From a bacterium BMS3Abin11 (GTDB lineage Bacteria; Pseudomonadota; Gammaproteobacteria; BMS3Bbin11), in the NCBI GenBank assembly GCA_002897635.1, contig BDTD01000025.1:1-64000 (forward strand): 64,000 nucleotides of DNA, written 5' to 3'. Position 1 is the stretch's first letter. The number at the start of each line of letters is the position of its first letter. Both the position numbers and the translations under genes were made by a program. Shown here one piece after another: positions 1 through 64,000 of this stretch. The notes beneath the pieces are model-generated. The model was not told the DNA's origin. It searched no databases and saw only the letters and a list, made by a program, of their open reading frames with translations.

Positions 1-513
1 AAGAGTGGAAATAGTGGATATTCCTGAGTGCCCGCTTAGGTCGAACTGAGACGATTTCGTTCAACATGAAATCGTCTGCTATTGAGAATTCTAATGATTT
101 ATCAGGTGGTTAGGATTTGTCCGCCATGTCTCGATAGTAGTCAATTCAGGTCGTCGATTCCTTCATGAGGTACGAGTCGCGACAATGAACCTGAATCCAC
201 AGGTTTTTATCCTTGGTCTTTGACCTCCCATCCCCTTTTGGGTTGTCGAGCACTGGAAGGCTGGACCGGAAAAAGCGCGGTGCATGTCTTAGCGAAGCGA
301 GTTCACCGCGCCCGGTTCAGACTGAAGCGCGCAGAGCAGCCGCAGGCCAACACAATGGGGCGGTTTTTCTTTGGTTCTGTTTCTTTTATCCGTATAAAAG
401 AAATGAACTCGTCCATGAAGGACGAAAAACACAGATTAGATCAAGAAATAAAATAATAAAGAACATTCCCATGAACGTATGATACCCACAGCCGTGCGCC
501 AGCACAAAAAACC
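1..513. repeat. Gene-free left flank with hairpins and interspersed-repeat DNA
   Basis: I see no convincing gene here. One frame, ending TGA near position 48, could be the last 15 codons of a gene outside the window. It is followed by a perfect 9-bp stem (50-58 with 68-76) with a 9-nt loop, which fits a terminator. Positions 264-316 form a second hairpin: 8 bp GCGCGGTG/CACCGCGC plus an outer ACCGG/CCGGT. From about 361 the text resembles the 'TTTTTCTTTGGTT' repeat widespread in proteobacterial intergenic DNA, with an inner TTCTTTTAT/ATAAAAGAA stem near 384-405. Short open frames of 78-89 codons here look like translated repeat and are not annotated. Confidence 0.5.
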
Positions 514-1578
514 TCAAGCTACCTTCTTCAACATAACCAACGCTATACCCAAAAATATCAACAAAGGAATAAACGCCCCCGCCAGCGGCGGAATACCATA
601 AATAAGGACAAGAAACCCAAAACCCTTTGCCAAAGCGAAGAACACCAGCCCAAGCATGATTCCAAGAAACAGCGTACCCCCCATCCCTCCACTTCTGACA
701 TTACGAAAAACAAAGGGAATACCCAGCAAAACCATCACAATGATTGCCAGGGGTGACGAGATTTTTTGCCAGAACGCCAGTTCAAAACGGTCTGTGTTCT
801 GTGAGTTTTGCTCTAGATGTTTTATGTATCTATTCAGATCAACGGCGGACAACTGCTCAGGTCTGACAAGAAAGACTTTGAGCACTTTCGGCCCCATTTC
901 TGAACGCCAGTTTGCCGATTTAAGGCGTATGGTCTCAATTCCCTTCTCGGAAAAAATACTTTGACGCAGATTGTAGAGTACCCATTGATTGTTATCAAAC
1001 TTGCCGCTGTCCGCGACCGCAGCTGCACGCAATTTGCCGTCTTCATCAAACTCAAATATTTTTATATTCAGAAGTTTCAGATCAGGCAGCATCTCTCCTA
1101 CCTTAATAATGGAATTATCATCACGCATCCATAAACCAAAATCTGAATGCTGACTGACACTTTTCTGCAGGGCCACAGAGCGACCGCGCTGTGCCTGCGT
1201 TTCTGTATAAGGTGTAATAAATTCACCAATCAATACTGCTGATAGAATGATTATTGCTGCGGTCTTCATGACAGAGAGGGATATTCCCACGATGGACATA
1301 CCCGCAGCGCGCATAACGATCAGTTCAGAACCAACTGCCAGCGAAGACAGGCCAAGCATGGTTCCTAACAGAGCTGCCATAGGGAAAATTTCGTAGATAA
1401 CACGTGGTGTACTTAGGACAAGAAAAACCATCATATCGAAGAAACCATAGTTACCGGTGCCAACACGCGTAATCTCATCCAGAAACTGGATAAACATAAA
1501 CAGGCCAACCAGCACAAATATCACAATAGAAGTGTATTTGAAAATGGTACGTCCAAGGTACCAGTCAAGGATATTCAT
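514..1578 (-). CDS. lptG: LPS export system permease LptG
   Basis: LptG is one of the two inner-membrane permeases of the LptB2FG ABC transporter, which extracts lipopolysaccharide from the inner membrane and feeds it to the Lpt bridge. The 354-aa product starts NILDWYLGRTIFKYT and has the family layout: hydrophobic segments at about residues 10-35, 60-80 and 100-125, a periplasmic beta-jellyroll region at about 135-260, then three more membrane segments to the end. The length is normal. Its ATG overlaps the lptF stop codon by one base (ATGA), so the two are probably translationally coupled, as is usual for lptFG. The partner lptB is not in the window. Confidence 0.95.
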   Translation of the reverse strand: MNILDWYLGRTIFKYTSIVIFVLVGLFMFIQFLDEITRVGTGNYGFFDMMVFLVLSTPRVIYEIFPMAALLGTMLGLSSLAVGSELIVMRAAGMSIVGISLSVMKTAAIIILSAVLIGEFITPYTETQAQRGRSVALQKSVSQHSDFGLWMRDDNSIIKVGEMLPDLKLLNIKIFEFDEDGKLRAAAVADSGKFDNNQWVLYNLRQSIFSEKGIETIRLKSANWRSEMGPKVLKVFLVRPEQLSAVDLNRYIKHLEQNSQNTDRFELAFWQKISSPLAIIVMVLLGIPFVFRNVRSGGMGGTLFLGIMLGLVFFALAKGFGFLVLIYGIPPLAGAFIPLLIFLGIALVMLKKVA

Positions 1579-2672
1579 CAGTTCCGCAGCCAGTCGAATC
1601 CAGGCATCAGGGAACGGTTAGCTACCCGGCGATGTAGCATATAAAAAGCAAAAATCAGGAAAATACCGTGCACCCACCACATGCCGACAAACACTGGTAA
1701 TGTTTCAGATTTTAGTAATGTATGTGCAAAACCAAGCATATTGGAATAAAGAAAATAGACACCTATAGCACCCATGATGCGACCAAGCCGCCCCCGTCGC
1801 ACATCCAGAGAACTGAAGGCCAGTGCCAGTATGGCCAGCACTGGAACGATTGCAATCTTTGACAGGCGCCACTGGATTTCAACCTTGTAAATTCTTTCAT
1901 TACTTTCCAGCAGATCACCAAAGGACATTTCTTTGGGATACAGCTTTTCAGATACTTTTTTTACCGGCTTTATCCTGATGGCGTAAGTTTCAAAATCAAT
2001 CATGCGGTAATCAGCATTGCCGGGTATCCCTTCATAACGAGTACCATTTTTCAGGACAATAAATCTGTCACCGGTATTCTCATCAATCTGTTGAAAGCCT
2101 TTTTCGGCCACCACGACCCCTTCCCTTTGCTGTGCCTCACCGTAAACAAAAATATTGCGCAATGTATTGTCATCCAGCCCCACTTCTTCTACGTAGTAGA
2201 CTGCCTGATCATTTTGCGCCTCATTGAAAATACCGGGCGTAATTGCTGAGACCATGGCCCGTTCTAGCCCTTCCCGTTTGAGTGTTTTTGCCTTAACATC
2301 CGCGTCGGGTGCGATAAACAAAGCAAATATTGCAATTACTGATGCCAGCACCAGTCCCATCACAATCAATGGTCTTAAAAATCGTCCTAGTCCAACACCG
2401 CTAGCTGCCCATATAGTAAGCTCGTTATCGTGTATCCAGCGATCCATAACCATCAAAATGGCAAGAAAAAACATTACCGGCAGCAGGACATCAAAAGTTG
2501 AAACCAGTCGTAAACCGAGGAGGGTCAACACCAGGTCAGCCGGCACGTCTCCTCTGGCCGCCTGCGACAATAACGACACTAGCCTTGCGACCAGAAATAT
2601 ACTGAAAATTATGATGGTAGCGGCTATTCCGGTGTATGTAATTTCCCGAGTTAGCGAGCGATCGAGTATCAA
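1578..2672 (-). CDS. lptF: LPS export system permease LptF
   Basis: LptF pairs with LptG in the LPS extractor. The 364-aa protein (starting ILDRSLTREITYTGI) has an N-terminal membrane bundle, a periplasmic domain at about residues 125-265 and a C-terminal membrane bundle, as in the family. The best start is a TTG codon at 2670-2672, with AGGGA six bases upstream; no in-frame ATG gives the conserved N-terminus. It diverges from pepA, the arrangement known from Escherichia coli (lptFG opposite pepA-holC-valS). The two genes share an intergenic region of under 90 bp that must hold both promoters. Confidence 0.94.
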   Translation of the reverse strand: MILDRSLTREITYTGIAATIIIFSIFLVARLVSLLSQAARGDVPADLVLTLLGLRLVSTFDVLLPVMFFLAILMVMDRWIHDNELTIWAASGVGLGRFLRPLIVMGLVLASVIAIFALFIAPDADVKAKTLKREGLERAMVSAITPGIFNEAQNDQAVYYVEEVGLDDNTLRNIFVYGEAQQREGVVVAEKGFQQIDENTGDRFIVLKNGTRYEGIPGNADYRMIDFETYAIRIKPVKKVSEKLYPKEMSFGDLLESNERIYKVEIQWRLSKIAIVPVLAILALAFSSLDVRRGRLGRIMGAIGVYFLYSNMLGFAHTLLKSETLPVFVGMWWVHGIFLIFAFYMLHRRVANRSLMPGFDWLRN

Positions 2673-2694
2673 TGTATGTCCCTGTAAATCCCGT

Positions 2695-2700
2695 TATAAT
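2695..2700 (+). promoter_or_regulatory. Candidate pepA -10 element
   Basis: A perfect TATAAT lies about 60 bp upstream of the pepA start, in the lptF/pepA divergent spacer. No good -35 hexamer is seen 17 bp upstream, so this is only a candidate. Confidence 0.45.
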
Positions 2701-2758
2701 ATCCCCGGAGAACAATATATCATACGGCCCTGAAGCACGAAATCCTGAGGAAGGAATG

Positions 2759-4255
2759 ATGGAATATAAAGTAAAAAGCGGCAGCCCAGAAAAACAACGC
2801 TCAGCCTGTCTGGTGCTGGCTGTATTTAAAGATCAGTTACTGAGTCCAGCTGCCAGTTGTGTTGATATGGCAACCGGGCACACGATTTCATCCTTACTAA
2901 AGCGTGGCGACATCACTGGCGAATGTGCAACTTTTCTAATGCTGCCACAGGTTTCTGGCATCCCTGCAAAACGTGTCTTACTGGTTGCCTGTGGAAAGAA
3001 AGCTGAATTCGATACCAAAAAACTGCTTAAAGTAACAGCCGGGGCCATTCGAAATCTACGACATAATAACATTACTGAAGCATCCTTGTTTCTGCCTGAA
3101 ATCCCTATAGACAACATTGATATCGGCAAACGCATAGAACAAATTATTATTCAGGCAACACATAGCAATTATAAATCTGACAGCCTGAAAACAGATATAC
3201 AGGAAAACAAATTACCGCTTCAGAAGATTACACTGTTTATTCCCGAACGCAGTGATCTGACTGCCGCCAGGCAAGCACTGCAGAACGGCCAGGCCATCGC
3301 CGCAGGTGTTAACATGGCACGCCAGCTTGGCGACCTGCCCGGTAATATCTGCACGCCTTCCTACCTGGCAGGACAGGCAGCGGAAATTGCTGAAGACTTC
3401 GGCATGAAGATCAAAGTGCTAAATGAAAAAGCTATGGAAAAGCTGTCTATGGGCGCATTACTGTCTGTATCTCGCGGTAGCCGGCAGGAAGCCAGGTTGA
3501 TCGTCCTCGAACACAGGGGTGGCAGTAGCAAGGAGGCCCCCGTAGTACTGGTCGGAAAAGGGCTGACTTTCGATGCCGGTGGTATCTCTTTAAAGCCCTC
3601 TTCGGCGATGGATGAAATGAAATATGACATGTGTGGTGGCGCAAGTGTTCTTGGTACCATGCGTGCCATCGCAGAGATGAACCTGCCGCTGAATGTTATC
3701 GCAATTGTGCCAAGCTCAGAAAACCTTCCTGACGGGGATGCCAATAAACCGGGTGATATCGTCACCAGTATGTCAGGGCAAACCATCGAGATTCTGAATA
3801 CTGATGCTGAAGGCAGATTGATACTGTGTGACGCCCTGACCTATGCTGAACGATTCAATCCCTCGACAGTCATTGATATCGCTACACTTACAGGGGCATG
3901 TGTCGTTGCCCTGGGCGCACATGCCAGTGGAGTGTTCAGTAAGGATGATTCCCTCACGGAGGAACTGGTGAATGCCGGTACGGCGTCACAGGATAGAGTC
4001 TGGCCTATGCCGCTGTGGGACGAATATGATCATCAGCTAAAAAGTAATTTTGCTGATATGGCCAATATTGGCGGCTCAAAAGCCGGGGCGGTAACTGCGG
4101 CCTGTTTTCTGGCCCGTTACACAGAAGATTATAACTGGGCGCATCTGGATATCGCAGGTACAGCATGGTTGAGCGGCTCAAAAAAAGGAGCTACCGGCAG
4201 ACCCGTCAGACTACTTTGCGAATTTCTGCGTAGCAGGGCGGCTTCCTGCACGTGA
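2759..4255 (+). CDS. pepA: Leucyl aminopeptidase PepA
   Basis: PepA is a cytosolic M17 metallo-aminopeptidase; in some gammaproteobacteria it also binds DNA. The product is about 498 aa, the usual length. The catalytic domain shows the metal-binding stretch VGKGLTFDAGGISLKP and the M17 signature NTDAEGRL, followed by ATLTGACVVALG. I chose ATG 2759 because it yields the conserved start MEYKVKSGSPEKQ and follows an AGGAAGG ribosome site; ATG 2756 is equally possible. An upstream in-frame extension to 2672 lacks family similarity. The gene overlaps holC by four bases (GTGA), indicating translational coupling. Confidence 0.96.
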   Translation: MEYKVKSGSPEKQRSACLVLAVFKDQLLSPAASCVDMATGHTISSLLKRGDITGECATFLMLPQVSGIPAKRVLLVACGKKAEFDTKKLLKVTAGAIRNLRHNNITEASLFLPEIPIDNIDIGKRIEQIIIQATHSNYKSDSLKTDIQENKLPLQKITLFIPERSDLTAARQALQNGQAIAAGVNMARQLGDLPGNICTPSYLAGQAAEIAEDFGMKIKVLNEKAMEKLSMGALLSVSRGSRQEARLIVLEHRGGSSKEAPVVLVGKGLTFDAGGISLKPSSAMDEMKYDMCGGASVLGTMRAIAEMNLPLNVIAIVPSSENLPDGDANKPGDIVTSMSGQTIEILNTDAEGRLILCDALTYAERFNPSTVIDIATLTGACVVALGAHASGVFSKDDSLTEELVNAGTASQDRVWPMPLWDEYDHQLKSNFADMANIGGSKAGAVTAACFLARYTEDYNWAHLDIAGTAWLSGSKKGATGRPVRLLCEFLRSRAASCT

Positions 4256-4683
4256 GTCAGATTGACTTCCATATCCTTGATAACAAGGATAATTCATCAT
4301 TATTAGTGTATGCCTGCCGCGTTGCACGAAAAGCCTATAACAATGGCTACAGGGTATATATACGGGTGGAAAATGAACAGGACATGCAGCAACTCGATAC
4401 TTTATTGTGGACATTCAGTGAGCTGGATTTCATCCCCCATGCCAGCATTGCAACAGAATGCGGACAGGAACCGGTAATTATTGGTATGATTGAGTATACG
4501 GGCGACAGCAATATGGTGCTTATAAATATAAGTACAAAAATGGCCAGTAATTATTCTCGCTATTCACGGGTCATTGAGCTTATTAGCAATGACCCCGGTT
4601 GTAAGTCTGCCGGCAGAAATCGTTATCGTAAATATCAACAGATGAATGAAAAACTGAACAATCACGTGGTATCTGTAAACTGA
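4252..4683 (+). CDS. holC: DNA polymerase III chi subunit HolC
   Basis: HolC is the chi subunit of the DNA polymerase III clamp loader; it pairs with psi (HolD) and binds SSB. The 143-aa product begins SQIDFHILD, then VYACRVARKAYNNGYRVYI, and has LDTLLWTFSELDFIPH, which match the family core (a replacement for the usual 'LWTF...FIPH' motif is not needed). Translation starts at GTG 4252 inside the pepA stop codon. The pepA-holC-valS order is conserved in gammaproteobacteria, which supports the call for this short, divergent protein. Confidence 0.9.
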   Translation: MSQIDFHILDNKDNSSLLVYACRVARKAYNNGYRVYIRVENEQDMQQLDTLLWTFSELDFIPHASIATECGQEPVIIGMIEYTGDSNMVLINISTKMASNYSRYSRVIELISNDPGCKSAGRNRYRKYQQMNEKLNNHVVSVN

Positions 4684-4684
4684 C

Positions 4685-5266
4685 ATGAGTAAAAATAAAA
4701 AAACAGCCGGCGGCACGCATTTATCGGATGCCATCCGTTCGTTGCAAGATTTACTGGATGATGTCAGTACTGAAGATTTTGATGCAGCAGATGAGGCTGT
4801 AGACGTAAAGTTTGAAGAGACCACAGAATTCGCACCCGATGAAACGTCTGAGGTTAATACATTGACCACAGAACCGGCTTCATTTGATATTGACAGTCAT
4901 TTTGATATGAATATTCCCCCTGCACTTCCGGATGAAGATGAGGATATGAATGATGTCATTCCCACCCTGTCAGAAACAATAGTTGAAGGCGATATTCCTG
5001 TACTCAATGAAATCGTAAGATTACCTGACGGCAGCACCATTCCTGAACCTGACCCGAATATGACGCTAGAGATGGCAGTTCATAGCGGCAACCTGCCCAC
5101 GCCGGTGTCCGATGCAGCTGATGCTGCTGCTGATGCGGTCATGATCATACTTGCTCGTTATCGAAGTAAACCACTAACACCTGAAGTGCGTGAAAAAATC
5201 AAATCTGCAGTAACAGAAGTACTGAACAATTCCCCCGAACTGGAAATACCCGATACAATCATCTAA
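4685..5266 (+). CDS. Acidic hypothetical protein between holC and valS
   Basis: A 193-aa protein of unknown function that starts one base after the holC stop, so it is probably cotranslated in the same operon. The N-terminal 20 residues are basic and could form a short helix ([14 protein letters not shown]). Residues 25-125 are strongly acidic and low in complexity, rich in D, E, T and P, and look disordered. Residues 140-193 form a small alpha-helical domain ([36 protein letters not shown]). There is no signal peptide or membrane segment. The position invites a link to the polymerase or to tRNA synthetase expression, but nothing in the sequence proves this. Confidence 0.7.
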
Positions 5267-5303
5267 GCCTGTCTCACCTGCTGTAATAAAAATGGAACTG
5301 ACA

Positions 5304-8087
5304 ATGAGTGAGAATACGCTAGACAAAAACTATCAACCCGATGAGATAGAGCAAACAATCTATAAAAGGTGGGAAAACAACAACTGGTTCAGCCCCAGTG
5401 GTAAAGGCGACCCGTATTGCATCATGATGCCGCCACCCAATGTTACCGGCTCTTTACATATGGGGCACGCCTTCCAGGACACTATCATGGATGCGCTAAC
5501 CCGTTATCATCGTATGAGCGGAAAAAACACGCTCTGGCAACCAGGAACCGATCATGCCGGCATCGCCACACAGATGGTTGTCGAACGTCGTCTCAATGCT
5601 GAAGGGAAAACCCGTCACGACCTGGGACGTGAGGAGTTCATCAAACAAATCTGGCAATGGAAAAAACATTCGGGTGGCACCATTACCCGTCAACTACGAC
5701 GCATGGGCACTTCACCTGACTGGTCACGTGAACGCTTCACTATGGATGAAGGGCTGTCACATGCCGTCAATGAAGTCTTTGTACGACTGTACAAAGAAGG
5801 CCTGATCTATCGCGGAAAACGGCTGGTTAACTGGGATCCTGTATTACACACTGCGGTTTCAGACCTTGAAGTAGTTTCTACGGAGGAAAATGGCCACTTG
5901 TGGCATATGCGCTATCCCTTAAGTTCCGGCGATGGACATCTTGTGGTTGCCACTACCCGCCCGGAAACCATGCTCGGTGACGCCGCTGTCGCTGTACACC
6001 CGGATGATGAACGTTATCAAAAGCTGATCGGTCAAACGATCAAACTGCCGCTGACAGATAGAGAAATTCCCATCATTGCCGATGACTATGTAGACCCTGA
6101 ATTTGGTACTGGCTGCGTCAAGATCACCCCTGCCCATGATTTCAATGACTATGCTATGGGCCAACGACATGATTTACCGTTGATCAACATCTTTACCGTC
6201 GATGCCGTGGTCAATGATGAAGCGCCGGGCAGCTATGCCGGCATGAGCCGCTTTGATGCACGAAAGAAGATCCTGGATGATCTTGAGTCTCTGGGACTGC
6301 TGGAAAAAATCGATGACCATAAACTGATGGTGCCACGCGGTGACCGCTCGCATAGCATCATCGAACCCTACCTCACTGATCAATGGTACGTAAAAGTTAC
6401 GCCGCTGGCAGAGCCTGCAATCAAGGCCGTTAAAAATGGCGACATCAAGTTTGTACCGGAAAACTGGAGCAAGACCTACTTCGAGTGGATGAATAACATC
6501 GAAGACTGGTGTATCTCAAGACAGATCTGGTGGGGCCACCGCATCCCGGCCTGGTATGACGATGCGGGCAACTTCTATGTCGGTCATGATGAAGCAGAAG
6601 TGCGATCTGAACATAACTTGTCTGATGATTTTAATCTACGGCAAGATGATGATGTACTCGACACCTGGTTCTCTTCTGCTCTGTGGCCATTCTCTACTCT
6701 TGGCTGGCCGGACAGCATGGAGGATGTGAATACATTTTATCCGACTTCGGTGCTGGTTACCGGTTTTGACATCATCTTCTTCTGGGTCGCCCGTATGATC
6801 ATGATGGGGTTGAAGTTTACCGGTAAGGTACCTTTTCATGAGGTCTATATCCATGGGCTGGTACGTGACTCACATGGCCAGAAAATGTCAAAATCAAAAG
6901 GCAATGTGTTAGATCCTATCGACCTGATTGACGGCATAGAACTGGAAACCCTGGTGAAAAAAAGAACCAGCGGACTGATGCAGCCGAAAATGGCAAAGAC
7001 CATTGAAAAACATACACGCCAGGATTTTCCTGACGGTATTCCGGCATTTGGCACCGATGCTCTACGTTTCACCTTTGCCTCGCTGGCCAGCACTGGCCGT
7101 GATATCAATTTTGATCTGGCCCGGGTTGAGGGCTATCGAAATTTCTGCAACAAACTATGGAATGCAGCACGCTATGTGTTGATGAACACAGAAGGTCAGG
7201 ACTGTGGTCAAAGAAACGATGCTGCGATAGAACTCAATGCCGCTGACCGCTGGATCATCTCTCGCCTGCAACAGGTAGAAATGACAGTAGCGAAATCCAT
7301 TAAAGACTATCGACTGGATCGAATGGCACAGGCCATCTACGGCTTTACCTGGGATGAATATTGTAGCTGGTACCTGGAACTATCAAAAGTTGTACTTAAT
7401 GACCCTGATGCCAGTCCAGAAAGTCAGCGTGGCACACGTCGAACGTTGGTCCGCGTACTGGAAACCCTGTTGAGACTACTTCACCCATTGATCCCTTTCA
7501 TCACCGAAGAGATCTGGCAGCGTGTCGCACCATTGGCGGACAAACAGGGTGAGACCATTATGCTGCAGCCCTACCCGGTTGCAGATAAAGAAAAGATAGA
7601 TAAATCAGCCATCGCCGAAACAGAATGGCTACAGGCCGTCATTACCGGCATCCGCAATATTCGTGGTGAAATGAATATTGCCCCAGGTAAGCCTTTACCC
7701 GTGTTTCTGCAGAATCTAAGCCAACAGGACTCTGACTTACTTGAAGCAAACGAAAACCAGCTCAGAACACTGGCGCGGGTTGAAGAGATCACCTGCCTTG
7801 CCAATGATGAAACCTCACCCGATGCTGCCACTGCACTCGTTGGTGACCTGAAAGTACTGGTTCCCTTCGGCGCCTTCATCGATAAAGATGAAGAAATAAA
7901 ACGTCTGCATAAAGAAATGGGGAAGATTGAAAAAGACCTGGCCCGTTCTACGGGTAAATTGTCAAATGCAAGCTTCGTTGACAAGGCACCGGTTACCGTT
8001 GTTGAGAAAGAACGTGCAAGAGTCTCTGAAATAGAACAGACGCTGGCATCGCTGGGTGAGCAGTTGAAAAAGATTGAGGCTCTTTAA
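5304..8087 (+). CDS. valS: Valine--tRNA ligase
   Basis: ValRS charges tRNA-Val in the cytoplasm. The class I signatures are present: the HIGH-type motif in [15 protein letters not shown] near the N-terminus and [12 protein letters not shown] at about residue 535. The CP1 editing domain carries [19 protein letters not shown]-terminal coiled-coil arm at about 860-927 ([17 protein letters not shown]) is typical of ValRS. The start is either ATG 5292 or ATG 5304. I prefer 5304 because GGAA sits eight bases upstream and it gives [17 protein letters not shown]; the earlier ATG adds four residues. The gene ends the pepA-holC cluster. Confidence 0.97.
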
Positions 8088-8155
8088 AATTGACCCGAAA
8101 CTATATCGAACCGGATTTTGCAGGTACATGATGTGCGGCCCTATCTGACCACCCT

Positions 8156-8249
8156 GTGCGAATGAATTCGCACCTACAAAAGAAGAACACCCTGCTTCAA
8201 CCCACCCGTGTCAAAAAAGAAAGAATTGTAGGTTCGAATTTATTCGAAC
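8156..8249. repeat. Pair of GTAG-headed REP palindromes
   Basis: Two short palindromes lie in the valS/thrC spacer with heads facing each other. The first is GTGCGAAT-GA-ATTCGCAC followed by CTAC (8156-8177); the second is GTAG followed by GTTCGAAT-TT-ATTCGAAC (8228-8249). A GTAG head next to a perfect stem is the hallmark of REP elements moved by RAYT transposases. The stems differ (GTGCG against GTTCG) but each stays self-complementary. The spacer may also end transcription of the convergent valS and thrC genes. Confidence 0.7.
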
Positions 8250-8256
8250 AAAATAA

Positions 8257-9726
8257 CTACAAAAATGCCAGTATCTCCTGCTCGATATCTTCCTTATCAA
8301 TTAGCGTCTTCTGACAGATTTCTTTATCAAACAATTCACTGATCTGGGCTGGAATATCAATATTCGCCTCATGGGAAATTGATTTCAGTGCATCAATGTC
8401 GTGCACATCCTGTTCACCGGTCAGGGCATTGGCAATGGTTGGTGAAAACTTGGTCCATTCAGCAGTGGAATAAGCAACGGTTTTAAGTGGCTTTGTACGA
8501 CAGGTATCATAGGCTTTAAAACAGGTTGCTGTGTGCGGATCCATTAGATAGCCTTTCGCAAAAGTATCTTTTATGTATTTTTTACCTTCATCATCATCAC
8601 AGTAATCCGCTCTAAAGATTGCCTGCAGCTGTACGAGTTCTTTTTTTGTTAACTCATAATATTTTTCATCATCCAGACGTTGCATAAGCTCTCTGGTACG
8701 CTCAGCGCCGTACAGGTCATAAAGTATCCGTTCAACATTGGATGATTTTAAAATATCCATCGCCGGTGAGGTGGTTGCTACAACTGTGGTGTTGCGAAGA
8801 TCGTAGTGGCCATTCTTAATTAGCTGTGTCAGAACGTTGTTTTTATTGGAGGCTATCAGTATCTTCTCGACCGGCAAGCCCATCTTCATCGCATAGTAGC
8901 CACCAAGTGCGTTACCAAAGTTGCCACTCGGTACATCCAGATAGATTTTCTCGCCCAGGGTAATCGCAGACTGTCGGACCAGCTCCAGGTAACTGTGTAT
9001 ATGGTAGATAAGCTGGAAAATAATCCGCCCGAAATTCACTGAGTTCGCAGCTGAAAGATATATATGTTTTTCTTTCAATTTAGCATTGAAGCTATCTGAA
9101 CTCAGCAACAGCTTCAGGGCATTCTGCGCATCATCAAAGTCGCCGTGGATGCCAATGACCTTCAGATTAGATGCGTCCTCTGTCACCATCTGCAGGCGCT
9201 GAACATCAGAGGTCCCCCCATCTGGATACAGGCAGGCCACCTGAACATTTTTACGGTTCTTGAATGTCTCCAGAGCCGCAGGTCCGGTGTCGCCACTGGT
9301 AGCGGCAAGAATCAGGTAATTCTCGTGGCGTTTTTGCGCAAGCGAGGACAAAAGCAAACCAAACGGTTGCAGCGCCATATCCTTAAAGGCACGCGTAGGG
9401 CCGTGATAAAGCTCACTGACATAGAGATCATCGGCCACCCTGATAAGCGGTGCCGGATTCGAACCATCATCGAAATGATCGTAAAGGCTCAGGGCCTCTT
9501 CAATGACATCCTGCTCGATATCTATCTCAAAGGCGGCCAGTACATCACGCGCCAGGGTTTTGTAACTTGCATCAAGGTGGCTTATTAGAAACGCCAGCCC
9601 CAGATCAGGCAGTTTCTGCGGAACGTAAATTCCACCAAAAGAAGCCATAGGCCCGAGTATTGCCGAAGAGAAACTGACCTCGAGTGGACGCTTGCCATCG
9701 TTGCCGCGTGTTTCAATAAAATTCAT
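8257..9726 (-). CDS. thrC: Threonine synthase
   Basis: ThrC is a PLP enzyme that converts O-phosphohomoserine to threonine. The 489-aa length and the start MNFIETRGNDGKRPLEVSF fit the longer class of threonine synthase. The PLP lysine lies in the conserved HGPTRAFKDMALQP motif at about residue 110, and the phosphate-binding loop AATSGDTGPAALE follows at about 140. The C-terminal part (residues 380-489) is the family helical domain. It stands alone with no other threonine genes (thrA, thrB) nearby, and converges on valS. Confidence 0.95.
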   Translation of the reverse strand: MNFIETRGNDGKRPLEVSFSSAILGPMASFGGIYVPQKLPDLGLAFLISHLDASYKTLARDVLAAFEIDIEQDVIEEALSLYDHFDDGSNPAPLIRVADDLYVSELYHGPTRAFKDMALQPFGLLLSSLAQKRHENYLILAATSGDTGPAALETFKNRKNVQVACLYPDGGTSDVQRLQMVTEDASNLKVIGIHGDFDDAQNALKLLLSSDSFNAKLKEKHIYLSAANSVNFGRIIFQLIYHIHSYLELVRQSAITLGEKIYLDVPSGNFGNALGGYYAMKMGLPVEKILIASNKNNVLTQLIKNGHYDLRNTTVVATTSPAMDILKSSNVERILYDLYGAERTRELMQRLDDEKYYELTKKELVQLQAIFRADYCDDDEGKKYIKDTFAKGYLMDPHTATCFKAYDTCRTKPLKTVAYSTAEWTKFSPTIANALTGEQDVHDIDALKSISHEANIDIPAQISELFDKEICQKTLIDKEDIEQEILAFL

Positions 9727-9791
9727 TGTTTTTCCAGAATCTGTGTCCGAAGCTGGATTCTAACGCAGGAAACGCTGATTTACATTACTGG

Positions 9792-9950
9792 GGAACCTCT
9801 GATCTATTCATGAACTCATATCTTACGCCTAAAATATCCAGTTTTTTCGTTGTAAGCCTTCGCAATAGCTAGCTATTACGTGCAATTTACGCCTCAAACC
9901 TGAATATTTTAGATCGCAATCTACTTCGTCCAGAATTGATCAGAGGTTCC
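9792..9950. mobile_element. 159-bp palindromic MITE, subfamily A copy 1
   Basis: The element has terminal inverted repeats beginning GGAACCTCTGAT and is nearly palindromic over its whole length, with a perfect core (CAATAGCTAGCTATT) at its exact centre. It is flanked by a 4-bp direct duplication, CTGG (9788-9791 and 9951-9954). It lies upstream of thrC and downstream of the beta-barrel gene. It has no coding capacity, so movement would need a transposase in trans. Copies at 47200 and 61078 have the same length and ends. Confidence 0.88.
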
Positions 9951-10011
9951 CTGGTTATTCGATTAGCTCCTGGAGTCACAAGAATCAAAACAAGTTATTT
10001 TTGCCAGCTCT

Positions 10012-10716
10012 TTACCAATTAATTCCGAGACCAAGGCCCAGCCCACTTTGATTAACATCCCATTTAAAAATATCACTCTCAAAATCAGTTGAAAGATATC
10101 GGTAGTTAACAAGCGCCGACCAGGTTTTATTAAAGTGATAACCGCCCCCAACAACCACTTGCCAGACAGAATCTGAATCACCTGTGCCTATGTCACCACG
10201 GAGTCTGAGTGACCACTTGTCTGTCTTTACCGGTTGCCAGACTGCACCAATAAAACCATCAACCCAGCTGTCACCACCATTCAAATCGCCTATTACAGGT
10301 AATGTCAGATCTTCATCAATTTTTTGATACCGGCCGCCAGCAATAATATCAAATTGCTCAGACAGGCTATAGCTGAGACCTGCTTCGACTATTTTCTGAT
10401 CTATCGATATATCGATGGCTCCTACCTGCCGGTCATTACCGCCAGACAGTTTGATAAAGAAGCCATCTACAAAATATCCCCAGCTATCCGACTTAGCTTC
10501 AAAGCGTGCGGCCAGGCCCGCATCAACAAAAGATATCAGGTCGCCGAAATCTGCTTTAAAGTCCACCTCCTGCCCAGCGACTGCGGTTGTACCATCAAGG
10601 TTTGCAGCCCATAAATAGGGGGTAAACTGGTAGTCCCATTCTGCGTGTGAATTTGCAGAAAGGCCGGCTAATAGAATTCCCAGCGTAGTGAAGGCAACAG
10701 CCCTTTTTGTATACAT
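10012..10716 (-). CDS. Outer-membrane beta-barrel protein
   Basis: A 234-aa exported protein of unknown specific role. Residues 1-25 are a signal peptide (basic start, hydrophobic GILLAGLSANSHA, cleavage near SHA-EW). The mature chain has alternating beta strands with aromatic girdles (WDYQFTPYLWAANL, WGYFVDGFFI, WQVVVGGGYHF) and ends in LGLGINW, a terminal-aromatic strand that fits BAM recognition. Family relatives are usually annotated only as outer-membrane or porin-like proteins. It is probably monocistronic. A tandem 10-bp repeat lies just upstream. Confidence 0.75.
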   Translation of the reverse strand: MYTKRAVAFTTLGILLAGLSANSHAEWDYQFTPYLWAANLDGTTAVAGQEVDFKADFGDLISFVDAGLAARFEAKSDSWGYFVDGFFIKLSGGNDRQVGAIDISIDQKIVEAGLSYSLSEQFDIIAGGRYQKIDEDLTLPVIGDLNGGDSWVDGFIGAVWQPVKTDKWSLRLRGDIGTGDSDSVWQVVVGGGYHFNKTWSALVNYRYLSTDFESDIFKWDVNQSGLGLGLGINW

Positions 10717-10730
10717 TTTTTTATCCTCTT

Positions 10731-10750
10731 TTGACCTGTTTTGACCTGTT
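10731..10750. repeat. Tandem 10-bp repeat upstream of the beta-barrel gene
   Basis: TTGACCTGTT occurs twice in direct tandem, followed by a decayed third unit (TTTGACTATA), 15 bp before the start of the minus-strand beta-barrel gene. The 10-bp period is about one helical turn, so an operator is possible, but replication slippage is an equally good explanation. Confidence 0.5.
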
Positions 10751-10768
10751 TTTGACTATATCACACAG

Positions 10769-11077
10769 CTATATGTCAAAAATGTGTTCGTTATCCTGGG
10801 TATCGTCCAGACCACGATAGAAATAGACAAAACGTCCATAATCGATATCAATTTTCAATATGGCACCGTGATTGTGACCATAATCGACATAACCGGGAAT
10901 AGCACTATCGAGATGGCATTCGCTGCTGTGCTGCGGCGCTTCAAAATCCCGGTCTTTGTCATACCATGACAACAGCATAAACTCACCCAGTTCTTTTTCT
11001 GCAATTTCATCAGCAATCTGCTGGGCAGCATGGTAATCATCTGGTGCTGATTCTGTGTGTATTTCGATTTCTTTCAT
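10769..11077 (-). CDS. Small acidic protein, possibly AF1514/DUF5619-like
   Basis: A 102-aa soluble protein without a signal peptide. It begins KEIEIHTESAPDDYHAAQQIADEIAEKELGEFMLLSWYD and has a His-rich centre (PQHSSECHLDS, VDYGHNHGAILKID). From memory this resembles a small uncharacterised family named after archaeal AF1514 (DUF5619); the assignment is tentative. The His and Cys residues could bind metal, but no defined motif is present. The gene is expressed away from its neighbours, with its own ribosome site (AGAGAACC) upstream of the ATG. Confidence 0.65.
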   Translation of the reverse strand: MKEIEIHTESAPDDYHAAQQIADEIAEKELGEFMLLSWYDKDRDFEAPQHSSECHLDSAIPGYVDYGHNHGAILKIDIDYGRFVYFYRGLDDTQDNEHIFDI

Positions 11078-11291
11078 TCTGGTTCTCTCGTTTATTTGTT
11101 CTTACAAATACTATCACTGCTACCCCGTAAACATTCTAAAAAGTTTTTTGCTTTCCCCGCGTACTTTGCGATCCCCACGAGAGGAAATGTTTTGGGTTTA
11201 GGGGCTAGGGAACATCTGAACGTTTCGATGCTCTAAGTTGCTAAGGTTTACGATTTACGACCTACTACTTACGACTTACGACTCATAATTC

Positions 11292-11729
11292 ATGAAAAAT
11301 GAACCATACGGTATCGGCCAACAAATTCAACGCAATCTACTTGCGATAATCAGCCTTGTCGTGGCCATCAGTGCACTTAGCTATAATACCTGGCGAAACG
11401 AAACCACTGAAGTAAACCGAAATCTCAGAGTAGCATCATTCGAAATACTGATTAATCTTGGCAAGCTACAACTGATCACTGATTATGCTCATTATGACAA
11501 CAACTCTGAGCAGGGAAACCCTATAACCGGCTGGGGACACGTCGCCATGATTGAAGACCTGAGCTTCCTGATGCCCGCTCCATTTCCAGAAATGGCTGCA
11601 GACCTGAAACAGGTCTGGTCGGATAACTGGCAAAACCTGGGAAAAGATCAGAACAGCGTAAAACACATCACCAATGCAATTATTGCCATGCGAAAAACAG
11701 TAAAATCTCAGCTGAAAACTATTAACTGA
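11292..11729 (+). CDS. Hypothetical single-span membrane protein
   Basis: A 145-aa protein I do not recognise. It has one membrane segment at about residues 14-33 (LLAIISLVVAISALSY), followed by a soluble, mostly helical domain with several Trp residues. It converges on rsmE with a 20-bp gap. The sequence just upstream (about 11150-11290) is interspersed-repeat DNA (a 'TACTTTGCGAT' type repeat and a run of TTACGAC-like words), so the promoter is unclear. Confidence 0.6.
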   Translation: MKNEPYGIGQQIQRNLLAIISLVVAISALSYNTWRNETTEVNRNLRVASFEILINLGKLQLITDYAHYDNNSEQGNPITGWGHVAMIEDLSFLMPAPFPEMAADLKQVWSDNWQNLGKDQNSVKHITNAIIAMRKTVKSQLKTIN

Positions 11730-11750
11730 ATGTGAAAGTAAAAATCGTTT

Positions 11751-12452
11751 TTAAACAGAACGAAATCTGGCTAAAAAACTAACAGCGGCCGTTTCGATTC
11801 GTAGTATATTTTGTCCCAGGCTTATTTTTTTTGCACCTGCTGCAATTGTTTTATTTACTTCCTCATCTGTAAAACCACCTTCAGGTCCCACCAATAACAA
11901 TTTATCTAAACGGCTAATGGTATTTAGTTTCTCACCATCCGGGTGGGCTAGTAAGACTTCTCTGCCACCGGCACATGCCTCTCTAACTACATCTTCAGGC
12001 TTTGCTGCTGGCAGCAACTCCGGTAGCCAGGCTGAACCGCTTTGCTTGCAGGCTTCGAGGCAGATTCTTTGCCAGCGTTCGGCGCTGTTTTTACCTGGCT
12101 TGCTGACACTGCGCAGACATAATAATGGCTGCCAGGCACTGATGCCTAACTGTGTTGCCATATCCAGCATTGTGGACTGACGATCACCCTTTGCGATGGC
12201 TGTTGCAAGCATGATATTCGGCACTTGAGGTGGGACATGATTCACTTCACCAATCCTTAAACTGGCTGTATTCCGACCTTCCAGATTTTTAACGCTGGCC
12301 CTGGTAACATTTCCCTTGCCATCGATAAGGCGTATCGAATCACCCACATTGAGTCGTCTCACACCAAGGGCATGCCAAGCCTCTTTGCCAGATAATGTAA
12401 TTAGGCTATCCTCCTTAAACCCTTCCTTAAGGTAGAATGTTGGCATACTCAT
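11751..12452 (-). CDS. rsmE: 16S rRNA (uracil-1498-N3)-methyltransferase RsmE
   Basis: RsmE methylates N3 of U1498 in 16S rRNA, using SAM and a SPOUT (trefoil-knot) fold. The 233-aa product has the N-terminal PUA-like region (residues 1-75) and the knot motifs LLVGPEGGFTDEEV and LGQNILRIETAAV at about 185-225, where SAM binds. The length is normal. Its ATG overlaps the rsmJ stop by four bases, so rRNA-modification genes rsmJ and rsmE are probably translated together. Confidence 0.94.
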   Translation of the reverse strand: MSMPTFYLKEGFKEDSLITLSGKEAWHALGVRRLNVGDSIRLIDGKGNVTRASVKNLEGRNTASLRIGEVNHVPPQVPNIMLATAIAKGDRQSTMLDMATQLGISAWQPLLCLRSVSKPGKNSAERWQRICLEACKQSGSAWLPELLPAAKPEDVVREACAGGREVLLAHPDGEKLNTISRLDKLLLVGPEGGFTDEEVNKTIAAGAKKISLGQNILRIETAAVSFLARFRSV

Positions 12453-13180
12453 AATGACTTTCCAGTTGGCAGGTAGACTTCATAGCGAACGACTTTTCCC
12501 TCATGCAGTGCTACATGATCGTTAGCCAGTGGTGGTGAGTGTAAAGGCCTTTTTACTACTACTCTACGCAGGGCATGCTGGCGCGCAACTCGAAGAAGTT
12601 TTTCATCATCCCTGTCATCACCAACGATCTCGCGTAAGACTCGCACCGATTTTGGCGGCAAGGCCGAGCGTTTGCGCTTTGGGGGAAACATTGGATCCAT
12701 GAATATCACATCGGTAGCAGGTAATTGCTTTATCAATTCGATGGCATCACCGTATTTTGCTTCAATCTTCTCTATGCCGGAGAGTGCAGATGAACGTGCT
12801 AAGCTCAGTGCGGAAACCAATAATGCGAAGACGACTGGGTTACGCTCTATTGCAATCACTCTATTTGCGATTAATGCCAGTTTCAGACTATCCCCAGCCA
12901 GGCCAGCTGTCGCATCAATGACGATTCCACCACGCGCTGGTGCGAGCGCACGAAGAAGAGGCTGTTTACCGGTAAACCCCGCTGGCTTCGATAAAACTGG
13001 CTGTATTTTCTCACCCTTTTCTGTATTTAATACCAGGCCATTATTTTCACAGGATAAAAAATAGCCTGAGACAGGGGCTTCACTACATATTGGAAGATTT
13101 AATAAGGACAGGGCATTAATCAGTTCTGCCGGCAAGCTGGATAAACAGCTCTCCAACAAAGGAACCTTGCCAGGCAGCAT
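12449..13180 (-). CDS. rsmJ: 16S rRNA (guanine-1516-N2)-methyltransferase RsmJ
   Basis: RsmJ is a class I SAM methyltransferase that modifies G1516 of 16S rRNA. The 243-aa product has SAM motif I as IVIDATAGLAGDSLKLAL (about residue 90) and the catalytic FMDPMFPPKRKRSAL motif (about 160), typical of RsmJ. The N-terminal 60 residues are less conserved. It overlaps rsmE by four bases and starts two bases after the membrane permease gene ends, so the three form a compact operon read leftward. Confidence 0.9.
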   Translation of the reverse strand: MLPGKVPLLESCLSSLPAELINALSLLNLPICSEAPVSGYFLSCENNGLVLNTEKGEKIQPVLSKPAGFTGKQPLLRALAPARGGIVIDATAGLAGDSLKLALIANRVIAIERNPVVFALLVSALSLARSSALSGIEKIEAKYGDAIELIKQLPATDVIFMDPMFPPKRKRSALPPKSVRVLREIVGDDRDDEKLLRVARQHALRRVVVKRPLHSPPLANDHVALHEGKVVRYEVYLPTGKSL

Positions 13181-13182
13181 AA

Positions 13183-14250
13183 TCAGGCAGTGGTGTCATC
13201 AACCACATCATGTCGTGGCCAGACCTTGAGCAACACTTGAACAACCGTTGCCAGCGGGATAGCAAAAAATATCCCCCAGAAACCCCACAGCCCACCAAAG
13301 ATCAGCACGGCAAGAATGATGGCTATAGGATGTAAATTTACTACTTCAGAAAACAGCAGAGGAACCAGTAAATTTCCGTCCAGAGCCTGAATCACACCAT
13401 AGCTAACTATTAACCAGCCAGTCTGTGGCTCCCAGCCCCATTGAAAAAAAGCGATAAGTATAACGGGAATGGTCACCACCACGGCCCCGACATAGGGAAT
13501 AATTACCGACAATCCAATGAGTACAGATATCAGCATGGCATAGTGTAGCCCGAACAAAGAAAAAACAGCATAGGTCACTGACCAGACAACAATAATTTCC
13601 CACACCTTACCACGTACATATTTGGCAATCTGGCTATTTACCTGTGTCCATACCGTCACAGCCAGTCTGCGTTGCTTTGGCAGAAAACCACTGATCCATT
13701 CTGAAATTAGTTCCTTGTCCTTGAGAAAGAAAAAAACAAGCAGTGGCACAAGAAAAAGATAAACCACCATCGCCAGTAGTCCAGGGACCGACGCCAGTGT
13801 CTTGGTCAGAATATATTGTGCTGTACCGCCTATCTCTGAACGCAGAATAACTGCCAGCTCACGAATCTGATTTTCTGTAATCAAGGCCGGGTATTTTGCC
13901 GGTAATTCCAGCAAACTCTTCTGGCTAGCCGAAATCATGCTAGGGGTCTCCTGTAGCAACTGGCTCACCTGAGTAGATAGTAGAGGCAACAACCAGAACA
14001 GCATGAGTAAATAAAACACCATAAATAAAGTAAAGCTGATCACCGAGGCGAGCAGACGGCTGCAGTTCATGCTAATGAGCTGTCGTACAATACCTTCAAG
14101 CAAATAAGCGATTACGATACTGGCGAACACCGGTGCCAGCATATCCCCCATAGTCAGCACTATTAAAAGACTGCCGATTAGTAGGAACAACAATATCAGT
14201 GCCTGGGGATCAGAAAAATACCGTTGCCACCAAAGGCGAATCAAATTCAT
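13183..14250 (-). CDS. AI-2E/PerM-family membrane protein
   Basis: A polytopic inner-membrane protein of the PerM/AI-2E transporter family, whose substrates are mostly undefined. I chose the ATG at 14250 (MNLIRLWWQRYFSDPQA), which gives 355 aa and the usual family start; an upstream extension to 14322 adds 24 unrelated residues. Membrane segments are visible near residues 15-65, 70-95, 155-175, 205-270 and 285-345, including the typical GLSVIIPYVGAVVVTIPV stretch. It is the first gene of the leftward perM-rsmJ-rsmE operon and diverges from moaE. Confidence 0.85.
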   Translation of the reverse strand: MNLIRLWWQRYFSDPQALILLFLLIGSLLIVLTMGDMLAPVFASIVIAYLLEGIVRQLISMNCSRLLASVISFTLFMVFYLLMLFWLLPLLSTQVSQLLQETPSMISASQKSLLELPAKYPALITENQIRELAVILRSEIGGTAQYILTKTLASVPGLLAMVVYLFLVPLLVFFFLKDKELISEWISGFLPKQRRLAVTVWTQVNSQIAKYVRGKVWEIIVVWSVTYAVFSLFGLHYAMLISVLIGLSVIIPYVGAVVVTIPVILIAFFQWGWEPQTGWLIVSYGVIQALDGNLLVPLLFSEVVNLHPIAIILAVLIFGGLWGFWGIFFAIPLATVVQVLLKVWPRHDVVDDTTA

Positions 14251-14364
14251 TGGCACATATCTCTTATTTTCATCGTTGGGCGTGATTATACTGCCTGCAT
14301 AGTAAGAAACCGAAAGCGGCATGTATATGGATTTCTGATTGCTGCATTGCTATATTTGTTCGCT

Positions 14365-14826
14365 ATGATCAGGATAACCATACAGGAAAAAGATTTCAGT
14401 CTCGAGCAGGAAATAAGCTTATTGCGCAATGATCGGGTTGATATTGGTGCTATCGTTAGTTTTACTGGCCTGGTGCGTGACCTCAATGAAGGTGATGAGG
14501 TCAGCATGATGTCGCTAGAACACTACCCGGGCATGACGGAAAACCAGTTGCAGGAAATTGCCCAGCAGGCAGAATCACGTTGGCCACTACAGGGTATTAT
14601 CATCATTCACCGTGTCGGCACCCTGGCTCCCGGCGACCAGATAGTTCTTGTTATCACAGCCAGCCCGCACAGAGCGGCCGCCTATAAATCGAATCAGTTT
14701 ATCATGGACTTTTTGAAAACCAGAGCAACCTTCTGGAAAAAGGAAACACTGGAAAACCGCACACGCTGGGTAGAAAGTCGCCATGGTGATGATGTTGCCA
14801 CCAGCCGCTGGGAAGAACCGGCTTGA
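14365..14826 (+). CDS. moaE: Molybdopterin synthase catalytic subunit MoaE
   Basis: MoaE, with MoaD, converts precursor Z (cPMP) to molybdopterin. The 153-aa product shows the family core: GAIVSFTGLVRD, LEHYPGMTENQL, VGTLAPGDQIVLV, SPHRAAAY and FLKTRATFWKKE with the conserved catalytic lysines. ATG 14365 gives MIRITIQEKDF, a normal MoaE start, although no strong ribosome site precedes it. MoaD and the other moa genes are not in the window. An upstream in-frame extension to 14224 overlaps the divergent permease gene and is rejected. Confidence 0.93.
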   Translation: MIRITIQEKDFSLEQEISLLRNDRVDIGAIVSFTGLVRDLNEGDEVSMMSLEHYPGMTENQLQEIAQQAESRWPLQGIIIIHRVGTLAPGDQIVLVITASPHRAAAYKSNQFIMDFLKTRATFWKKETLENRTRWVESRHGDDVATSRWEEPA

Positions 14827-14904
14827 TGTACCTGTGTCTCTCAATCATAATAAATTCTGTATGCCGATAGATAGCGAAGGATAACGACTAAAACAGGAAA
14901 TATC

Positions 14905-15696
14905 ATGGGATTTCTAGAGAACAAGAAAATATTAATTGCCGGCGTCGCCAGTGACCGCTCAATTGCTTCAGGTATCGCACTTGCCATGGCGGCACAAGGT
15001 GCCGAACTTGCCTTTACCTATCAAACAGAAAAACTGCTAAAGCGTGTAGAAAAGATTGCCGAGGCCTGCGGTTCGTCTATCATTCTCCCCTGTGATGTAT
15101 CTGAAGACGAACAAATTGAAAATGCGTTCACGGAACTTGGTAAACAATGGGATGGCCTGGATGGCATCGTTCACTCCATTGCCTTCGCCCCGCGAGAGGA
15201 ACTTAAAGGCCTGTTCCTGGATGCGACCACCCGGAACGGCTTTAACATGGCACATGAAATTAGCTCCTACAGCTTCACCGCTCTGGCAAGAGCTGGAAGA
15301 AAAATGATGGAGGGTCGAAATGCAGCGCTGATTACCATGAGCTATATCGGTGCAGTACGCTCAATGCCTGGTTATAATATCATGGGCCTGGCCAAAGCCA
15401 GCCTGGAAGCAAATGTCCGCTACCTTGCTCAAAGTCTGGGTCCGGATGGCATCCGGGTAAATGCCATATCAGCAGGCCCGATCAAGACTCTTGCCGCAGC
15501 AGGCATAAGCGGCTTCAGGAAAATGCTCGATTTCTATGACAAAACTGCACCGCTAGGCCGTAGCGTTACCATTGAAGAAGTAGGAAACACCGCCGCCTTT
15601 CTCTGTTCTGACCTGGCATCAGGAATTACGGGTGAAATCACTTATGTGGATGGTGGGTTTAATACTGTTGGGATTGGGACGGGAATGGTGGAGTAA
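14905..15696 (+). CDS. fabI: Enoyl-ACP reductase (NADH) FabI
   Basis: FabI performs the last reduction of each fatty-acid elongation cycle. The 263-aa product starts [21 protein letters not shown], a variant Rossmann dinucleotide-binding motif (usually 'GVAS..SIA') characteristic of FabI. The catalytic Tyr-x6-Lys is in [21 protein letters not shown] at about residues 156-163, and the C-terminus has [17 protein letters not shown]. It follows moaE by 78 bp and is probably transcribed separately. An AGGAAA ribosome site precedes the ATG. Confidence 0.96.
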
Positions 15697-15760
15697 TTTA
15701 AAAGAAGATAAAGATAAAAGACATTAAGGTAAAAAAAATGGGGTACCCTTATACTGTAAA

Positions 15761-16081
15761 TTAGTTAATGTCATCCCAGTCTTCACCATAATTTATGGTG
15801 ATTTCTTCACCTGCTTTTATGTGACGAGACGAATACAGTTCAAAACCGTCAAATTCCGCACAGTATTCCTTGCTGTGATTAAGGTAGCGTAATTTATTTC
15901 TACCCGATCGTCCAACTACCCTGTCCTCATCAAATACCCATAACACATGGCTACCATTCCTTTTTGCTTCAGGCCCTTCATATTCACCAAGGTAGGCATT
16001 ACTTTCTATGTCTTCTTTGGCAAAAAGACCTTTGCCGTGAATTCCAGAATCCATAACGTGAGTTAGTTTATATACGCTCAT
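15761..16081 (-). CDS. Small stand-alone SET-domain protein
   Basis: A 106-aa protein that is almost entirely a SET domain. Visible motifs are GIHGKGLFAKEDIE (SAM-binding N-flanking strand), RYLNHSKEYCAEF (the RF/LNHS motif) and KAGEEITINYGEDW (the GEEIT.xYG motif with the catalytic Tyr). SET proteins are SAM-dependent lysine methyltransferases; bacterial members of this size are little studied. There is no pre-SET or post-SET Cys cluster, and the insert between motifs is short. It converges on fabI and lies just downstream of the yihY-like gene. The substrate is unknown. Confidence 0.82.
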   Translation of the reverse strand: MSVYKLTHVMDSGIHGKGLFAKEDIESNAYLGEYEGPEAKRNGSHVLWVFDEDRVVGRSGRNKLRYLNHSKEYCAEFDGFELYSSRHIKAGEEITINYGEDWDDIN

Positions 16082-16108
16082 AGCCTCATTGGTATTTCCT
16101 TATACCAC

Positions 16109-17443
16109 TCACTGTTTCGAACTATATTGATCAGTAGCAAGCTGCTTGATAGTTATATCATTTATTGCAGAAAGCGCCTCCCGTTCAGCCCGCATAAGGA
16201 CATTTAGAACACTTTCATCTGCCTGGGGATTCATTCTCCTTGATCTTACCATTTTGGAATCATGAATATATGCAAGAAGATCAGCGGTGGTGGTTTCTTC
16301 AGGAGGACGACCGGGAATCAGAAGGCCTTCATCATTATCCACAACCTTTAAAAAGCCACCCTTTTCCAGCTGGTAGACAAATTTTTCGACCATATCCTCG
16401 GGTAACTGAAGTTGTCGTGCTACCACATCGAATGATATCGGTGGTTTTTTTGCGTAATAATTCCTTGCAACCAGCACCATTAACTGTAATGAAAGTGTCT
16501 CACTTTCATAGGGAGTCATATCATCCTCACCATGATAAAGGTAAAGTAATTTGTCTGCGTGCTGGTAATAATACGCAATGCTGGACCCTAAAAGTAGAAT
16601 TACCCAGATAATATAGATCCATATAAACAGGAGAATAACGGTCGCAAATGCAGAATAAATTGCATCGTACTTTGTCGAACCAACAATAAACAGGGTAAAC
16701 ACTATACTGGCAAGCTTGAATAAGAATGTCGTTATCGTTGCACCAAACAGCGCCGCCACAGGTTTGACACGCGTATTTGGTACGAACATATAAATAAAGC
16801 TTATTGCAAGCACGGTCAGGAAAAACGGCAGGTAAACCGACAGGGTGTCATACAGAAAGGCACCCGTATCTGTTTCTACTACCTGCTTGAACAGGCTGAA
16901 ACGCCCTACCGACTGGGATAATCCAACTGCGGAAAAAATTAGCACTGGTCCAACTATCAATACTGAAATGTAATGACTGAAACGTTCAAGTATCGGCCGG
17001 AGTTTTCTAACGCGCCAGGTGCTGTTAAATGCTACCTCGACCTGGCGAATTAGCGACACGACGGTGAACAATAGAACACCCAGGCCAACTGCACCAAGGA
17101 CACCAACCTTGATGTTATCGACAAAGCTGAGAACAGTAGCTGTGATTTCAACCCCTTTTTCTCCCAGGGGCTCCAGGGCGTTCAGTAGCAGGGGTTGTAG
17201 TTGATTATGTACACCAAAACCTTTAAGTACTGAAAATACGACCGCAAGCAGGGGTACCATCGAGAGGATGGACATATATACCAGCCCCATCGCGTACAAA
17301 TTGTTATTTCCGGCCAGCAGATCGGCTACTAACATCTGCAGCCCCCGAAAAAAAAGTAAACTCCTGCGTTTCCAACCTGGCAGATTGTTTATATTAGCTT
17401 GCCAGACAATGCGGTCCCACCAGCTTAGAAGATTTGTAAACAA
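16109..17443 (-). CDS. YihY/BrkB-family inner-membrane protein
   Basis: A 444-aa member of the YihY (virulence factor BrkB, once mis-called RNase BN) family. Residues 30-300 contain about six membrane segments with conserved family words such as LLAGNNNLYAMGLVYMSILSM and VEVAFNSTWRVRK. Residues 320-444 form a cytoplasmic tail resembling a winged-helix domain (PISFDVVARQLQLPEDMVEKFVYQLEKGGFL), found in the longer gammaproteobacterial members. The function is unproved. It follows the FKBP gene by 32 bp in the same direction and may be in its transcript. Confidence 0.88.
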   Translation of the reverse strand: MFTNLLSWWDRIVWQANINNLPGWKRRSLLFFRGLQMLVADLLAGNNNLYAMGLVYMSILSMVPLLAVVFSVLKGFGVHNQLQPLLLNALEPLGEKGVEITATVLSFVDNIKVGVLGAVGLGVLLFTVVSLIRQVEVAFNSTWRVRKLRPILERFSHYISVLIVGPVLIFSAVGLSQSVGRFSLFKQVVETDTGAFLYDTLSVYLPFFLTVLAISFIYMFVPNTRVKPVAALFGATITTFLFKLASIVFTLFIVGSTKYDAIYSAFATVILLFIWIYIIWVILLLGSSIAYYYQHADKLLYLYHGEDDMTPYESETLSLQLMVLVARNYYAKKPPISFDVVARQLQLPEDMVEKFVYQLEKGGFLKVVDNDEGLLIPGRPPEETTTADLLAYIHDSKMVRSRRMNPQADESVLNVLMRAEREALSAINDITIKQLATDQYSSKQ

Positions 17444-17475
17444 ATCACCCTCGGAGTTGATAAAGAAATCTCAGC

Positions 17476-18153
17476 TTACTTTACATTCAACAGCTCGATC
17501 TCAAAAACCAGGGTTTCACCCGGACCTATTGCAGACCCTGCACCTTTATCTGCATAAGCAAATTCTGGTGGAACAACAACTTCCCATTTATCGCCCACTT
17601 TCATCAGCGGCACAACTTCCTGCCAACCCTTGATTACGCCTGACAAACCAAAGGTTGCGGGTTTTTTGCGCTTGTAGGATGAATCAAATTCGGTTCCATT
17701 GATCAACTTACCTTTATAATTGACTGTAACTTCACTGTTTTTAGTAGCCTGCTTACCCTTTCCGGATTTAATGACCTTGTACTGAATACCGTTTTCAAGT
17801 GACTTGACTCCAGATTTCTTTGCGTTCTCCGCACGGTACTTGTCGCCGGCTTTCTTATTCGCAGCAATCTTATCCTTGAGTACTTTTAACTGTTTATCCC
17901 TTTCTGCCATCATCGATGCCTGCATCTCTTTGGTCGTCATTGCGGCTTTAGCTCCACTCAGTGCATCCTTCATTGCTGCTGAGAAAGCTGCTGGCTCAAC
18001 ATCCAGGCCTTCATTCATTAATGACAATGCAAGACGATAACCAACAGCATAACTAAACTTTTGCTTATGGCTCTTTAATTCAACAGCCATGGAGATAGCC
18101 GGAGTAGCCAGTGCTATGACCAGAACGGCCAGGGCGATATTTTTAAGTTTCAT
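17476..18153 (-). CDS. Periplasmic FKBP-type peptidyl-prolyl isomerase
   Basis: A 225-aa FkpA/Mip-type prolyl isomerase. Residues 1-23 form a signal peptide (IALAVLVIALATPAISMA). An N-terminal helical dimerisation domain spans about 30-110 (KFSYAVGYRLALSLM onward, then a long charged helix). The FKBP domain at 115-225 shows VTVNYKGKLINGTEFDSSYKR, GVIKGWQEVVPLMKVG and VPPEFAYADKGAGSAIGPGETLVFEIELL. It probably assists folding of envelope proteins. A short hairpin element follows its promoter-distal neighbour. Confidence 0.92.
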   Translation of the reverse strand: MKLKNIALAVLVIALATPAISMAVELKSHKQKFSYAVGYRLALSLMNEGLDVEPAAFSAAMKDALSGAKAAMTTKEMQASMMAERDKQLKVLKDKIAANKKAGDKYRAENAKKSGVKSLENGIQYKVIKSGKGKQATKNSEVTVNYKGKLINGTEFDSSYKRKKPATFGLSGVIKGWQEVVPLMKVGDKWEVVVPPEFAYADKGAGSAIGPGETLVFEIELLNVK

Positions 18154-18205
18154 TTTCTTCCTCTTCGATTGTGATATCCAGGAATTTTCCCGGCAAGTGG
18201 GTTAA

Positions 18206-18262
18206 AGAACCTCTGATTACATGCCATATCTCTGCCAGACATGGCATATAATCAGAGGCCCC
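18206..18262. mobile_element. Short MITE derivative (57 bp hairpin)
   Basis: The ends AGAACCTCTGAT and ATCAGAGGCCCC match the subfamily A termini with point changes, flanked by TTAA (18202-18205) and ATAA (18263-18266), a one-mismatch duplication. The interior ATTACATGCCAT/ATGGCATATAAT pairs with itself, so the element is a strong hairpin. It lies between the FKBP gene and the lipoprotein gene and may also act as a terminator. Confidence 0.6.
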
Positions 18263-18280
18263 ATAATGTTGTGAATAAGG

Positions 18281-19156
18281 CTACTTGATCTTAGCAGACA
18301 TCTCATTCAACAGGTTTACCAGATCAACATTGACTTCGTTTATCCATTGTTGCCATTGAGCCTGATATCCCTGAAAAGTTCCAGCATCCAATGTTTCGAG
18401 ATTTTTCCGGGTAATAATGATCACCTCTCCCGTTTCTGCAATACTGTTCATATCCGGCTGTGCCAGTTTCTTACTGCTTTTGCCCAGCTCTGTTACTGTC
18501 TCTTCCATTATTTTTTTGTCGGCAGGATTTATACTGCTATTCTGCTCGTTGATGGCTTTCTCTATTGAACTCGCCAGTGCATCTAGATGCCGGCGCATTA
18601 TATCGCTATATTCTTCAACTGCACCTGTTGCCTGATCGCCTAAACTTTCAGTCAACTGTATTAGCTGATTATTCAGACTCTCAAGCTCGGCTGTAACCGT
18701 CTTGCTGGCCTCTTCAAACTGCAGTGATATTTCATTACCAATGGTAGTAATGCGGTTAACGAAACCAGAAACTGCAGAACTAGCCAGTACCGCCTTTTCA
18801 GTTCTGTCATAATCCACCTTCCATTTGTCACCCTGCTTGACAAGATAGGTTACAAAATAAAGCATCTCGCTTTGTGAAGCATCGGGTTTTGAAATTTGTG
18901 TATGAACGCGCGCTTCATGCTCTTCAATGATTATCTTTCCCCACGAAGGATGCATACCGCTCCAGTCACGGGAAAATCCATCATAGCCCTTCTCACTTCC
19001 CAGGGTAGAATAATTAACGACATCGGCAACATTCCCCCCAATAACGGCTTGCCAGAACACCTGACTAACCTCCAGCGGGGTTTGCGGCTTGCTGCAAGCT
19101 GATAGCAATATCGCTAGCGCAAGTGACAATGATATGAAGGCATATTTAGATTTCAT
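18281..19156 (-). CDS. Lipoprotein with NTF2-like domain
   Basis: A predicted 291-aa lipoprotein of unknown function. Starting at ATG 19156, MKSKYAFISLSLALAILLSAC gives a basic start, a hydrophobic core and a lipobox LLSAC; an upstream TTG start would only add nine residues. Residues 30-120 resemble the NTF2-like DUF4878 fold (PLEVSQVFWQAVIGGNVADVV, VTYLVKQGDKWKVDYDRT). Residues 135-290 are predicted to be long helices with coiled-coil character (IGNEISLQFEEASKTVTAELESLN). It probably sits on the inner or outer membrane facing the periplasm. Confidence 0.72.
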   Translation of the reverse strand: MKSKYAFISLSLALAILLSACSKPQTPLEVSQVFWQAVIGGNVADVVNYSTLGSEKGYDGFSRDWSGMHPSWGKIIIEEHEARVHTQISKPDASQSEMLYFVTYLVKQGDKWKVDYDRTEKAVLASSAVSGFVNRITTIGNEISLQFEEASKTVTAELESLNNQLIQLTESLGDQATGAVEEYSDIMRRHLDALASSIEKAINEQNSSINPADKKIMEETVTELGKSSKKLAQPDMNSIAETGEVIIITRKNLETLDAGTFQGYQAQWQQWINEVNVDLVNLLNEMSAKIK

Positions 19157-19293
19157 TAAAAAACCCGATTTTGGCAATGGCAATAACGCGGGTCATTATA
19201 CTGGCAAAAGTGACCGCAAGAAAGGCATAACCGTCCTGCAGGAAATGCCCGTTGGGTGTAATTATCCAATTCAATGAATTAATCTGAGCTGCC

Positions 19294-20343
19294 TTAGAAT
19301 TTATAACCAAGTTTTAATCGGTAAGACGTACTTAGCTTTTCAGCATTCTCGGCCGGCTGGCTATCGTAATCAGTTTCTGCTTCTATCGATGCAACGAATC
19401 CAATTTTGAGTGGAAATTTAAACCCTGTCCAATTTTCCAGAATTGTTTTATCGGGTGAGGCAAAGCCATAAAACCCGTCTGAAATGAGGTAGAATTGCAC
19501 CTTTTCCTTATACAGATACCTGTCAAACACTAGCCGCCAGGTATTTGCCCAGTACTGATTATCCTCTCCATCATTAAATTCTTCCTTAACGGCTTCAAAA
19601 CCACCCTGTACAAACAGGTTGAGTGGTTCGCTTTCGTAAAACTGGTAACCAATATGGGGGCCAAACCGGGTCCTTAAATTGAGTTCAGCAAATTCATCTT
19701 TCTTTAGATTTAACCCAAGTCCAATGTACCAGTCCTGCGCATCAAAAACATAACTCCAGTCACTCCTGGGAAAATAATCATATGCGCCAGTAACTAACCA
19801 TTTGAGTTTTGTCGTTATCCCTTTTGTGCGATTTTCATCATATTCGCCATAAAATCTGACTCTATCATAGAGGCGCCTGAATTCCAGGTTTCCATCCAGA
19901 TCAATCTCATCATTATTGTTATTACCCCGATCATATTTCAGCGCGATGTTGATCATTCCAGAAAACTTGTGCCCTTTTCCAAGCAGCCAGTATTCAGGGT
20001 TAATCTCTTTGACGGATTTTTTCGTCAATTCCCTTACAGTCCTCTGATTCTCGTTCTCAAGCTGTAGCGTGTCTCCACTAATTTTTACTACGATCCCGGT
20101 AAGAACCTCATCCTCCTCAAGTAACAAGGTCATAGGCTTATCTGACCTTACTTCACGAATTTCATCCCACTCAATCGAAAGAATACCCGCATAGGAAGTT
20201 TTGAACTTCAGTACGCCCTCAGTTTCATTTAGCACTTCACCGGTGAGTCTGTCTCCATTTTTCAAAATCAATACATCTGCCTGTGCCATCGTAATAGATA
20301 CACCAAGCAGTAAAAAAATGACGTGTCTGATTCCTGAATGCAT
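19294..20343 (-). CDS. DUF481-family outer-membrane protein
   Basis: A 349-aa exported protein. The N-terminal signal (HVIFLLLGVSITMAQA) is followed by a periplasmic portion with repeated strands (LILKNGDRLTGEVLNETEGVLKFKTSYAGILSIEWDEI and a similar second unit DEVLTGIVVKISGDTLQLEN). Residues 125-349 are a beta-barrel of the DUF481 (YdiY-like) type, ending YRLKLGYKF with a terminal Phe. DUF481 proteins are salt- or envelope-stress associated barrels without a defined substrate. The gene stands alone. Confidence 0.85.
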   Translation of the reverse strand: MHSGIRHVIFLLLGVSITMAQADVLILKNGDRLTGEVLNETEGVLKFKTSYAGILSIEWDEIREVRSDKPMTLLLEEDEVLTGIVVKISGDTLQLENENQRTVRELTKKSVKEINPEYWLLGKGHKFSGMINIALKYDRGNNNNDEIDLDGNLEFRRLYDRVRFYGEYDENRTKGITTKLKWLVTGAYDYFPRSDWSYVFDAQDWYIGLGLNLKKDEFAELNLRTRFGPHIGYQFYESEPLNLFVQGGFEAVKEEFNDGEDNQYWANTWRLVFDRYLYKEKVQFYLISDGFYGFASPDKTILENWTGFKFPLKIGFVASIEAETDYDSQPAENAEKLSTSYRLKLGYKF

Positions 20344-20556
20344 TAACTTACGGGATGGGATTGGACTGGAGATTAAGGATTAAGTCAGCATGTTACTTCT
20401 AATACACTGTATAGAGACTGCTAAGTTGACAGCATTTTCATGCACTGTAGCAACATAGTAAACTAGATTGTAAGCTGAATTCCAGAAATGAATGTCCCAC
20501 CCAGCCGTTAATTATAAAAGTTACCAGTGGCAAAAGCACGAGATAGGAGAATTTAA

Positions 20557-20715
20557 GGGCACCTCAATTAATTCGTGAATAATCATCTTGAATCCAAAAT
20601 CTGCCATCTCTGCGTTAAGAACCTTCGCAATAGCTAGCTATTACGTGTATTTCTTGCCTTGATCTGACAGATTTTGAATCCAATCTGAATTATCCAGAAT
20701 TAATAGAGGGGGCCC
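20557..20715. mobile_element. 159-bp palindromic MITE, subfamily B copy 1
   Basis: The ends are GGGCACCTCAATTAATT and the reverse complement of GGGCCCCCTCTATTAATT. It is flanked by TTAA duplications (20553-20556 and 20716-20719). The interior keeps the same central palindrome as subfamily A (CAATAGCTAGCTATT), while the arms differ (AATCATCTTGAATCC.. instead of TATCTTACGCC..). The remaining spacer from 20344 to 20556 holds nothing I can identify. Confidence 0.87.
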
Positions 20716-20783
20716 TTAAGGCATCACTGTGAGTGATACTCAGGCCAGGGGAAAATGCGGTAAGGTAAATATGTGCTAAACCG

Positions 20784-21044
20784 CTACTTGGGTCTTAGAT
20801 AGCGCCAGGCAATAACATCATTTTCATTTATTACAATATGGGTATTTGACTCTGATAACCATTTTTCCAGAATAGCTCCTTTGTAGTAGGCTCTCAGGGT
20901 ACGGCCACCATCCAGACGGACGAAGAAAAGTCTGGGGTTGTCTGGATTAACTGGGGCAGCTGGCAAACCATCTTCGGTAAAAATCCATTTGTAAGGCTCT
21001 ATGTCTGCTCGTTGACCGTTCTTTTTAATCATTACATCAAGCAT
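20784..21044 (-). CDS. Small hypothetical protein
   Basis: An 86-aa protein I do not recognise. It is soluble and basic to neutral, with beta-type patterns (RLFFVRLDGGRTLRAYYKGAILEKWLSESNTHIVINENDVIAWRYLRPK). No signal, membrane or metal motif is visible. It lies 115 bp downstream of bioA on the same strand. The bias of codons and an evident ribosome site (GAAGGGGTGACAA before ATG) support a real gene. Confidence 0.55.
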   Translation of the reverse strand: MLDVMIKKNGQRADIEPYKWIFTEDGLPAAPVNPDNPRLFFVRLDGGRTLRAYYKGAILEKWLSESNTHIVINENDVIAWRYLRPK

Positions 21045-21159
21045 TTGTCACCCCTTCATAATCTTGTCAATTGACTCTATTGCAGACTGGGGGTGTATTC
21101 CTTGACATACATCAAGATAAAACATCAAAGGTAGCTAGAACTTAATTTAATGGACAAGT

Positions 21160-22467
21160 TTACAAAGATTGAACTATTTTGCGCACTGCACGGGTTAATG
21201 TCAGCAACTCCGCATCGTCTATTATATATGGTGGCATGAGATAAATCAGGCGGCCAAATGGCCTGACCCATACACCCTGCTCAACAAACTGATATGGAAG
21301 GTCCATCATGTCCACTGGACGATCAAGTTCAACAACAGCTATGCCCCCCAGCACGCGCACATCTACCACGCCAGGCATTTTCCGACATTCGGCAAGCCCT
21401 GCTACCAGCATTTTTTCAATCCTGCGGATACTCTCAGACCAGTTTGATGATAATAGTATCTCTATACTTGCCAACGCAGTGGCACAGGCTATCGGATTAG
21501 CCATGAATGTCGGGCCATGCATAAATAAGCCCGGGTTGCCTGTGCTGATGGTTTCGCTGACACCTGCAGTGGTCAATGTTGCCGCAAGCGTCATATAGCC
21601 ACCTGTCAGTGCCTTGCCCAGACATATGATATCGGGGGCGATATCGGCATGTTCGCATGCAAACAGCTTACCCGTACGTCCGAACCCGGTAGCAATCTCA
21701 TCCAGAATTAGCAATACACCATACTCGTTACACAACTGCCTGACTTGCTTCAGATAGTCAGCCGAATAAAAGCGCATTCCACCAGCGCCCTGCACAACAG
21801 GCTCCAGAATGACTGCTGCTATTTTCTGATTATTTTCCTGCAGACAGCTCTTCATCTGAGCCATATCACTCTCAGAGCTGACCTCACCGTAACGACAGGT
21901 CGGTGCATCAACAAAGTATTGTGAAATCAAAACATCCGAGAATAGTTTATGCATACCGGTGACAGGATCACAGACAGACATTGCTGCAAAGGTATCACCG
22001 TGATAGCCAGAACGGATAGTCAGGAAATGCTGCTTTTCGGGCAGGCCTTTGGCATTCCAGTACTGGATTGCCATTTTCATCGCCACTTCCACTGCAACGG
22101 AACCTGAGTCTGAAAAGAAAACCGTCTGTAGTGGCTCAGGGGTTATTTCCACCAGTTTTTGAGCAAGCCTGACAGCTGGTTCATGGGTCAGACCACCAAA
22201 CATCACATGAGACATTTTTGCTAACTGTGTCTCTACCGCAGCATTTAGCACAGGATGATTGTAACCATGGATAGCACACCACCAGGATGACATACCATCA
22301 ATCAACTCTCTGCCATCTACCAGCTTGAGCCGAACACCATCCGCTGACTCAACAGCAAATACTGGATCATCCTTGCCCATCACACTATAGGGATGCCAGA
22401 CATACGTACGATCCAGTGCCAGGATGTCTTTATGTTTTTTTGGTCTGCTGGATTTATCCTGATTCAT
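21160..22467 (-). CDS. bioA: Adenosylmethionine-8-amino-7-oxononanoate aminotransferase BioA
   Basis: BioA transfers the amino group of SAM to KAPA to form DAPA in biotin synthesis, using PLP. The protein (about 435 aa) shows WHPYSVMGKDDP, SSWWCAIHGYNHPVL, DEIATGFGRTGKLFACEHA and the PLP lysine in CLGKALTGGYM. ATG 22467 (MNQDKSSRPKKHK) is preferred; ATG 22485 adds six residues. The other biotin genes are not adjacent. No BirA operator is evident in the upstream spacer. Confidence 0.94.
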   Translation of the reverse strand: MNQDKSSRPKKHKDILALDRTYVWHPYSVMGKDDPVFAVESADGVRLKLVDGRELIDGMSSWWCAIHGYNHPVLNAAVETQLAKMSHVMFGGLTHEPAVRLAQKLVEITPEPLQTVFFSDSGSVAVEVAMKMAIQYWNAKGLPEKQHFLTIRSGYHGDTFAAMSVCDPVTGMHKLFSDVLISQYFVDAPTCRYGEVSSESDMAQMKSCLQENNQKIAAVILEPVVQGAGGMRFYSADYLKQVRQLCNEYGVLLILDEIATGFGRTGKLFACEHADIAPDIICLGKALTGGYMTLAATLTTAGVSETISTGNPGLFMHGPTFMANPIACATALASIEILLSSNWSESIRRIEKMLVAGLAECRKMPGVVDVRVLGGIAVVELDRPVDMMDLPYQFVEQGVWVRPFGRLIYLMPPYIIDDAELLTLTRAVRKIVQSL

Positions 22468-22533
22468 AATATCTGATGGTCGCATTAAATTAGTTAATAA
22501 TAGTATTGGGAAGGGTATGATTATTCAGCAGAC

Positions 22534-22704
22534 TCAGCGTGACTTCCAGTAATCTGCCTTCTCTTTAGATTTCTCAATACCGTATTTGCCTTTGCTGTAG
22601 AGACCTATAAGGAATTCTTTCGCTCTGGTGTTATTGTTTTCAGCAGACCGAGTAAGCCATAACACTGTTTTGATATCATCTTCGCAAAATAGTTGTGGGT
22701 AATC
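22534..22704 (-). pseudogene. C-terminal remnant of a Sel1-repeat protein
   Basis: A 56-codon open stretch with no start, terminated upstream by an in-frame TAA at 22705-22707. It reads TVLWLTRSAENNNTRAKEFL, then IGLYSKGKYGIEKSKEKADYWK, which fits the C-terminal part of a Sel1-like repeat (A..LG.LY..G.G...S..KA..W). The 5' part of the gene is missing, so this is probably a decayed fragment. It sits between bioA and the crp-type regulator, in a 300-bp spacer that is otherwise uninformative. Confidence 0.5.
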
Positions 22705-22793
22705 TTATATTTATTTTATGATAGTGTTTTTGAATCATTTGTTCATATATGATTGTGTCAGATCCATCAAACTATTCGTACAGGTAGATTGAA

Positions 22794-23447
22794 ATGAATT
22801 CTACACTGACTTCGATCCCTCTTTTATCCAGGCTGGCTAGTGAGCATCTAGAATTGTTATCAGCTCAAATCCAGCATCGGAAATATGCCAGTAACAGCGT
22901 CATCATCGCTGAAGGTGATCAGTCGGATTCTCTTTACATTGTCACTGAAGGCAAAGTAAAGATCTACATCAGTGATACAGATGGTAGAGAAATACAATTA
23001 AGGATACTTGAGCCTGGTGACTATTTTGGTGAACTTGCGCTGATAGATAAAAAGCCACGATCTGCATCCGCTATGACCACCTGTGACAGTCAGCTTTCTG
23101 TCATCACATCAAAGGGATTTTTGAGGTGCCTCGCTGATAATCCAGAAATGGCTCTGATCATGCTACAGGTGCTCAGCAATCGATTGCGTGACGCCACTGA
23201 ATTACAACGACAACTGGCATTAATGGATGTCTATGGGCGTCTCAGAGTGACTTTGCTTGCGTCAGCTAAGGATGGTGACGGCATTCATAGGCTGGAACCA
23301 AAGCCGACGCAGCAGGATATTGCCAATAAGATTGGTGCATCTCGCGAAATGGTTAGCCGCCTCCTATCGGATTTAAAGGCACACGGTTATATTGATATAA
23401 AAAAATATTCAATAGTCATCAAAAAGAAGCTACCGGAGAAATGGTAG
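22794..23447 (+). CDS. Crp/Fnr-family transcription regulator
   Basis: A 217-aa Crp-type regulator. Residues 20-120 are the cyclic-nucleotide-binding fold (GDQSDSLYIVTEGKVKIYI, LEPGDYFGELALIDKKPRSASA). The phosphate cassette 'GELAL...RSA' is intact, so cAMP or another nucleotide could bind. The C-terminal winged helix at 150-217 carries TQQDIANKIGASREMVSRLL, where the recognition-helix residues RE-V-R are Crp-like. No Cys cluster for an FNR-type Fe-S centre is present. Targets cannot be told from the sequence; no clear TGTGA-type site lies upstream. Confidence 0.88.
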   Translation: MNSTLTSIPLLSRLASEHLELLSAQIQHRKYASNSVIIAEGDQSDSLYIVTEGKVKIYISDTDGREIQLRILEPGDYFGELALIDKKPRSASAMTTCDSQLSVITSKGFLRCLADNPEMALIMLQVLSNRLRDATELQRQLALMDVYGRLRVTLLASAKDGDGIHRLEPKPTQQDIANKIGASREMVSRLLSDLKAHGYIDIKKYSIVIKKKLPEKW

Positions 23448-23522
23448 AGGGTTAAAAGCACAGGAAAGGGGAAAGGAAGGTCAAAACCTGGGTGGTTCAA
23501 ACTTGATGGAATTGAATATTCT

Positions 23523-23573
23523 GTAGGTGCGAATTCATTCGCACTGTTTTTGTCCGAATGAATTCGAACCTAC
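23523..23573. repeat. REP pair (BIME)
   Basis: GTAG followed by GTGCGAAT-TC-ATTCGCAC (23523-23544), then an 7-bp spacer, then GTCCGAAT-GA-ATTCGAAC followed by CTAC (to 23573). The two units face outward, one being the inverse of the other. They are the same element type as at 8156-8249. Confidence 0.7.
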
Positions 23574-23651
23574 AATTTTCTCTGATCTTGTAGTTGATGT
23601 TGATCTTATAATCCCGTTCAGGCTTGCCGAGCACAGGATGAGTGGGGTTTC

Positions 23652-23688
23652 GGGGGTGTGCTTGTTTGAGCTCAGCGAGTTCACCCCC
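23652..23688. repeat. Hairpin with conserved loop, second copy
   Basis: A 7-bp stem GGGGGTG/CACCCCC encloses a loop that ends GAGCTCAGCGAGTT. The hairpin at 275-311 has a different stem (GCGCGGTG/CACCGCGC) but a similar loop ending AGCGAAGCGAGTT, so the stem varies while pairing is kept. This spacer separates the crp-type gene from the coiled-coil membrane protein gene. Confidence 0.5.
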
Positions 23689-23714
23689 AGCCAGCACAAT
23701 AAACAAACCCAACG

Positions 23715-24251
23715 CTAAGGTAGAAAATTATTCATAAAACGCATTGGTTTGCCAATGCTTTGATTCAAACGACTTATGTCGTTTGACATCACACCTGTAT
23801 TCCAGGTCATAGTGTAAATTGAATAATTCATCTGCGCGATGTCATTCGACATGCCTGATATATTTCCTTGTATTTTAGATATTGACACATCCATGTTAGC
23901 AATATTCGAATTCATCTGATCAATGCTAACCACTAATTGAGAGATGTTTTTATCCATATGGCCTATCTTACTAGTGAGGGTAGTAATGTTCTTTGACATA
24001 CCGCCGAGATTTTGTGACATGAGGTGCATATCTTCTGTAATGCTGTATATCAACCAGAAACCGGAAATGGCGAGCAGGGCAAATATAACCATTGCCGGGA
24101 AAGCAATTCTCTCCCAGCGTTTCGTTGCAGACTGAAATTCTCGAACAAAATCTGCAAGTACATATTCCAGCCCAAGCAATGCTGTGCGTTCCAGGTATTC
24201 CTGTTCTTCGTCAGAAATATCATTTACCTGCGTTGCCGTTTCAGTCATCAT
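23715..24251 (-). CDS. Membrane protein with repeated coiled-coil segment
   Basis: A 178-aa protein I do not recognise by function. Residues 1-45 are a soluble N-terminus, residues 52-75 one membrane span (FPAMVIFALLAISGFWLIYSI), and residues 78-170 a series of repeats of the type M(S/D)xNIxxLxxxI (MSKNITTLTSKIGHMDKNIS, MNSNIANMDVSISKIQGNI), which predicts a long periplasmic or cytoplasmic coiled coil rich in Met, Asn and Ser. The pattern resembles proteins often labelled only as translation-factor-like by automatic pipelines, a label I would not trust. Confidence 0.65.
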   Translation of the reverse strand: MMTETATQVNDISDEEQEYLERTALLGLEYVLADFVREFQSATKRWERIAFPAMVIFALLAISGFWLIYSITEDMHLMSQNLGGMSKNITTLTSKIGHMDKNISQLVVSIDQMNSNIANMDVSISKIQGNISGMSNDIAQMNYSIYTMTWNTGVMSNDISRLNQSIGKPMRFMNNFLP

Positions 24252-24414
24252 AGTGTTTTAATCCCCTGATATTTTTATAGTCATAATACATTGCCTGATA
24301 AGCCTGCACTATCAAACAGATTGGCAAATTAATCAGATGCTCCATGGTATTGTAATTTAAAATCCCCTCTGCTCACATTGACACGGGTCATGATGAATTA
24401 CCGCAAGCACACCT

Positions 24415-24430
24415 AAAATAGCGCTATTTT
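24415..24430. promoter_or_regulatory. Perfect 16-bp palindrome
   Basis: AAAATAGCGCTATTTT is fully self-complementary and lies in the otherwise empty 285-bp spacer between the coiled-coil gene and the lpxO-like pseudogene. A similar, imperfect word (ACTTAAAATAGCG, then CTATTGAT) occurs in the dsr leader near 29967-29990. It may be an operator; nothing confirms this. Confidence 0.35.
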
Positions 24431-24536
24431 ATAGTGCCTGATTTTATTATATATTGAAAGATAGCTGGCAGGAGTAAAGGTAGAAAATGGTCCTGAACCA
24501 GGATTTACCCACCGAATTGGTATTAGAAAAGGCACA

Positions 24537-25011
24537 ATGGCAGATCTACTTACACCAAAGTTACTGATACTTTATTTTTTCATCCTGTCAGCCATTTATA
24601 TTCATTTTCGCGGCAAAGCCAGACACAGCTTTTTCAGACAGCTGGGCGATCACTCGACGCTCATGGCACCGGTCAACAGTATCATGTATATGTTTTCCAG
24701 TGTTCCTAACGGGCCTCATCTGCACAGGAACTATGCCCAAAAACGATTGAATTACTTAAACAGACACCATCGGTAAAAGCTGCGATGTTTACTCTGCTGC
24801 CACCTGACGCTACGCTGGTACGGCATCGTGACCCCTATGCCGGCTCAATCCGCTACCACCTGGGTTTTGTAACACCAAACTCTGATGACTGCTTTATTGT
24901 GTAGATGGCGAGGATTATTCATGGCGTAACGGCGAAGACGTTTTTTTTGACGAAACATTCATACACCATGCCGAAAACAACACAAAAAAAGACCGGCTGA
25001 TTTTTTTCTAG
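24537..25011 (+). pseudogene. LpxO-like aspartyl/asparaginyl beta-hydroxylase pseudogene
   Basis: The first 57 codons (ADLLTPKLLILYFFILSA, then FRGKARHSFFRQLGDHSTL and NSIMYMFSSVPN) match the membrane-anchored N-terminus of LpxO-type lipid A hydroxylases. About 90 residues are then missing. A shifted frame resumes at about 24731 with CPKTIELLKQTPSVKAAMF, LVRHRDPYAGSIRYHL (the iron-binding HxD region) and VTPNSDDCFI. A premature TAG follows at about 24903, and a further shifted frame gives VDGEDYSWRNGEDVFFDETF and HHAENNTKKDRLIFF to a stop at 25011. So it has one internal deletion and at least two frame changes and is non-functional. Confidence 0.8.
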
Positions 25012-25065
25012 CCACCCTGTGAACACCGGACAGGAATCATATATATGCAAGGGCACCATTAAGGA

Positions 25066-25314
25066 CTATTTTTGATTCTTTTCCTTAAACTCTTTACTTA
25101 ATGCCTCAAATTTCTTCTGTATTTTGTAATCAGAAAGCAACATGCCACAGACTTTGCATGCCGGGTTTGCTGCGGAATCGAGCGAATCTTTCTTGCTAAA
25201 GTAGTGTCTATGCTCACCATGCAGGGCAAAATCTACTTTAGATTTGAACATCTTGGCCTTTTTTTCGACGAAGATACTTATACTGCTTGACTCATTATCC
25301 TTACGTCGAAACAT
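25066..25314 (-). CDS. Small hypothetical protein with CxxC
   Basis: An 82-aa soluble, basic protein I do not recognise. It has one CKVCG motif at about residue 54 and a charged C-terminal helix (KKFEALSKEFKEKNQK). Two His residues (HGEHRHYF) precede the Cys pair, so metal binding is possible. A promoter is not obvious. It converges on the lpxO-like pseudogene. Confidence 0.5.
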   Translation of the reverse strand: MFRRKDNESSSISIFVEKKAKMFKSKVDFALHGEHRHYFSKKDSLDSAANPACKVCGMLLSDYKIQKKFEALSKEFKEKNQK

Positions 25315-25613
25315 TTTTTCCTTTTAAACTAGTTTTCTGTCATGCCTTCTATTCGCATACTATCTATTTTCGCTGAATAGAACGCAATGTCGGTTAATAT
25401 CTGTAAACACCCTTATTCAAATTAAGTCTAGATTACGTTCACCGTAAAAGAGCTGCGTTTCATCGGCCATATTTGACCGCCTGTCTATTTTTTGTCAGGT
25501 AATAAGAAATATGGAGAATGAACGGTACAAACTGCTTCATATTCTGGAGAATTGAACCAGATACCAGTGATAAATCGTCCTTCTGGCCAGGCAAAAAGAC
25601 AAGAAAATCAGCG

Positions 25614-27050
25614 ATGACAAAAAAAATTCTATTAGCCATAGCCTATACCTTTCTAGGCAGCGTACTTGGTATTCTCATTCTCTACATCTATATGATGCAG
25701 AATCGCCCTGAGCTATTTCCCTGGCACAAGATTCACCTTCAGCAGGAATTCACCACAAGGCAGTTACCTCAAATCAACTCATTTACTAAATATTTATCGC
25801 TGGAAAACAGGCTTTTTGATGAAATGCAGGATAAAATTTATCGAAAAAAGACCAATAGACAACAATTTCAGTTAATCCGCTATGACTCAGGCAGTCTGGC
25901 AGACCCGACATCTTATGACACCAACTGGAACAGAAGCTTTGAGCTGACGCAGGACGATGCTAAAGCAGGTATACTGCTGCTGCATGGGCTATCTGATTCC
26001 CCCTACAGCCTGCGCGCTATTGCGGAAACATTGCATAAACAGGGCTACTATGTTCTCGGTCTGAGGATGCCTGGCCACGGTACCATTCCTTCCGGTCTGG
26101 TAGATGCTAGCTGGCAGGATATGGCCGCAGCTGTAAAACTTGCAGCGATCCACCTTAGCAAACAAATTGGGGGATCATCTAAATTTCATATCATCGGCTA
26201 TTCGATGGGTGCGGCACAGGCAGTATATTATTCACTGGATGCACTGCAAGACACATCCTTACCCCGTGCAAAATCACTGGTTCTAATCTCCCCTGCCATC
26301 GGTGTGTCTTCTGCAGCCGCCCTGGCCATTTGGCAGTCTCGTCTATCTGCTATACCTGGCCTTGAAAAACTCGCATGGAACTCGATTGAGCCGGAATACG
26401 ATCCTTATAAATACACATCATTTGCAGTCAATGCCGGGGATCAAATGTACCGGCTAACAATTGCAGTCGGCGACAAACTGAGCAGCCTGAGAGATCAAGA
26501 TATATTACCTGAATTCCCACCAACGCTAACCTTTATGTCAGCCGTCGATGCTACCGTATCCGTTTCTGCCGTAGTCAAATCTCTGTTATTTAAACTAAGA
26601 AATGATGGTAATGAGCTCGTGCTGTTTGACATAAATCGAATCAACAATGTCATCCCATTTCTGAAACAGGATCCAGAAGATGGATTAAGAAAACTTTTGA
26701 ATGACTCAAACCTGAATTTCAGAGTTTCGTTGTTAACAAATGAATCGGCTGACAGCTTTACAATTCATGAATTGAACAGAGAGAGAAATAACACAAGAAG
26801 CACCAGAGAACTGGATTTATCATGGCCTGGTAATGTCTATTCTCTATCGCATGTTGCCCTGCCATTTTCGGTAGCCGATTCACTTTATGGTGTTCGACCG
26901 GACAAAAAAGGCGGCTTACATATTGGCCTGCTGGCATCCAAAGGTGAACGGGGAATACTGAGTGTTCCTGCCGGTGATATGCTGCGTTTGAGATACAATC
27001 CTTTTTACGCTTACCTGGAGCAGCGTACGGTAAACTTTTTATCACAATGA
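25614..27050 (+). CDS. Membrane-anchored alpha/beta hydrolase
   Basis: A 478-aa serine hydrolase. ATG 25614 (MTKKILLAIAYTFLG) begins a basic start plus a single membrane segment at about residues 5-28; a longer start at 25518 adds 32 residues of no evident role. The alpha/beta hydrolase core at about 120-430 has the oxyanion turn GILLLHGLSDSPYS, the nucleophile in IIGYSMGAAQA, a putative acid in SAVDATVS and a C-terminal His in SLSHVALPF. It is probably periplasmic. The substrate is unknown. The next gene is a small lipoprotein that resembles a truncated relative. Confidence 0.75.
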   Translation: MTKKILLAIAYTFLGSVLGILILYIYMMQNRPELFPWHKIHLQQEFTTRQLPQINSFTKYLSLENRLFDEMQDKIYRKKTNRQQFQLIRYDSGSLADPTSYDTNWNRSFELTQDDAKAGILLLHGLSDSPYSLRAIAETLHKQGYYVLGLRMPGHGTIPSGLVDASWQDMAAAVKLAAIHLSKQIGGSSKFHIIGYSMGAAQAVYYSLDALQDTSLPRAKSLVLISPAIGVSSAAALAIWQSRLSAIPGLEKLAWNSIEPEYDPYKYTSFAVNAGDQMYRLTIAVGDKLSSLRDQDILPEFPPTLTFMSAVDATVSVSAVVKSLLFKLRNDGNELVLFDINRINNVIPFLKQDPEDGLRKLLNDSNLNFRVSLLTNESADSFTIHELNRERNNTRSTRELDLSWPGNVYSLSHVALPFSVADSLYGVRPDKKGGLHIGLLASKGERGILSVPAGDMLRLRYNPFYAYLEQRTVNFLSQ

Positions 27051-27102
27051 AGAACAAATTATTTTAGGCGAGCATTGGCCCGGCTGCTTTATTCACTCAC
27101 CT

Positions 27103-27360
27103 ATGCCCTCTTCAATCATTCGCTTTTTTACTGTTTTGATCATGTTTACAGTCCTGCTGCTTAGCGGCTGTGCTAAACCCTATGTGTTTCCTGTCGATTC
27201 ATTACACATAGCACCTCAACTTTATGATGACAGGGTTGTAAGGGATGATACCTATCCCCTTCGCTATTGGCATGGCAGCCAGCGCATGATCATAGACTAC
27301 CAGGCACTGGCAGCACTACAGAACGGTTACGGATCAGTTCCCAGTTTCTGTCAGGATTGA
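27103..27360 (+). CDS. Small lipoprotein, possibly a truncated hydrolase
   Basis: An 85-aa predicted lipoprotein with lipobox LLSGC at about residue 23. The stretch APQLYDDRVVRDDTYPLRYW resembles the beginning of many lipoprotein alpha/beta hydrolases (usually '..A.DG..LP.R.W'), after which the hydrolase core is absent. It could therefore be a truncated gene, or a genuine small lipoprotein related to the upstream hydrolase. It lies 52 bp after that gene. Confidence 0.55.
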   Translation: MPSSIIRFFTVLIMFTVLLLSGCAKPYVFPVDSLHIAPQLYDDRVVRDDTYPLRYWHGSQRMIIDYQALAALQNGYGSVPSFCQD

Positions 27361-27391
27361 AGACCATCTCGAATTTCGGCACAATGAAGTT

Positions 27392-28099
27392 ATGACTACG
27401 AACTCACCCGATACCACCACCTCAGGCCCAAAACAGGGCCTACGCTGGACAAATGTCCTGTGGATCATTCTTGCTACTATTTTAATTACCGTTGGCGCTA
27501 CCTACTGGACTGTACGTACCTATGTATTCGCAAGAGATTTTAAGCCCGTTGTACTCAAGCAGGAGGAAGCAGCAGTATTAAACAAGAAACTTAAAAAACT
27601 GGGTTTCTCTCTGGAGACAGATTCAGAAAACCGTACTGCCGAGCATAAAAATATTTTTGACTCCGAAGGCAGGCTGATTCCAGAAGTCTATAGTGAGACT
27701 GGAGCCAGCCGCGAAATCAGTCTTTCCGAGCGGGAGCTCAATGCCCTGCTGGCAAAAAATACAGAACTTGCTCGCAAACTGGCGGTTGACCTGTCTGATA
27801 ATCTTATGAGTGCCAAACTGCTGGTACCTGTAGATCAGGACTTTCCGATACTGGGCGGTAAGACCTTGCGTGTTACAGGTGGCCTGGAAGTTGCCTATGA
27901 TAATGACAAACCAATCATTGTATTACGTGGTGTCAGCATTATGGGTATCCCAATCCCGAATGCCTGGCTAGGCGGTATGAAGAATATCGATCTGGTCAGG
28001 GAGTTTAGCGCTAGCGAGGGCTTCTGGAAGGTGTTTTCTGACGGCGTGGACAATATTCGTGTTGAAGATGGACGTCTGCTCATCAGATTGAAGGAATAG
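27392..28099 (+). CDS. Hypothetical single-span membrane protein
   Basis: A 235-aa protein with one membrane span at about residues 22-45 (VLWIILATILITVGATYW). A soluble domain follows, with LSERELNALLAKNTELARKLAVDL and a beta-rich C-terminal half (KTLRVTGGLEVAYDNDKPIIVLRGVSIMGIP). Automated annotation sometimes names relatives as arginine N-succinyltransferase, but no such motif is visible. It starts 31 bp after the small lipoprotein and may be cotranscribed with it and with the PhoX-like gene. Confidence 0.65.
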   Translation: MTTNSPDTTTSGPKQGLRWTNVLWIILATILITVGATYWTVRTYVFARDFKPVVLKQEEAAVLNKKLKKLGFSLETDSENRTAEHKNIFDSEGRLIPEVYSETGASREISLSERELNALLAKNTELARKLAVDLSDNLMSAKLLVPVDQDFPILGGKTLRVTGGLEVAYDNDKPIIVLRGVSIMGIPIPNAWLGGMKNIDLVREFSASEGFWKVFSDGVDNIRVEDGRLLIRLKE

Positions 28100-28133
28100 A
28101 AAAGTTTCAAGAAATTAAGACTGAATACATTCT

Positions 28134-29756
28134 ATGAAAATCGCCAGCATTACGACCATAGTCCTGCTTGTTCTCTATAGCGCAAGCCAGGACAGCTGGA
28201 GTACTGATGTTCCATCTATGTTGGATACGGGCTCTACGAAGACCAGTCAACAATGGCATGCTATTCCTGTTTTTACAGTCGGAGACCAGATCAGCGGCTA
28301 CACTGCACCTGGCCGTCTGGATGGTATAGGTGCCTTTGCTTATCAAAATGATGAAGTGCGTATTCTGGTCAATCATGAACTGAAGGCCAATAAGGCATAT
28401 TCCTACAAACTTGCAAACGGTACCGAACTAACCGGCGCACGAATCAGTTTTTTTGATATTCGTAAAGAAACCAATAAGGATAATTTCATTATCACTAATG
28501 CGGGACTCGCCTACGACACCATATATGATCGTGAGGCAAAACTCGTTAGCAATGCCGCACAAATCAATGAAGAAGAAAATCAAAAATTTAACCGGCTAAA
28601 AGGACTGTCCAGATTTTGCTCTGGCCGTAGTATTCAGGCCGGAACCCTTGGCTTCTCCGATGATGTCTATTTTGCTGGTGAGGAAACCAGTATTAAAAGA
28701 CATCCTCACGGCGGGACGATATGGGTCCTGGACGTCAAAAACAGGATATTGCATGCTGCACCTGATTTGGGCAGAGGGGCCTGGGAGAACGTTACACCAA
28801 TAGAAACCGGAAACAAGAATACCATCGCCCTGCTAATGGGTAACGACACAGCCCCTGCTCCGCTTTACCTCTATATAGGTAGAAAATCTTCGGAATCAGA
28901 AAAGAACAGAAATTTCCTGTCGAACAACGGCCTGAGCGGAGGGCAGCTGTATTGCTGGAAATCGGATGCAGGCTATATCAGCCCGGAAACGTTCAATAAA
29001 ACGGGAAACACTTCAACGGGACATTTCATCCCACTCAACAACCGCATACCTCAGCAGGCAGGCAAAGAGGGCTATGACCGGCAGGGTTACCTGGATAGCA
29101 ATACATTAAGGCAATCCGCCTTTAGCAAGGACTGTTTCCAGTTTTCACGCCTTGAAGATCTACACAATGACCCAGCCAGGCCCGGCCGCGCAGTCTTTGC
29201 TGATACAGGGCAGGGTCTCATCCACCCAGCCAATGACTGGGGCAGTATTCATATCATTAATATTAACTTTGATGAACAGGCAGACACTGAACCCGGCCGG
29301 CTCAAAGCAGTCATCCGCATTGTCTATGATTCAGATGATATCAATAACCGGGATGAAGGTATCCGTAGCCCTGATAACCTGATATGGGCAGATAATGGAA
29401 TGATCTATGTGCAGGAAGACAGGGCAACCAGACTTAACGATTTTGGCGCAAATGGTATCGAATCCTCTATATGGCAGTTAGACCCAAAAAGCTCCATAGC
29501 TACACGAATTGCTGAAATCAATCGTAAAATTGTCCTTCCAGAAGGTGTAACTGACAAAAATTCAGGCACCATTGGAACCTGGGAAACATCCGGGATACTT
29601 GATGTCACCCGTTATTTTGACACTATACCAGGGGAAACATTATTAATCGGGGTGGTACAGGCACATAAAGTCAATGGGGGTGCAATCATTGGTGGTAAAA
29701 AGTTGTTAGTTGAATCGGGGCAGCTGATTCTTTTGACAAATAGAACTGATCAATAG
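28134..29756 (+). CDS. Exported PhoX/DUF839-like protein
   Basis: A 540-aa secreted protein. Residues 1-23 are a signal peptide (IASITTIVLLVLYSASQDSWS). The rest has the DUF839/PhoX-type propeller words: RILVNHELKANKAY, VYFAGEETSIKRHPHGG, FSRLEDLHNDP, RSPDNLIWADNGMIYVQEDRA and WETSGILDVTRYF. PhoX-type enzymes are calcium-dependent alkaline phosphatases, but the Fe/Ca ligands are not all verifiable here, so enzyme activity is inference. It ends about 377 bp before dsrA and is separated from it by the dsr promoter region. Confidence 0.72.
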   Translation: MKIASITTIVLLVLYSASQDSWSTDVPSMLDTGSTKTSQQWHAIPVFTVGDQISGYTAPGRLDGIGAFAYQNDEVRILVNHELKANKAYSYKLANGTELTGARISFFDIRKETNKDNFIITNAGLAYDTIYDREAKLVSNAAQINEEENQKFNRLKGLSRFCSGRSIQAGTLGFSDDVYFAGEETSIKRHPHGGTIWVLDVKNRILHAAPDLGRGAWENVTPIETGNKNTIALLMGNDTAPAPLYLYIGRKSSESEKNRNFLSNNGLSGGQLYCWKSDAGYISPETFNKTGNTSTGHFIPLNNRIPQQAGKEGYDRQGYLDSNTLRQSAFSKDCFQFSRLEDLHNDPARPGRAVFADTGQGLIHPANDWGSIHIININFDEQADTEPGRLKAVIRIVYDSDDINNRDEGIRSPDNLIWADNGMIYVQEDRATRLNDFGANGIESSIWQLDPKSSIATRIAEINRKIVLPEGVTDKNSGTIGTWETSGILDVTRYFDTIPGETLLIGVVQAHKVNGGAIIGGKKLLVESGQLILLTNRTDQ

Positions 29757-29906
29757 GACAGATGTTATTGGATTCCCAGTTAAGATTCGCCGAACTAATT
29801 ATTAATAGGTTGCAGGAGCTCCGAATTCTATAGAATGTCTTTACTTACAATCACTTAATATCTCTTTATTATACTCTACATTATATATACTAAATTTAGC
29901 GCATAT

Positions 29907-29949
29907 CCCTTTAGTAATATACGTTTCTACCGTCTACCCCCCTTTAGTA
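29907..29949 (+). promoter_or_regulatory. Direct repeats in the dsr promoter region
   Basis: The decamer CCCTTTAGTA occurs at 29907-29916 and again at 29940-29949, 33 bp apart, which is close to three helical turns. Both lie in the AT-rich spacer (29757-30133) upstream of dsrA. This spacing suits a dimeric or cooperative activator or repressor. Upstream at 29870-29896 are several TATA-like words but no unambiguous -10/-35 pair. Confidence 0.5.
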
Positions 29950-29958
29950 GGATTCATT

Positions 29959-29994
29959 ATGAGCACACACACACTTAAAATAGCGTCCTATTGA
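29959..29994 (+). CDS. Short leader ORF before dsrA
   Basis: An 11-codon ORF (MSTHTLKIASY, then stop) with an AGGA ribosome site six bases before its ATG. It begins nine bases after the second CCCTTTAGTA repeat and ends 139 bp before dsrA. It may be a leader peptide, an old start of a lost gene, or chance. No attenuator-like hairpin was recognised between it and dsrA. Confidence 0.3.
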   Translation: MSTHTLKIASY

Positions 29995-30133
29995 TAAATC
30001 AAGCTATGTGGCAACGCAGAACAAACGCAACGGTTCGGCACAACGTATTAATAGTTGATGACGCATACTCACATCACAAGATTAAAATTCTGCCCTGGAC
30101 AGGGGCTGATTTCGATTCTGAAGGAGACCGTAA

Positions 30134-31393
30134 ATGGCTGACAAGAAACATTTTGATACACCAATGCTGGATGAGCTGGAAAATGGCCCATGGCCCAGCT
30201 TCATTAGTGGCTTCAAGCGCCTGCGTGATGACCACAAAAATGAAACGATCCGTGGGATGGCGAACAGTCTGCTGGGTCAGCTGGAACATTCATATGAAAC
30301 ACGCAAAGGCTACTGGAAAGGTGGCACTGTCAGTGTATATGGATATGGCGGTGGCATTATTCCGCGCTTCTCGGAAGTTGGCGACCAGTTTGTTGAATCT
30401 AAAGAGTTTCATACCCTTCGCGTACAGCCACCTGCAGGCAATTATTATACTACAGATATGCTTCGCCAGCTGAGTGAGAGCTGGGAAAAGTACGGCTCAG
30501 GCCTGGTAACTTTCCACGGTCAGACAGGAAACATTATGTTTATCGGTACAACGACCGAGAACATTCAGCATTTTTTCGATGAAATCAACGAGTACGGCTG
30601 GGATCTTGGCGGGGCCGGTCCTTGTGTACGTACAGCTATGTCCTGTGTTGGAATGGCACGTTGTGAACAGTCCTGTTGTAATGAACACGCAATTCATCGT
30701 CATTTGGTAAATAACTTTACCGATGACGTGCATCGTCCTGCCCTGCCTTACAAGTTCAAGTTTAAAGTTTCTGGTTGCCCTAACGACTGCCAGAATTCCA
30801 TTGAGCGTTCTGACATGGCGATCATTGGCACCTGGCGCGATGACATAAAGGTTGATCAGGAAGAAGTTAAAGCATTTATTGCCAAAAAAGGCCGTCAGTA
30901 CGTTATTGATAACGTCACTACTCGCTGCCCTAGCGACTGCATGACACTGAATGATGACGACACACTGACCATCGACAACGGCAACTGCGTACGCTGCATG
31001 CATTGCCTGAACGTCATGAACAAGGCGCTGACGCCAGGTGATGACCGTGGTGTAACCATTCTTATCGGCGGCAAACGCACTCTGAAAATCGGCGACCTGA
31101 TGGGCACAGTGCTTGTACCGTTCATGAAACTGGACACCATGGAAGACTACCAAAAAATTATTGAGCTGGCTGAAGAAATTATTGATTACTGGGCTGAAAA
31201 CGGCCTCGAGCACGAGCGCTGTGGTGAAATGATTGAGCGCATCGGCCTGGCTAACTTCCTTGAAGGTATCGATATAGAGGTAGATCCGAACATGATCGCC
31301 ATGCCTCGCCAAAGTTCTTATATTCGTATGGACGGATGGAACGAGGAAGCAATCAAATGGTTTGAGCGTAAGGCAGAAGAAGCCAGCGCCTGA
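30134..31393 (+). CDS. dsrA: Reverse dissimilatory sulfite reductase alpha subunit DsrA
   Basis: DsrA forms the cytoplasmic alpha2beta2 siroheme enzyme with DsrB; in sulfur oxidisers it oxidises sulfur bound to DsrC to sulfite. The 419-aa length is normal. The siroheme-[4Fe-4S] cysteines are in SCVGMARCEQSCCN and SGCPNDCQNS, at about residues 178 and 215; a ferredoxin domain follows (TRCPSDCMTL, GNCVRCMHCLNVM) at about 260-300. A strong GAAGGAGA site precedes the ATG. The presence of dsrEFH and dsrL in this operon and the absence of dsrD indicate the oxidative type. Confidence 0.98.
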   Translation: MADKKHFDTPMLDELENGPWPSFISGFKRLRDDHKNETIRGMANSLLGQLEHSYETRKGYWKGGTVSVYGYGGGIIPRFSEVGDQFVESKEFHTLRVQPPAGNYYTTDMLRQLSESWEKYGSGLVTFHGQTGNIMFIGTTTENIQHFFDEINEYGWDLGGAGPCVRTAMSCVGMARCEQSCCNEHAIHRHLVNNFTDDVHRPALPYKFKFKVSGCPNDCQNSIERSDMAIIGTWRDDIKVDQEEVKAFIAKKGRQYVIDNVTTRCPSDCMTLNDDDTLTIDNGNCVRCMHCLNVMNKALTPGDDRGVTILIGGKRTLKIGDLMGTVLVPFMKLDTMEDYQKIIELAEEIIDYWAENGLEHERCGEMIERIGLANFLEGIDIEVDPNMIAMPRQSSYIRMDGWNEEAIKWFERKAEEASA

Positions 31394-31486
31394 TCAATTT
31401 TACATTAATACCGGCATCATTAAAACACCAGTCATTGTTTTCAACCATGACTGGTAAACAAGATTACAGAACTACAGGAGAGAGAC

Positions 31487-32560
31487 ATGGCACTAGATAT
31501 GCGTAGTCCGATTGAATCAGGTTGTCCAGACGGCTTCCAGTACATGCATCCTACAATGCGTAGAAACTACGGCTTGTGGAAATATCATGAGCATCCACGA
31601 CCAGGTGTGCTCGTACATTACGCACATAGTGGTGACGAGATATGGACCGTTAAATGTGCTACTCAGCGTATCCTTGACTCATTTACACTACGCACACTGT
31701 GCGACATCGGCGACAAGTTTGCAGACGGTTATATCCATTTCACAATTCGCTCAAATGTCGAATATGTAGTGGATACTGAAGAGAAGGTTCAACCTCTTAT
31801 CGACGCAATCGAAGCCGCCGGCTTTATCGTTGGTGGTACTGCTAACTCTATCGCAACTCTTTCTCATACCCAGGGCTGGTTGCATTGCGACATTCCTGCC
31901 ACAGACGCATCCGGCGTTGTTAAATCAATCATGGATGAACTGATTGATGAGTTCAAAGAATGCAATATGCCTAACCGTGTGCATATGAGCACTTCCTGCT
32001 GTCAGATTAACTGCGGTGGCTCGAGTGATATCGCTATCAACATTCAACACACTAAACCGCCTCGTATCGATCATACTCAGGTTGGTAACGTCTGCGAACG
32101 CCCATCTGTTGTTGCGCGTTGTCCTGTTGCTGCGATTCGTCCGGCTATGGTTGACGGGAAACCATCACTGGAAGTTGATGAAAAGAAATGTATCTGCTGT
32201 GGGGCCTGTTTCCCTCCCTGTCCTCCAATGCAGATCAATGATGCAGAACATTCAAAACTGGCTATATGGGTCGGTGGTAACCACTCAAATGCCCGTAGCA
32301 AGCCTACCTTCCAGCGCCTGGTTGCGGCCGGTGTGCCAAACAACCCGCCACGCTGGCCTGAAGTGACGGCTATCGTTAAGAAAATTCTTAATACCTATAA
32401 AGCAGATGCCAAAGACTGGGAACGCATGAATGACTGGATTGAACGTATCGGCTGGCCTCAGTTCTTTGAAAAGACCGGGTTACCGTTCACCAAGTACCAC
32501 ATTGATAACTGGCGTGGTGCCCGTAACAGTCTGAATGCTTCAACTCATATCCGCTTCTAA
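31487..32560 (+). CDS. dsrB: Reverse dissimilatory sulfite reductase beta subunit DsrB
   Basis: DsrB supplies the catalytically active siroheme of the DsrAB complex. The 357-aa product has the cluster cysteines in STSCCQINCGG and the ferredoxin domain KKCICCGACFPPCPPM at about residues 240-260. The N-terminus (SPIESGCPDGFQYMHPTMRRNYG) is the usual beta-subunit start. A GGAGAGAG ribosome site precedes it. It follows dsrA by 93 bp, the usual order. Confidence 0.98.
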   Translation: MALDMRSPIESGCPDGFQYMHPTMRRNYGLWKYHEHPRPGVLVHYAHSGDEIWTVKCATQRILDSFTLRTLCDIGDKFADGYIHFTIRSNVEYVVDTEEKVQPLIDAIEAAGFIVGGTANSIATLSHTQGWLHCDIPATDASGVVKSIMDELIDEFKECNMPNRVHMSTSCCQINCGGSSDIAINIQHTKPPRIDHTQVGNVCERPSVVARCPVAAIRPAMVDGKPSLEVDEKKCICCGACFPPCPPMQINDAEHSKLAIWVGGNHSNARSKPTFQRLVAAGVPNNPPRWPEVTAIVKKILNTYKADAKDWERMNDWIERIGWPQFFEKTGLPFTKYHIDNWRGARNSLNASTHIRF

Positions 32561-32583
32561 TCTGTTATTCAGGATCTTATATT

Positions 32584-32976
32584 ATGAAACTTGCTATACA
32601 AATAAATGAGGGGCCTTATCAGCATCAGGCCTCTGATTCAGCGTATCAGTTTACCAGAGCTGCTTTGGCAAAGGGTCATGAAATATTCCGTGTTTTCCTG
32701 TATAACGATGGCGTCAATAACGCGACGCGCCTGGCAGTGCCTCCGCAGGATGACAGAAACATCACCCAGCAGTGGACTAAGCTTCAGAAAGAACACGGAC
32801 TCGACCTGGTTGTCTGTATCGCAGCTGCTCAGCGTCGTGGCCTGCTCGATGAAGACGAGGCCAGGCGTCAGGGTAAAGATGCTAACAATATAGCAGAAGG
32901 TTTCCGTATCTCAGGGCTTGGGCAGCTGATCGAGGCTGGTATCGAAGCGGACCGTCTGGTCGTATTCGGCGACTGA
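32584..32976 (+). CDS. dsrE: Sulfurtransferase complex subunit DsrE
   Basis: DsrE, with DsrF and DsrH, forms a hexameric TusBCD-like sulfurtransferase that passes persulfide sulfur to DsrC. The 130-aa product has the active-site cysteine at residue 78 (LDLVVCIAAAQRRG), the position reported as essential in Allochromatium vinosum. The C-terminus (GLGQLIEAGIEADRLVVFGD) is typical. Presence of dsrEFH is a marker of sulfur oxidation by Dsr. Confidence 0.97.
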   Translation: MKLAIQINEGPYQHQASDSAYQFTRAALAKGHEIFRVFLYNDGVNNATRLAVPPQDDRNITQQWTKLQKEHGLDLVVCIAAAQRRGLLDEDEARRQGKDANNIAEGFRISGLGQLIEAGIEADRLVVFGD

Positions 32977-32992
32977 AAAGGGAGAATTCGAA

Positions 32993-33394
32993 ATGGCTAA
33001 AAAATTCCTGTTCGTGAACCGTAAAGCACCTTACGGCACTATTTACGCCCTGGAATCACTTGAAGTTGTCCTTATCAGTGCTGCATTCGAACAGGAAGTT
33101 TCACTGGTCTTTATGGATGACGGTGTATATGAGCTAACCAGAGGCCAGAAAACAGACGGTATCGGTATGAAAAATTTCTCACCGACCTATTCTGCTCTGG
33201 GTGACTATGAAATCAAGAATATTTACATAGAGAAAGAGTCTCTAGAAGCTCGTGGATTGACACTTAATGACTTACAACACCTGGTCTGGGAAGATGAAGA
33301 TGATGACTGGGCTGAAAAGGACTCAATTCATCTGATTTCCAGCAAAGAACTTGCTGCCGTCATGGATAATCAGGAAGTCGTCATCACATTCTAA
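32993..33394 (+). CDS. dsrF: Sulfurtransferase complex subunit DsrF
   Basis: DsrF is the TusC-like subunit of the DsrEFH complex. The 133-aa product begins AKKFLFVNRKAPYGTIYALESLEVVLISAAF. No cysteine is present anywhere, as expected for a non-catalytic subunit. The spacing to dsrE (16 bp) and dsrH (11 bp) indicates one transcript. GGGAGAA precedes the start. Confidence 0.96.
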   Translation: MAKKFLFVNRKAPYGTIYALESLEVVLISAAFEQEVSLVFMDDGVYELTRGQKTDGIGMKNFSPTYSALGDYEIKNIYIEKESLEARGLTLNDLQHLVWEDEDDDWAEKDSIHLISSKELAAVMDNQEVVITF

Positions 33395-33405
33395 CGGAGA
33401 TTATT

Positions 33406-33714
33406 ATGTCTACACTTCATACCATAAATAAATCACCGTTTGACCGTAACAGTTTAGGCAGTTGTCTGAGAGTCATCAGCGACAGCGACGCCATTCTGTT
33501 GATTGAAGACGGTATCTATGCAGCAACATCAGGCACCATCTTTTCCGATGTTGTTAAAGCTGCCGTACAATCGCATTCCGTTTATGTGCTCGGCCCTGAT
33601 CTCAGTGCTCGTGGCATGAAAGAAGACGGTATCGTAGAAGGAGTCAACGTTGTTGATTATGAAGGTTTTGTTGATCTCGTCACCGAGTATGACAAAACAA
33701 ACAGCTGGCTTTGA
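33406..33714 (+). CDS. dsrH: Sulfurtransferase complex subunit DsrH
   Basis: DsrH is the TusB-like subunit. The 102-aa product carries a cysteine at residue 20 (SLGSCLRVISD), the position conserved in Allochromatium vinosum DsrH, and ends VNVVDYEGFVDLVTEYDKTNSWL, typical of TusB/DsrH. A GGAG site precedes the ATG. Its stop codon lies four bases before a short MITE derivative. Confidence 0.96.
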   Translation: MSTLHTINKSPFDRNSLGSCLRVISDSDAILLIEDGIYAATSGTIFSDVVKAAVQSHSVYVLGPDLSARGMKEDGIVEGVNVVDYEGFVDLVTEYDKTNSWL

Positions 33715-33717
33715 ACT

Positions 33718-33767
33718 GGGAATCTCTGATGTGTCTGGACGAGTTCATGAATTGTTTAGAGATTCCC
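33718..33767. mobile_element. 50-bp internally deleted MITE inside the dsr operon
   Basis: It begins GGGAATCTCTGAT and ends TTTAGAGATTCCC. The interior joins the left arm of a subfamily A element (TCTGGACGA) to its right arm (GAGTTCATGAATTG), as in the full copy at 47200 with the middle deleted. No clean 4-bp target duplication survives. The 12-bp inverted ends form a hairpin between the dsrH stop and the dsrC ribosome site (AGGAGG at 33794). Confidence 0.7.
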
Positions 33768-33804
33768 TTGTACTAATTATTAATTCATTATTCAGGAGGC
33801 TAAC

Positions 33805-34137
33805 ATGCCTATAGAAGTAAACGGAGTATCCCACGAAACAGATGAAGAAGGTTACCTGATAAACTTGGGTGACTGGAGCAGAGAACTCGGTGAAGCGCTG
33901 GCTGCAGCTGATGATTGTGAACTCACCGATGCCCACTGGGAAGTTATCAAATTCCTGCGTGAGTATTATGAAGAATACCAGATCGCACCTGCAGTGCGAG
34001 TGCTGACCAAAGCAATCGGCAAACGGCTTGGTAAGGACAAAGGGAACAGCAAATATCTTTACGAACTGTTCCCTTACGGCCCGGCAAAGCAGGCTTGTAA
34101 ATATGCAGGCCTGCCTAAGCCTACAGGCTGCGTCTAA
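33805..34137 (+). CDS. dsrC: Sulfur-carrier protein DsrC
   Basis: DsrC is the TusE-like sulfur carrier and the physiological substrate of DsrAB. The 110-aa product ends KQACKYAGLPKPTGCV, with the two conserved C-terminal cysteines at residues 98 and 109, eleven apart, the pair used for trisulfide chemistry. The start has an AGGAGG site. DsrC is normally made in excess over the rest of the operon, and here it lies behind a hairpin element, so transcript processing or a separate promoter is possible. Confidence 0.98.
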   Translation: MPIEVNGVSHETDEEGYLINLGDWSRELGEALAAADDCELTDAHWEVIKFLREYYEEYQIAPAVRVLTKAIGKRLGKDKGNSKYLYELFPYGPAKQACKYAGLPKPTGCV

Positions 34138-34228
34138 TAAGAACCTGATCAGTGGGAGGGGGACACCAGTCCCCTTCTCATTTCATTGAATTATTTATTT
34201 TGACCTTTTTACTGGGGGCTTCAGAGAC

Positions 34229-34969
34229 ATGTCATTCCTGACAATACTCTTCGCAACATTATTTTATTTTGCAACCGCCGTATTACTTTTTGGCGTTGGT
34301 TATAAAATCTGGCAATATGCGATTACACCCGCACCACTAAAGATCCCGGTAATGCCCGCGCCGATTACAAAATTAGGTGTAGTTCTACGCATGACCGAGG
34401 AAATAGTCCTCTTTAAAAGCCTGTTCAAATCTAATAAATGGATCTGGATTTTTGGATGGATGTTTCATCTTGCACTGTTACTGGTGCTTCTGCGACATCT
34501 ACGTTATTTCCAGGAGCCCGTCTGGTGGTGGGTAAACCTGATTCAGCCATTTGGTAAGTATGCTGGCTTTGCCATGGTTATCGGCTTACTTGGCCTGATT
34601 ACACGCCGTATAGTTGTCGCGCGTGTACGGTATATCACTGCACCTTCCGATCATTTGATGTTAATACTGATAATTTCCATTGCCCTGACCGGTCTGGCAA
34701 TGAGATACATTTTACGTACTGACATAGTTTCTGTAAAAGCATTTATGCTTGGTCTTTTGTATCTGGATGTGCAGCCTATTCCGACTGACTGGCTGTTTCT
34801 TACCCATATAACACTGGTTATCTCATTGCTACTGGTATTTCCGTTCAGCAAGTTGCTGCACGTACCCGGCGTTTTCTTCAGTCCTACCCGTAACCAGGTG
34901 GATGACGCACGTGAAAAAAGACACATAGCAAACTGGGCGGTCAAGCTAGACGCTACCAGAAAGAGTTAG
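34229..34969 (+). CDS. dsrM: DsrMKJOP membrane subunit DsrM
   Basis: DsrM is the NarI-like diheme cytochrome b subunit of the DsrMKJOP complex, linking DsrC redox chemistry to the quinone pool. The 246-aa product has about five hydrophobic segments and conserved His residues in WMFHLALLLVLLRHLRYF and ITHITLVISLL-like stretches (LTHITLVIS). The length matches sulfur-oxidiser DsrM. Dsr genes from here to dsrP are tightly packed. Confidence 0.95.
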   Translation: MSFLTILFATLFYFATAVLLFGVGYKIWQYAITPAPLKIPVMPAPITKLGVVLRMTEEIVLFKSLFKSNKWIWIFGWMFHLALLLVLLRHLRYFQEPVWWWVNLIQPFGKYAGFAMVIGLLGLITRRIVVARVRYITAPSDHLMLILIISIALTGLAMRYILRTDIVSVKAFMLGLLYLDVQPIPTDWLFLTHITLVISLLLVFPFSKLLHVPGVFFSPTRNQVDDAREKRHIANWAVKLDATRKS

Positions 34970-35017
34970 GTATATAGGCTGTTACTAACTGATATTTAAT
35001 GAATAAAGGACTTACCA

Positions 35018-36568
35018 GTGGCCAACTTTGAAACCCCTGAATTAAAAGACTATATAGAGGTCCCATTACCCCAGATTGGTGTAATGGAAGGCAACGGTCC
35101 ATTCAGGGCCAAACCTGAACATCAGGAAGCCCTCGGCTTCCCGGGTGAACTCATTGATGACTGGGAAAATGTTGCCGTCAATAAACTTGGTGACCTGGTA
35201 AACAGATATCGCGGCCTCCGTGTCTTTCTTGACTCCTGCGTGAAATGCGGTGCCTGTACAGATAAATGTCATTATTATCTTGGTACCACAGATGCTAAAA
35301 ATATGCCTGTTGCGCGCCAGGATCTATTGCGTAGTGTCTACCGCTACTACCACACGCCGGCGGGTAAATTTCTTAAAAAGTTCGGCATGGAAAAACTTAT
35401 TGGTGCACGCAAACTAACGGAAGATGTCATCAACGAGTGGTACAACTATTTTCTTCAGTGCTCACAGTGTCGCCGCTGTTCTGTATTCTGCCCTTACGGC
35501 ATTGATACGGCGGAAATCTCTATGGCCGCACGCGAAGTCCTGGATCACATTGGTATAGGTCAGAAATACTGTAATGAAATTATCGGCAAAGTCTACAAGA
35601 TTGGTAATAATCTTGGCCTGCCTGAACCCGCTCTGGCAAATACCCTTGAAGGTCTCGAAGAAGAAATAGAAGAGGATATTGGTGTTGCAGTCAAATTGCC
35701 GCTTGACCAGAAAGGTAAAGATATTCTGCTGGTCACCCCTTCTGCTGATTTTTTTGCTGAACCCCATGTCGATGGCCTGATTGGCTACGCCAAGGTATTT
35801 CACCAGGCAGGATTGAGCTGGACACTCAGCTCTCATGCCTCTGAAGCCGGCAACTTCGGCATGTTCATCGGCAGCTACGAAAACATGCAGCGTGTCTCCA
35901 TGCGTATACGCGAAGCAGCCATTGATCTGGGTGTAAAACGTATTGTATTTGGCGAATGCGGTCATGCCTGGCGCATAGCTTACAGTTTCCTGAATACCCT
36001 GGTTGGACCCTTTGACTTTCTTGATCCCAATTATCCTGTTCCACAACACATTCTGGAAGTCACCCATGATCTCATCCAGCGTGGCAAGCTGAACATTGAT
36101 GCCTCACAGAACGATCATATGACCCTGACATTCCATGACTCCTGTAACGTCGCACGTGCTACACGTATGGGGCCAAAACCCGGCGGTCAGATGACGATTC
36201 CACGTGAGGTCATCAAAGCGGTCTGCAACAACTATTACGATATGCCTGAGGATACGATTGGCGAAGCTACCTACTGTTGTGGTGGTGGCGGCGGTATTCT
36301 TACCGATGATCTAATAGAGATCAGAGTCAAAGGTGCGATGCCCAGAATGCAGGCACTGAAGACCGTCGTTAAAGAAAATGGTGTCACCCACATGGCCGCT
36401 ATATGCGCCATCTGTAAGTCACAATTCACCAAGGTTATTCCTTATTATGGATTTACCATGGATCAGATTATCAGTGTGCATCAACTTGTAGGTGACGCAC
36501 TGGTGTTTGAATCAGAAATTTCTGAAGCATCTGATGAATCTGACGAAACTGAAAACGAGCAAGAATAA
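35018..36568 (+). CDS. dsrK: DsrMKJOP iron-sulfur subunit DsrK
   Basis: DsrK resembles HdrD of heterodisulfide reductase and is the cytoplasmic subunit thought to act on DsrC trisulfide. The 516-aa product has ferredoxin-type clusters SCVKCGACTDKCHYY and QCSQCRRCSVFCPYG (about residues 75-160) and two CCG-type regions: FHDSCNVARATR and TYCCGGGGGILTDD near residues 375 and 420. It starts at GTG 35018 behind an AAAGGA site. The acidic tail (EASDESDETENEQE) is a minor oddity. Confidence 0.96.
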   Translation: MANFETPELKDYIEVPLPQIGVMEGNGPFRAKPEHQEALGFPGELIDDWENVAVNKLGDLVNRYRGLRVFLDSCVKCGACTDKCHYYLGTTDAKNMPVARQDLLRSVYRYYHTPAGKFLKKFGMEKLIGARKLTEDVINEWYNYFLQCSQCRRCSVFCPYGIDTAEISMAAREVLDHIGIGQKYCNEIIGKVYKIGNNLGLPEPALANTLEGLEEEIEEDIGVAVKLPLDQKGKDILLVTPSADFFAEPHVDGLIGYAKVFHQAGLSWTLSSHASEAGNFGMFIGSYENMQRVSMRIREAAIDLGVKRIVFGECGHAWRIAYSFLNTLVGPFDFLDPNYPVPQHILEVTHDLIQRGKLNIDASQNDHMTLTFHDSCNVARATRMGPKPGGQMTIPREVIKAVCNNYYDMPEDTIGEATYCCGGGGGILTDDLIEIRVKGAMPRMQALKTVVKENGVTHMAAICAICKSQFTKVIPYYGFTMDQIISVHQLVGDALVFESEISEASDESDETENEQE

Positions 36569-36614
36569 CTATTCGATTTTAACTGAAGCAAGTTGAGACA
36601 CGAGGATTAAAAAA

Positions 36615-38552
36615 ATGGCAACTTCAAGCGAAGAAATGCAAAAAGACAAAACTTTCCGCCGTTATGAAGACGGTGATTACGTCGAGGATAATATGCATGA
36701 AAAAATCTTCCAGGCCAGCTGGTCGTACAGGTGTCCGACATATATCCAGCGCACGCCGCCATGCCAGGGTAGCTGTCCTGCGGGTGAAGATATTCGTGGC
36801 TGGCTTGATATTGTCCGAGGCATAGAGAAGCCCGCCGATGACATGGCTATGCAGGAATATGCATTCAGACGATTGACAGATGCCAATCCTTTCCCTTCCA
36901 TGATGGGACGTGTCTGCCCCGCTCCCTGCGAGGAAGCCTGTAACCGTAATCACCTTGATGATTTCGTCGGCATTAATTCGGTTGAACAATATATTGGCGA
37001 TACGGCTATTGAAAATGACTTTAGCTACGAAGCCGGTACAAGCACAGGTAAAAAAGTTGCGGTCATTGGCGGCGGGCCTGCTGGCATGTCAGCCGCTTAC
37101 CAGCTCCGACGCATGGGTCATGCTGTGACAGTATTTGAAGAAAGAGCAGAACTGGGCGGTATGATGCGTTATGGCATCCCGGGCTATCGTATTCCACGCG
37201 AAAAACTGGCCGCTGAAATCGACCGCATTACCGATATGGGTGTTGAAGTGAAAACCAGCACTCGCGTTGGAAAAGACATTAGTGTTGATCAACTGGAAAA
37301 GGATTTTGATGCTGTCCTGTGGGCTATGGGTTGCTGGACTGGCCGCGGATTGCCGGTAGATGGATGGGAAGCTGCATCAAACTGTGTAGATGGACTTTCA
37401 TTCCTGGAGGCCTTCAACAATGGCCGCATGAAAGTCACTGGTAAAAAGCTGGTCTGTATTGGTGGTGGCGACACCTCGATTGACGTTGTATCCGTAGCTC
37501 GCCGTATCGGCTTTAATGCGGATGCCGGCTTGCCAGAAAACATCCTTAATAACAACGAGACACAGGATCAATCACTCGCTGACGCGGCATCACCCTGTGA
37601 TGCAACACTGACATCGCTGTTCACCAGGGACAAGATGATGGCAGCAGAACACGAAATCGCTGATGCAATTGAAGAAGGTGTCACCATTTTTGATGGTGTT
37701 ATGCCGCTCGAAGTTATCCTCGGTGATGATGGCAGGGCAACTGGTCTGAAAGTTTGCGACTGTACTATGGATGGCATGACACCTGTACCAACAGAAGGCA
37801 CAGAGCGGGTCATTGAAGCAGACATCATTGTCGCTGCGATTGGTCAGGGTGGTGATATGGCAGGTGTTGAAGACTTTGCCAATGAACGTAATCTTATCAA
37901 TGCTGACAAGAACTATCAGGTAGTAGATAAACCAGGACATTTTGTCGCCGGTGATATTGTACGCCCTCACCTGCTGACGACGGCTATAGGTCAGGCATCA
38001 GTGGCTGCTGAAAGCATCAACTCATATGTGATGGCTGAAAAAATGGCACGGCGTCCAAAGGTTGACAAGCATCATTTCAGCCTGTCAGCCAAGCTTGTTG
38101 AAGCAGGTCTGGAACCTGATAACTACGACAGGAAATCCTCTACAGGCACATCCGAAGAGAATTACGCCGTACACAACTTCGATGATCGCTCCAAACACGA
38201 AATCATTGGTTATGATGAGCTGTTCCTGGGGCATTTTAAGCATGAAGATCGGAATCTACGTGCTGAAGATGTCCCAAACTCAGATCAGGTACTGGGTCAC
38301 TTCCATGAAAGGATGACAGGCCTGGCAGAAGAAACCGCAATCGCTGAATCTGAACGTTGCATGAGCTGTGGTATATGTTTCGAGTGTGACAACTGTGTCA
38401 TCTTCTGCCCACAGGATGCTGTTTATCGCGTCAAGAAAGACCAGTCTACAATGGGCCGTTATGTAGCCACCGACTACAGCAAATGTATCGGCTGCCAAAT
38501 CTGCGCTGACGTATGCCCAACGGGTTACATTGACATGGGACTGGGTGGATAA
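36615..38552 (+). CDS. dsrL: NAD(P)H:acceptor oxidoreductase DsrL
   Basis: DsrL is an iron-sulfur flavoprotein needed for sulfur oxidation, taking electrons from DsrAB and reducing NAD(P)+. The 645-aa product has an N-terminal Fe-S region (CPAGEDIRGW, CPAPCEEACNRN), an FAD-binding Rossmann motif (VAVIGGGPAGMSAAYQLR, about residue 143), an NAD(P)H-binding motif (LVCIGGGDTSIDVV) and a C-terminal ferredoxin domain (CMSCGICFECDNC and CIGCQICADVCPTG). Its presence inside dsr is the clearest marker of the oxidative pathway. A strong GAGGA site precedes it. Confidence 0.97.
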   Translation: MATSSEEMQKDKTFRRYEDGDYVEDNMHEKIFQASWSYRCPTYIQRTPPCQGSCPAGEDIRGWLDIVRGIEKPADDMAMQEYAFRRLTDANPFPSMMGRVCPAPCEEACNRNHLDDFVGINSVEQYIGDTAIENDFSYEAGTSTGKKVAVIGGGPAGMSAAYQLRRMGHAVTVFEERAELGGMMRYGIPGYRIPREKLAAEIDRITDMGVEVKTSTRVGKDISVDQLEKDFDAVLWAMGCWTGRGLPVDGWEAASNCVDGLSFLEAFNNGRMKVTGKKLVCIGGGDTSIDVVSVARRIGFNADAGLPENILNNNETQDQSLADAASPCDATLTSLFTRDKMMAAEHEIADAIEEGVTIFDGVMPLEVILGDDGRATGLKVCDCTMDGMTPVPTEGTERVIEADIIVAAIGQGGDMAGVEDFANERNLINADKNYQVVDKPGHFVAGDIVRPHLLTTAIGQASVAAESINSYVMAEKMARRPKVDKHHFSLSAKLVEAGLEPDNYDRKSSTGTSEENYAVHNFDDRSKHEIIGYDELFLGHFKHEDRNLRAEDVPNSDQVLGHFHERMTGLAEETAIAESERCMSCGICFECDNCVIFCPQDAVYRVKKDQSTMGRYVATDYSKCIGCQICADVCPTGYIDMGLGG

Positions 38553-38564
38553 CGAGGGTTCAAA

Positions 38565-38975
38565 ATGAACATTTTGCGTTTACTTAAAGCACTTTTGATA
38601 ACAGTTTTCTTACTGTCTGCTGCGGCAGCCAGTGCAGAAGTCCCACTACCTGACGTACAAACAGGTGAAGGTAGCTGCGTCGAGCCAACTGATATCATGC
38701 GTAAGGATCACATGAAATTTCTTTACCATCAACGTGATGAAACCATGTATCAAGGAATACGTACTAAAAAATATAGCCTGAAAGGGTGTGTCAGCTGCCA
38801 TGCTATTAAAGACAAGCAGGGTGACTATATCCATGCAGATAATCCTAAATATTTTTGCACCACCTGCCATGAATATGCAGCAGTCAAAATAGACTGCTTC
38901 GAGTGCCATGCAGATACGCCCAGATCAACAGATAAGCTTGAATATAAGGACTATGGATTAGGGCACAAAAAATGA
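38565..38975 (+). CDS. dsrJ: Periplasmic triheme cytochrome DsrJ
   Basis: DsrJ is the triheme c-type cytochrome of DsrMKJOP. A signal peptide (LLKALLITVFLLSAAAASA) precedes three CxxCH heme motifs: CVSCH, CTTCH and CFECH. The early Cys in GSCVEPTDIMRKDHM is the position that in Allochromatium vinosum gives His/Cys axial ligation of one heme. The stop overlaps the dsrO start by four bases (ATGA). Confidence 0.95.
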   Translation: MNILRLLKALLITVFLLSAAAASAEVPLPDVQTGEGSCVEPTDIMRKDHMKFLYHQRDETMYQGIRTKKYSLKGCVSCHAIKDKQGDYIHADNPKYFCTTCHEYAAVKIDCFECHADTPRSTDKLEYKDYGLGHKK

Positions 38976-39727
38976 GTAATAAGGAATTGGTAAACCAGAA
39001 ACGCAGAGCCATACTTGGTGGAGCAGCCGTGGCCGTTACAGGCATAACAATTGCGCCGGGTGTTTTCCTTACTGAGACAGCGCAGGCAAGACCTCTCGAC
39101 GAGCCAGTAAGCAGCAAAAATCGCTGGGGGATACTGGTTAATACCAACAACTGTAATGACTGTAACGTCTGTGTAATAGCCTGCCAGGAAGAAAACGGCT
39201 GGGGCATCGGTTCAACAGATGAACAAAAATCCCGTCCAGATCAAAAAGCACAATGGATACGCACAGTCAAAGTAACAAACAAAAAAACCGGCTATGCGAC
39301 AACATTGCCGATGTTTTGTCAGCACTGCAAAAACCCGCCTTGCGTTGATGTATGCCCTACCGGCGCATCGTTCAAACGCGCCGACGGCATTGTACTGGTC
39401 GATAAACATATCTGTATTGGCTGTCGTTATTGCATGATGGCCTGCCCTTACAAGGCACGCTCATTTATCCATGAAAAATTAACTGATCAGCGCAGCTATG
39501 CACCACGTGGTAAAGGCACAGTAGAAAGCTGCACCCTGTGTGTCCAACGTGTTGATAATGGTGAAGACCCTGCATGCGTAGAAGCCTGTAGCAGTTCTTT
39601 GATATTTGGTGATTTGAATGATCCTGACAGTAAAATATCAAAGGAACTTGCACGTAATGGTGGGACTCAGATCAGAGCAGACCTCAGACTAGATCCAGGC
39701 GTAATATATCAGGGCTTAAATATTTAA
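38972..39727 (+). CDS. dsrO: Periplasmic iron-sulfur subunit DsrO
   Basis: DsrO is a ferredoxin-like subunit carrying four [4Fe-4S] clusters. The N-terminus has a twin-arginine export signal (NQKRRAILGGAAVAVTGIT) with cleavage near AQA. Cluster cysteines occur in NCNDCNVCVIACQ, CQHCKNPPCVDVCP, CIGCRYCMMACPYK and CTLCVQR/CVEAC. The 251-aa length is normal. Translation is coupled to dsrJ. Confidence 0.96.
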   Translation: MSNKELVNQKRRAILGGAAVAVTGITIAPGVFLTETAQARPLDEPVSSKNRWGILVNTNNCNDCNVCVIACQEENGWGIGSTDEQKSRPDQKAQWIRTVKVTNKKTGYATTLPMFCQHCKNPPCVDVCPTGASFKRADGIVLVDKHICIGCRYCMMACPYKARSFIHEKLTDQRSYAPRGKGTVESCTLCVQRVDNGEDPACVEACSSSLIFGDLNDPDSKISKELARNGGTQIRADLRLDPGVIYQGLNI

Positions 39728-39746
39728 ATTGAAGGCTTAACCAACA

Positions 39747-40961
39747 ATGAAAAAAGTATACTTTTCTGAAATAAACGGCAACAGCCTCGGATATCTGGCC
39801 CTCGTTGCCGGGCTCGGCCTGCTTGTACTGTTCGGCCTTGCTGCCACCTGGTATATGGAATATAACGGCCACTGGGTGACTGGTATGAACGATCAGGTGG
39901 TCTGGGGGATCCCCCACGTGTTTGCCGTATTTCTTATTGTGGCCGCATCCGGCGCACTGAATGTCGCATCAATTTCATCGGTATTCGCAAAAACTGCCTA
40001 TAAACCACTGGCACGCCTTTCCGGCTTACTTGCACTCGCACTGCTGGCGGGTGGCTTAATGGTTCTGGTACTTGATCTTGGCCGTCCCGACCGTCTCATC
40101 ATAGCGATGACTAAATATAATTTTAAGTCAATCTTTGCCTGGAACATCTATCTATACACTGGCTTTTTCGCAGTCGTCATCGTTTACCTGTGGATGATGA
40201 TGGAACGAAAAATGAACGGCTATACCCAGGCCGCAGGTATTGCAGCTTTCATCTGGCGTCTGACACTAACAACGGGTACTGGCTCAATCTTTGGTTTTAT
40301 CGTTGCTCGCCAGTTTTATGATTCCGCCATTTATGCACCAATGTTTATCATCATGTCCTTCTCATTTGGGCTGGCAATATTCATCCTGATGATAATGGCC
40401 ATATATGGTGGAACCGGTCGACCACTGGGTGATGCGATCCTGTTCCGCCTGAAGAATTTGCTGGGTGTCTTCGTTGCAGCAGTATTATTCATGGTGATTA
40501 TCCTTTTCCTTACTAAACTTTATGCTACTGAACATCATGAAGTTGTCGCATTTATCCTGAATGGTGACAATATTTACACAAAACTTTTCTGGGTAGTCCA
40601 GGTGATTCTGGGAAGCCTCATACCCATTGCAATTTTCTATAATCCGGTTACGGGTAATTCACGCGCATGGATTGCAATCGGCTCAATCCTGGTTATTCTG
40701 GGTGGCTTTGCGCAGATTTTTGTTATTATCGTCGGTGGACAGGCCTTCCCTCTAGTGTTATTCCCAGGCATGGAAGTCAGCAGCAGCTTTTATGATGGTG
40801 TAGTAGGAACGTATATCCCTACGCTGGCAGAGTTCCTGCTTGGCATAGGTGGCGTCGCTGTTGCTCTGATTATCGTTACACTTGCTCTGAAAGTCCTGCG
40901 GTTCGCACCAAATAGCCTTGCCGATGAGGATGTAGATCCGAATTACGTAATGGAAAAATAA
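39747..40961 (+). CDS. dsrP: DsrMKJOP membrane subunit DsrP
   Basis: DsrP is an NrfD-type integral membrane protein without cofactors that interacts with quinone. The 404-aa product has around ten hydrophobic segments, starting with YLALVAGLGLLVLFGLAATW. The N-terminal stretch NDQVVWGIPHVFAVFLIVAASG is typical of the family. It follows dsrO by 19 bp and completes the MKJOP module. Confidence 0.95.
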   Translation: MKKVYFSEINGNSLGYLALVAGLGLLVLFGLAATWYMEYNGHWVTGMNDQVVWGIPHVFAVFLIVAASGALNVASISSVFAKTAYKPLARLSGLLALALLAGGLMVLVLDLGRPDRLIIAMTKYNFKSIFAWNIYLYTGFFAVVIVYLWMMMERKMNGYTQAAGIAAFIWRLTLTTGTGSIFGFIVARQFYDSAIYAPMFIIMSFSFGLAIFILMIMAIYGGTGRPLGDAILFRLKNLLGVFVAAVLFMVIILFLTKLYATEHHEVVAFILNGDNIYTKLFWVVQVILGSLIPIAIFYNPVTGNSRAWIAIGSILVILGGFAQIFVIIVGGQAFPLVLFPGMEVSSSFYDGVVGTYIPTLAEFLLGIGGVAVALIIVTLALKVLRFAPNSLADEDVDPNYVMEK

Positions 40962-40974
40962 TATTAGTGTAACT

Positions 40975-41110
40975 CCATAGAGTCCCGTCATTGCACCCTT
41001 CGGGCATTTCCTGCGGTCACGAGCACAGAAGCGCGGCAATCTCATACCGTATATCCAAACACTTATGAGATTGCTTCATCACTACGTTCCATATACCCAA
41101 TGACAAAATA
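40975..41110. repeat. Interspersed repeat between dsrP and dsrN
   Basis: The spacer contains words of the widespread proteobacterial repeat 'GTCATTGC..GCAATCTCA': GTCATTGCACCCTTCGGGC, GCGCGGCAATCTCATA and, inverted, TATGAGATTGCTTCATCACTACG. The GGCAATCTCATA and TATGAGATTGCT arms (about 41034-41071) can pair. It separates dsrN-dsrR from the main dsr block, so these two genes may have their own promoter or rely on read-through. Confidence 0.5.
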
Positions 41111-41162
41111 GACCTTTGCGCCTTAGCGGTTCATAAGCAAATACTGTTATACTGCTTGTACT

Positions 41163-42563
41163 ATGGCCAACCCGCGCATATTCATTTCTGCAGCTCATAA
41201 ATCGTCGGGTAAGACGACTATTAGTATTGGCCTTTGTGCTGCGCTCAAAGGCCTTGGCAATAATGTCAGTCCTTTTAAAAAAGGCCCGGATTATATAGAT
41301 CCTATCTGGCTTTCCTATGCTGCCGGCAAACCCTGTTATAATCTCGATTTTTACACCTCAGATTCTGAAGAGATTCTTGATACCCTGGTCAGTCATAGTC
41401 AAGAATCCGATATCTCAATTATAGAGGGTAATAAGGGCCTCTACGATGGCCTGGATCTCGATGGCAGCAACAGCAATGCAGCGCTGGCGGTATTAACTAA
41501 AACACCTGTTATCCTGGTTATCGACTCCAGGGGAATGACGCGTGGTATTGCCCCTCTGATACTGGGTTATCAGGCCTTTGATCCTGATATACAAATTGCC
41601 GGCGTGATATTAAACAATGTCGGTGGCTCCCGCCATGAAGGAAAACTACAGAGGGTCATTGAGCATTATACGGATGTCCCGGTTGTCGGTGCAGTACATA
41701 AAAACGAACAGCTGCACCTGCCTGAACGCCATCTTGGACTGAAACCCGGGAATGAATATGGTGAAGTTGAGGAGAAAATCAGGAATATCGGACAAATAAT
41801 CGCCAGTCAGGTTGACCTGGAAAGGATTCAGACAATCGCAACTGGCGCCGCAGAACTTTCTGTTCAGAACAGAAAAGCGGCCACTAACAGCCAAATCAAC
41901 AATATCCGCATTGCAATCGCCCGCGACAGCGCTTTCAACTTTTACTATCAAAATGATCTCGATGCGTTTAAAGAATGTGGTGCTGAACTCGTCGAATTTG
42001 ATGCCATAAACGATCATAAACTACCTGAGGACATAGACGGTCTGTTCATCGGTGGTGGCTTCCCCGAAACACAAATGGATAAACTGGCACAAAATATTCA
42101 GTTGAAACAGGAAATACATAGCAAAATTGAGAATAGGCTGCCCGTCTATGCCGAGTGCGGCGGTCTGATGTATTTAAGCAGAAGCATAGAATGGCGGGGT
42201 AAAAAGGCAAATATGATCGGTATCATCCCTACCGACACCATTATGCATGACAAACCACAGGGGCGTGGATACGTGATGATGGAAAAAACAACTTCATTTC
42301 CGTGGCCTCAGGAAGAGTCTGATAACAAGATAAGCAAGGTAATTAAGGCCCATGAGTTCCATTATTCTTCACTGGAAAACCCGGGTAAAACAGGTGAATA
42401 CGCACTTCAGGTATTGCGCGGCACCGGAATTGATGGAAAATATGACGGAATAGTGTATAAAAACATGTTTGCCTGTTTTACACACCAGAGAAATACACGC
42501 AGCAACCCCTGGGTTAGGCATTTTACTAATTTTATTAAAAGTAAATCATCAAGGCACACCTAA
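41163..42563 (+). CDS. dsrN: Siroheme amidating enzyme DsrN
   Basis: DsrN resembles cobyrinic acid a,c-diamide synthase (CobB/CbiA) and amidates siroheme for DsrAB. The 466-aa product has a P-loop (ISAAHKSSGKTTISIGL) and an N-terminal dethiobiotin-synthase-like domain, with FKKGPDYIDP and LYDGLDLDGS. The C-terminal class I glutaminase domain has GLFIGGGFPE and YAECGGLMYLS with the catalytic Cys near residue 330, and KAHEFHYSS. It keeps the usual place after dsrP. Confidence 0.95.
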   Translation: MANPRIFISAAHKSSGKTTISIGLCAALKGLGNNVSPFKKGPDYIDPIWLSYAAGKPCYNLDFYTSDSEEILDTLVSHSQESDISIIEGNKGLYDGLDLDGSNSNAALAVLTKTPVILVIDSRGMTRGIAPLILGYQAFDPDIQIAGVILNNVGGSRHEGKLQRVIEHYTDVPVVGAVHKNEQLHLPERHLGLKPGNEYGEVEEKIRNIGQIIASQVDLERIQTIATGAAELSVQNRKAATNSQINNIRIAIARDSAFNFYYQNDLDAFKECGAELVEFDAINDHKLPEDIDGLFIGGGFPETQMDKLAQNIQLKQEIHSKIENRLPVYAECGGLMYLSRSIEWRGKKANMIGIIPTDTIMHDKPQGRGYVMMEKTTSFPWPQEESDNKISKVIKAHEFHYSSLENPGKTGEYALQVLRGTGIDGKYDGIVYKNMFACFTHQRNTRSNPWVRHFTNFIKSKSSRHT

Positions 42564-42608
42564 TATAGATACCTGTCCTCGAACCTACAATATTGAGAGC
42601 AAACTACT

Positions 42609-42932
42609 ATGCTACTAGAAGTAACAACTAAGGCAGCCCAGCAAATTCGCTACCAGGCGAAACAAAACCGCATGGAAGGCATGCCTTTGCGCATTGCAGC
42701 AAAGCGCAACTCTGACGGCACCCTGCACTATGGCATGGGCTTTGATGATACCGGCAGGGATGACGATACTACATTTCAAACAGCTGGAATTGATGTCGTT
42801 ATATCACCCATGAGCCTGGATTTACTCAGTAATACCGTACTCGATTACGTACAATTAGATGATGGAAAGTATGAATTCATTTATCTAAATCCCAATGATC
42901 CCAATTATAAGCCTCCAGAAGATGAGAAGTAG
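42609..42932 (+). CDS. dsrR: A-type-scaffold-like protein DsrR
   Basis: DsrR belongs to the IscA/ErpA (HesB) fold, yet lacks the three cysteines that bind Fe-S clusters; the 107-aa product contains no Cys at all, the known character of DsrR. In Allochromatium vinosum DsrR affects post-transcriptional expression of dsr genes. The fold words are LLEVTTKAAQQIRYQA and TTFQTAGIDVVISPMSLDLL. In that species dsrS follows; here it does not. Confidence 0.93.
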   Translation: MLLEVTTKAAQQIRYQAKQNRMEGMPLRIAAKRNSDGTLHYGMGFDDTGRDDDTTFQTAGIDVVISPMSLDLLSNTVLDYVQLDDGKYEFIYLNPNDPNYKPPEDEK

Positions 42933-42957
42933 TTTGAATAAAACAGAAACAAATATT

Positions 42958-43000
42958 TTGATCTTCCCGCATACTCTGCAAACTCCACGAGAGATAACCG
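42958..43000. repeat. Dispersed repeat word upstream of the sensor kinase
   Basis: TTCCCGCATACTCTGCAAAC, then TCCACGAGAG here resembles TTTCCCCGCGTACTTTGCG, then ATCCCCACGAGAGG near 11152-11187. It is probably a dispersed intergenic repeat; no function is evident. Confidence 0.35.
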
Positions 43001-43081
43001 TCTATTAGAGTCTAAGCTTTTCTCACAGGGACCGCAGGGAAACAATAAACTCTACAAAATGTTTATGAGACAAACCTGATT

Positions 43082-44725
43082 TTGGATAATACCTATCTAA
43101 ATAGATTAGACGCAGAGAAAACGGCGGGAAAAGGTTCATCCGTCAGTAGACGACGTTTGCGCGCCCGGCTCGGGCACATTATGTGCAATCGTCTGATAAT
43201 CTCATTACTAATAATAATTATTATATTTCTGCTCCTGACTCTTAATAGTCTACTTTCGCTAATGGATGCAGGTAAATCATCCTCTTACATCGTGTTTGCC
43301 CTGTCCATCACAGGACTTAGCTGGACTATCTACCTGCTTACACGTGCATCCAGAAATCTGGTCATCCCTTTGAGAAATCTTCGCAACTGGACGTACCGTA
43401 TGCGTAAAGGCGAACTTGGTACACACGTCGCACGTCCTGCCCATGGCCAGTTGCGCCAGCTTTTCCTGGATATAAATAAGCTTAGTGATACATTCTCAGA
43501 AATATCACGCAACATGGAAGAAAAGGTTCAGGAACAAACCCGTTATATCGCAAAAAAGAATGTGACCCTGCAAATTCTTTATGATGTTGCGTCAAGCGTT
43601 AACACTACACAGGACATTCAGGATCTACTTGGCCGTTCTCTGAATGCGGTAAAAGGGATTTTTGATGCACGAGCAGCCAATATTCGACTGCTAGATAATG
43701 ATAACAATTTCCGCCTGCTTACCACCAGCGGTTTCCGCGACCAGGACAATGACTACGCTTTATTAAAAACGGCAGAGCTGGAATTATGCGAGATGACATT
43801 TGAATCCCGTGAAATTCATGTAGAGAACAATCTAATTGATGTACGGCACCTCACTGGCCCCACTTTTGCCGGCATAGGCACTCTGGGTTTAATATCCGTA
43901 CCCCTTACCTACCATGACAAAGTTCTGGGAATATTTAATCTGTTTACTGATGCAAACACCAACCGTGTAGAACAGGAACTGCGTGAGTTACTAATGAATA
44001 TTGGCCAGCATCTTGCTATGGCTATACAGAAAACACGTCTGGATGAAGAATCCCGCCGGGTAGGTATCATCGATGAACGTAACAGACTCGCTCATGAACT
44101 GCATGATTCACTGGCACAAAGCCTTGCCAGCCTGCGTTTTCAGGTTCGCGTGCTGGATGACACCTTACAATCCGGCATCGATAAAAATGTCTGGGCAGAA
44201 ATGGAAAGGATAGAAAACAGCCTTGATGAAGCCTATAGCGAATTACGTGATCTGATTGCCCATTGCCGCATACAAAATGCCAGTCAGGATCTTAGCCAGA
44301 ACATCAAAACACTGATAAACCGCTACAGGAATGAAACCGAAATCCACTTCCTGCTACAAATCGAATGGGGTATCCTTGTATTACCCTCGGATACTGAAAT
44401 GCAGGTTTTGCGCATCATTCAGGAATCGTTGCGTAATATCTATAAACACAGTGATGCCAACACTGTGCGTGTTCTACTAAGCAAATCGGGAAAGACAAAC
44501 TATCAGGTACTGATCGAAGATGATGGCGTCGGTTTTGCCAGACTACAGACGAATGGCGGCGCCGGTGAACACATTGGTCTAAAAATAATGCAGGAAAGAG
44601 CGCGCCGCTTTGGTGGTGAGCTGGATATCGAGAGTGAACCTGGAGAAGGGACACGTGTAATACTCAGTTTCAGCTATACTGAGCCTAAGTCGTCACATCC
44701 ACAATATAAGAAATGGAATTTTTAA
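43082..44725 (+). CDS. NarX-like sensor histidine kinase with GAF domain
   Basis: A 547-aa kinase. Two membrane segments (about 36-58 and 66-86) are separated by only a few residues, so it has almost no periplasmic domain and lacks the nitrate-sensing region of NarX. A HAMP-like linker (90-145), a GAF domain (about 165-315) and a HisKA_3 H-box (ERNRLAHELHDSLAQSLASL, phospho-His at about residue 339) follow, then an HATPase (IIQESLRNIYKHSDANTVRV, IEDDGVGFA, GLKIMQERARRFGG). The start is a weak TTG at 43082; CTG two codons upstream is possible. It lies 149 bp after dsrR on the same strand. Confidence 0.88.
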   Translation: MDNTYLNRLDAEKTAGKGSSVSRRRLRARLGHIMCNRLIISLLIIIIIFLLLTLNSLLSLMDAGKSSSYIVFALSITGLSWTIYLLTRASRNLVIPLRNLRNWTYRMRKGELGTHVARPAHGQLRQLFLDINKLSDTFSEISRNMEEKVQEQTRYIAKKNVTLQILYDVASSVNTTQDIQDLLGRSLNAVKGIFDARAANIRLLDNDNNFRLLTTSGFRDQDNDYALLKTAELELCEMTFESREIHVENNLIDVRHLTGPTFAGIGTLGLISVPLTYHDKVLGIFNLFTDANTNRVEQELRELLMNIGQHLAMAIQKTRLDEESRRVGIIDERNRLAHELHDSLAQSLASLRFQVRVLDDTLQSGIDKNVWAEMERIENSLDEAYSELRDLIAHCRIQNASQDLSQNIKTLINRYRNETEIHFLLQIEWGILVLPSDTEMQVLRIIQESLRNIYKHSDANTVRVLLSKSGKTNYQVLIEDDGVGFARLQTNGGAGEHIGLKIMQERARRFGGELDIESEPGEGTRVILSFSYTEPKSSHPQYKKWNF

Positions 44726-44753
44726 ACATGGCAGCATATGGCAGATATTTATA

Positions 44754-45422
44754 ATGCGTATCCTTTTAATTGATGACCACACCCTGTTCCGTGTTGGATT
44801 ACAGGGGCTATTGGAAAACCGAAATATAGAAGTTGTTGCCTCTATTGGTGATGGAAATGAAGGTATCCGTGTTGCCATGGAAATTCTACCGGACATCATC
44901 CTGCTAGACATGCGCATGCCGGAACCAGATGGTTTGGCTGTTTTGCATAAACTGCGTGAAAACGGTCTTGAAATGCCAATTGTAATCCTCACCACAAGCA
45001 GTGATGAGAATGATCTGGTTGCATCACTTAGAAACGGTGCCAGCGGCTATCTTCTTAAAGACATGGAACCTGATGCACTTGTACAATCATTACGTGAAGT
45101 GCAATCAGGTAAGACCGTTGTAGCACCGGAACTTGCCGGCTCTTTGGCGCGCGTCGTACAGGGAGCTGAACCGGAAAATATCCAGGATCCAGAACATGAC
45201 CCTTTTAGTGAACTGACCCCGCGAGAAACGGAAATATTAACCTTCCTCGCCAACGGTCAGAGCAATAAATCCATTGCAAGAGACCTGGGGATTTCAGACG
45301 GGACTGTCAAATTACATGTGAAAGCAATTCTACGCAAACTGGGAGTTCATTCAAGAGTAGAAGCAGCGGTTATAGCTGTAGAACAGGGGCTTAGAGAATC
45401 GTATAAGCAACGAAATAGTTAG
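44754..45422 (+). CDS. NarL/FixJ-family response regulator
   Basis: A 222-aa response regulator paired with the upstream kinase. The receiver domain (residues 1-120) has the acidic pair DD at 8-9, the phospho-acceptor Asp in IILLDMRMPEPDG, the Thr/Ser in LTTSSD and the Lys in LLKDMEP. The C-terminal LuxR-type helix-turn-helix (155-215) shows LTPRETEILTFLANGQSNKSIARDL and VKLHVKAILRKLGVHSR. It probably regulates nearby genes (dsr, the porin, or both), but no direct evidence exists. A second, decayed 3' end of such a gene lies at 46898-46983. Confidence 0.9.
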   Translation: MRILLIDDHTLFRVGLQGLLENRNIEVVASIGDGNEGIRVAMEILPDIILLDMRMPEPDGLAVLHKLRENGLEMPIVILTTSSDENDLVASLRNGASGYLLKDMEPDALVQSLREVQSGKTVVAPELAGSLARVVQGAEPENIQDPEHDPFSELTPRETEILTFLANGQSNKSIARDLGISDGTVKLHVKAILRKLGVHSRVEAAVIAVEQGLRESYKQRNS

Positions 45423-45495
45423 AGGGGAAATGAGAGAATATATAAATTATTCAGAACATGTGCTGATGTAATTCGGATTTTGTCCAGAATAAAAT

Positions 45496-45521
45496 ATCCC
45501 GCCAGAAATATCTGGCGGGAT
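45496..45521. terminator. Strong hairpin between response regulator and porin genes
   Basis: ATCCCGCCAG-AAATAT-CTGGCGGGAT is a perfect 10-bp stem with a 6-nt loop, between two convergent genes. The minus-strand continuation is AT-rich (ATTTTATTCTGG), so it fits a Rho-independent terminator for the porin, and may act in both directions. Confidence 0.75.
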
Positions 45522-45607
45522 CAAATTACGCGGTTACCGTGGGATCTTCAAATTCGAAACAAATATATTCTTACGTAATACAGGCAAAGGGGATTATACT
45601 TCAGTGA

Positions 45608-46747
45608 TTAGAATACATATTGTACCTGTACGAAGAGTTCATCCTCATTTTTACCAGCGATACCTTTTTTGTCCTCATTGATACGATAGGTAATCTGGGT
45701 TTTGATTTTTTGTTTTTTAATAAACCAGTTTAGACCATATTCAGATCGCGTCCATTCTGTTTCATAGTTATCAGCATCTTGTAATTGATAACCGAGTACC
45801 AGTTCAAGTTTTTTAGGCATTACCATATACCCACCTTTAATGGCCCAGTTTTTCAGATCTGTTGCACTGTTACTATATAGCCCGCCTGTAATTCCTGACT
45901 CCACAAGCTTAGATTTGAATAAATTGTATTCAGCATCAACAGATAATCCAGCCACTCGAAGAGCACTGCTAATTTCAAAGCCCCGAACTGAATCAACATC
46001 TTTTTTAGAACGGGTAGGGTCAAGATTATCATTATCATTTGCCCATGAAAACGCAGCAGCACCAACGGTTAATTTTAAGTTGGGATTAAATGCCCCTTGA
46101 GAAAACTTTAGATGGCCAAAAGGGTGGAAATCTACACGGCCTCCATACATCCAGCCATCACTAAAGTCTTTGCCTTTATCAAACTGGATTGGAGTATCAA
46201 AATCCAGTTTTGAATTATCCGGATCTATCGAAGCATTCGCTACAGAAAATCCCCAGGTTATTTTTTTATCGTTATTATGACCTGCTAGATGAATGCCTAC
46301 ATTACGACTTGGTGTGCCGTAATTATGATCACCAACAAATGTACGTTCAACAGTTTGTTGTTTCTTTGAAGACGTTAAAGCTTCCCGGGAAAATGGAAAC
46401 TTTGCATTGCCAATGGTAACTTTCATATTCTTGATACCTTTATATTGCATATATGCATCTTTAACAGCAATATCACTTTTTCCCATATCCCATTGAAATT
46501 TACCTTTCCAGTCTTTAAACAAACTTCCAGCAATATAAGGGCGCAAGCGTCTAAAAAATAATTTATCCTTTGACTCACCTTTGTCGGGCTTTTCAGAATG
46601 GTATTGCAACTGAATACGACCCCCTATTTCAACAAATTTATCACCTTCTTGATAAACTTTTATACCTGCCTGTGCAGCGGGCACCATTGACAGGATGGAG
46701 GCTATCAGGGCAAAGGAAAATAGAGCAACAGTAAAATTTTTATTCAT
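45608..46747 (-). CDS. OprP/OprO-type porin
   Basis: A 379-aa porin of the Porin_O_P family. Residues 1-27 form a signal peptide ending AQAG. The mature N-terminus VYQEGDKFVEIGGRIQLQYH and FFRRLRPYIAGSLFKDWKGKFQWDMG are family hallmarks (the equivalent region in OprP precedes the barrel), as are VTIGNAKFPFSREALTSS and the C-terminal VQVQYVF with terminal Phe. OprP transports phosphate and OprO pyrophosphate; whether this one carries those or an inorganic sulfur compound cannot be told. It faces the two-component genes. Confidence 0.85.
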   Translation of the reverse strand: MNKNFTVALFSFALIASILSMVPAAQAGIKVYQEGDKFVEIGGRIQLQYHSEKPDKGESKDKLFFRRLRPYIAGSLFKDWKGKFQWDMGKSDIAVKDAYMQYKGIKNMKVTIGNAKFPFSREALTSSKKQQTVERTFVGDHNYGTPSRNVGIHLAGHNNDKKITWGFSVANASIDPDNSKLDFDTPIQFDKGKDFSDGWMYGGRVDFHPFGHLKFSQGAFNPNLKLTVGAAAFSWANDNDNLDPTRSKKDVDSVRGFEISSALRVAGLSVDAEYNLFKSKLVESGITGGLYSNSATDLKNWAIKGGYMVMPKKLELVLGYQLQDADNYETEWTRSEYGLNWFIKKQKIKTQITYRINEDKKGIAGKNEDELFVQVQYVF

Positions 46748-46897
46748 TAGTTTATTCCGTTCATAGTTAAAATTTGTCGTTGTATTTTAGGGATTATTTG
46801 TTTCAGAAATATGACGGATATATTTCAGTTTCATTACAATAGGCAGTAACATGGGCTTTTCAAAATAAAAAATACTACAGTAATAAATTGTGAATTT

Positions 46898-46983
46898 AAC
46901 CTGGGAGTTCATTCCAGGGTGGAAGTGGCGACAGCCACTACAGACCAGGGGTTGAGGGAGTCGTACAAACAACGGAATAGCTG
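46898..46983 (+). pseudogene. Decayed second copy of a narL 3' end
   Basis: An isolated 28-codon stretch plus stop reads NLGVHSRVEVATATTDQGL and RESYKQRNS. It differs from the C-terminus of the intact NarL-type regulator (ending at 45422) by six of the last 27 residues and by many synonymous changes. No upstream coding sequence remains. It lies on the opposite flank of the porin, so the porin sits between an intact narL 3' end and its remnant copy. Confidence 0.75.
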
Positions 46984-47041
46984 AGTGAAAAGGTTATTAA
47001 AGGGGAAAGGCTAAAAATCAAAACTGGATAACAAAAAATCT

Positions 47042-48095
47042 TTCACCACAGGGCCACTTCTGAAATTGTCGCCACATTTAAATATACGGAGCGGATGTCC
47101 CACCCAGCCTTATTTCTACAGTCACTGATGCAGTCATCGAACAAGTCATTGAATGGCAATCATGCCCCCTTGATTCAGTTTACCCCATCGTTTATCTAGG
47201 GAACCTCTGATTAATTCTGGACGAAGTAGGTTGCGATCTAAAATATTCAGGTTTGAGGCGCAAATCACACGTAATAGCTAGCTATTGCGAAGGTTTGCAA
47301 CGAAAAAACTGGATATTTTAGGCGTAAGATACGAGTTCATGAATTGATCAGAGGTTCCCTAGGCTGTATCGTACTCAAGATTCGACAGGATAAGCAGGTT
47401 ATCAATAAAGCCTTTTATCTTGCCCTGGGTGTAAACCTGGAAGGCCATAAAGAACTATTGAGCATGTGTCTCTCAGAAAATGAGAGGGCTTAGTTCTGGC
47501 TCACCGTTCTAACAGAGCTTCAGAATCGAGGTGTAAAAAATATCCTGATCGCCTGTGTTGACGGGTACTTTAAAAGGCTTCCCGAATGCCATTACCACCG
47601 TTTTCACTGAGGCTCAGATCCAGCTGTGTATCGTGCACATGGGGATACATGGGGCGGGTTATAATACAATTCGATGAAGTTTGTGCCCTGGAAAGGCTAC
47701 AGGGCCGTCGCCGCTGATTTAAAGAGATATACCGATCAGCCACTGAAGAGGAAGCACTGCTCGTTCTCGACAGTTTGCTGACCACTGGGATGATAAGTAC
47801 CCACTGGTCAGTAAATCCTGGGTAACCATTGGGAGAATCTCAGCGCCTTGTTCAATTACCCTCTGGACACCAGAAAGGCGATCTATACGACCAACGCCAT
47901 CGAGTCGCTGAACAGTGTCATTCGCAAGGCAACGAAAAAGAGGGGGCTGTTTCCAACGGATGACTCTGCAAAAAAGTCATTTATTTAGCGATTCAGCAAG
48001 CCTCCAAAAAATGGGCGATACCCATTCGAAATTGGAAGGCTGCACTGAACAGGTTTATGATTGAGTTCGAAGATCGGTTAACCGATTACATTTAA
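47042..48095 (+). pseudogene. IS256-family transposase pseudogene interrupted by a MITE
   Basis: Decayed IS256/mutator-type DDE transposase. Readable segments are TSEIVATFK; IYGADVPPSLISTVTDAVIE, then WQSCPLDSVYPIVYL (to 47199); after the insert GCIVLKIRQDKQVINKAF and YLALGVNLEGHKELL; then, with frameshifts, NILIACVDG and QLCIVHM; and near the end YTTNAIESLNSVIRKATKKRG, then WKAALNRFMIEFEDRLTDYI to TAA at 48095. The text after the stop (ACGCAAAATTAATTACAGACC) resembles an IS256 right end near 48131. The frame is broken in at least three places and by the 159-bp element. Confidence 0.88.
47200..47358. mobile_element. 159-bp palindromic MITE, subfamily A copy 2, inside IS256 pseudogene
   Basis: It starts GGAACCTCTGATTAATT and ends AATTGATCAGAGGTTCC, with a CTAG duplication on both sides (47196-47199, 47359-47362). 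Removing the element and one CTAG restores continuous transposase reading (..PIVYL-GCIVLK..). The arms and central palindrome match copies 1 and 3 in inverted orientation. Confidence 0.92.
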
Positions 48096-48196
48096 ACCTG
48101 GCAATTACGCAAAATTAATTACAGACCCCTTTAAGTGTCAAATCATACGACTTATACGATTCTTTTTTGCATGACCTGCAATCCTTTTTCAGATTT

Positions 48197-48649
48197 TTAT
48201 GGCCTAATGTATGCGTACCCCTGTTCCTGCAATTCTATAATACGAGCAACACCAGCCGGTACAATTTGGACACCTTCAAGAATAACGGGAAGTTTTCCTG
48301 TTTTCCTCTTTACTTTCTCCATTGTATTCCTACATGCACTAAAGGTTATGTCTTGCAATGCCAGACTTTTCACTCTATCAGCCTGCTTGCTTTTCGTTGT
48401 CAACAGCCCAAGACCAGGGCCATAGGCAACAATCTCAATATCAATGTTATCCATACCATAGAGCTTCTGTAAATTTACGGCATTATTCAATGCTATTTTT
48501 TGAGTCCTTGGATTATCAGTGCTAACCTGGATTACTACCTTATGGTGTTTTTGTTCTACTGGTTGAGTTTTCTCTGCAGCATATACATTTCCAAAAAGAA
48601 ATACTGACATTAATATAATTAGACTTATATCTTTTACAATTTTACTCAT
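48197..48649 (-). CDS. Exported DsrE-family protein
   Basis: A 150-aa protein. ATG 48649 has an ideal GGAGG site eight bases upstream; an upstream TTG at 48664 would overlap that site. A signal peptide (DISLIILMSVFLFGNVYA) is followed by a DsrE/DsrF-like domain: KVVIQVSTDNPRTQKIALNN, VAYGPGLGLLTTKS and ITFSACRNTMEKV with a single conserved cysteine. Such periplasmic DsrE-like proteins are common in sulfur bacteria, but their role is not established. It is separated from the dsr operon by the two-component genes, the porin and the insertion remnant. Confidence 0.82.
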   Translation of the reverse strand: MSKIVKDISLIILMSVFLFGNVYAAEKTQPVEQKHHKVVIQVSTDNPRTQKIALNNAVNLQKLYGMDNIDIEIVAYGPGLGLLTTKSKQADRVKSLALQDITFSACRNTMEKVKRKTGKLPVILEGVQIVPAGVARIIELQEQGYAYIRP

Positions 48650-48731
48650 TATTACATCCTCCAATAATCACCTCGGTATGAAAAATTAGTCAGATTTCGC
48701 AAGAGGTGAATTTACGAAACGTTATGCTTAT

Positions 48732-48889
48732 GGGTACCTCTATTAATTATGGATAGATCAGATTGCATGAAAAATTGTTTATATCAAGGCAAGGATCGCA
48801 CGTAATAGCTAGCTATTGCGAAGATTCTTAACGCAGAGATAGACGATTTTGCATGTGAGATGAATATTCATTAATTAATAGAGGTACCC
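48732..48889. mobile_element. 158-bp palindromic MITE, subfamily B copy 2
   Basis: Ends GGGTACCTCTATTAATT and its inverse; flanks TTAT (48728-48731) and TTAA (48890-48893), a 4-bp duplication with one change. Arms and centre match the copy at 61377. The rest of the gap, 48665-49099, holds no gene I can see. Confidence 0.86.
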
Positions 48890-49099
48890 TTAATGTGTTA
48901 TCTCCACGAATTTAGCTACAAACCAGCTCAAAAACAAAGAGATAGTCGCATACCGTGCATTTTGATCTAATAAAAGTTACCACACCGAGCTAAATCTAAA
49001 GGAATTCTCGGTGCGTACATTATAAAGTATCAAAGTATTACATAAAATCTTGTTAAAATCAGTGCCACTGATACATAAAATTTGATGCAACGGAAAAAT

Positions 49100-49417
49100 T
49101 CAGGTGTAATGCCGCATATCCTTACGCCGACGCCCCGGCTGCTGCGTAACTAGTCCTGTTACCATATGCATGCCAGCTATATCTTCTTCATCATAGACAG
49201 GGTTTAGCGGTCGAAGAATGTAGCGACCCCCATCAATGATTAATTGTCTGAAGATAAGACCATCATCGTTCCTGGCAACCACAAAGCTCTCATGGCTGAC
49301 GACACCTGCCGGATCCACAACAATGATGCAACCATGTTTAAACTCGGGTTCCATGCTGTCACCATGCACTTGAAGCGCAAAGGGTTCCGCTTCGCTGCAG
49401 CTACCTTCATCAAACAT
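49100..49417 (-). CDS. Small S24/LexA-fold protein lacking the catalytic lysine
   Basis: A 105-aa protein consisting of one S24 (LexA/UmuD C-terminal) fold and no DNA-binding domain. ATG 49417 has an AGGAGAG site. The catalytic Ser motif is ALQVHGDSMEPEFKHGCIIVVDP. Where the catalytic Lys of LexA-type proteases lies (usually '..VKRL'), this protein has LIFRQLIIDGGRYILRPLNP, with Arg and no Lys. Autoproteolysis is therefore doubtful. It diverges from the malic enzyme gene, 133 bp away. Confidence 0.75.
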   Translation of the reverse strand: MFDEGSCSEAEPFALQVHGDSMEPEFKHGCIIVVDPAGVVSHESFVVARNDDGLIFRQLIIDGGRYILRPLNPVYDEEDIAGMHMVTGLVTQQPGRRRKDMRHYT

Positions 49418-49550
49418 GGATCTCTCCTCGGATAATCTTAAAACCGCAATTTTACCAGAAATCAGCATACAAACGAGCAACACCCTAAGAATCAAACGGA
49501 AACGTGGTAGAATTCGCCACCTGAAACACACGTAGCTCCTGACCACGATA

Positions 49551-50789
49551 ATGCCCGAAAAACTTAGAAAGATTGCCCTCGAATACCATGAATTACCCCG
49601 ACCGGGGAAACTGGCAATTCAAATTACCAAGGCCACTACCACACCGGAAGACCTTTCCCTGGCTTATACTCCAGGAGTCGCTATACCGGTGCTGGAAATC
49701 AGGAATAACCCGGAAAATGCCTATCGCTACACCAGTAAGGGTAACCTGGTAGCCGTGATCACCGATGGCACGGCTGTGCTTGGTCTTGGCAATACTGGCC
49801 CACTGGCTAGCAAACCCGTCATGGAGGGCAAGGCCGTGTTGTTTAAACGTTTTGCCGACATCGATGTGTTTGATATAGAAGTCGATGCAGAAGACCCGGA
49901 TGACTTTATCGATACCGTTGCTCGCATTGCAGGTGGTTTTGGTGGTATCAATCTTGAAGATATTGCTGCACCACATTGTTTCTATATCGAACAGGAATTA
50001 TCACGACGCCTGGATATACCCGTCTTTCATGATGACCAGCACGGGACAGCGATAATTATTGCAGCCGGCATACTCAACGCACTGGAACTTCAGAAAAAGA
50101 CCCTGCCCGATGCAAACATCGTTTGCCTTGGCGCGGGTGCCGCCGGCGTTGCATCCATGAACCTGTTAATTGAAATGGGTGCAAAACGTGAAAAGATCCA
50201 CATGGTTGACCGTCAGGGTATCATTCACGACCAGCGCGAAAACCTGACTGCTACCAAGCAGGCATTTGCCATTAAGACGGAAAAGCGAACACTCGCAGAT
50301 GCCTGCGAAGGTGCCGATATCTTTATCGGCGTCTCCGGTCCGGATCTGCTAAGCAGTGACATGCTGCTGTCCATGGCGCCACGCCCTATCGTCTTCGCGC
50401 TATCTAACCCGGTACCTGAGATATTACCGGAGCTGGCCAATCAGACACGTAATGATCTGGTCATGGCCACTGGCCGCAGCGATTATCCTAATCAGGTCAA
50501 TAACGTCCTCGGCTTCCCCTTCATCTTTCGTGGTACGCTGGATGTGCGTGCAGCCTGCATCAACACAGAAATGCACATTGCTGCCGCCCACGCGCTGGCA
50601 GATCTGGGTAAACAACCCGTTCTGCCAGAAATTGCAAAAATATACGGTTATGATTCACTTGAATTCGGCCCAGATAACATCATCCCCAAGCCCTTTGACC
50701 CGCGCCTGATCGATGTGGTACCGAAGGCTGTTGCGCAGGCGGCTATTGATTCGGGGGTTGCGCGGCTGGATCTTGTATATAAGAAATAA
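49551..50789 (+). CDS. Malic enzyme (NAD(P)-dependent)
   Basis: Oxidative decarboxylation of malate to pyruvate. The 412-aa product has the family words LAYTPGVAIPVLEI, GTAVLGLGNTGPLASKPVMEGKA, FGGINLEDIAAPHCF and FHDDQHGTAI, with an NAD(P)-binding region IVCLGAGAAGVASMNLL. It lacks the C-terminal phosphotransacetylase-like domain of MaeB, so it is the short form. It lies beside mdh and near sucCD, consistent with TCA-cycle and anaplerotic functions. Confidence 0.93.
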   Translation: MPEKLRKIALEYHELPRPGKLAIQITKATTTPEDLSLAYTPGVAIPVLEIRNNPENAYRYTSKGNLVAVITDGTAVLGLGNTGPLASKPVMEGKAVLFKRFADIDVFDIEVDAEDPDDFIDTVARIAGGFGGINLEDIAAPHCFYIEQELSRRLDIPVFHDDQHGTAIIIAAGILNALELQKKTLPDANIVCLGAGAAGVASMNLLIEMGAKREKIHMVDRQGIIHDQRENLTATKQAFAIKTEKRTLADACEGADIFIGVSGPDLLSSDMLLSMAPRPIVFALSNPVPEILPELANQTRNDLVMATGRSDYPNQVNNVLGFPFIFRGTLDVRAACINTEMHIAAAHALADLGKQPVLPEIAKIYGYDSLEFGPDNIIPKPFDPRLIDVVPKAVAQAAIDSGVARLDLVYKK

Positions 50790-50979
50790 AACCAGTTGCA
50801 GGTTCAAGGTGAAGTCAAAACCTGAAATTTTCTCTGTTTAGGGTTGCGCCTCTGAGGCTGTTGTGGTTTTTAGGCTCAATCCTGGAACCTGGATCTTCTT
50901 TACCCCCCTGGAACTTCTTTTCCCCTTTTCCCCTCAAACTAATATATATTAAATACAAGAGTGCAAAAGGAGATCTGCC

Positions 50980-51921
50980 ATGAATAAAATTGCAATCATC
51001 GGTGCCGGGCGTGTTGGAGAATCTACTGCCCAGTTTTTGGCAACTAGTGATATTAGCCGGGAAGTCATCCTGACAGATATACGTGATGGTGCTGCAGCCG
51101 GTGCAGCGCTGGATATTCAGGAATCGGCCTCTCTGTTTGGTTTTGATACTCGTCTGCGGGGTTCCAACGATAATAAAATAATCGAAGGTGCCGATATCAT
51201 CATCGTTACAGCCGGCATCCCCCGTAAACCTGGTATGTCGCGTGCCGATGTCATGGAAACCAATGTAAGAGTTCTTGATGAAATTCTTGATGATGTACTG
51301 CAATATGCACCGGATTCCATGTTGCTGCTTGTCAGTAACCCAGTTGATACCCTTACCTACCATGCAATTAAACGTACCGGCTGGGACAGAAATCGGGTTA
51401 TGGGACAGGCTGGTGTGCTGGACTCCTCACGCATGGCCGCCTTCGTTGCACTGGAAACAGGGTTATCGGCAAAATATATCAATGCCATGGTGATGGGTGG
51501 TCACGGTGATGCAATGGTTCCAATGACACGATTCACGACAATATCGGGTATCGCTATTGAGAATTTCCTGACTTCTGACAAGATTGATGAAATCATTCAA
51601 CGCACCCGTACAGGTGGTGCTGAAATTCTTGCCCTGAAAGGCAACAGCAGTGCTTATGGCGCACCAGCAGCGGCCATTGCCGAGATGGTAGAAGCTATCG
51701 CATACAATAGAAAATCAGTTCTGCCCACGGTGGCCTATTTACAGGGCGAGTATGGTGAAGAAGATATTACTATCGGCGTACCAGCAGTCCTTGGTGAGCA
51801 TGGTATGGAAAAGGTAATTGAACTGGATCTTAATGAAACAGAACAAAACTTTTTCAACACCTCAGTCGCCTCGATACGAAAAGAATTGTCGACATTAAGT
51901 GTTATAGTTAATGAAGCTTGA
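50980..51921 (+). CDS. mdh: Malate dehydrogenase
   Basis: A 313-aa LDH-like malate dehydrogenase. The NAD-binding motif is KIAIIGAGRVGESTAQFLA. The substrate loop GIPRKPGMSRADV carries Arg where LDHs have Gln, which specifies malate/oxaloacetate. The catalytic His is in VMGGHGDAMVPMTRF. An AAAAGGAG site precedes the ATG. It follows malic enzyme by 190 bp, but the intergenic region contains C-rich repeat-like text, so a common transcript is uncertain. Confidence 0.95.
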   Translation: MNKIAIIGAGRVGESTAQFLATSDISREVILTDIRDGAAAGAALDIQESASLFGFDTRLRGSNDNKIIEGADIIIVTAGIPRKPGMSRADVMETNVRVLDEILDDVLQYAPDSMLLLVSNPVDTLTYHAIKRTGWDRNRVMGQAGVLDSSRMAAFVALETGLSAKYINAMVMGGHGDAMVPMTRFTTISGIAIENFLTSDKIDEIIQRTRTGGAEILALKGNSSAYGAPAAAIAEMVEAIAYNRKSVLPTVAYLQGEYGEEDITIGVPAVLGEHGMEKVIELDLNETEQNFFNTSVASIRKELSTLSVIVNEA

Positions 51922-51958
51922 AGATGGTCATAGTTTATGAGAGTACTACTGCCCCCGT

Positions 51959-52022
51959 GTAGGAGCATCGCTCGGCGTGATTGTTTTAGACGAAACCAAA
52001 TCGCGCCGAGCGGCGCTCCTAC
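51959..52022. repeat. Inverted REP pair (BIME) after mdh
   Basis: GTAGGAGCATCGCTCGGCG on the left and GCCGAGCGGCGCTCCTAC on the right form a long imperfect hairpin with GTAG/CTAC heads. It is a different stem type from the GTGCGAAT/GTTCGAAT REPs at 8156 and 23523. It may end mdh transcription. Confidence 0.7.
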
Positions 52023-52062
52023 AACGCCGTATTGAACAGACATGTACCTTCTAAACATTCTA

Positions 52063-52118
52063 GGGCACCTCTATTTATTCTGGATAATCCAGTATTACTA
52101 AATCTATTAGAGACTCCC
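52063..52118. mobile_element. 56-bp MITE derivative abutting panB
   Basis: The left end GGGCACCTCTATTTATTCTG matches subfamily B; the right end ATCTATTAGAGACTCCC is its inverse with changes. No clean target duplication is seen. Its last base immediately precedes the panB ATG, so the panB ribosome-binding region is made of element sequence. Confidence 0.6.
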
Positions 52119-52934
52119 ATGAGCATTCAAACCAGTACATGCCGCCTTACCCTGCCAGCCTTTAAAAAAATGAAGCGGGGAAAACAGCCCATTGTTGCCC
52201 TGACTGCCTATGACTACAGCTTTGCATATCTACTGGATCAATCTGGGGTCGACATAATTCTGGTCGGTGATTCCCTCGGCATGGTCATACAGGGACATCA
52301 GACAACCATCCCAGTCAGCATGGAGGATATGCTTTATCATACATCTATAGTCAGCAAGGGAGTCGAGAGAGCGCTGCTAATAATGGATATGCCCTTTATG
52401 AGTTATCCAGGTATTGAACGTGCACTGGATAATGCCACAGATGCACTGCAGCAGGCCGGAGCGCATATGGTTAAACTGGAAGGAGGGCTGGATCAGATAC
52501 CCATAGTAAAAGCTTTATCCAGCCACGAAATCCCAGTCTGCGCACATATTGGATTAAAACCACAATCTATCTATAAAACTGGCAGCTACAGGGTTCAGGG
52601 GCGCAGCACACAGGCAGCCGAAAAAATGATTGAAGAGGCAGCAGCGTTAGAAAAGGCCGGTGCAGATCTTCTCCTGCTTGAGTGTGTACCGAAAATTCTA
52701 GCAGCAGAAATTACCGCCAACATTGAAATACCGGTAATTGGAATTGGTGCCGGAAATGCCTGTGATGGACAGATTCTCGTTCTACACGATCTACTAGGTA
52801 TAACACCTGGTAAAGTACCTAAGTTTGCAAAAAATTTCATGCAGGAAAGCCCTGATATTCAAACAGCGATCAGGACTTACGTAGACGATGTACGAAGCCG
52901 GAAGTTTCCTGCTGAGGAACATAGTTTTAGTTAA
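52119..52934 (+). CDS. panB: Ketopantoate hydroxymethyltransferase PanB
   Basis: PanB makes ketopantoate for pantothenate and CoA. ATG 52119 gives MSIQTSTCRLTLPAFKKMKR, the normal start; the in-frame extension to 52032 lies within the MITE derivative. Family words are IVALTAYDYSFAYLLDQSGVDIILVGDSLGMVIQGH (metal site GDS), GAHMVKLEGG, HIGLKPQS and LECVPKILA. The product is 271 aa, a normal length. No strong ribosome site is present, the nearest purine run being AGAGA. Confidence 0.94.
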   Translation: MSIQTSTCRLTLPAFKKMKRGKQPIVALTAYDYSFAYLLDQSGVDIILVGDSLGMVIQGHQTTIPVSMEDMLYHTSIVSKGVERALLIMDMPFMSYPGIERALDNATDALQQAGAHMVKLEGGLDQIPIVKALSSHEIPVCAHIGLKPQSIYKTGSYRVQGRSTQAAEKMIEEAAALEKAGADLLLLECVPKILAAEITANIEIPVIGIGAGNACDGQILVLHDLLGITPGKVPKFAKNFMQESPDIQTAIRTYVDDVRSRKFPAEEHSFS

Positions 52935-52991
52935 TACAGAGTTTTCAGTTTTCGGAGAATTCAACGGTCTTTCTTTTTTCTGAACACTGAA

Positions 52992-53041
52992 GGGCACTCT
53001 ATTAATTCATGAATAATCATCTTGAATTAACAGAGGTACCC
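52992..53041. mobile_element. 50-bp internally deleted MITE, subfamily B
   Basis: GGGCACTCTATTAATTC, then ATGAATAATCATCTTG as in the B copy at 20557, joined directly to AATTAACAGAGGTACCC. It is flanked by TGAA on both sides (52988-52991 and 53042-53045). It lies between the convergent panB and SLC13-type genes. Confidence 0.78.
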
Positions 53042-53054
53042 TGAAAGCTATTCC

Positions 53055-55010
53055 TTAAAACACCAGCAGCATCATCACCATCATGACCACCAGGAATAGT
53101 ATGGTCATAATCCCACCAGCCTTCATGAAGTCTGGTACTCTATAACCACCAGGACCCATAATTAGCGCATTCACCTGATGGGTCGGGATCAGGAAAGAGT
53201 TTGATGTTGCCAGGGCAACGGTAAGCGCAAACACTGCGGGACTAGCACCAACACCAATGGCAATATTTACCGCCAGGGGTACCAGCAGAACTGTCGCACC
53301 AACATTAGACATGACCAGAGTAAAGAAAGTCGCCAGCACTGCGACAGAGGCTTGAATTACCCAGACAGGTTGACCGCCCATCACAATCAGCGTCTGATCA
53401 GCAATCCACCTTGCTGTGCCACTGGTTTCAACTGCCAGGCCTAATGGAATCAGGCTGGCTAACAGGAACACTGTTTTCCATGATACCGCTTCATAGGCCT
53501 CATCAATTGACAACACCCCGGATAAAACCATTCCCAACGCGCCTGTGAGCAGGGCAATCGAAAGACGCAGGTCCGTAAATAAAACAAGTAACAATGCGAT
53601 AGCAAAGAAAAAACTTGCCCAACCTACCTTGTTAGGACGGAGGTTTTCATGAGGAAATTCGGTCGTGACAACAACGAAATTACGATCAGTTTCGAGGCGG
53701 ACCAAAGCATCCCACTGGGTATGTACGACCAGTGTATCGCCTGCCTGTAATGGCATATCCCTTATCCCCTCACCTTCACGCAGGGTTTCACCATTACGAT
53801 GAAGGGCAACCATGGCAATGCCATAAACCTTACGCAACCAGATATCACGGGCACTCTTGCCTATCAGGTTCGAACCTGGCGGGATAACAACTTCGGCAAT
53901 ACCGGCCTTTGTCGTTGCCAACGACTCTGAAAATATCTCTATTTCATCACGAATTATTAGATCATAGGCCTCTGCAAAATTCTTGAGATTCACAGGAGAA
54001 GACAAAATGCAAAGTGACATTTTGCCATCCAGGGCTACATCTCTGGCCAGTGATCCTGGACCAACACGTGTTTCACCATCGGGTCGTTGTGTAGCAATGA
54101 TTCGAATAGCATGGTCTGTCTCAATTTCATCAAGCATTTTTCCAGCAATACTAGAACCCTCCGGGATATAAACCTCTGTCATAGCGAAATCAATACCATA
54201 GACATCCTGAAAATAACCCATAGTTGTAGCGGCGACAGAGTGGGTTTCCTTGGCTATCTTTGGCAGCACAAACCTGCCTGCCACAACAAAGTAGATTACC
54301 CCAGTTGCAACCAGTGCGAGACCCACAGGGGTAACAGAAAACAATGACCATAATTCCATCTTCTGGCCATCTGGTAAGGCATGATTTGAAGTCAGGATAA
54401 GATCGTTGAGCAGAATTAGCGGGGAAGAACCGACCATACTAACTGTGCCGCCGAGTATTGCACAGAATCCCATAGGCATTAGCAGCCTGGACATCGGTAG
54501 ACCTGATCTAGCAGAGATTCGACTGACCACAGGGAGAAATAACGCTGCCGCACCAACATTTTGCATAAATGACGAAATGATTGCGACAGTGCCGGATATA
54601 ATTGGAATGATGCGCTTTTCAGTCTTGCCACCGATTTTCAGAATATAGGCAGCAACGGTATTCATCAGACCAGTTTTATCTAGACCGGCACCGATTATCA
54701 TTATGGCAATAATCGACATTACCGCATTACTTGAAAAACCTTGAAATAAATGTTCATTGTCTACCAGCCCCTGCTGCAATCCCATCCAGGGAGCGAATAG
54801 AGTAGTCAGACCCAGCAACACCATAATAGAGATAGCTGCAACATCAACACCTACAATTTCGAATACAAACAGATAAATAGTAAACAGCAGAATTGCTGAG
54901 ACCCAGGCAATTTCGATAGAAGGAACGACGGCTGCCAACCAAAGTGCAAACAGAATAAAGATTAAACCCGCCACCAGATTCTTCATATTATTTTTTATGA
55001 TGCCGCCCAC
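53055..55010 (-). CDS. SLC13-type anion transporter with two TrkA-C domains
   Basis: A 651-aa membrane protein of the DASS/SLC13 (ArsB/CitMHS-like) superfamily. About eleven hydrophobic segments form two halves (residues 1-220 and 450-651). Between them lie two TrkA-C (RCK_C) domains at about 275-440 (FAMTEVYIPEGSSIAGKML and IAEVVIPPGSNLIGKSARDIWL). Such proteins are often sulfate or dicarboxylate transporters; in a sulfur oxidiser, sulfate or other sulfur-oxyanion export is an attractive but unproved role. Start: GTG 55010 or ATG 54986 (MKNLVAGLIFIL). Confidence 0.82.
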   Translation of the reverse strand: MGGIIKNNMKNLVAGLIFILFALWLAAVVPSIEIAWVSAILLFTIYLFVFEIVGVDVAAISIMVLLGLTTLFAPWMGLQQGLVDNEHLFQGFSSNAVMSIIAIMIIGAGLDKTGLMNTVAAYILKIGGKTEKRIIPIISGTVAIISSFMQNVGAAALFLPVVSRISARSGLPMSRLLMPMGFCAILGGTVSMVGSSPLILLNDLILTSNHALPDGQKMELWSLFSVTPVGLALVATGVIYFVVAGRFVLPKIAKETHSVAATTMGYFQDVYGIDFAMTEVYIPEGSSIAGKMLDEIETDHAIRIIATQRPDGETRVGPGSLARDVALDGKMSLCILSSPVNLKNFAEAYDLIIRDEIEIFSESLATTKAGIAEVVIPPGSNLIGKSARDIWLRKVYGIAMVALHRNGETLREGEGIRDMPLQAGDTLVVHTQWDALVRLETDRNFVVVTTEFPHENLRPNKVGWASFFFAIALLLVLFTDLRLSIALLTGALGMVLSGVLSIDEAYEAVSWKTVFLLASLIPLGLAVETSGTARWIADQTLIVMGGQPVWVIQASVAVLATFFTLVMSNVGATVLLVPLAVNIAIGVGASPAVFALTVALATSNSFLIPTHQVNALIMGPGGYRVPDFMKAGGIMTILFLVVMMVMMLLVF

Positions 55011-55115
55011 AATCTTTCATCCATCATGATGTATTAAAAAAACATAATATTGTAATATATGTAAGTTTTTTGTGCGAGTTGGAAAATGACATGAGATACA
55101 AAGTGCTAGCCCTTA

Positions 55116-55474
55116 TCAGCCAGGATCAATATTGTTCTCTTTAAAGAATCCTGTTTTTTTCATCATCAATCGTGCAGGAAAATTCACGTATTGATCTGGT
55201 TCAGGGGTGTTTTGTAAAGAATCACCAATAACCAGAATTCCACCATCTTTCTCTAAAATAATAATCGCTTCCGTGGGTTTAGTTATTTCAAATATTTTTA
55301 GAGCAGCTGAATCAATTGGTAAAGCACTATTTTTATCCAGGGAACCTCTGAGTACGTCTTTCCCGAGATGGCCAGAGATATGGCATAATTAATTAAGGGC
55401 TACCCAGAATCGAGCTTACCCGTGGTTCATTCAGTGATACACACACAGATGCAGTGACAATCTCAAATAAACTG
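55116..55474 (-). pseudogene. Unrecognised gene split by a MITE derivative
   Basis: On the minus strand an open frame runs CVSLNEPRVSSIL (55440 to 55404), is interrupted by the 63-bp element, then continues DKNSALPIDSAALKIFEITK, then AIIILEKDGGILVIGDSLQN, and ends TGFFKENNIDPG at 55116. Excising the element and one CCAG restores the frame exactly. The text resembles the C-terminal part of a family with the motif '..GGILITGDS.Q' that I cannot name with certainty. No start codon is preserved; the 5' part runs into gloB's leader. Confidence 0.6.
55341..55403. mobile_element. 63-bp MITE derivative with CCAG duplication
   Basis: Left end GGAACCTCTGAG, right end TTAATTAAGGGCTAC (imperfect inverse), flanked by CCAG at 55337-55340 and 55404-55407. 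The interior CCAGAGATATGGCAT resembles that of the short element at 18206 in reverse. Termini have diverged from each other, so it may be a recombinant of subfamilies A and B. Confidence 0.65.
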
Positions 55475-56248
55475 ATGACAATTAACCTGAAACCCCTTCC
55501 TTCCCTGTCGGATAACTACATTTGGGTAATTATCAACACTATTAATTCTACCGCTGTAATTATAGATCCTGGTACCGCGACCGTTTGTGTGAACTTCCTT
55601 GAACAGCAGAATATTAAACCTGTAGCAATATTAGCTACCCATTGCCATTGGGATCATGTGGATGGAATTGAACAACTAATCAAAAAGTATGACATTCCCG
55701 TTTATGGCCCTGCTACAGAATTTATACCCTGCCTCACAACACCATTAACTGGCAATGACAGCTTCAGCATACCCGAGATAAAACTGGACTTTCAGGTAAT
55801 GGATTTAAGTGGGCATACGGCTGGACATATTGGCTATCTGACAGGCAACATGCTGTTCACTGGCGACACTCTATTCAGTGCAGGCTGCGGACGATTGTTT
55901 AGCGGCACTGCTAAACAACTGCACGCAGCACTACAAAGAATAAAACAATTGCCTGCAGACACCACCATTTACTGTGCACATGAATACACACTGGAAAATC
56001 TCCGCTTTGCACATGCTGTTGAACCTGACAATCCGGAAATCCAGCGATGGATGGATGAAGTAAAAGACCTGCGTGGAAAAAACCTGCCATCCCTGCCCTC
56101 CACCCTGGGAAATGAAATGCGTTACAATCCGTTCCTTCGTACAGATAGAGTAAATATCATGAAAGCAGTAGCACAGTATTCAGGACAGAATATCGACAAC
56201 AGCGAGGATTGCTTTAGATATATGCGAATGTGGAAAGACGAGTTCTAA
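55475..56248 (+). CDS. gloB: Hydroxyacylglutathione hydrolase (glyoxalase II)
   Basis: GloB hydrolyses S-lactoylglutathione. The metallo-beta-lactamase motif is THCHWDHVDG, and the other zinc ligands lie in LSGHTAGHIG, FTGDTLFSAGCGR and YCAHEYTLENLRFA. ATG 55475 gives MTINLKPLPSLSDNYIW, a normal start; a GTG at 55454 would add seven residues. The length is about 257 aa. The C-terminal glyoxalase II region (PFLRTD, CFRYMRMWKDEF) is complete. Confidence 0.94.
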   Translation: MTINLKPLPSLSDNYIWVIINTINSTAVIIDPGTATVCVNFLEQQNIKPVAILATHCHWDHVDGIEQLIKKYDIPVYGPATEFIPCLTTPLTGNDSFSIPEIKLDFQVMDLSGHTAGHIGYLTGNMLFTGDTLFSAGCGRLFSGTAKQLHAALQRIKQLPADTTIYCAHEYTLENLRFAHAVEPDNPEIQRWMDEVKDLRGKNLPSLPSTLGNEMRYNPFLRTDRVNIMKAVAQYSGQNIDNSEDCFRYMRMWKDEF

Positions 56249-56316
56249 AACCATGTTTTATATTTTACGGATTAGGGTTTACGTAAAACATAAACCGTAA
56301 CACCTAAAACGGTTTA

Positions 56317-56697
56317 TTACGCCGCCTGTACAGGAATCCGGTTACCGATACGAATAATTGCATTCATTTCGTCGAGGTAAACCAGCACAGGTTTGAACAC
56401 TTTCATCTCAGCTTCATTAAAAGCTGCATAGGAGCATATAATCAGCTTATCGCCTGGGTTTGCCTTGTGCGCTGCAGCGCCATTGACGGATACGATGCCG
56501 CTTCCAGACTCGGCCTGAATGGCATAGGTAGTAAAACGCTCGCCATTAGTGATATTGTAGATCTGAATCTGTTCGTATTCGTGTATGCCAGAAGCTTTCA
56601 ATAAAACACAGTCTATCGCGCAGGAGCCTTCATACTCCAGTTCAGAGTGCGTGACGTGCGCACCGTGTAATTTTGCTTTTAGTAATGTGGTCAACAT
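56317..56697 (-). CDS. panD: Aspartate 1-decarboxylase PanD
   Basis: PanD makes beta-alanine for pantothenate. The 126-aa proenzyme has the self-cleavage site in [12 protein letters not shown], where Gly24-Ser25 is cut to give the pyruvoyl group, and conserved [12 protein letters not shown] and [20 protein letters not shown]. The short spacer to gloB contains a TTACGG/CCGTAA inverted repeat that could end both convergent transcripts. Confidence 0.95.
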
Positions 56698-56843
56698 AGG
56701 CTATCATTTGGGCCGGGGTTAACAATAAGACAATTATGAAGCATCACCGTTCGCGGTTCAAACACTCCGTGATAAAAAAAACGAAATAATGACAAAATAC
56801 CTGTATTAAGATAAATCCATATCACTTTGTTTTTACTAAATAA

Positions 56844-58022
56844 ATGAATATACACGAATACCAGGCCAAGGCATTACTCGCAGAATACAATATTCCTGTC
56901 CCTGCAGGGTCAGCCTGTATGAGTCCAGATGATTGTACCGCTGCAGCAAAAAAACTGGGCGGTGACCTATGGGTGGTCAAGGCCCAGATTCATGCTGGTG
57001 GACGTGGTAAGGCCGGCGGAGTCAAAGTCGCCAGTTCCATTGAAGAAATCAGCCAACATGCCCACAGCATTCAGGGAATGAAGCTGATCAGCAAACAGAC
57101 AGGACCTCAGGGACACATTGTTAAGCGGCTACTGGTTGAAGAAGCCGTTGATATCGCCCGTGAGTTGTATGTTGGCATGCTGGTCGATCGAAGTCGTCAG
57201 CAGATAGCCTTGCTGGTAAGTACCGAAGGTGGGACAGAGATTGAGGAAGTGGCTGCGGCAACACCTGGAAAGATCCTTACCGCCTATGCCATTAGTGCCA
57301 ATAGTGCCAATGGTTTTAATCAGAATGATCTTACATTCATTGCAGAAAAATTAGGACTGTCGGGTCCGACAAAAACTCAGGCGATTGAGCTATTCAATAC
57401 TCTGCTGCAGTTATTCATAGAAAAAGACGCCTCTCTGGTAGAAATCAATCCACTGGTCATTACCCCGGCAGGTGACATTATCGCGCTAGATGCAAAAATG
57501 AATTTTGATGACAATGCCCTATATCGGCACCCTGAAATCAATGATCTGAATGACCCGGATGAACAGGATCCTGACGAAATTGAAGCAGCCAAATACGACC
57601 TCAGCTATATCCCGCTGGATGGAAATATTGGCTGCATGGTTAATGGCGCAGGACTGGCCATGGCAACCATGGATATTATCAAGCTCTATGGTAGTGAACC
57701 CGCCAACTTTTTAGATGTCGGAGGTGGAGCCACTGTTGAAAAGGTCACCAATGCATTTCAGCTGATGTTGAAAAACCCTCATATCAAAGCCATCCTGGTC
57801 AATATATTTGGTGGAATCATGCGCTGTGACATCATCGCTGAAGGACTGATCACCGCAGCAAGAGACATTAACCTGAGCATTCCACTGGTAGTACGCCTCG
57901 AAGGCACCAATGCTAAACAGGGAAAGAAATTACTGGCTGATTCTGGATTGAGCATCATTGCAGCAGATGACATGGCAGATGCGGCTAAAAAAGCGGTTGA
58001 TGCCGCTGAAGGGCAATCCTGA
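56844..58022 (+). CDS. sucC: Succinyl-CoA synthetase beta subunit SucC
   Basis: SucC binds ADP/GDP and succinate through an ATP-grasp fold. The 392-aa product starts [22 protein letters not shown], with [42 protein letters not shown] and [13 protein letters not shown]. The stop codon overlaps the sucD ATG by one base (TGATG), so the subunits are made together. Confidence 0.97.
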
Positions 58023-58900
58023 TGTCGATATTAATTGATAAAAATACCCGTGTACTGACCCAGGGCATTACCGGTAAAACAGGCCAGTTCCATACTCACC
58101 ATAGCGCGGCCTATGCCAATGGCAAACAGGCTTACGTCGCAGGTGTCACACCAGGCAAAGGTGGCCAGGAATTCGAAGGCATACCCGTCTTCAATACCGT
58201 GATTGAAGCAAGAAAAGAAACCGGGGCAGATGTCTCTGTCATTTACGTACCACCTCCCTTTGCCGCTGCAGCCATAGATGAGGCAGTAAATGCCGGTATT
58301 GAGCTTGTGATTTGTATCACCGAAGGAATTCCTGTACTGGATATGGTGCGAACCCGTCATAAGATGAAGAACTTCTCGACCCTGCTGATTGGCCCGAACT
58401 GCCCGGGTGTCATCACACCGGATGAGATAAAAATCGGCATCATGCCGGGGCATATTCACAAAAAAGGCTCGATCGGTGTTGTTTCACGTTCCGGCACCCT
58501 GACCTATGAAGCAGTTGATCAGCTAACAAAATTAGGGCTTGGGCAATCAAGCTGCATCGGTATTGGTGGCGATCCAGTCAATGGCATGAAACATCTGGAT
58601 GTTATGAAACTGTTCAACGACGACCTGGAAACTGAAGCCGTAGTGATGGTCGGTGAAATTGGCGGCAGCGATGAAGAAGAATGTGCCGTCTGGGTAAAAG
58701 AAAATATGACCAAGCCTGTGGTCGGCTTTATTGCCGGGATCACAGCCCCGGCAGGCAGGCGGATGGGTCATGCCGGTGCCATCATCTCCGGTGGCAAGGG
58801 AACTGCAGCTGAAAAAATCAGGATAATGGAAGAATGCGGAATTACCGTAACAAAAAACCCGGCTGAAATGGGTATCACACTGAAAAAGTTACTGTCTTAA
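58022..58900 (+). CDS. sucD: Succinyl-CoA synthetase alpha subunit SucD
   Basis: SucD binds CoA and carries the phospho-histidine. The 292-aa product has [15 protein letters not shown], the CoA-binding [12 protein letters not shown] region and the active His in [18 protein letters not shown]. It is translationally coupled to sucC. The 3' end overlaps by 26 bp a doubtful small minus-strand gene. Confidence 0.97.
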
Positions 58901-59132
58901 CGAAACTGTAGCGTCGTCCTCGGTGCGATGTTATTTTTGAAGATACGAGATTAAGGACGAAAGACGAAAGAAACCCCCTGCAAAAATCCTTCATCCTTAA
59001 TCTTTCATCTGTTTTTTCAATGCCCGTAACAAAATTTTCCGCCACCCACCACTTCAGTGCAAACAACAAACCTGAGCCTGCAATTACCAGCAACACTATC
59101 CACAGAATGTTAAGATTACTCTTTTTTTCCAT
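58875..59132 (-). CDS. Doubtful small membrane protein
   Basis: A possible 85-aa product starting ATG 59132 ([19 protein letters not shown]), with one membrane span at about residues 9-29. The C-terminal half is encoded by an inverted-repeat stretch (TTAAGGACGAAAG and CTTTCATC-type words near 58952-59005) and overlaps sucD, so the true end may be lost. Only the N-terminal half looks gene-like. Confidence 0.35.
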
Positions 59133-59191
59133 ATCAACTTCTTGTTGAGCCTCCATCAGCGCAGTAGATTATCCCTAAGTCCGACAGACTC

Positions 59192-60094
59192 CTAGCAGCA
59201 ATTCTCTTCACAATGATCAACCTCAAACTCCATGGTTGAATGCGAAATGGCGAACTTTTGTTTAATTTCGGATTTCAACAACTGCTTTACGTTCTCGGTC
59301 TCACTGAAATCATTTATTACAACATGGGCTTCCAGCGCATTCCGGTGCTCATCAATCTGCCAGAGATGAACATGATGTACATTCAATACATCGTCTACAG
59401 CCTCCATCGTATGGATAACTTCATCTAAACTGATATTTTCTGGTGCGCCTTCCATCAGGATATGAATGGTTTCTGGTAATAATACTGCTGCCTGGTACAG
59501 TACATAACCGGCTATCAAGAAAGTAAACAGAGTATCGGTCCAGTACCATTGATAGAGCAATATTAAGGTTCCTGCAATGATTACCCCGACAGAAGCCAGA
59601 GCATCGGAGACATTATGAATAAATGCTGCCTTTATATTCACACTACCCTTCGACATGGTATAGGTAAGAATGGCTGTTGCAATATCGATTATCAGGGCAA
59701 CCGTGGCAACAATGATCACCGTCCAGCCAGCAATAATTTGTGGCTCGAATACACGCAAGATGGCCTCATAGATTAGATAAAACCCCACAATCACCAGAGT
59801 CACAAGATTAATAAGCGCTGCAATCACTTCTGCCCGCTTGTAGCCAAATGTTTTTAAATGATCAGCAGGCTGGCGTCCTATTTTTCTGGCGGCAAAAGCA
59901 ATCAGCAAAGAACTTGCATCACTGAAGTTATGCAGGGCATCAGCTATCAGCGAAAGACTGCCGGAGACTATGCCACCAATTACCTGAGCCACAGTGAGCA
60001 GCATATTGATGACAATAGCAATTCCTAAACGGCGATCACCCATTCTATCTATTTCATGACTGTGACCATGACTGTGACTGTGACTGTGACTCAT
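59192..60094 (-). CDS. Cation diffusion facilitator (ZitB-like)
   Basis: A 300-aa CDF exporter for zinc or related divalent cations. The N-terminus is His-rich (HSHSHSHGHSHE). Membrane segments span about 25-190, with the metal-binding HxxxD pairs in DALHNFSDASSLL and AFIHNVSDALASV. The cytoplasmic domain has VHHVHLWQIDEHRNALEAHVV and ends DHCEENCC with three Cys. Its start overlaps the stop of the upstream flippase-like gene by four bases. Confidence 0.9.
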   Translation of the reverse strand: MSHSHSHSHGHSHEIDRMGDRRLGIAIVINMLLTVAQVIGGIVSGSLSLIADALHNFSDASSLLIAFAARKIGRQPADHLKTFGYKRAEVIAALINLVTLVIVGFYLIYEAILRVFEPQIIAGWTVIIVATVALIIDIATAILTYTMSKGSVNIKAAFIHNVSDALASVGVIIAGTLILLYQWYWTDTLFTFLIAGYVLYQAAVLLPETIHILMEGAPENISLDEVIHTMEAVDDVLNVHHVHLWQIDEHRNALEAHVVINDFSETENVKQLLKSEIKQKFAISHSTMEFEVDHCEENCC

Positions 60095-61044
60095 AATTTT
60101 TTTCTCAACATAAACACAATGCCGCCAAAAACACCTAGTAGTGTGATCAGGATAAACGACATCCAGGAAAAGGCCAGAGCATCAGCACTACTCACGCCAT
60201 ATAAACCAAATAGTGCGACAAATACCAGCTCACGAACCCCTATGGCATTGATTGATACAGGGATCATCATCACCACTATCGCTACTGGAATAATGATAAA
60301 CATCGCACTTAATGGAACGTCGATACTCAATGATAAAGCTAAAAGATAATAGTGAAAAATTACATTTAGCTGTAGAAAAACCGACAACATTAATGTAATT
60401 GAAAGCACTCCATGTTTATCATTATAGACTGCAAACACATCAAATACCTTCCGCATGATTCGTTTCAATGTACCTGTATTTTCCTGATTCCCTGAATGTA
60501 AATACCGACTAATTACAGCTGCCTTAAAAAACAGTACGTAGATAGCGGCAATTCCGATAAATACCGCAAACAGTACCCATAGTTTGAAATCAGGAATAAA
60601 AAATACTTTGTGTGATGTCAATAACAATGCCAATAGTGCAAACATAAACAAAGTAAAAATACCCAGTAGTCGATCGATAAAAATAATTGAAACCGATTGC
60701 GTCTTGCCGCCACCCATTTTCCAGGTGTCATAGGCACGCATTGCATCACCGCCTATTGTTGACGGCAGAAAATTATTGAAAAAGACTGCCACAATCATCG
60801 ATTTCACCAGCGTGGGAAAACTTGCCGTCACACCCTGTACCGCCAGTAATAATTTCCACCTTGCAGCGACAATACAAAGACCTACAAAATATAGAAAAAA
60901 AGCACTGAAGATTAACCACTTATTTGCACGGGAGAACGCCAGCCAGACATCATCGAGATTGACCTTGCTGAGTATGATTCCTATTAGAACTAGTGCAATA
61001 AGCACTTTTAGCAAAATAAGCAGCTTATATTTTTTTTTGTCCAT
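60091..61044 (-). CDS. Flippase-like membrane protein (AglD/LPG-synthase TM family)
   Basis: A 317-aa protein of the UPF0104/AglD/MprF N-terminal-type membrane family, with about eight hydrophobic segments. Family words are VAARWKLLLAVQGV, FFNNFLPSTIGGDAMRAYDTWKMG and DRLLGIFTLFMFALLALLL, then PVSINAIGVRELVFVALFGLYGVS near the end. Relatives flip or modify lipids; the substrate here is unknown. It is coupled to the CDF gene by a four-base overlap. Confidence 0.85.
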   Translation of the reverse strand: MDKKKYKLLILLKVLIALVLIGIILSKVNLDDVWLAFSRANKWLIFSAFFLYFVGLCIVAARWKLLLAVQGVTASFPTLVKSMIVAVFFNNFLPSTIGGDAMRAYDTWKMGGGKTQSVSIIFIDRLLGIFTLFMFALLALLLTSHKVFFIPDFKLWVLFAVFIGIAAIYVLFFKAAVISRYLHSGNQENTGTLKRIMRKVFDVFAVYNDKHGVLSITLMLSVFLQLNVIFHYYLLALSLSIDVPLSAMFIIIPVAIVVMMIPVSINAIGVRELVFVALFGLYGVSSADALAFSWMSFILITLLGVFGGIVFMLRKKL

Positions 61045-61077
61045 TATGTGTTGCTATTTTTAAACCCTTAATGTTAA

Positions 61078-61236
61078 GGAACCTCTGATCAATTCATGAA
61101 CTCGTATCTTACGCCTAAAATATCCAGTTTTTTCGTTGCAAACCTTCGCAATAGCTAGCTATTACGTGCGATTTACGCCTCAAACCTGAATATTTTAGAT
61201 CGCAATCTACTTCGTCCAGAATTAATCAGAGGTTCC
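61078..61236. mobile_element. 159-bp palindromic MITE, subfamily A copy 3
   Basis: Ends GGAACCTCTGATCAATTC and its inverse; TTAA on both sides (61074-61077, 61237-61240). Nearly identical in the arms to the copy at 9792. It sits 140 bp from a subfamily B copy; the gap (61241-61376) holds nothing I recognise. Confidence 0.9.
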
Positions 61237-61376
61237 TTAATGCATTGTTAATCAGAGGCTCACAGGATATTAACATGACTGGACAAGCTGCCGAAATTAC
61301 AGATAGTTCTCAGGCTTAATCAAATTACCATTGCTGTCTACGATGTCTATCTTGAGTTTTCTCCTATATCACTTAA

Positions 61377-61535
61377 GGGCACCCTCTATTAATTATGGAT
61401 AGATCAGATTGCATGCAAAATTGTTCATATCAAGGCAAGGATCGCACGTAATAGCTAGCTATTGCGAAGATTCTTAACGCAGAGATGGACGATTTTGTAT
61501 GTGAAATGAATATTCATAATTAATAGAGGGTGCCC
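61377..61535. mobile_element. 159-bp palindromic MITE, subfamily B copy 3
   Basis: Ends GGGCACCCTCTATTAATT and its inverse; TTAA on both sides (61373-61376, 61536-61539). Arms match the copy at 48732 closely (ATGGATAGATCAGATTGCATG). It contains the shared central palindrome. Confidence 0.9.
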
Positions 61536-61606
61536 TTAAATTCGCCCCCCCCACCCACAATCTGTTTTATACTTCCAGCAACAAAGTCAACTCTGGTTAA
61601 ATTACT

Positions 61607-61774
61607 ATGAACGGGCAAAATACTTACATTGTCTCCGATCTGAACCCACCGGATGAGCTTGAGGCCATTGCTGAAACAGCACATATGCAGATCTCTGTCA
61701 GGCTGGTGAATGTTATAGTCGATGAGACTCTCATCGATAATCCCAACAAGATCGTTCGGGCCGAACTCAAATGA
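61607..61774 (+). CDS. Small ORF coupled to the DUF202 gene
   Basis: A 55-codon ORF (MNGQNTYIVSDLNPPDEL, then EAIAETAHMQISVRLVNVIV) that ends ATGA, overlapping the DUF202 start by four bases. I do not recognise it. There is an in-frame stop three codons upstream and no strong ribosome site. The tight overlap is the main argument that it is translated. Confidence 0.4.
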   Translation: MNGQNTYIVSDLNPPDELEAIAETAHMQISVRLVNVIVDETLIDNPNKIVRAELK

Positions 61775-62133
61775 GCCAACTACCCGACCCAACCACACTT
61801 GCGCTGGATCGCACAGTACTCGCAAATGAAAGAACGTATGCGGCATGGATTCGCACTGGCCTCACATCACTTGCGACTGGTCTCGGTATCGCCAGGTTCT
61901 TATCTGACACCATGCCACTATGGAGCATCCACACTATTGCAGCAATACTCATCCTTTTTAGTGCGGCTTCATTCTTTCTATCGGCCTGGCGCTACCAACA
62001 TCTACACGTCGGAATGGCGCACCTGGATGTCAAAATGATCCCTCTTTCCATAGTTAGGCTATCAAGCTCAGTGCTTATCATTTGCTCTTTTATTGCACTC
62101 ATCGGCTTATGGTACATAACACCCATCATGTGA
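61771..62133 (+). CDS. DUF202 (YidH-type) membrane protein
   Basis: A 120-aa protein with three membrane segments. The N-terminal stretch LALDRTVLANERTYAAWIRTGLTSLATGLGIARF is the DUF202 signature (the usual 'NERT.LAW.RT'). Function is unknown. It precedes the DedA-family gene by 62 bp on the same strand. Confidence 0.85.
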   Translation: MSQLPDPTTLALDRTVLANERTYAAWIRTGLTSLATGLGIARFLSDTMPLWSIHTIAAILILFSAASFFLSAWRYQHLHVGMAHLDVKMIPLSIVRLSSSVLIICSFIALIGLWYITPIM

Positions 62134-62195
62134 AGATGTAATCTACATATCATGAACACACATAAACCGATTGCGCCAAGTACGAGGATGAGAAA

Positions 62196-62831
62196 GTGTC
62201 CGAGATCGCACAATCCATCCTGACAGCAGTGCAAAGTTATGAGCCAGTGCTCACAGAATATGGCCTGCTCATCATTTTTGCCGCCATCACGCTAGAGGGC
62301 CTCGGAATACCTGCTCCTGGTCAAAGCCTGCTTATCGCAGGTGCGTTATTGAGCACACGTGGGCAGTTCAATATCAGCCTGGTACTGATATCGGCCTTGC
62401 TTGCAGCATTTACCGGAAGTACGCTGGGTTATATTATCGGCAGAGTCGGCGGTAGAAAATTGCTTCTCCGTCTGCCGCTCAGCCCCTCCCGACTCAATCG
62501 CATAGATACCCTCTGTCAACGCTACGGCACAGTACTCGTCATCCTATCACGCTTCATCGACGGCCCCCGTCAACTCACAGGTATTGTCGTCGGCAGCCTG
62601 CAAATGCCCACTATTCCGTTTCTCCTGGCAACCAGTGCAGGAGCAGTGCTATGGGTTGGGTTTTGGGGACTCGGTAGTTACTACCTTGGTCAGAATATTC
62701 GCATCATTGAACAGGTTTTAAAATCTGCTTCACCTTATACCTGGATCGCCACAGGTCTTTCAATCTTCGCATTATCCGCATACCTTTTCCGAAGGCACAT
62801 CCGCAAAAAGCCCCCGCCTGAAAAACGCTAG
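62196..62831 (+). CDS. DedA-family membrane protein
   Basis: A 211-aa DedA (SNARE-associated/VTT domain) protein. It starts at GTG 62196 with GAGG eight bases upstream. Family words are YGLLIIFAAITLEGLGIPAPG, GSTLGYIIGRVGG and VILSRFIDGPRQLTGIVVGSL, with the conserved Arg of the re-entrant loop. DedA proteins act in lipid carrier recycling (for example undecaprenyl phosphate or phosphatidylethanolamine scrambling); which one applies is unknown. Confidence 0.88.
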   Translation: MSEIAQSILTAVQSYEPVLTEYGLLIIFAAITLEGLGIPAPGQSLLIAGALLSTRGQFNISLVLISALLAAFTGSTLGYIIGRVGGRKLLLRLPLSPSRLNRIDTLCQRYGTVLVILSRFIDGPRQLTGIVVGSLQMPTIPFLLATSAGAVLWVGFWGLGSYYLGQNIRIIEQVLKSASPYTWIATGLSIFALSAYLFRRHIRKKPPPEKR

Positions 62832-62938
62832 ACCTTACCAAACTATGTGTAGTTTCTGGGTGTGCCTGCTCCGACCTGTCAGTAAAACACTCTTACTCCG
62901 TACCAACAATAGATACATTTGGCGAACAGCTGAGTTAA

Positions 62939-62957
62939 GGAACCTGATTAATTATGT
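62939..62957. mobile_element. Single-ended MITE remnant
   Basis: GGAACCTGATTAATTATG preceded by TTAA (62935-62938), matching the start of subfamily A. The opposite end is missing, although a TTAA lies at 62958-62961. The call is weak. The rest of the 62832-63053 gap is uninformative. Confidence 0.4.
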
Positions 62958-63053
62958 TTAATGTTTTATCCATCCTCACTCCATCGACAAACAGGTATAC
63001 TGCTTTGCTGTCATTTCCGGTAAAAGAAGACGGGATCCCTTGAGACAAACACA

Positions 63054-63734
63054 ATGCACACCCTTGTCATCGAAGACGATATCGAAACAGCAAACTACAT
63101 TGCCAAAGGCCTGAAGGAACACGGTCATGTGGTCGATCAGGCTTCTGACGGTAAGGATGGCCTGTTTATGTCGCTGGAAAATGACTATGACATCATCATA
63201 CTCGATCGCATGCTACCTGCACTCGACGGGCTGTCCATCCTGAAAACCCTGCGCATTTCAGAGCGTCAGACACCAGTAATCATACTCAGCGCCCTGGGTG
63301 AAGTAGACGACAGGGTAGAAGGCCTGAAGGCCGGAGGTGATGACTACCTGGTAAAACCCTTTGCCTTCTCCGAACTGCTTGCACGCATCGAAGCACTGTT
63401 GCGACGCGGCGAAATAAAACCCGATACCAGCCTGATGAAAGTGGCCGATCTGGAGCTGGATCGTCTGACCCATACAGTTAAACGGGCCGGTAAAACTATC
63501 GACCTGCAACCGCGCGAATATATGATTCTCGAATTTTTCATGCAGCATGCCGGCCAGGTCGTTACCCGTACCATGCTACTGGAGAGTGTCTGGGATTATC
63601 ACTTCGATCCTCAAACCAACATCATCGATGTGCACATCAGTCGGCTGCGCAATAAGATAGACAAAGAATTCGATTCACCCCTGTTGCAGACCGTGCGCGG
63701 TGCCGGCTATTGCCTTCGCGAATCATCGGCGTAA
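63054..63734 (+). CDS. OmpR/PhoB-family response regulator
   Basis: A 226-aa response regulator. The receiver has the acidic pair ED at 7-8 (VIEDDIETAN), the phospho-Asp in IIILDRMLPALDG and the Lys in YLVKPFAFSELLARI. The C-terminal winged helix at about 130-222 shows LQPREYMILEFFMQHAGQVV and HISRLRNKIDKEF, then TVRGAGYCL. It is most like metal-response or QseB-type regulators. It sits directly before its kinase gene, which runs off the window. Confidence 0.92.
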   Translation: MHTLVIEDDIETANYIAKGLKEHGHVVDQASDGKDGLFMSLENDYDIIILDRMLPALDGLSILKTLRISERQTPVIILSALGEVDDRVEGLKAGGDDYLVKPFAFSELLARIEALLRRGEIKPDTSLMKVADLELDRLTHTVKRAGKTIDLQPREYMILEFFMQHAGQVVTRTMLLESVWDYHFDPQTNIIDVHISRLRNKIDKEFDSPLLQTVRGAGYCLRESSA

Positions 63735-63745
63735 TCGCCTGGTCC

Positions 63746-64000
63746 ATGCAGCACCGTCTATTACACAGTTTCAGCTTTCGTCTGGCCTTTGCCTATATGG
63801 TACTGTTTGGCATTTCGGTACTACTGCTGCTGGGCTTTATCTACTGGTCGACAGCGGCCTATATGTCCAGACAGGCTGATGCCACCATTGCTGCCGAGAT
63901 CACCGGCCTATCGGAACGTTATGATATAGATGGCCTCACCGGTTTGATAAATGTCATCAACGAACGGTTGTCACGCAAACCCACCGGCTCATCCATCTAC
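63746..64000 (+). CDS. Sensor histidine kinase, N-terminal part
   Basis: Only the first 85 codons are in the window. It begins MQHRLLHSFSFRLAFAYMV, followed by a membrane segment (about 14-36), a short periplasmic stretch (DATIAAEITGLSERYDID, then GLTGLINVI) and no catalytic domain yet. Context (12 bp after the OmpR-type regulator) supports the kinase call. Confidence 0.78.
   Translation, partial: MQHRLLHSFSFRLAFAYMVLFGISVLLLLGFIYWSTAAYMSRQADATIAAEITGLSERYDIDGLTGLINVINERLSRKPTGSSIY

Follow-up and report, generated by a model that had tools for sequence, protein, structure and literature searches.

The 50-bp hairpin that lies between dsrH and dsrC in the window (the whole stretch of 64,000 nucleotides that was analysed) is well supported, by comparison of sequences, as an internally deleted MITE of subfamily A and as being of mobile origin. 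We consider the 50-mer a tolerated relic of that MITE whose effect on mRNA processing is modest at most (probability about 0.6); a regulatory role is not favoured by the sequence comparisons.

The hairpin occupies positions 33718-33767 of the + strand, with sequence and coordinates verified to the base, and starts 3 nt past the dsrH stop. By Pfam, its neighbours are two DsrE/F-like genes (both DsrE-like), dsrH (33406-33714, + strand; Pfam DsrH, E 1.8e-30), dsrC (33805-34137, + strand; Pfam DsrC, E 2.2e-45) and a dsrM-type gene (34229-34969). In the predicted RNA fold (MFE -20.6 kcal/mol), 12 pairs including one G-U (33718-33729 with 33756-33767), with three G-C pairs at the base, close a loop of 26 nt. 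Between the hairpin and dsrC lies an A+U-rich linker (33768-33804, + strand), identical in the congener G003 and including the dsrC Shine-Dalgarno sequence (CAGGAGG) about 27 nt 3' of the hairpin. The folding energy of the hairpin is unremarkable on its own (coding) strand (z -1.2 to -1.4). Within the 11.7-kb operon region, only three loci, the hairpin among them, combine a 12-bp arm with a loop no longer than 30 nt. No Rfam covariance model matched the dsrH-dsrC spacer at E-values up to 1.

When the spacer was compared with the genome (G000, 2.67 Mb), nt 33739-33768 matched the right ends of many full elements (88-90 % identity, E about 6e-5), and the left arm (the left 24 nt of the spacer query) matched the left ends of other elements (96 %, E about 2e-4). 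By these genome matches the left stem arm (GGGAATCTCTGA, 33718-33729, + strand) is the left TIR of subfamily A, with its closest left arm in the variant L027, and the right stem arm (33756-33767, + strand) is the right TIR, as the alignment also indicates. The loop (GAGTTCATGAATTG, 33730-33755, + strand) comprises the remaining left end of the MITE, the deletion junction and the remaining right end. At the junction stands ACGA (33739-33742, + strand), a 4-bp microhomology in which the left-end and right-end matches overlap in the alignment. Full elements carry ACGA in both ends (left GGACGAAG, right TACGAGTTC), so a single 111-bp microhomology deletion would yield the 50-mer. Both parent ends are found in order around a deletion junction, as in an internally deleted MITE. 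The preliminary description had derived a 50-bp hairpin between dsrH and dsrC from two subfamily A ends, and the coordinates and both end matches agree with it.

The dsr copy is flanked by CT and TT, as in G003, and these flanks form no intact target-site duplication (TSD). The TSD was either lost with age or never present, and the 50-mer was therefore filed as a relic and not as a mobile MITE. The lack of an intact TSD, together with a left arm that differs from the common MITE copies at 11-12 of 25 ungapped positions, speaks for a non-MITE hairpin of independent origin with a chance likeness to the TIRs, but such an origin is hardly credible: the left side differs from the L027 variant at only 2 of 25 positions, with GATGTGTCTGG in common, the right side differs at 3 of 27 from the common form found in many copies, the two ends match separately and in the correct order, and the MITE sequence includes 14 bp of the loop as well.

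The parent family was characterized by targeted searches of G000 with the spacer and with the full element at 47199-47359. With the latter as query, about 38 copies or large fragments of subfamily A were found. The full element is 161 bp long, begins with GGGAACCTCTGAT and ends with its inverted repeat. Full-length copies lie in the window at 47199-47359 (+ strand; the reference copy, with TA flanks), 61077-61237 (- strand; missing from the orthologous G003 site) and 9791-9951 (- strand). Of the 23 copies scored, 19 had TA on each flank, the pattern of a target-site duplication, and the TIR GGGAAYCTCTGAT occurred 118 times in the genome with at most one mismatch (0 for the reversed control pattern). 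Subfamily A has the properties of a MITE: it is multicopy, too short for a transposase, bounded by TIRs and a TSD, and variable in presence between relatives. Among 29 full elements with usable flanks, 19 have co-directional ORFs on either side when ORFs are called crudely, so a position between co-directional genes is normal for the subfamily. A search for an autonomous partner within the DDE_3 (IS630-type) transposase family found none in G000 and one in the genus, and the subfamily A MITE had no match among plasmids.

Several related repeats were also observed. A second size class has subfamily A TIRs about 264 bp apart (G000:C7:34515-34778 and several similar pairs, for example C4:31606, C6:89491, C7:85470, C18:24141, C18:101887 and C18:165466). 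A perfect 26-bp palindrome (GGAACCTCTGATTAATCAGAGGTTCC, L149, G000:C12:36692-36717) consists of two subfamily A TIRs with almost nothing between them, and this is the only comparably short TIR-TIR palindrome in G000 besides the dsr 50-mer. At 52991-53041, a palindrome of about 51 bp with subfamily B ends (GGGCACTCTATTAATT...AACAGAGGTACCC) is apparently an internally deleted subfamily B element, and it is not in G003. Another small inverted-repeat family (GTGCGAATTCATTCGCACCTACA), unrelated to MITE subfamilies A and B, has several copies including 8155-8253 and 23519-23583.

In congener G003 the hairpin occupies the same site; its junction and flanks are identical, and 3 of its 50 positions differ (G000 to G003: 33724 C>T, 33731 G>A and 33765 C>T). 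Both stem changes (33724 and 33765) preserve pairing as G-U in G003, and in the fold predicted for G003, which is weaker (-15.6 kcal/mol), the change at 33731 creates an additional pair. Where the flanking DNA is comparable, the MITE pieces of the window at 52063, 52997, 55340, 61077 and 61383 are missing from G003, and G003 holds a subfamily A copy near window positions 56250-56316, where the window has none. Since copies were gained or lost both ways between the two genomes and the dsr copy is common to them, the family has been mobile and the dsr copy is old. As shown by sequence for two species, the dsr hairpin is common to at least two species and was kept through their split.

The spacer comparison is one of G000 with G003: the contigs of G005 and G007 stop at the dsr operon or dsrC, or close to them, and that of the close relative SZUA-140 (QIGV01000086.1, L117) ends inside dsrH, with the remainder not found in the SZUA-140 genome. 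The hairpin was not found in about 50 distant dsr operons. The same sequence in distant species without MITEs, which had been named beforehand as an argument against a mobile origin, is absent there, in favour of such an origin. A second dsr operon binned with G003 (contig C76) has a dsrH-dsrC spacer of 33 nt without the MITE hairpin. This divergent operon (L181, about 69-73 % DNA identity) may be a genuine second operon or result from wrong binning.

The history of the relic would begin with a 161-bp element of the L027-like sublineage that inserted just past the dsrH stop in an ancestor of G000 and G003. The inserted element would then have lost 111 bp between its two ACGA repeats, which left its ends back to back. 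In the dsr transcript, the 50-mer is predicted to fold as an intercistronic hairpin. The operon would tolerate this hairpin because it stands between two translated genes, is followed by no U-tract and leaves the dsrC ribosome site equally accessible. Its effect is probably nil or small, that of a barrier slightly altering the decay or processing of the dsrEFH and dsrC mRNA segments. In this it resembles REP/BIME intercistronic hairpins, which are likewise short palindromes between operon genes and potential decay barriers; unlike them, the dsr hairpin is a single derived copy and not one of hundreds of REP units. Sequestration of the dsrC ribosome-binding site by the hairpin was considered and is not supported, as the unpaired probability of the RBS region was 0.62 with the hairpin and 0.63 after its in silico removal.

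The step between DsrC and DsrMK is more plausibly set by a separate hairpin after dsrC (34151-34182, + strand), which has a strong 14-bp stem and is not MITE-derived. When spacers were folded in 52 non-redundant dsr operons (window and G003 included), the dsrH-dsrC spacer had a median length of 37 nt and reached a folding z below -2 in one operon, and the dsrC-dsrM spacer did so in 28; in 33 operons the latter formed a stem of 8 bp or more. When equal 70-nt stretches 3' of each dsr gene were compared (window and G003 excluded), z fell below -2 in 27 of 54 cases after dsrC versus 0 of 62 after dsrH; the counts for the other genes were 11/42 (A), 4/59 (B), 8/63 (E), 0/59 (F), 3/59 (M), 1/43 (K) and 3/35 (L). 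A hairpin after dsrC thus recurs, with differing sequence, in most of the gammaproteobacterial sulfur-oxidiser dsr operons compared, and it is missing in small-genome marine types with very short spacers. Among the papers available to our search, none on a stem-loop at dsrC-dsrM was found. For the DsrC/DsrMK step the post-dsrC hairpin makes the stronger candidate, possibly as an attenuator or 3' stabiliser setting the DsrC excess.

That DsrC is abundant, a premise of the preliminary description, is sound: one DsrC is among the most abundant Endoriftia proteins (PMC7787665), and in the Solemya symbiont, as cited in the same source, the DsrC transcript ranks first among sulfur-metabolism mRNAs. 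The same description had called the dsrH-dsrC spacer the one place where expression changes, and this is not supported. In Allochromatium vinosum, dsrEFH and dsrC transcripts both exceed dsrA (as cited in PMC3397948), so dsrH-dsrC is not known as an expression step, and the recurrent structure lies 3' of dsrC.

The divergence of the spacer was compared with that of the genes. At four-fold sites, G000 and G003 differ by 27 % in ten other dsr genes, by 8 % in dsrH and by 10 % in dsrC. The hairpin (3/50) is less divergent than the four-fold sites of the ten other genes (p=0.0004) but not than those of dsrH plus dsrC (9/97; p=0.75); it evolves no slower than adjacent synonymous sites. The whole dsrH-dsrC spacer (3/90) also falls well below the 27 % seen elsewhere (p about 1e-8), with 0/40 changes outside the hairpin and 0/37 in the linker alone. 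Divergence between G000 and G003 dips locally over 33406-34228 (dsrH, spacer, dsrC and the following spacer), and this can be a recombination tract or strong, expression-linked codon constraint. As the dip extends over the flanking genes, the low divergence of the hairpin is not evidence for the hairpin itself. Low spacer divergence and stem changes that keep G-U pairs count against the relic, and they could reflect selection for structure.

Such selection would fit a co-opted hairpin that segments the mRNA, as the preliminary description had proposed. The hairpin would cap the 3' end of dsrEFH or the 5' end of the dsrC mRNA and raise DsrC; cleavage in the A+U-rich linker or exonucleases would be involved, and together with the 3' hairpin it would frame and stabilise dsrC. 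We regard this as possible but doubtful. The position between dsrH and dsrC, the low divergence of the whole spacer and its unchanged linker, the two stem substitutions that keep pairing with a third change that adds it, and the hairpins on both sides of dsrC are all consistent with it. On the other hand, dsr operons of other species and the one binned with G003 do without the hairpin, two of two stem changes would keep pairing as G-U by chance with a probability of at least about 0.25, and adjacent synonymous sites are equally conserved. A 12-bp stem is also short for RNase III. Known precedents, reviewed in PMC10969869, are provided by Correia elements, with RNase III, and by ERIC, with RNase E. 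Domestication of a shrunken MITE, which would frame dsrC on its 5' side and act together with the post-dsrC hairpin, is unlikely; if it were true, a transposon relic would serve this lineage in tuning a core energy operon.

A transcription attenuator or pause site, causing partial termination or RNA polymerase pausing after dsrH, is very improbable. It would draw on the 12-bp stem and the three G-C pairs that close it, but the tail TTGTACTAATTATT is not a U-tract, the loop is 26 nt long, and a terminator scan (loops of 3-8 nt only) made no call at the hairpin. The same scan does call the hairpin after dsrC. Moreover, attenuation ahead of dsrC would give less DsrC, not more. An outward promoter for dsrC in the MITE end deserves just as little credence: MITEs of other bacteria carry promoters (PMC10969869), and the A+T-rich linker does not differ between G000 and G003, but no sigma-70-type match was found on the + strand within the spacer.

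The relic can be placed beside known systems, as they appear in PMC10969869. In Coxiella burnetii, the copies of QMITE1/QMITE2, likewise a MITE family, grade in size down to 39 bp, and QMITE2 copies that have lost TIRs and DRs resemble REPs. The QMITE sequences are unrelated to the one found here, and the dsr short form retains both TIRs and lies inside a core energy operon. The Chunjie MITE of Geobacter uraniireducens similarly has a copy within a metabolic (phosphate uptake) operon and many partial copies elsewhere; that operon copy has the full length and was active recently, whereas the dsr copy is an internally deleted relic common to two species. Neisseria Correia/NEMIS and Yersinia ERIC also place TIR hairpins within transcripts, between or after genes. 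Their effects (RNase III, RNase E, IHF or promoter) were shown by experiment, whereas any effect of the dsr hairpin is putative, and its stem is shorter.

The hairpin thus offers a relatively dated case in which a MITE insertion in a core energy operon would have decayed to a bare hairpin and been kept across a species split. Two questions that the preliminary description had merged are kept apart by this result, the origin of the element, which is answered, and the cause of the DsrC excess. For the latter, the analysis points to the post-dsrC hairpin, which is directly testable and recurs across distant sulfur oxidisers.
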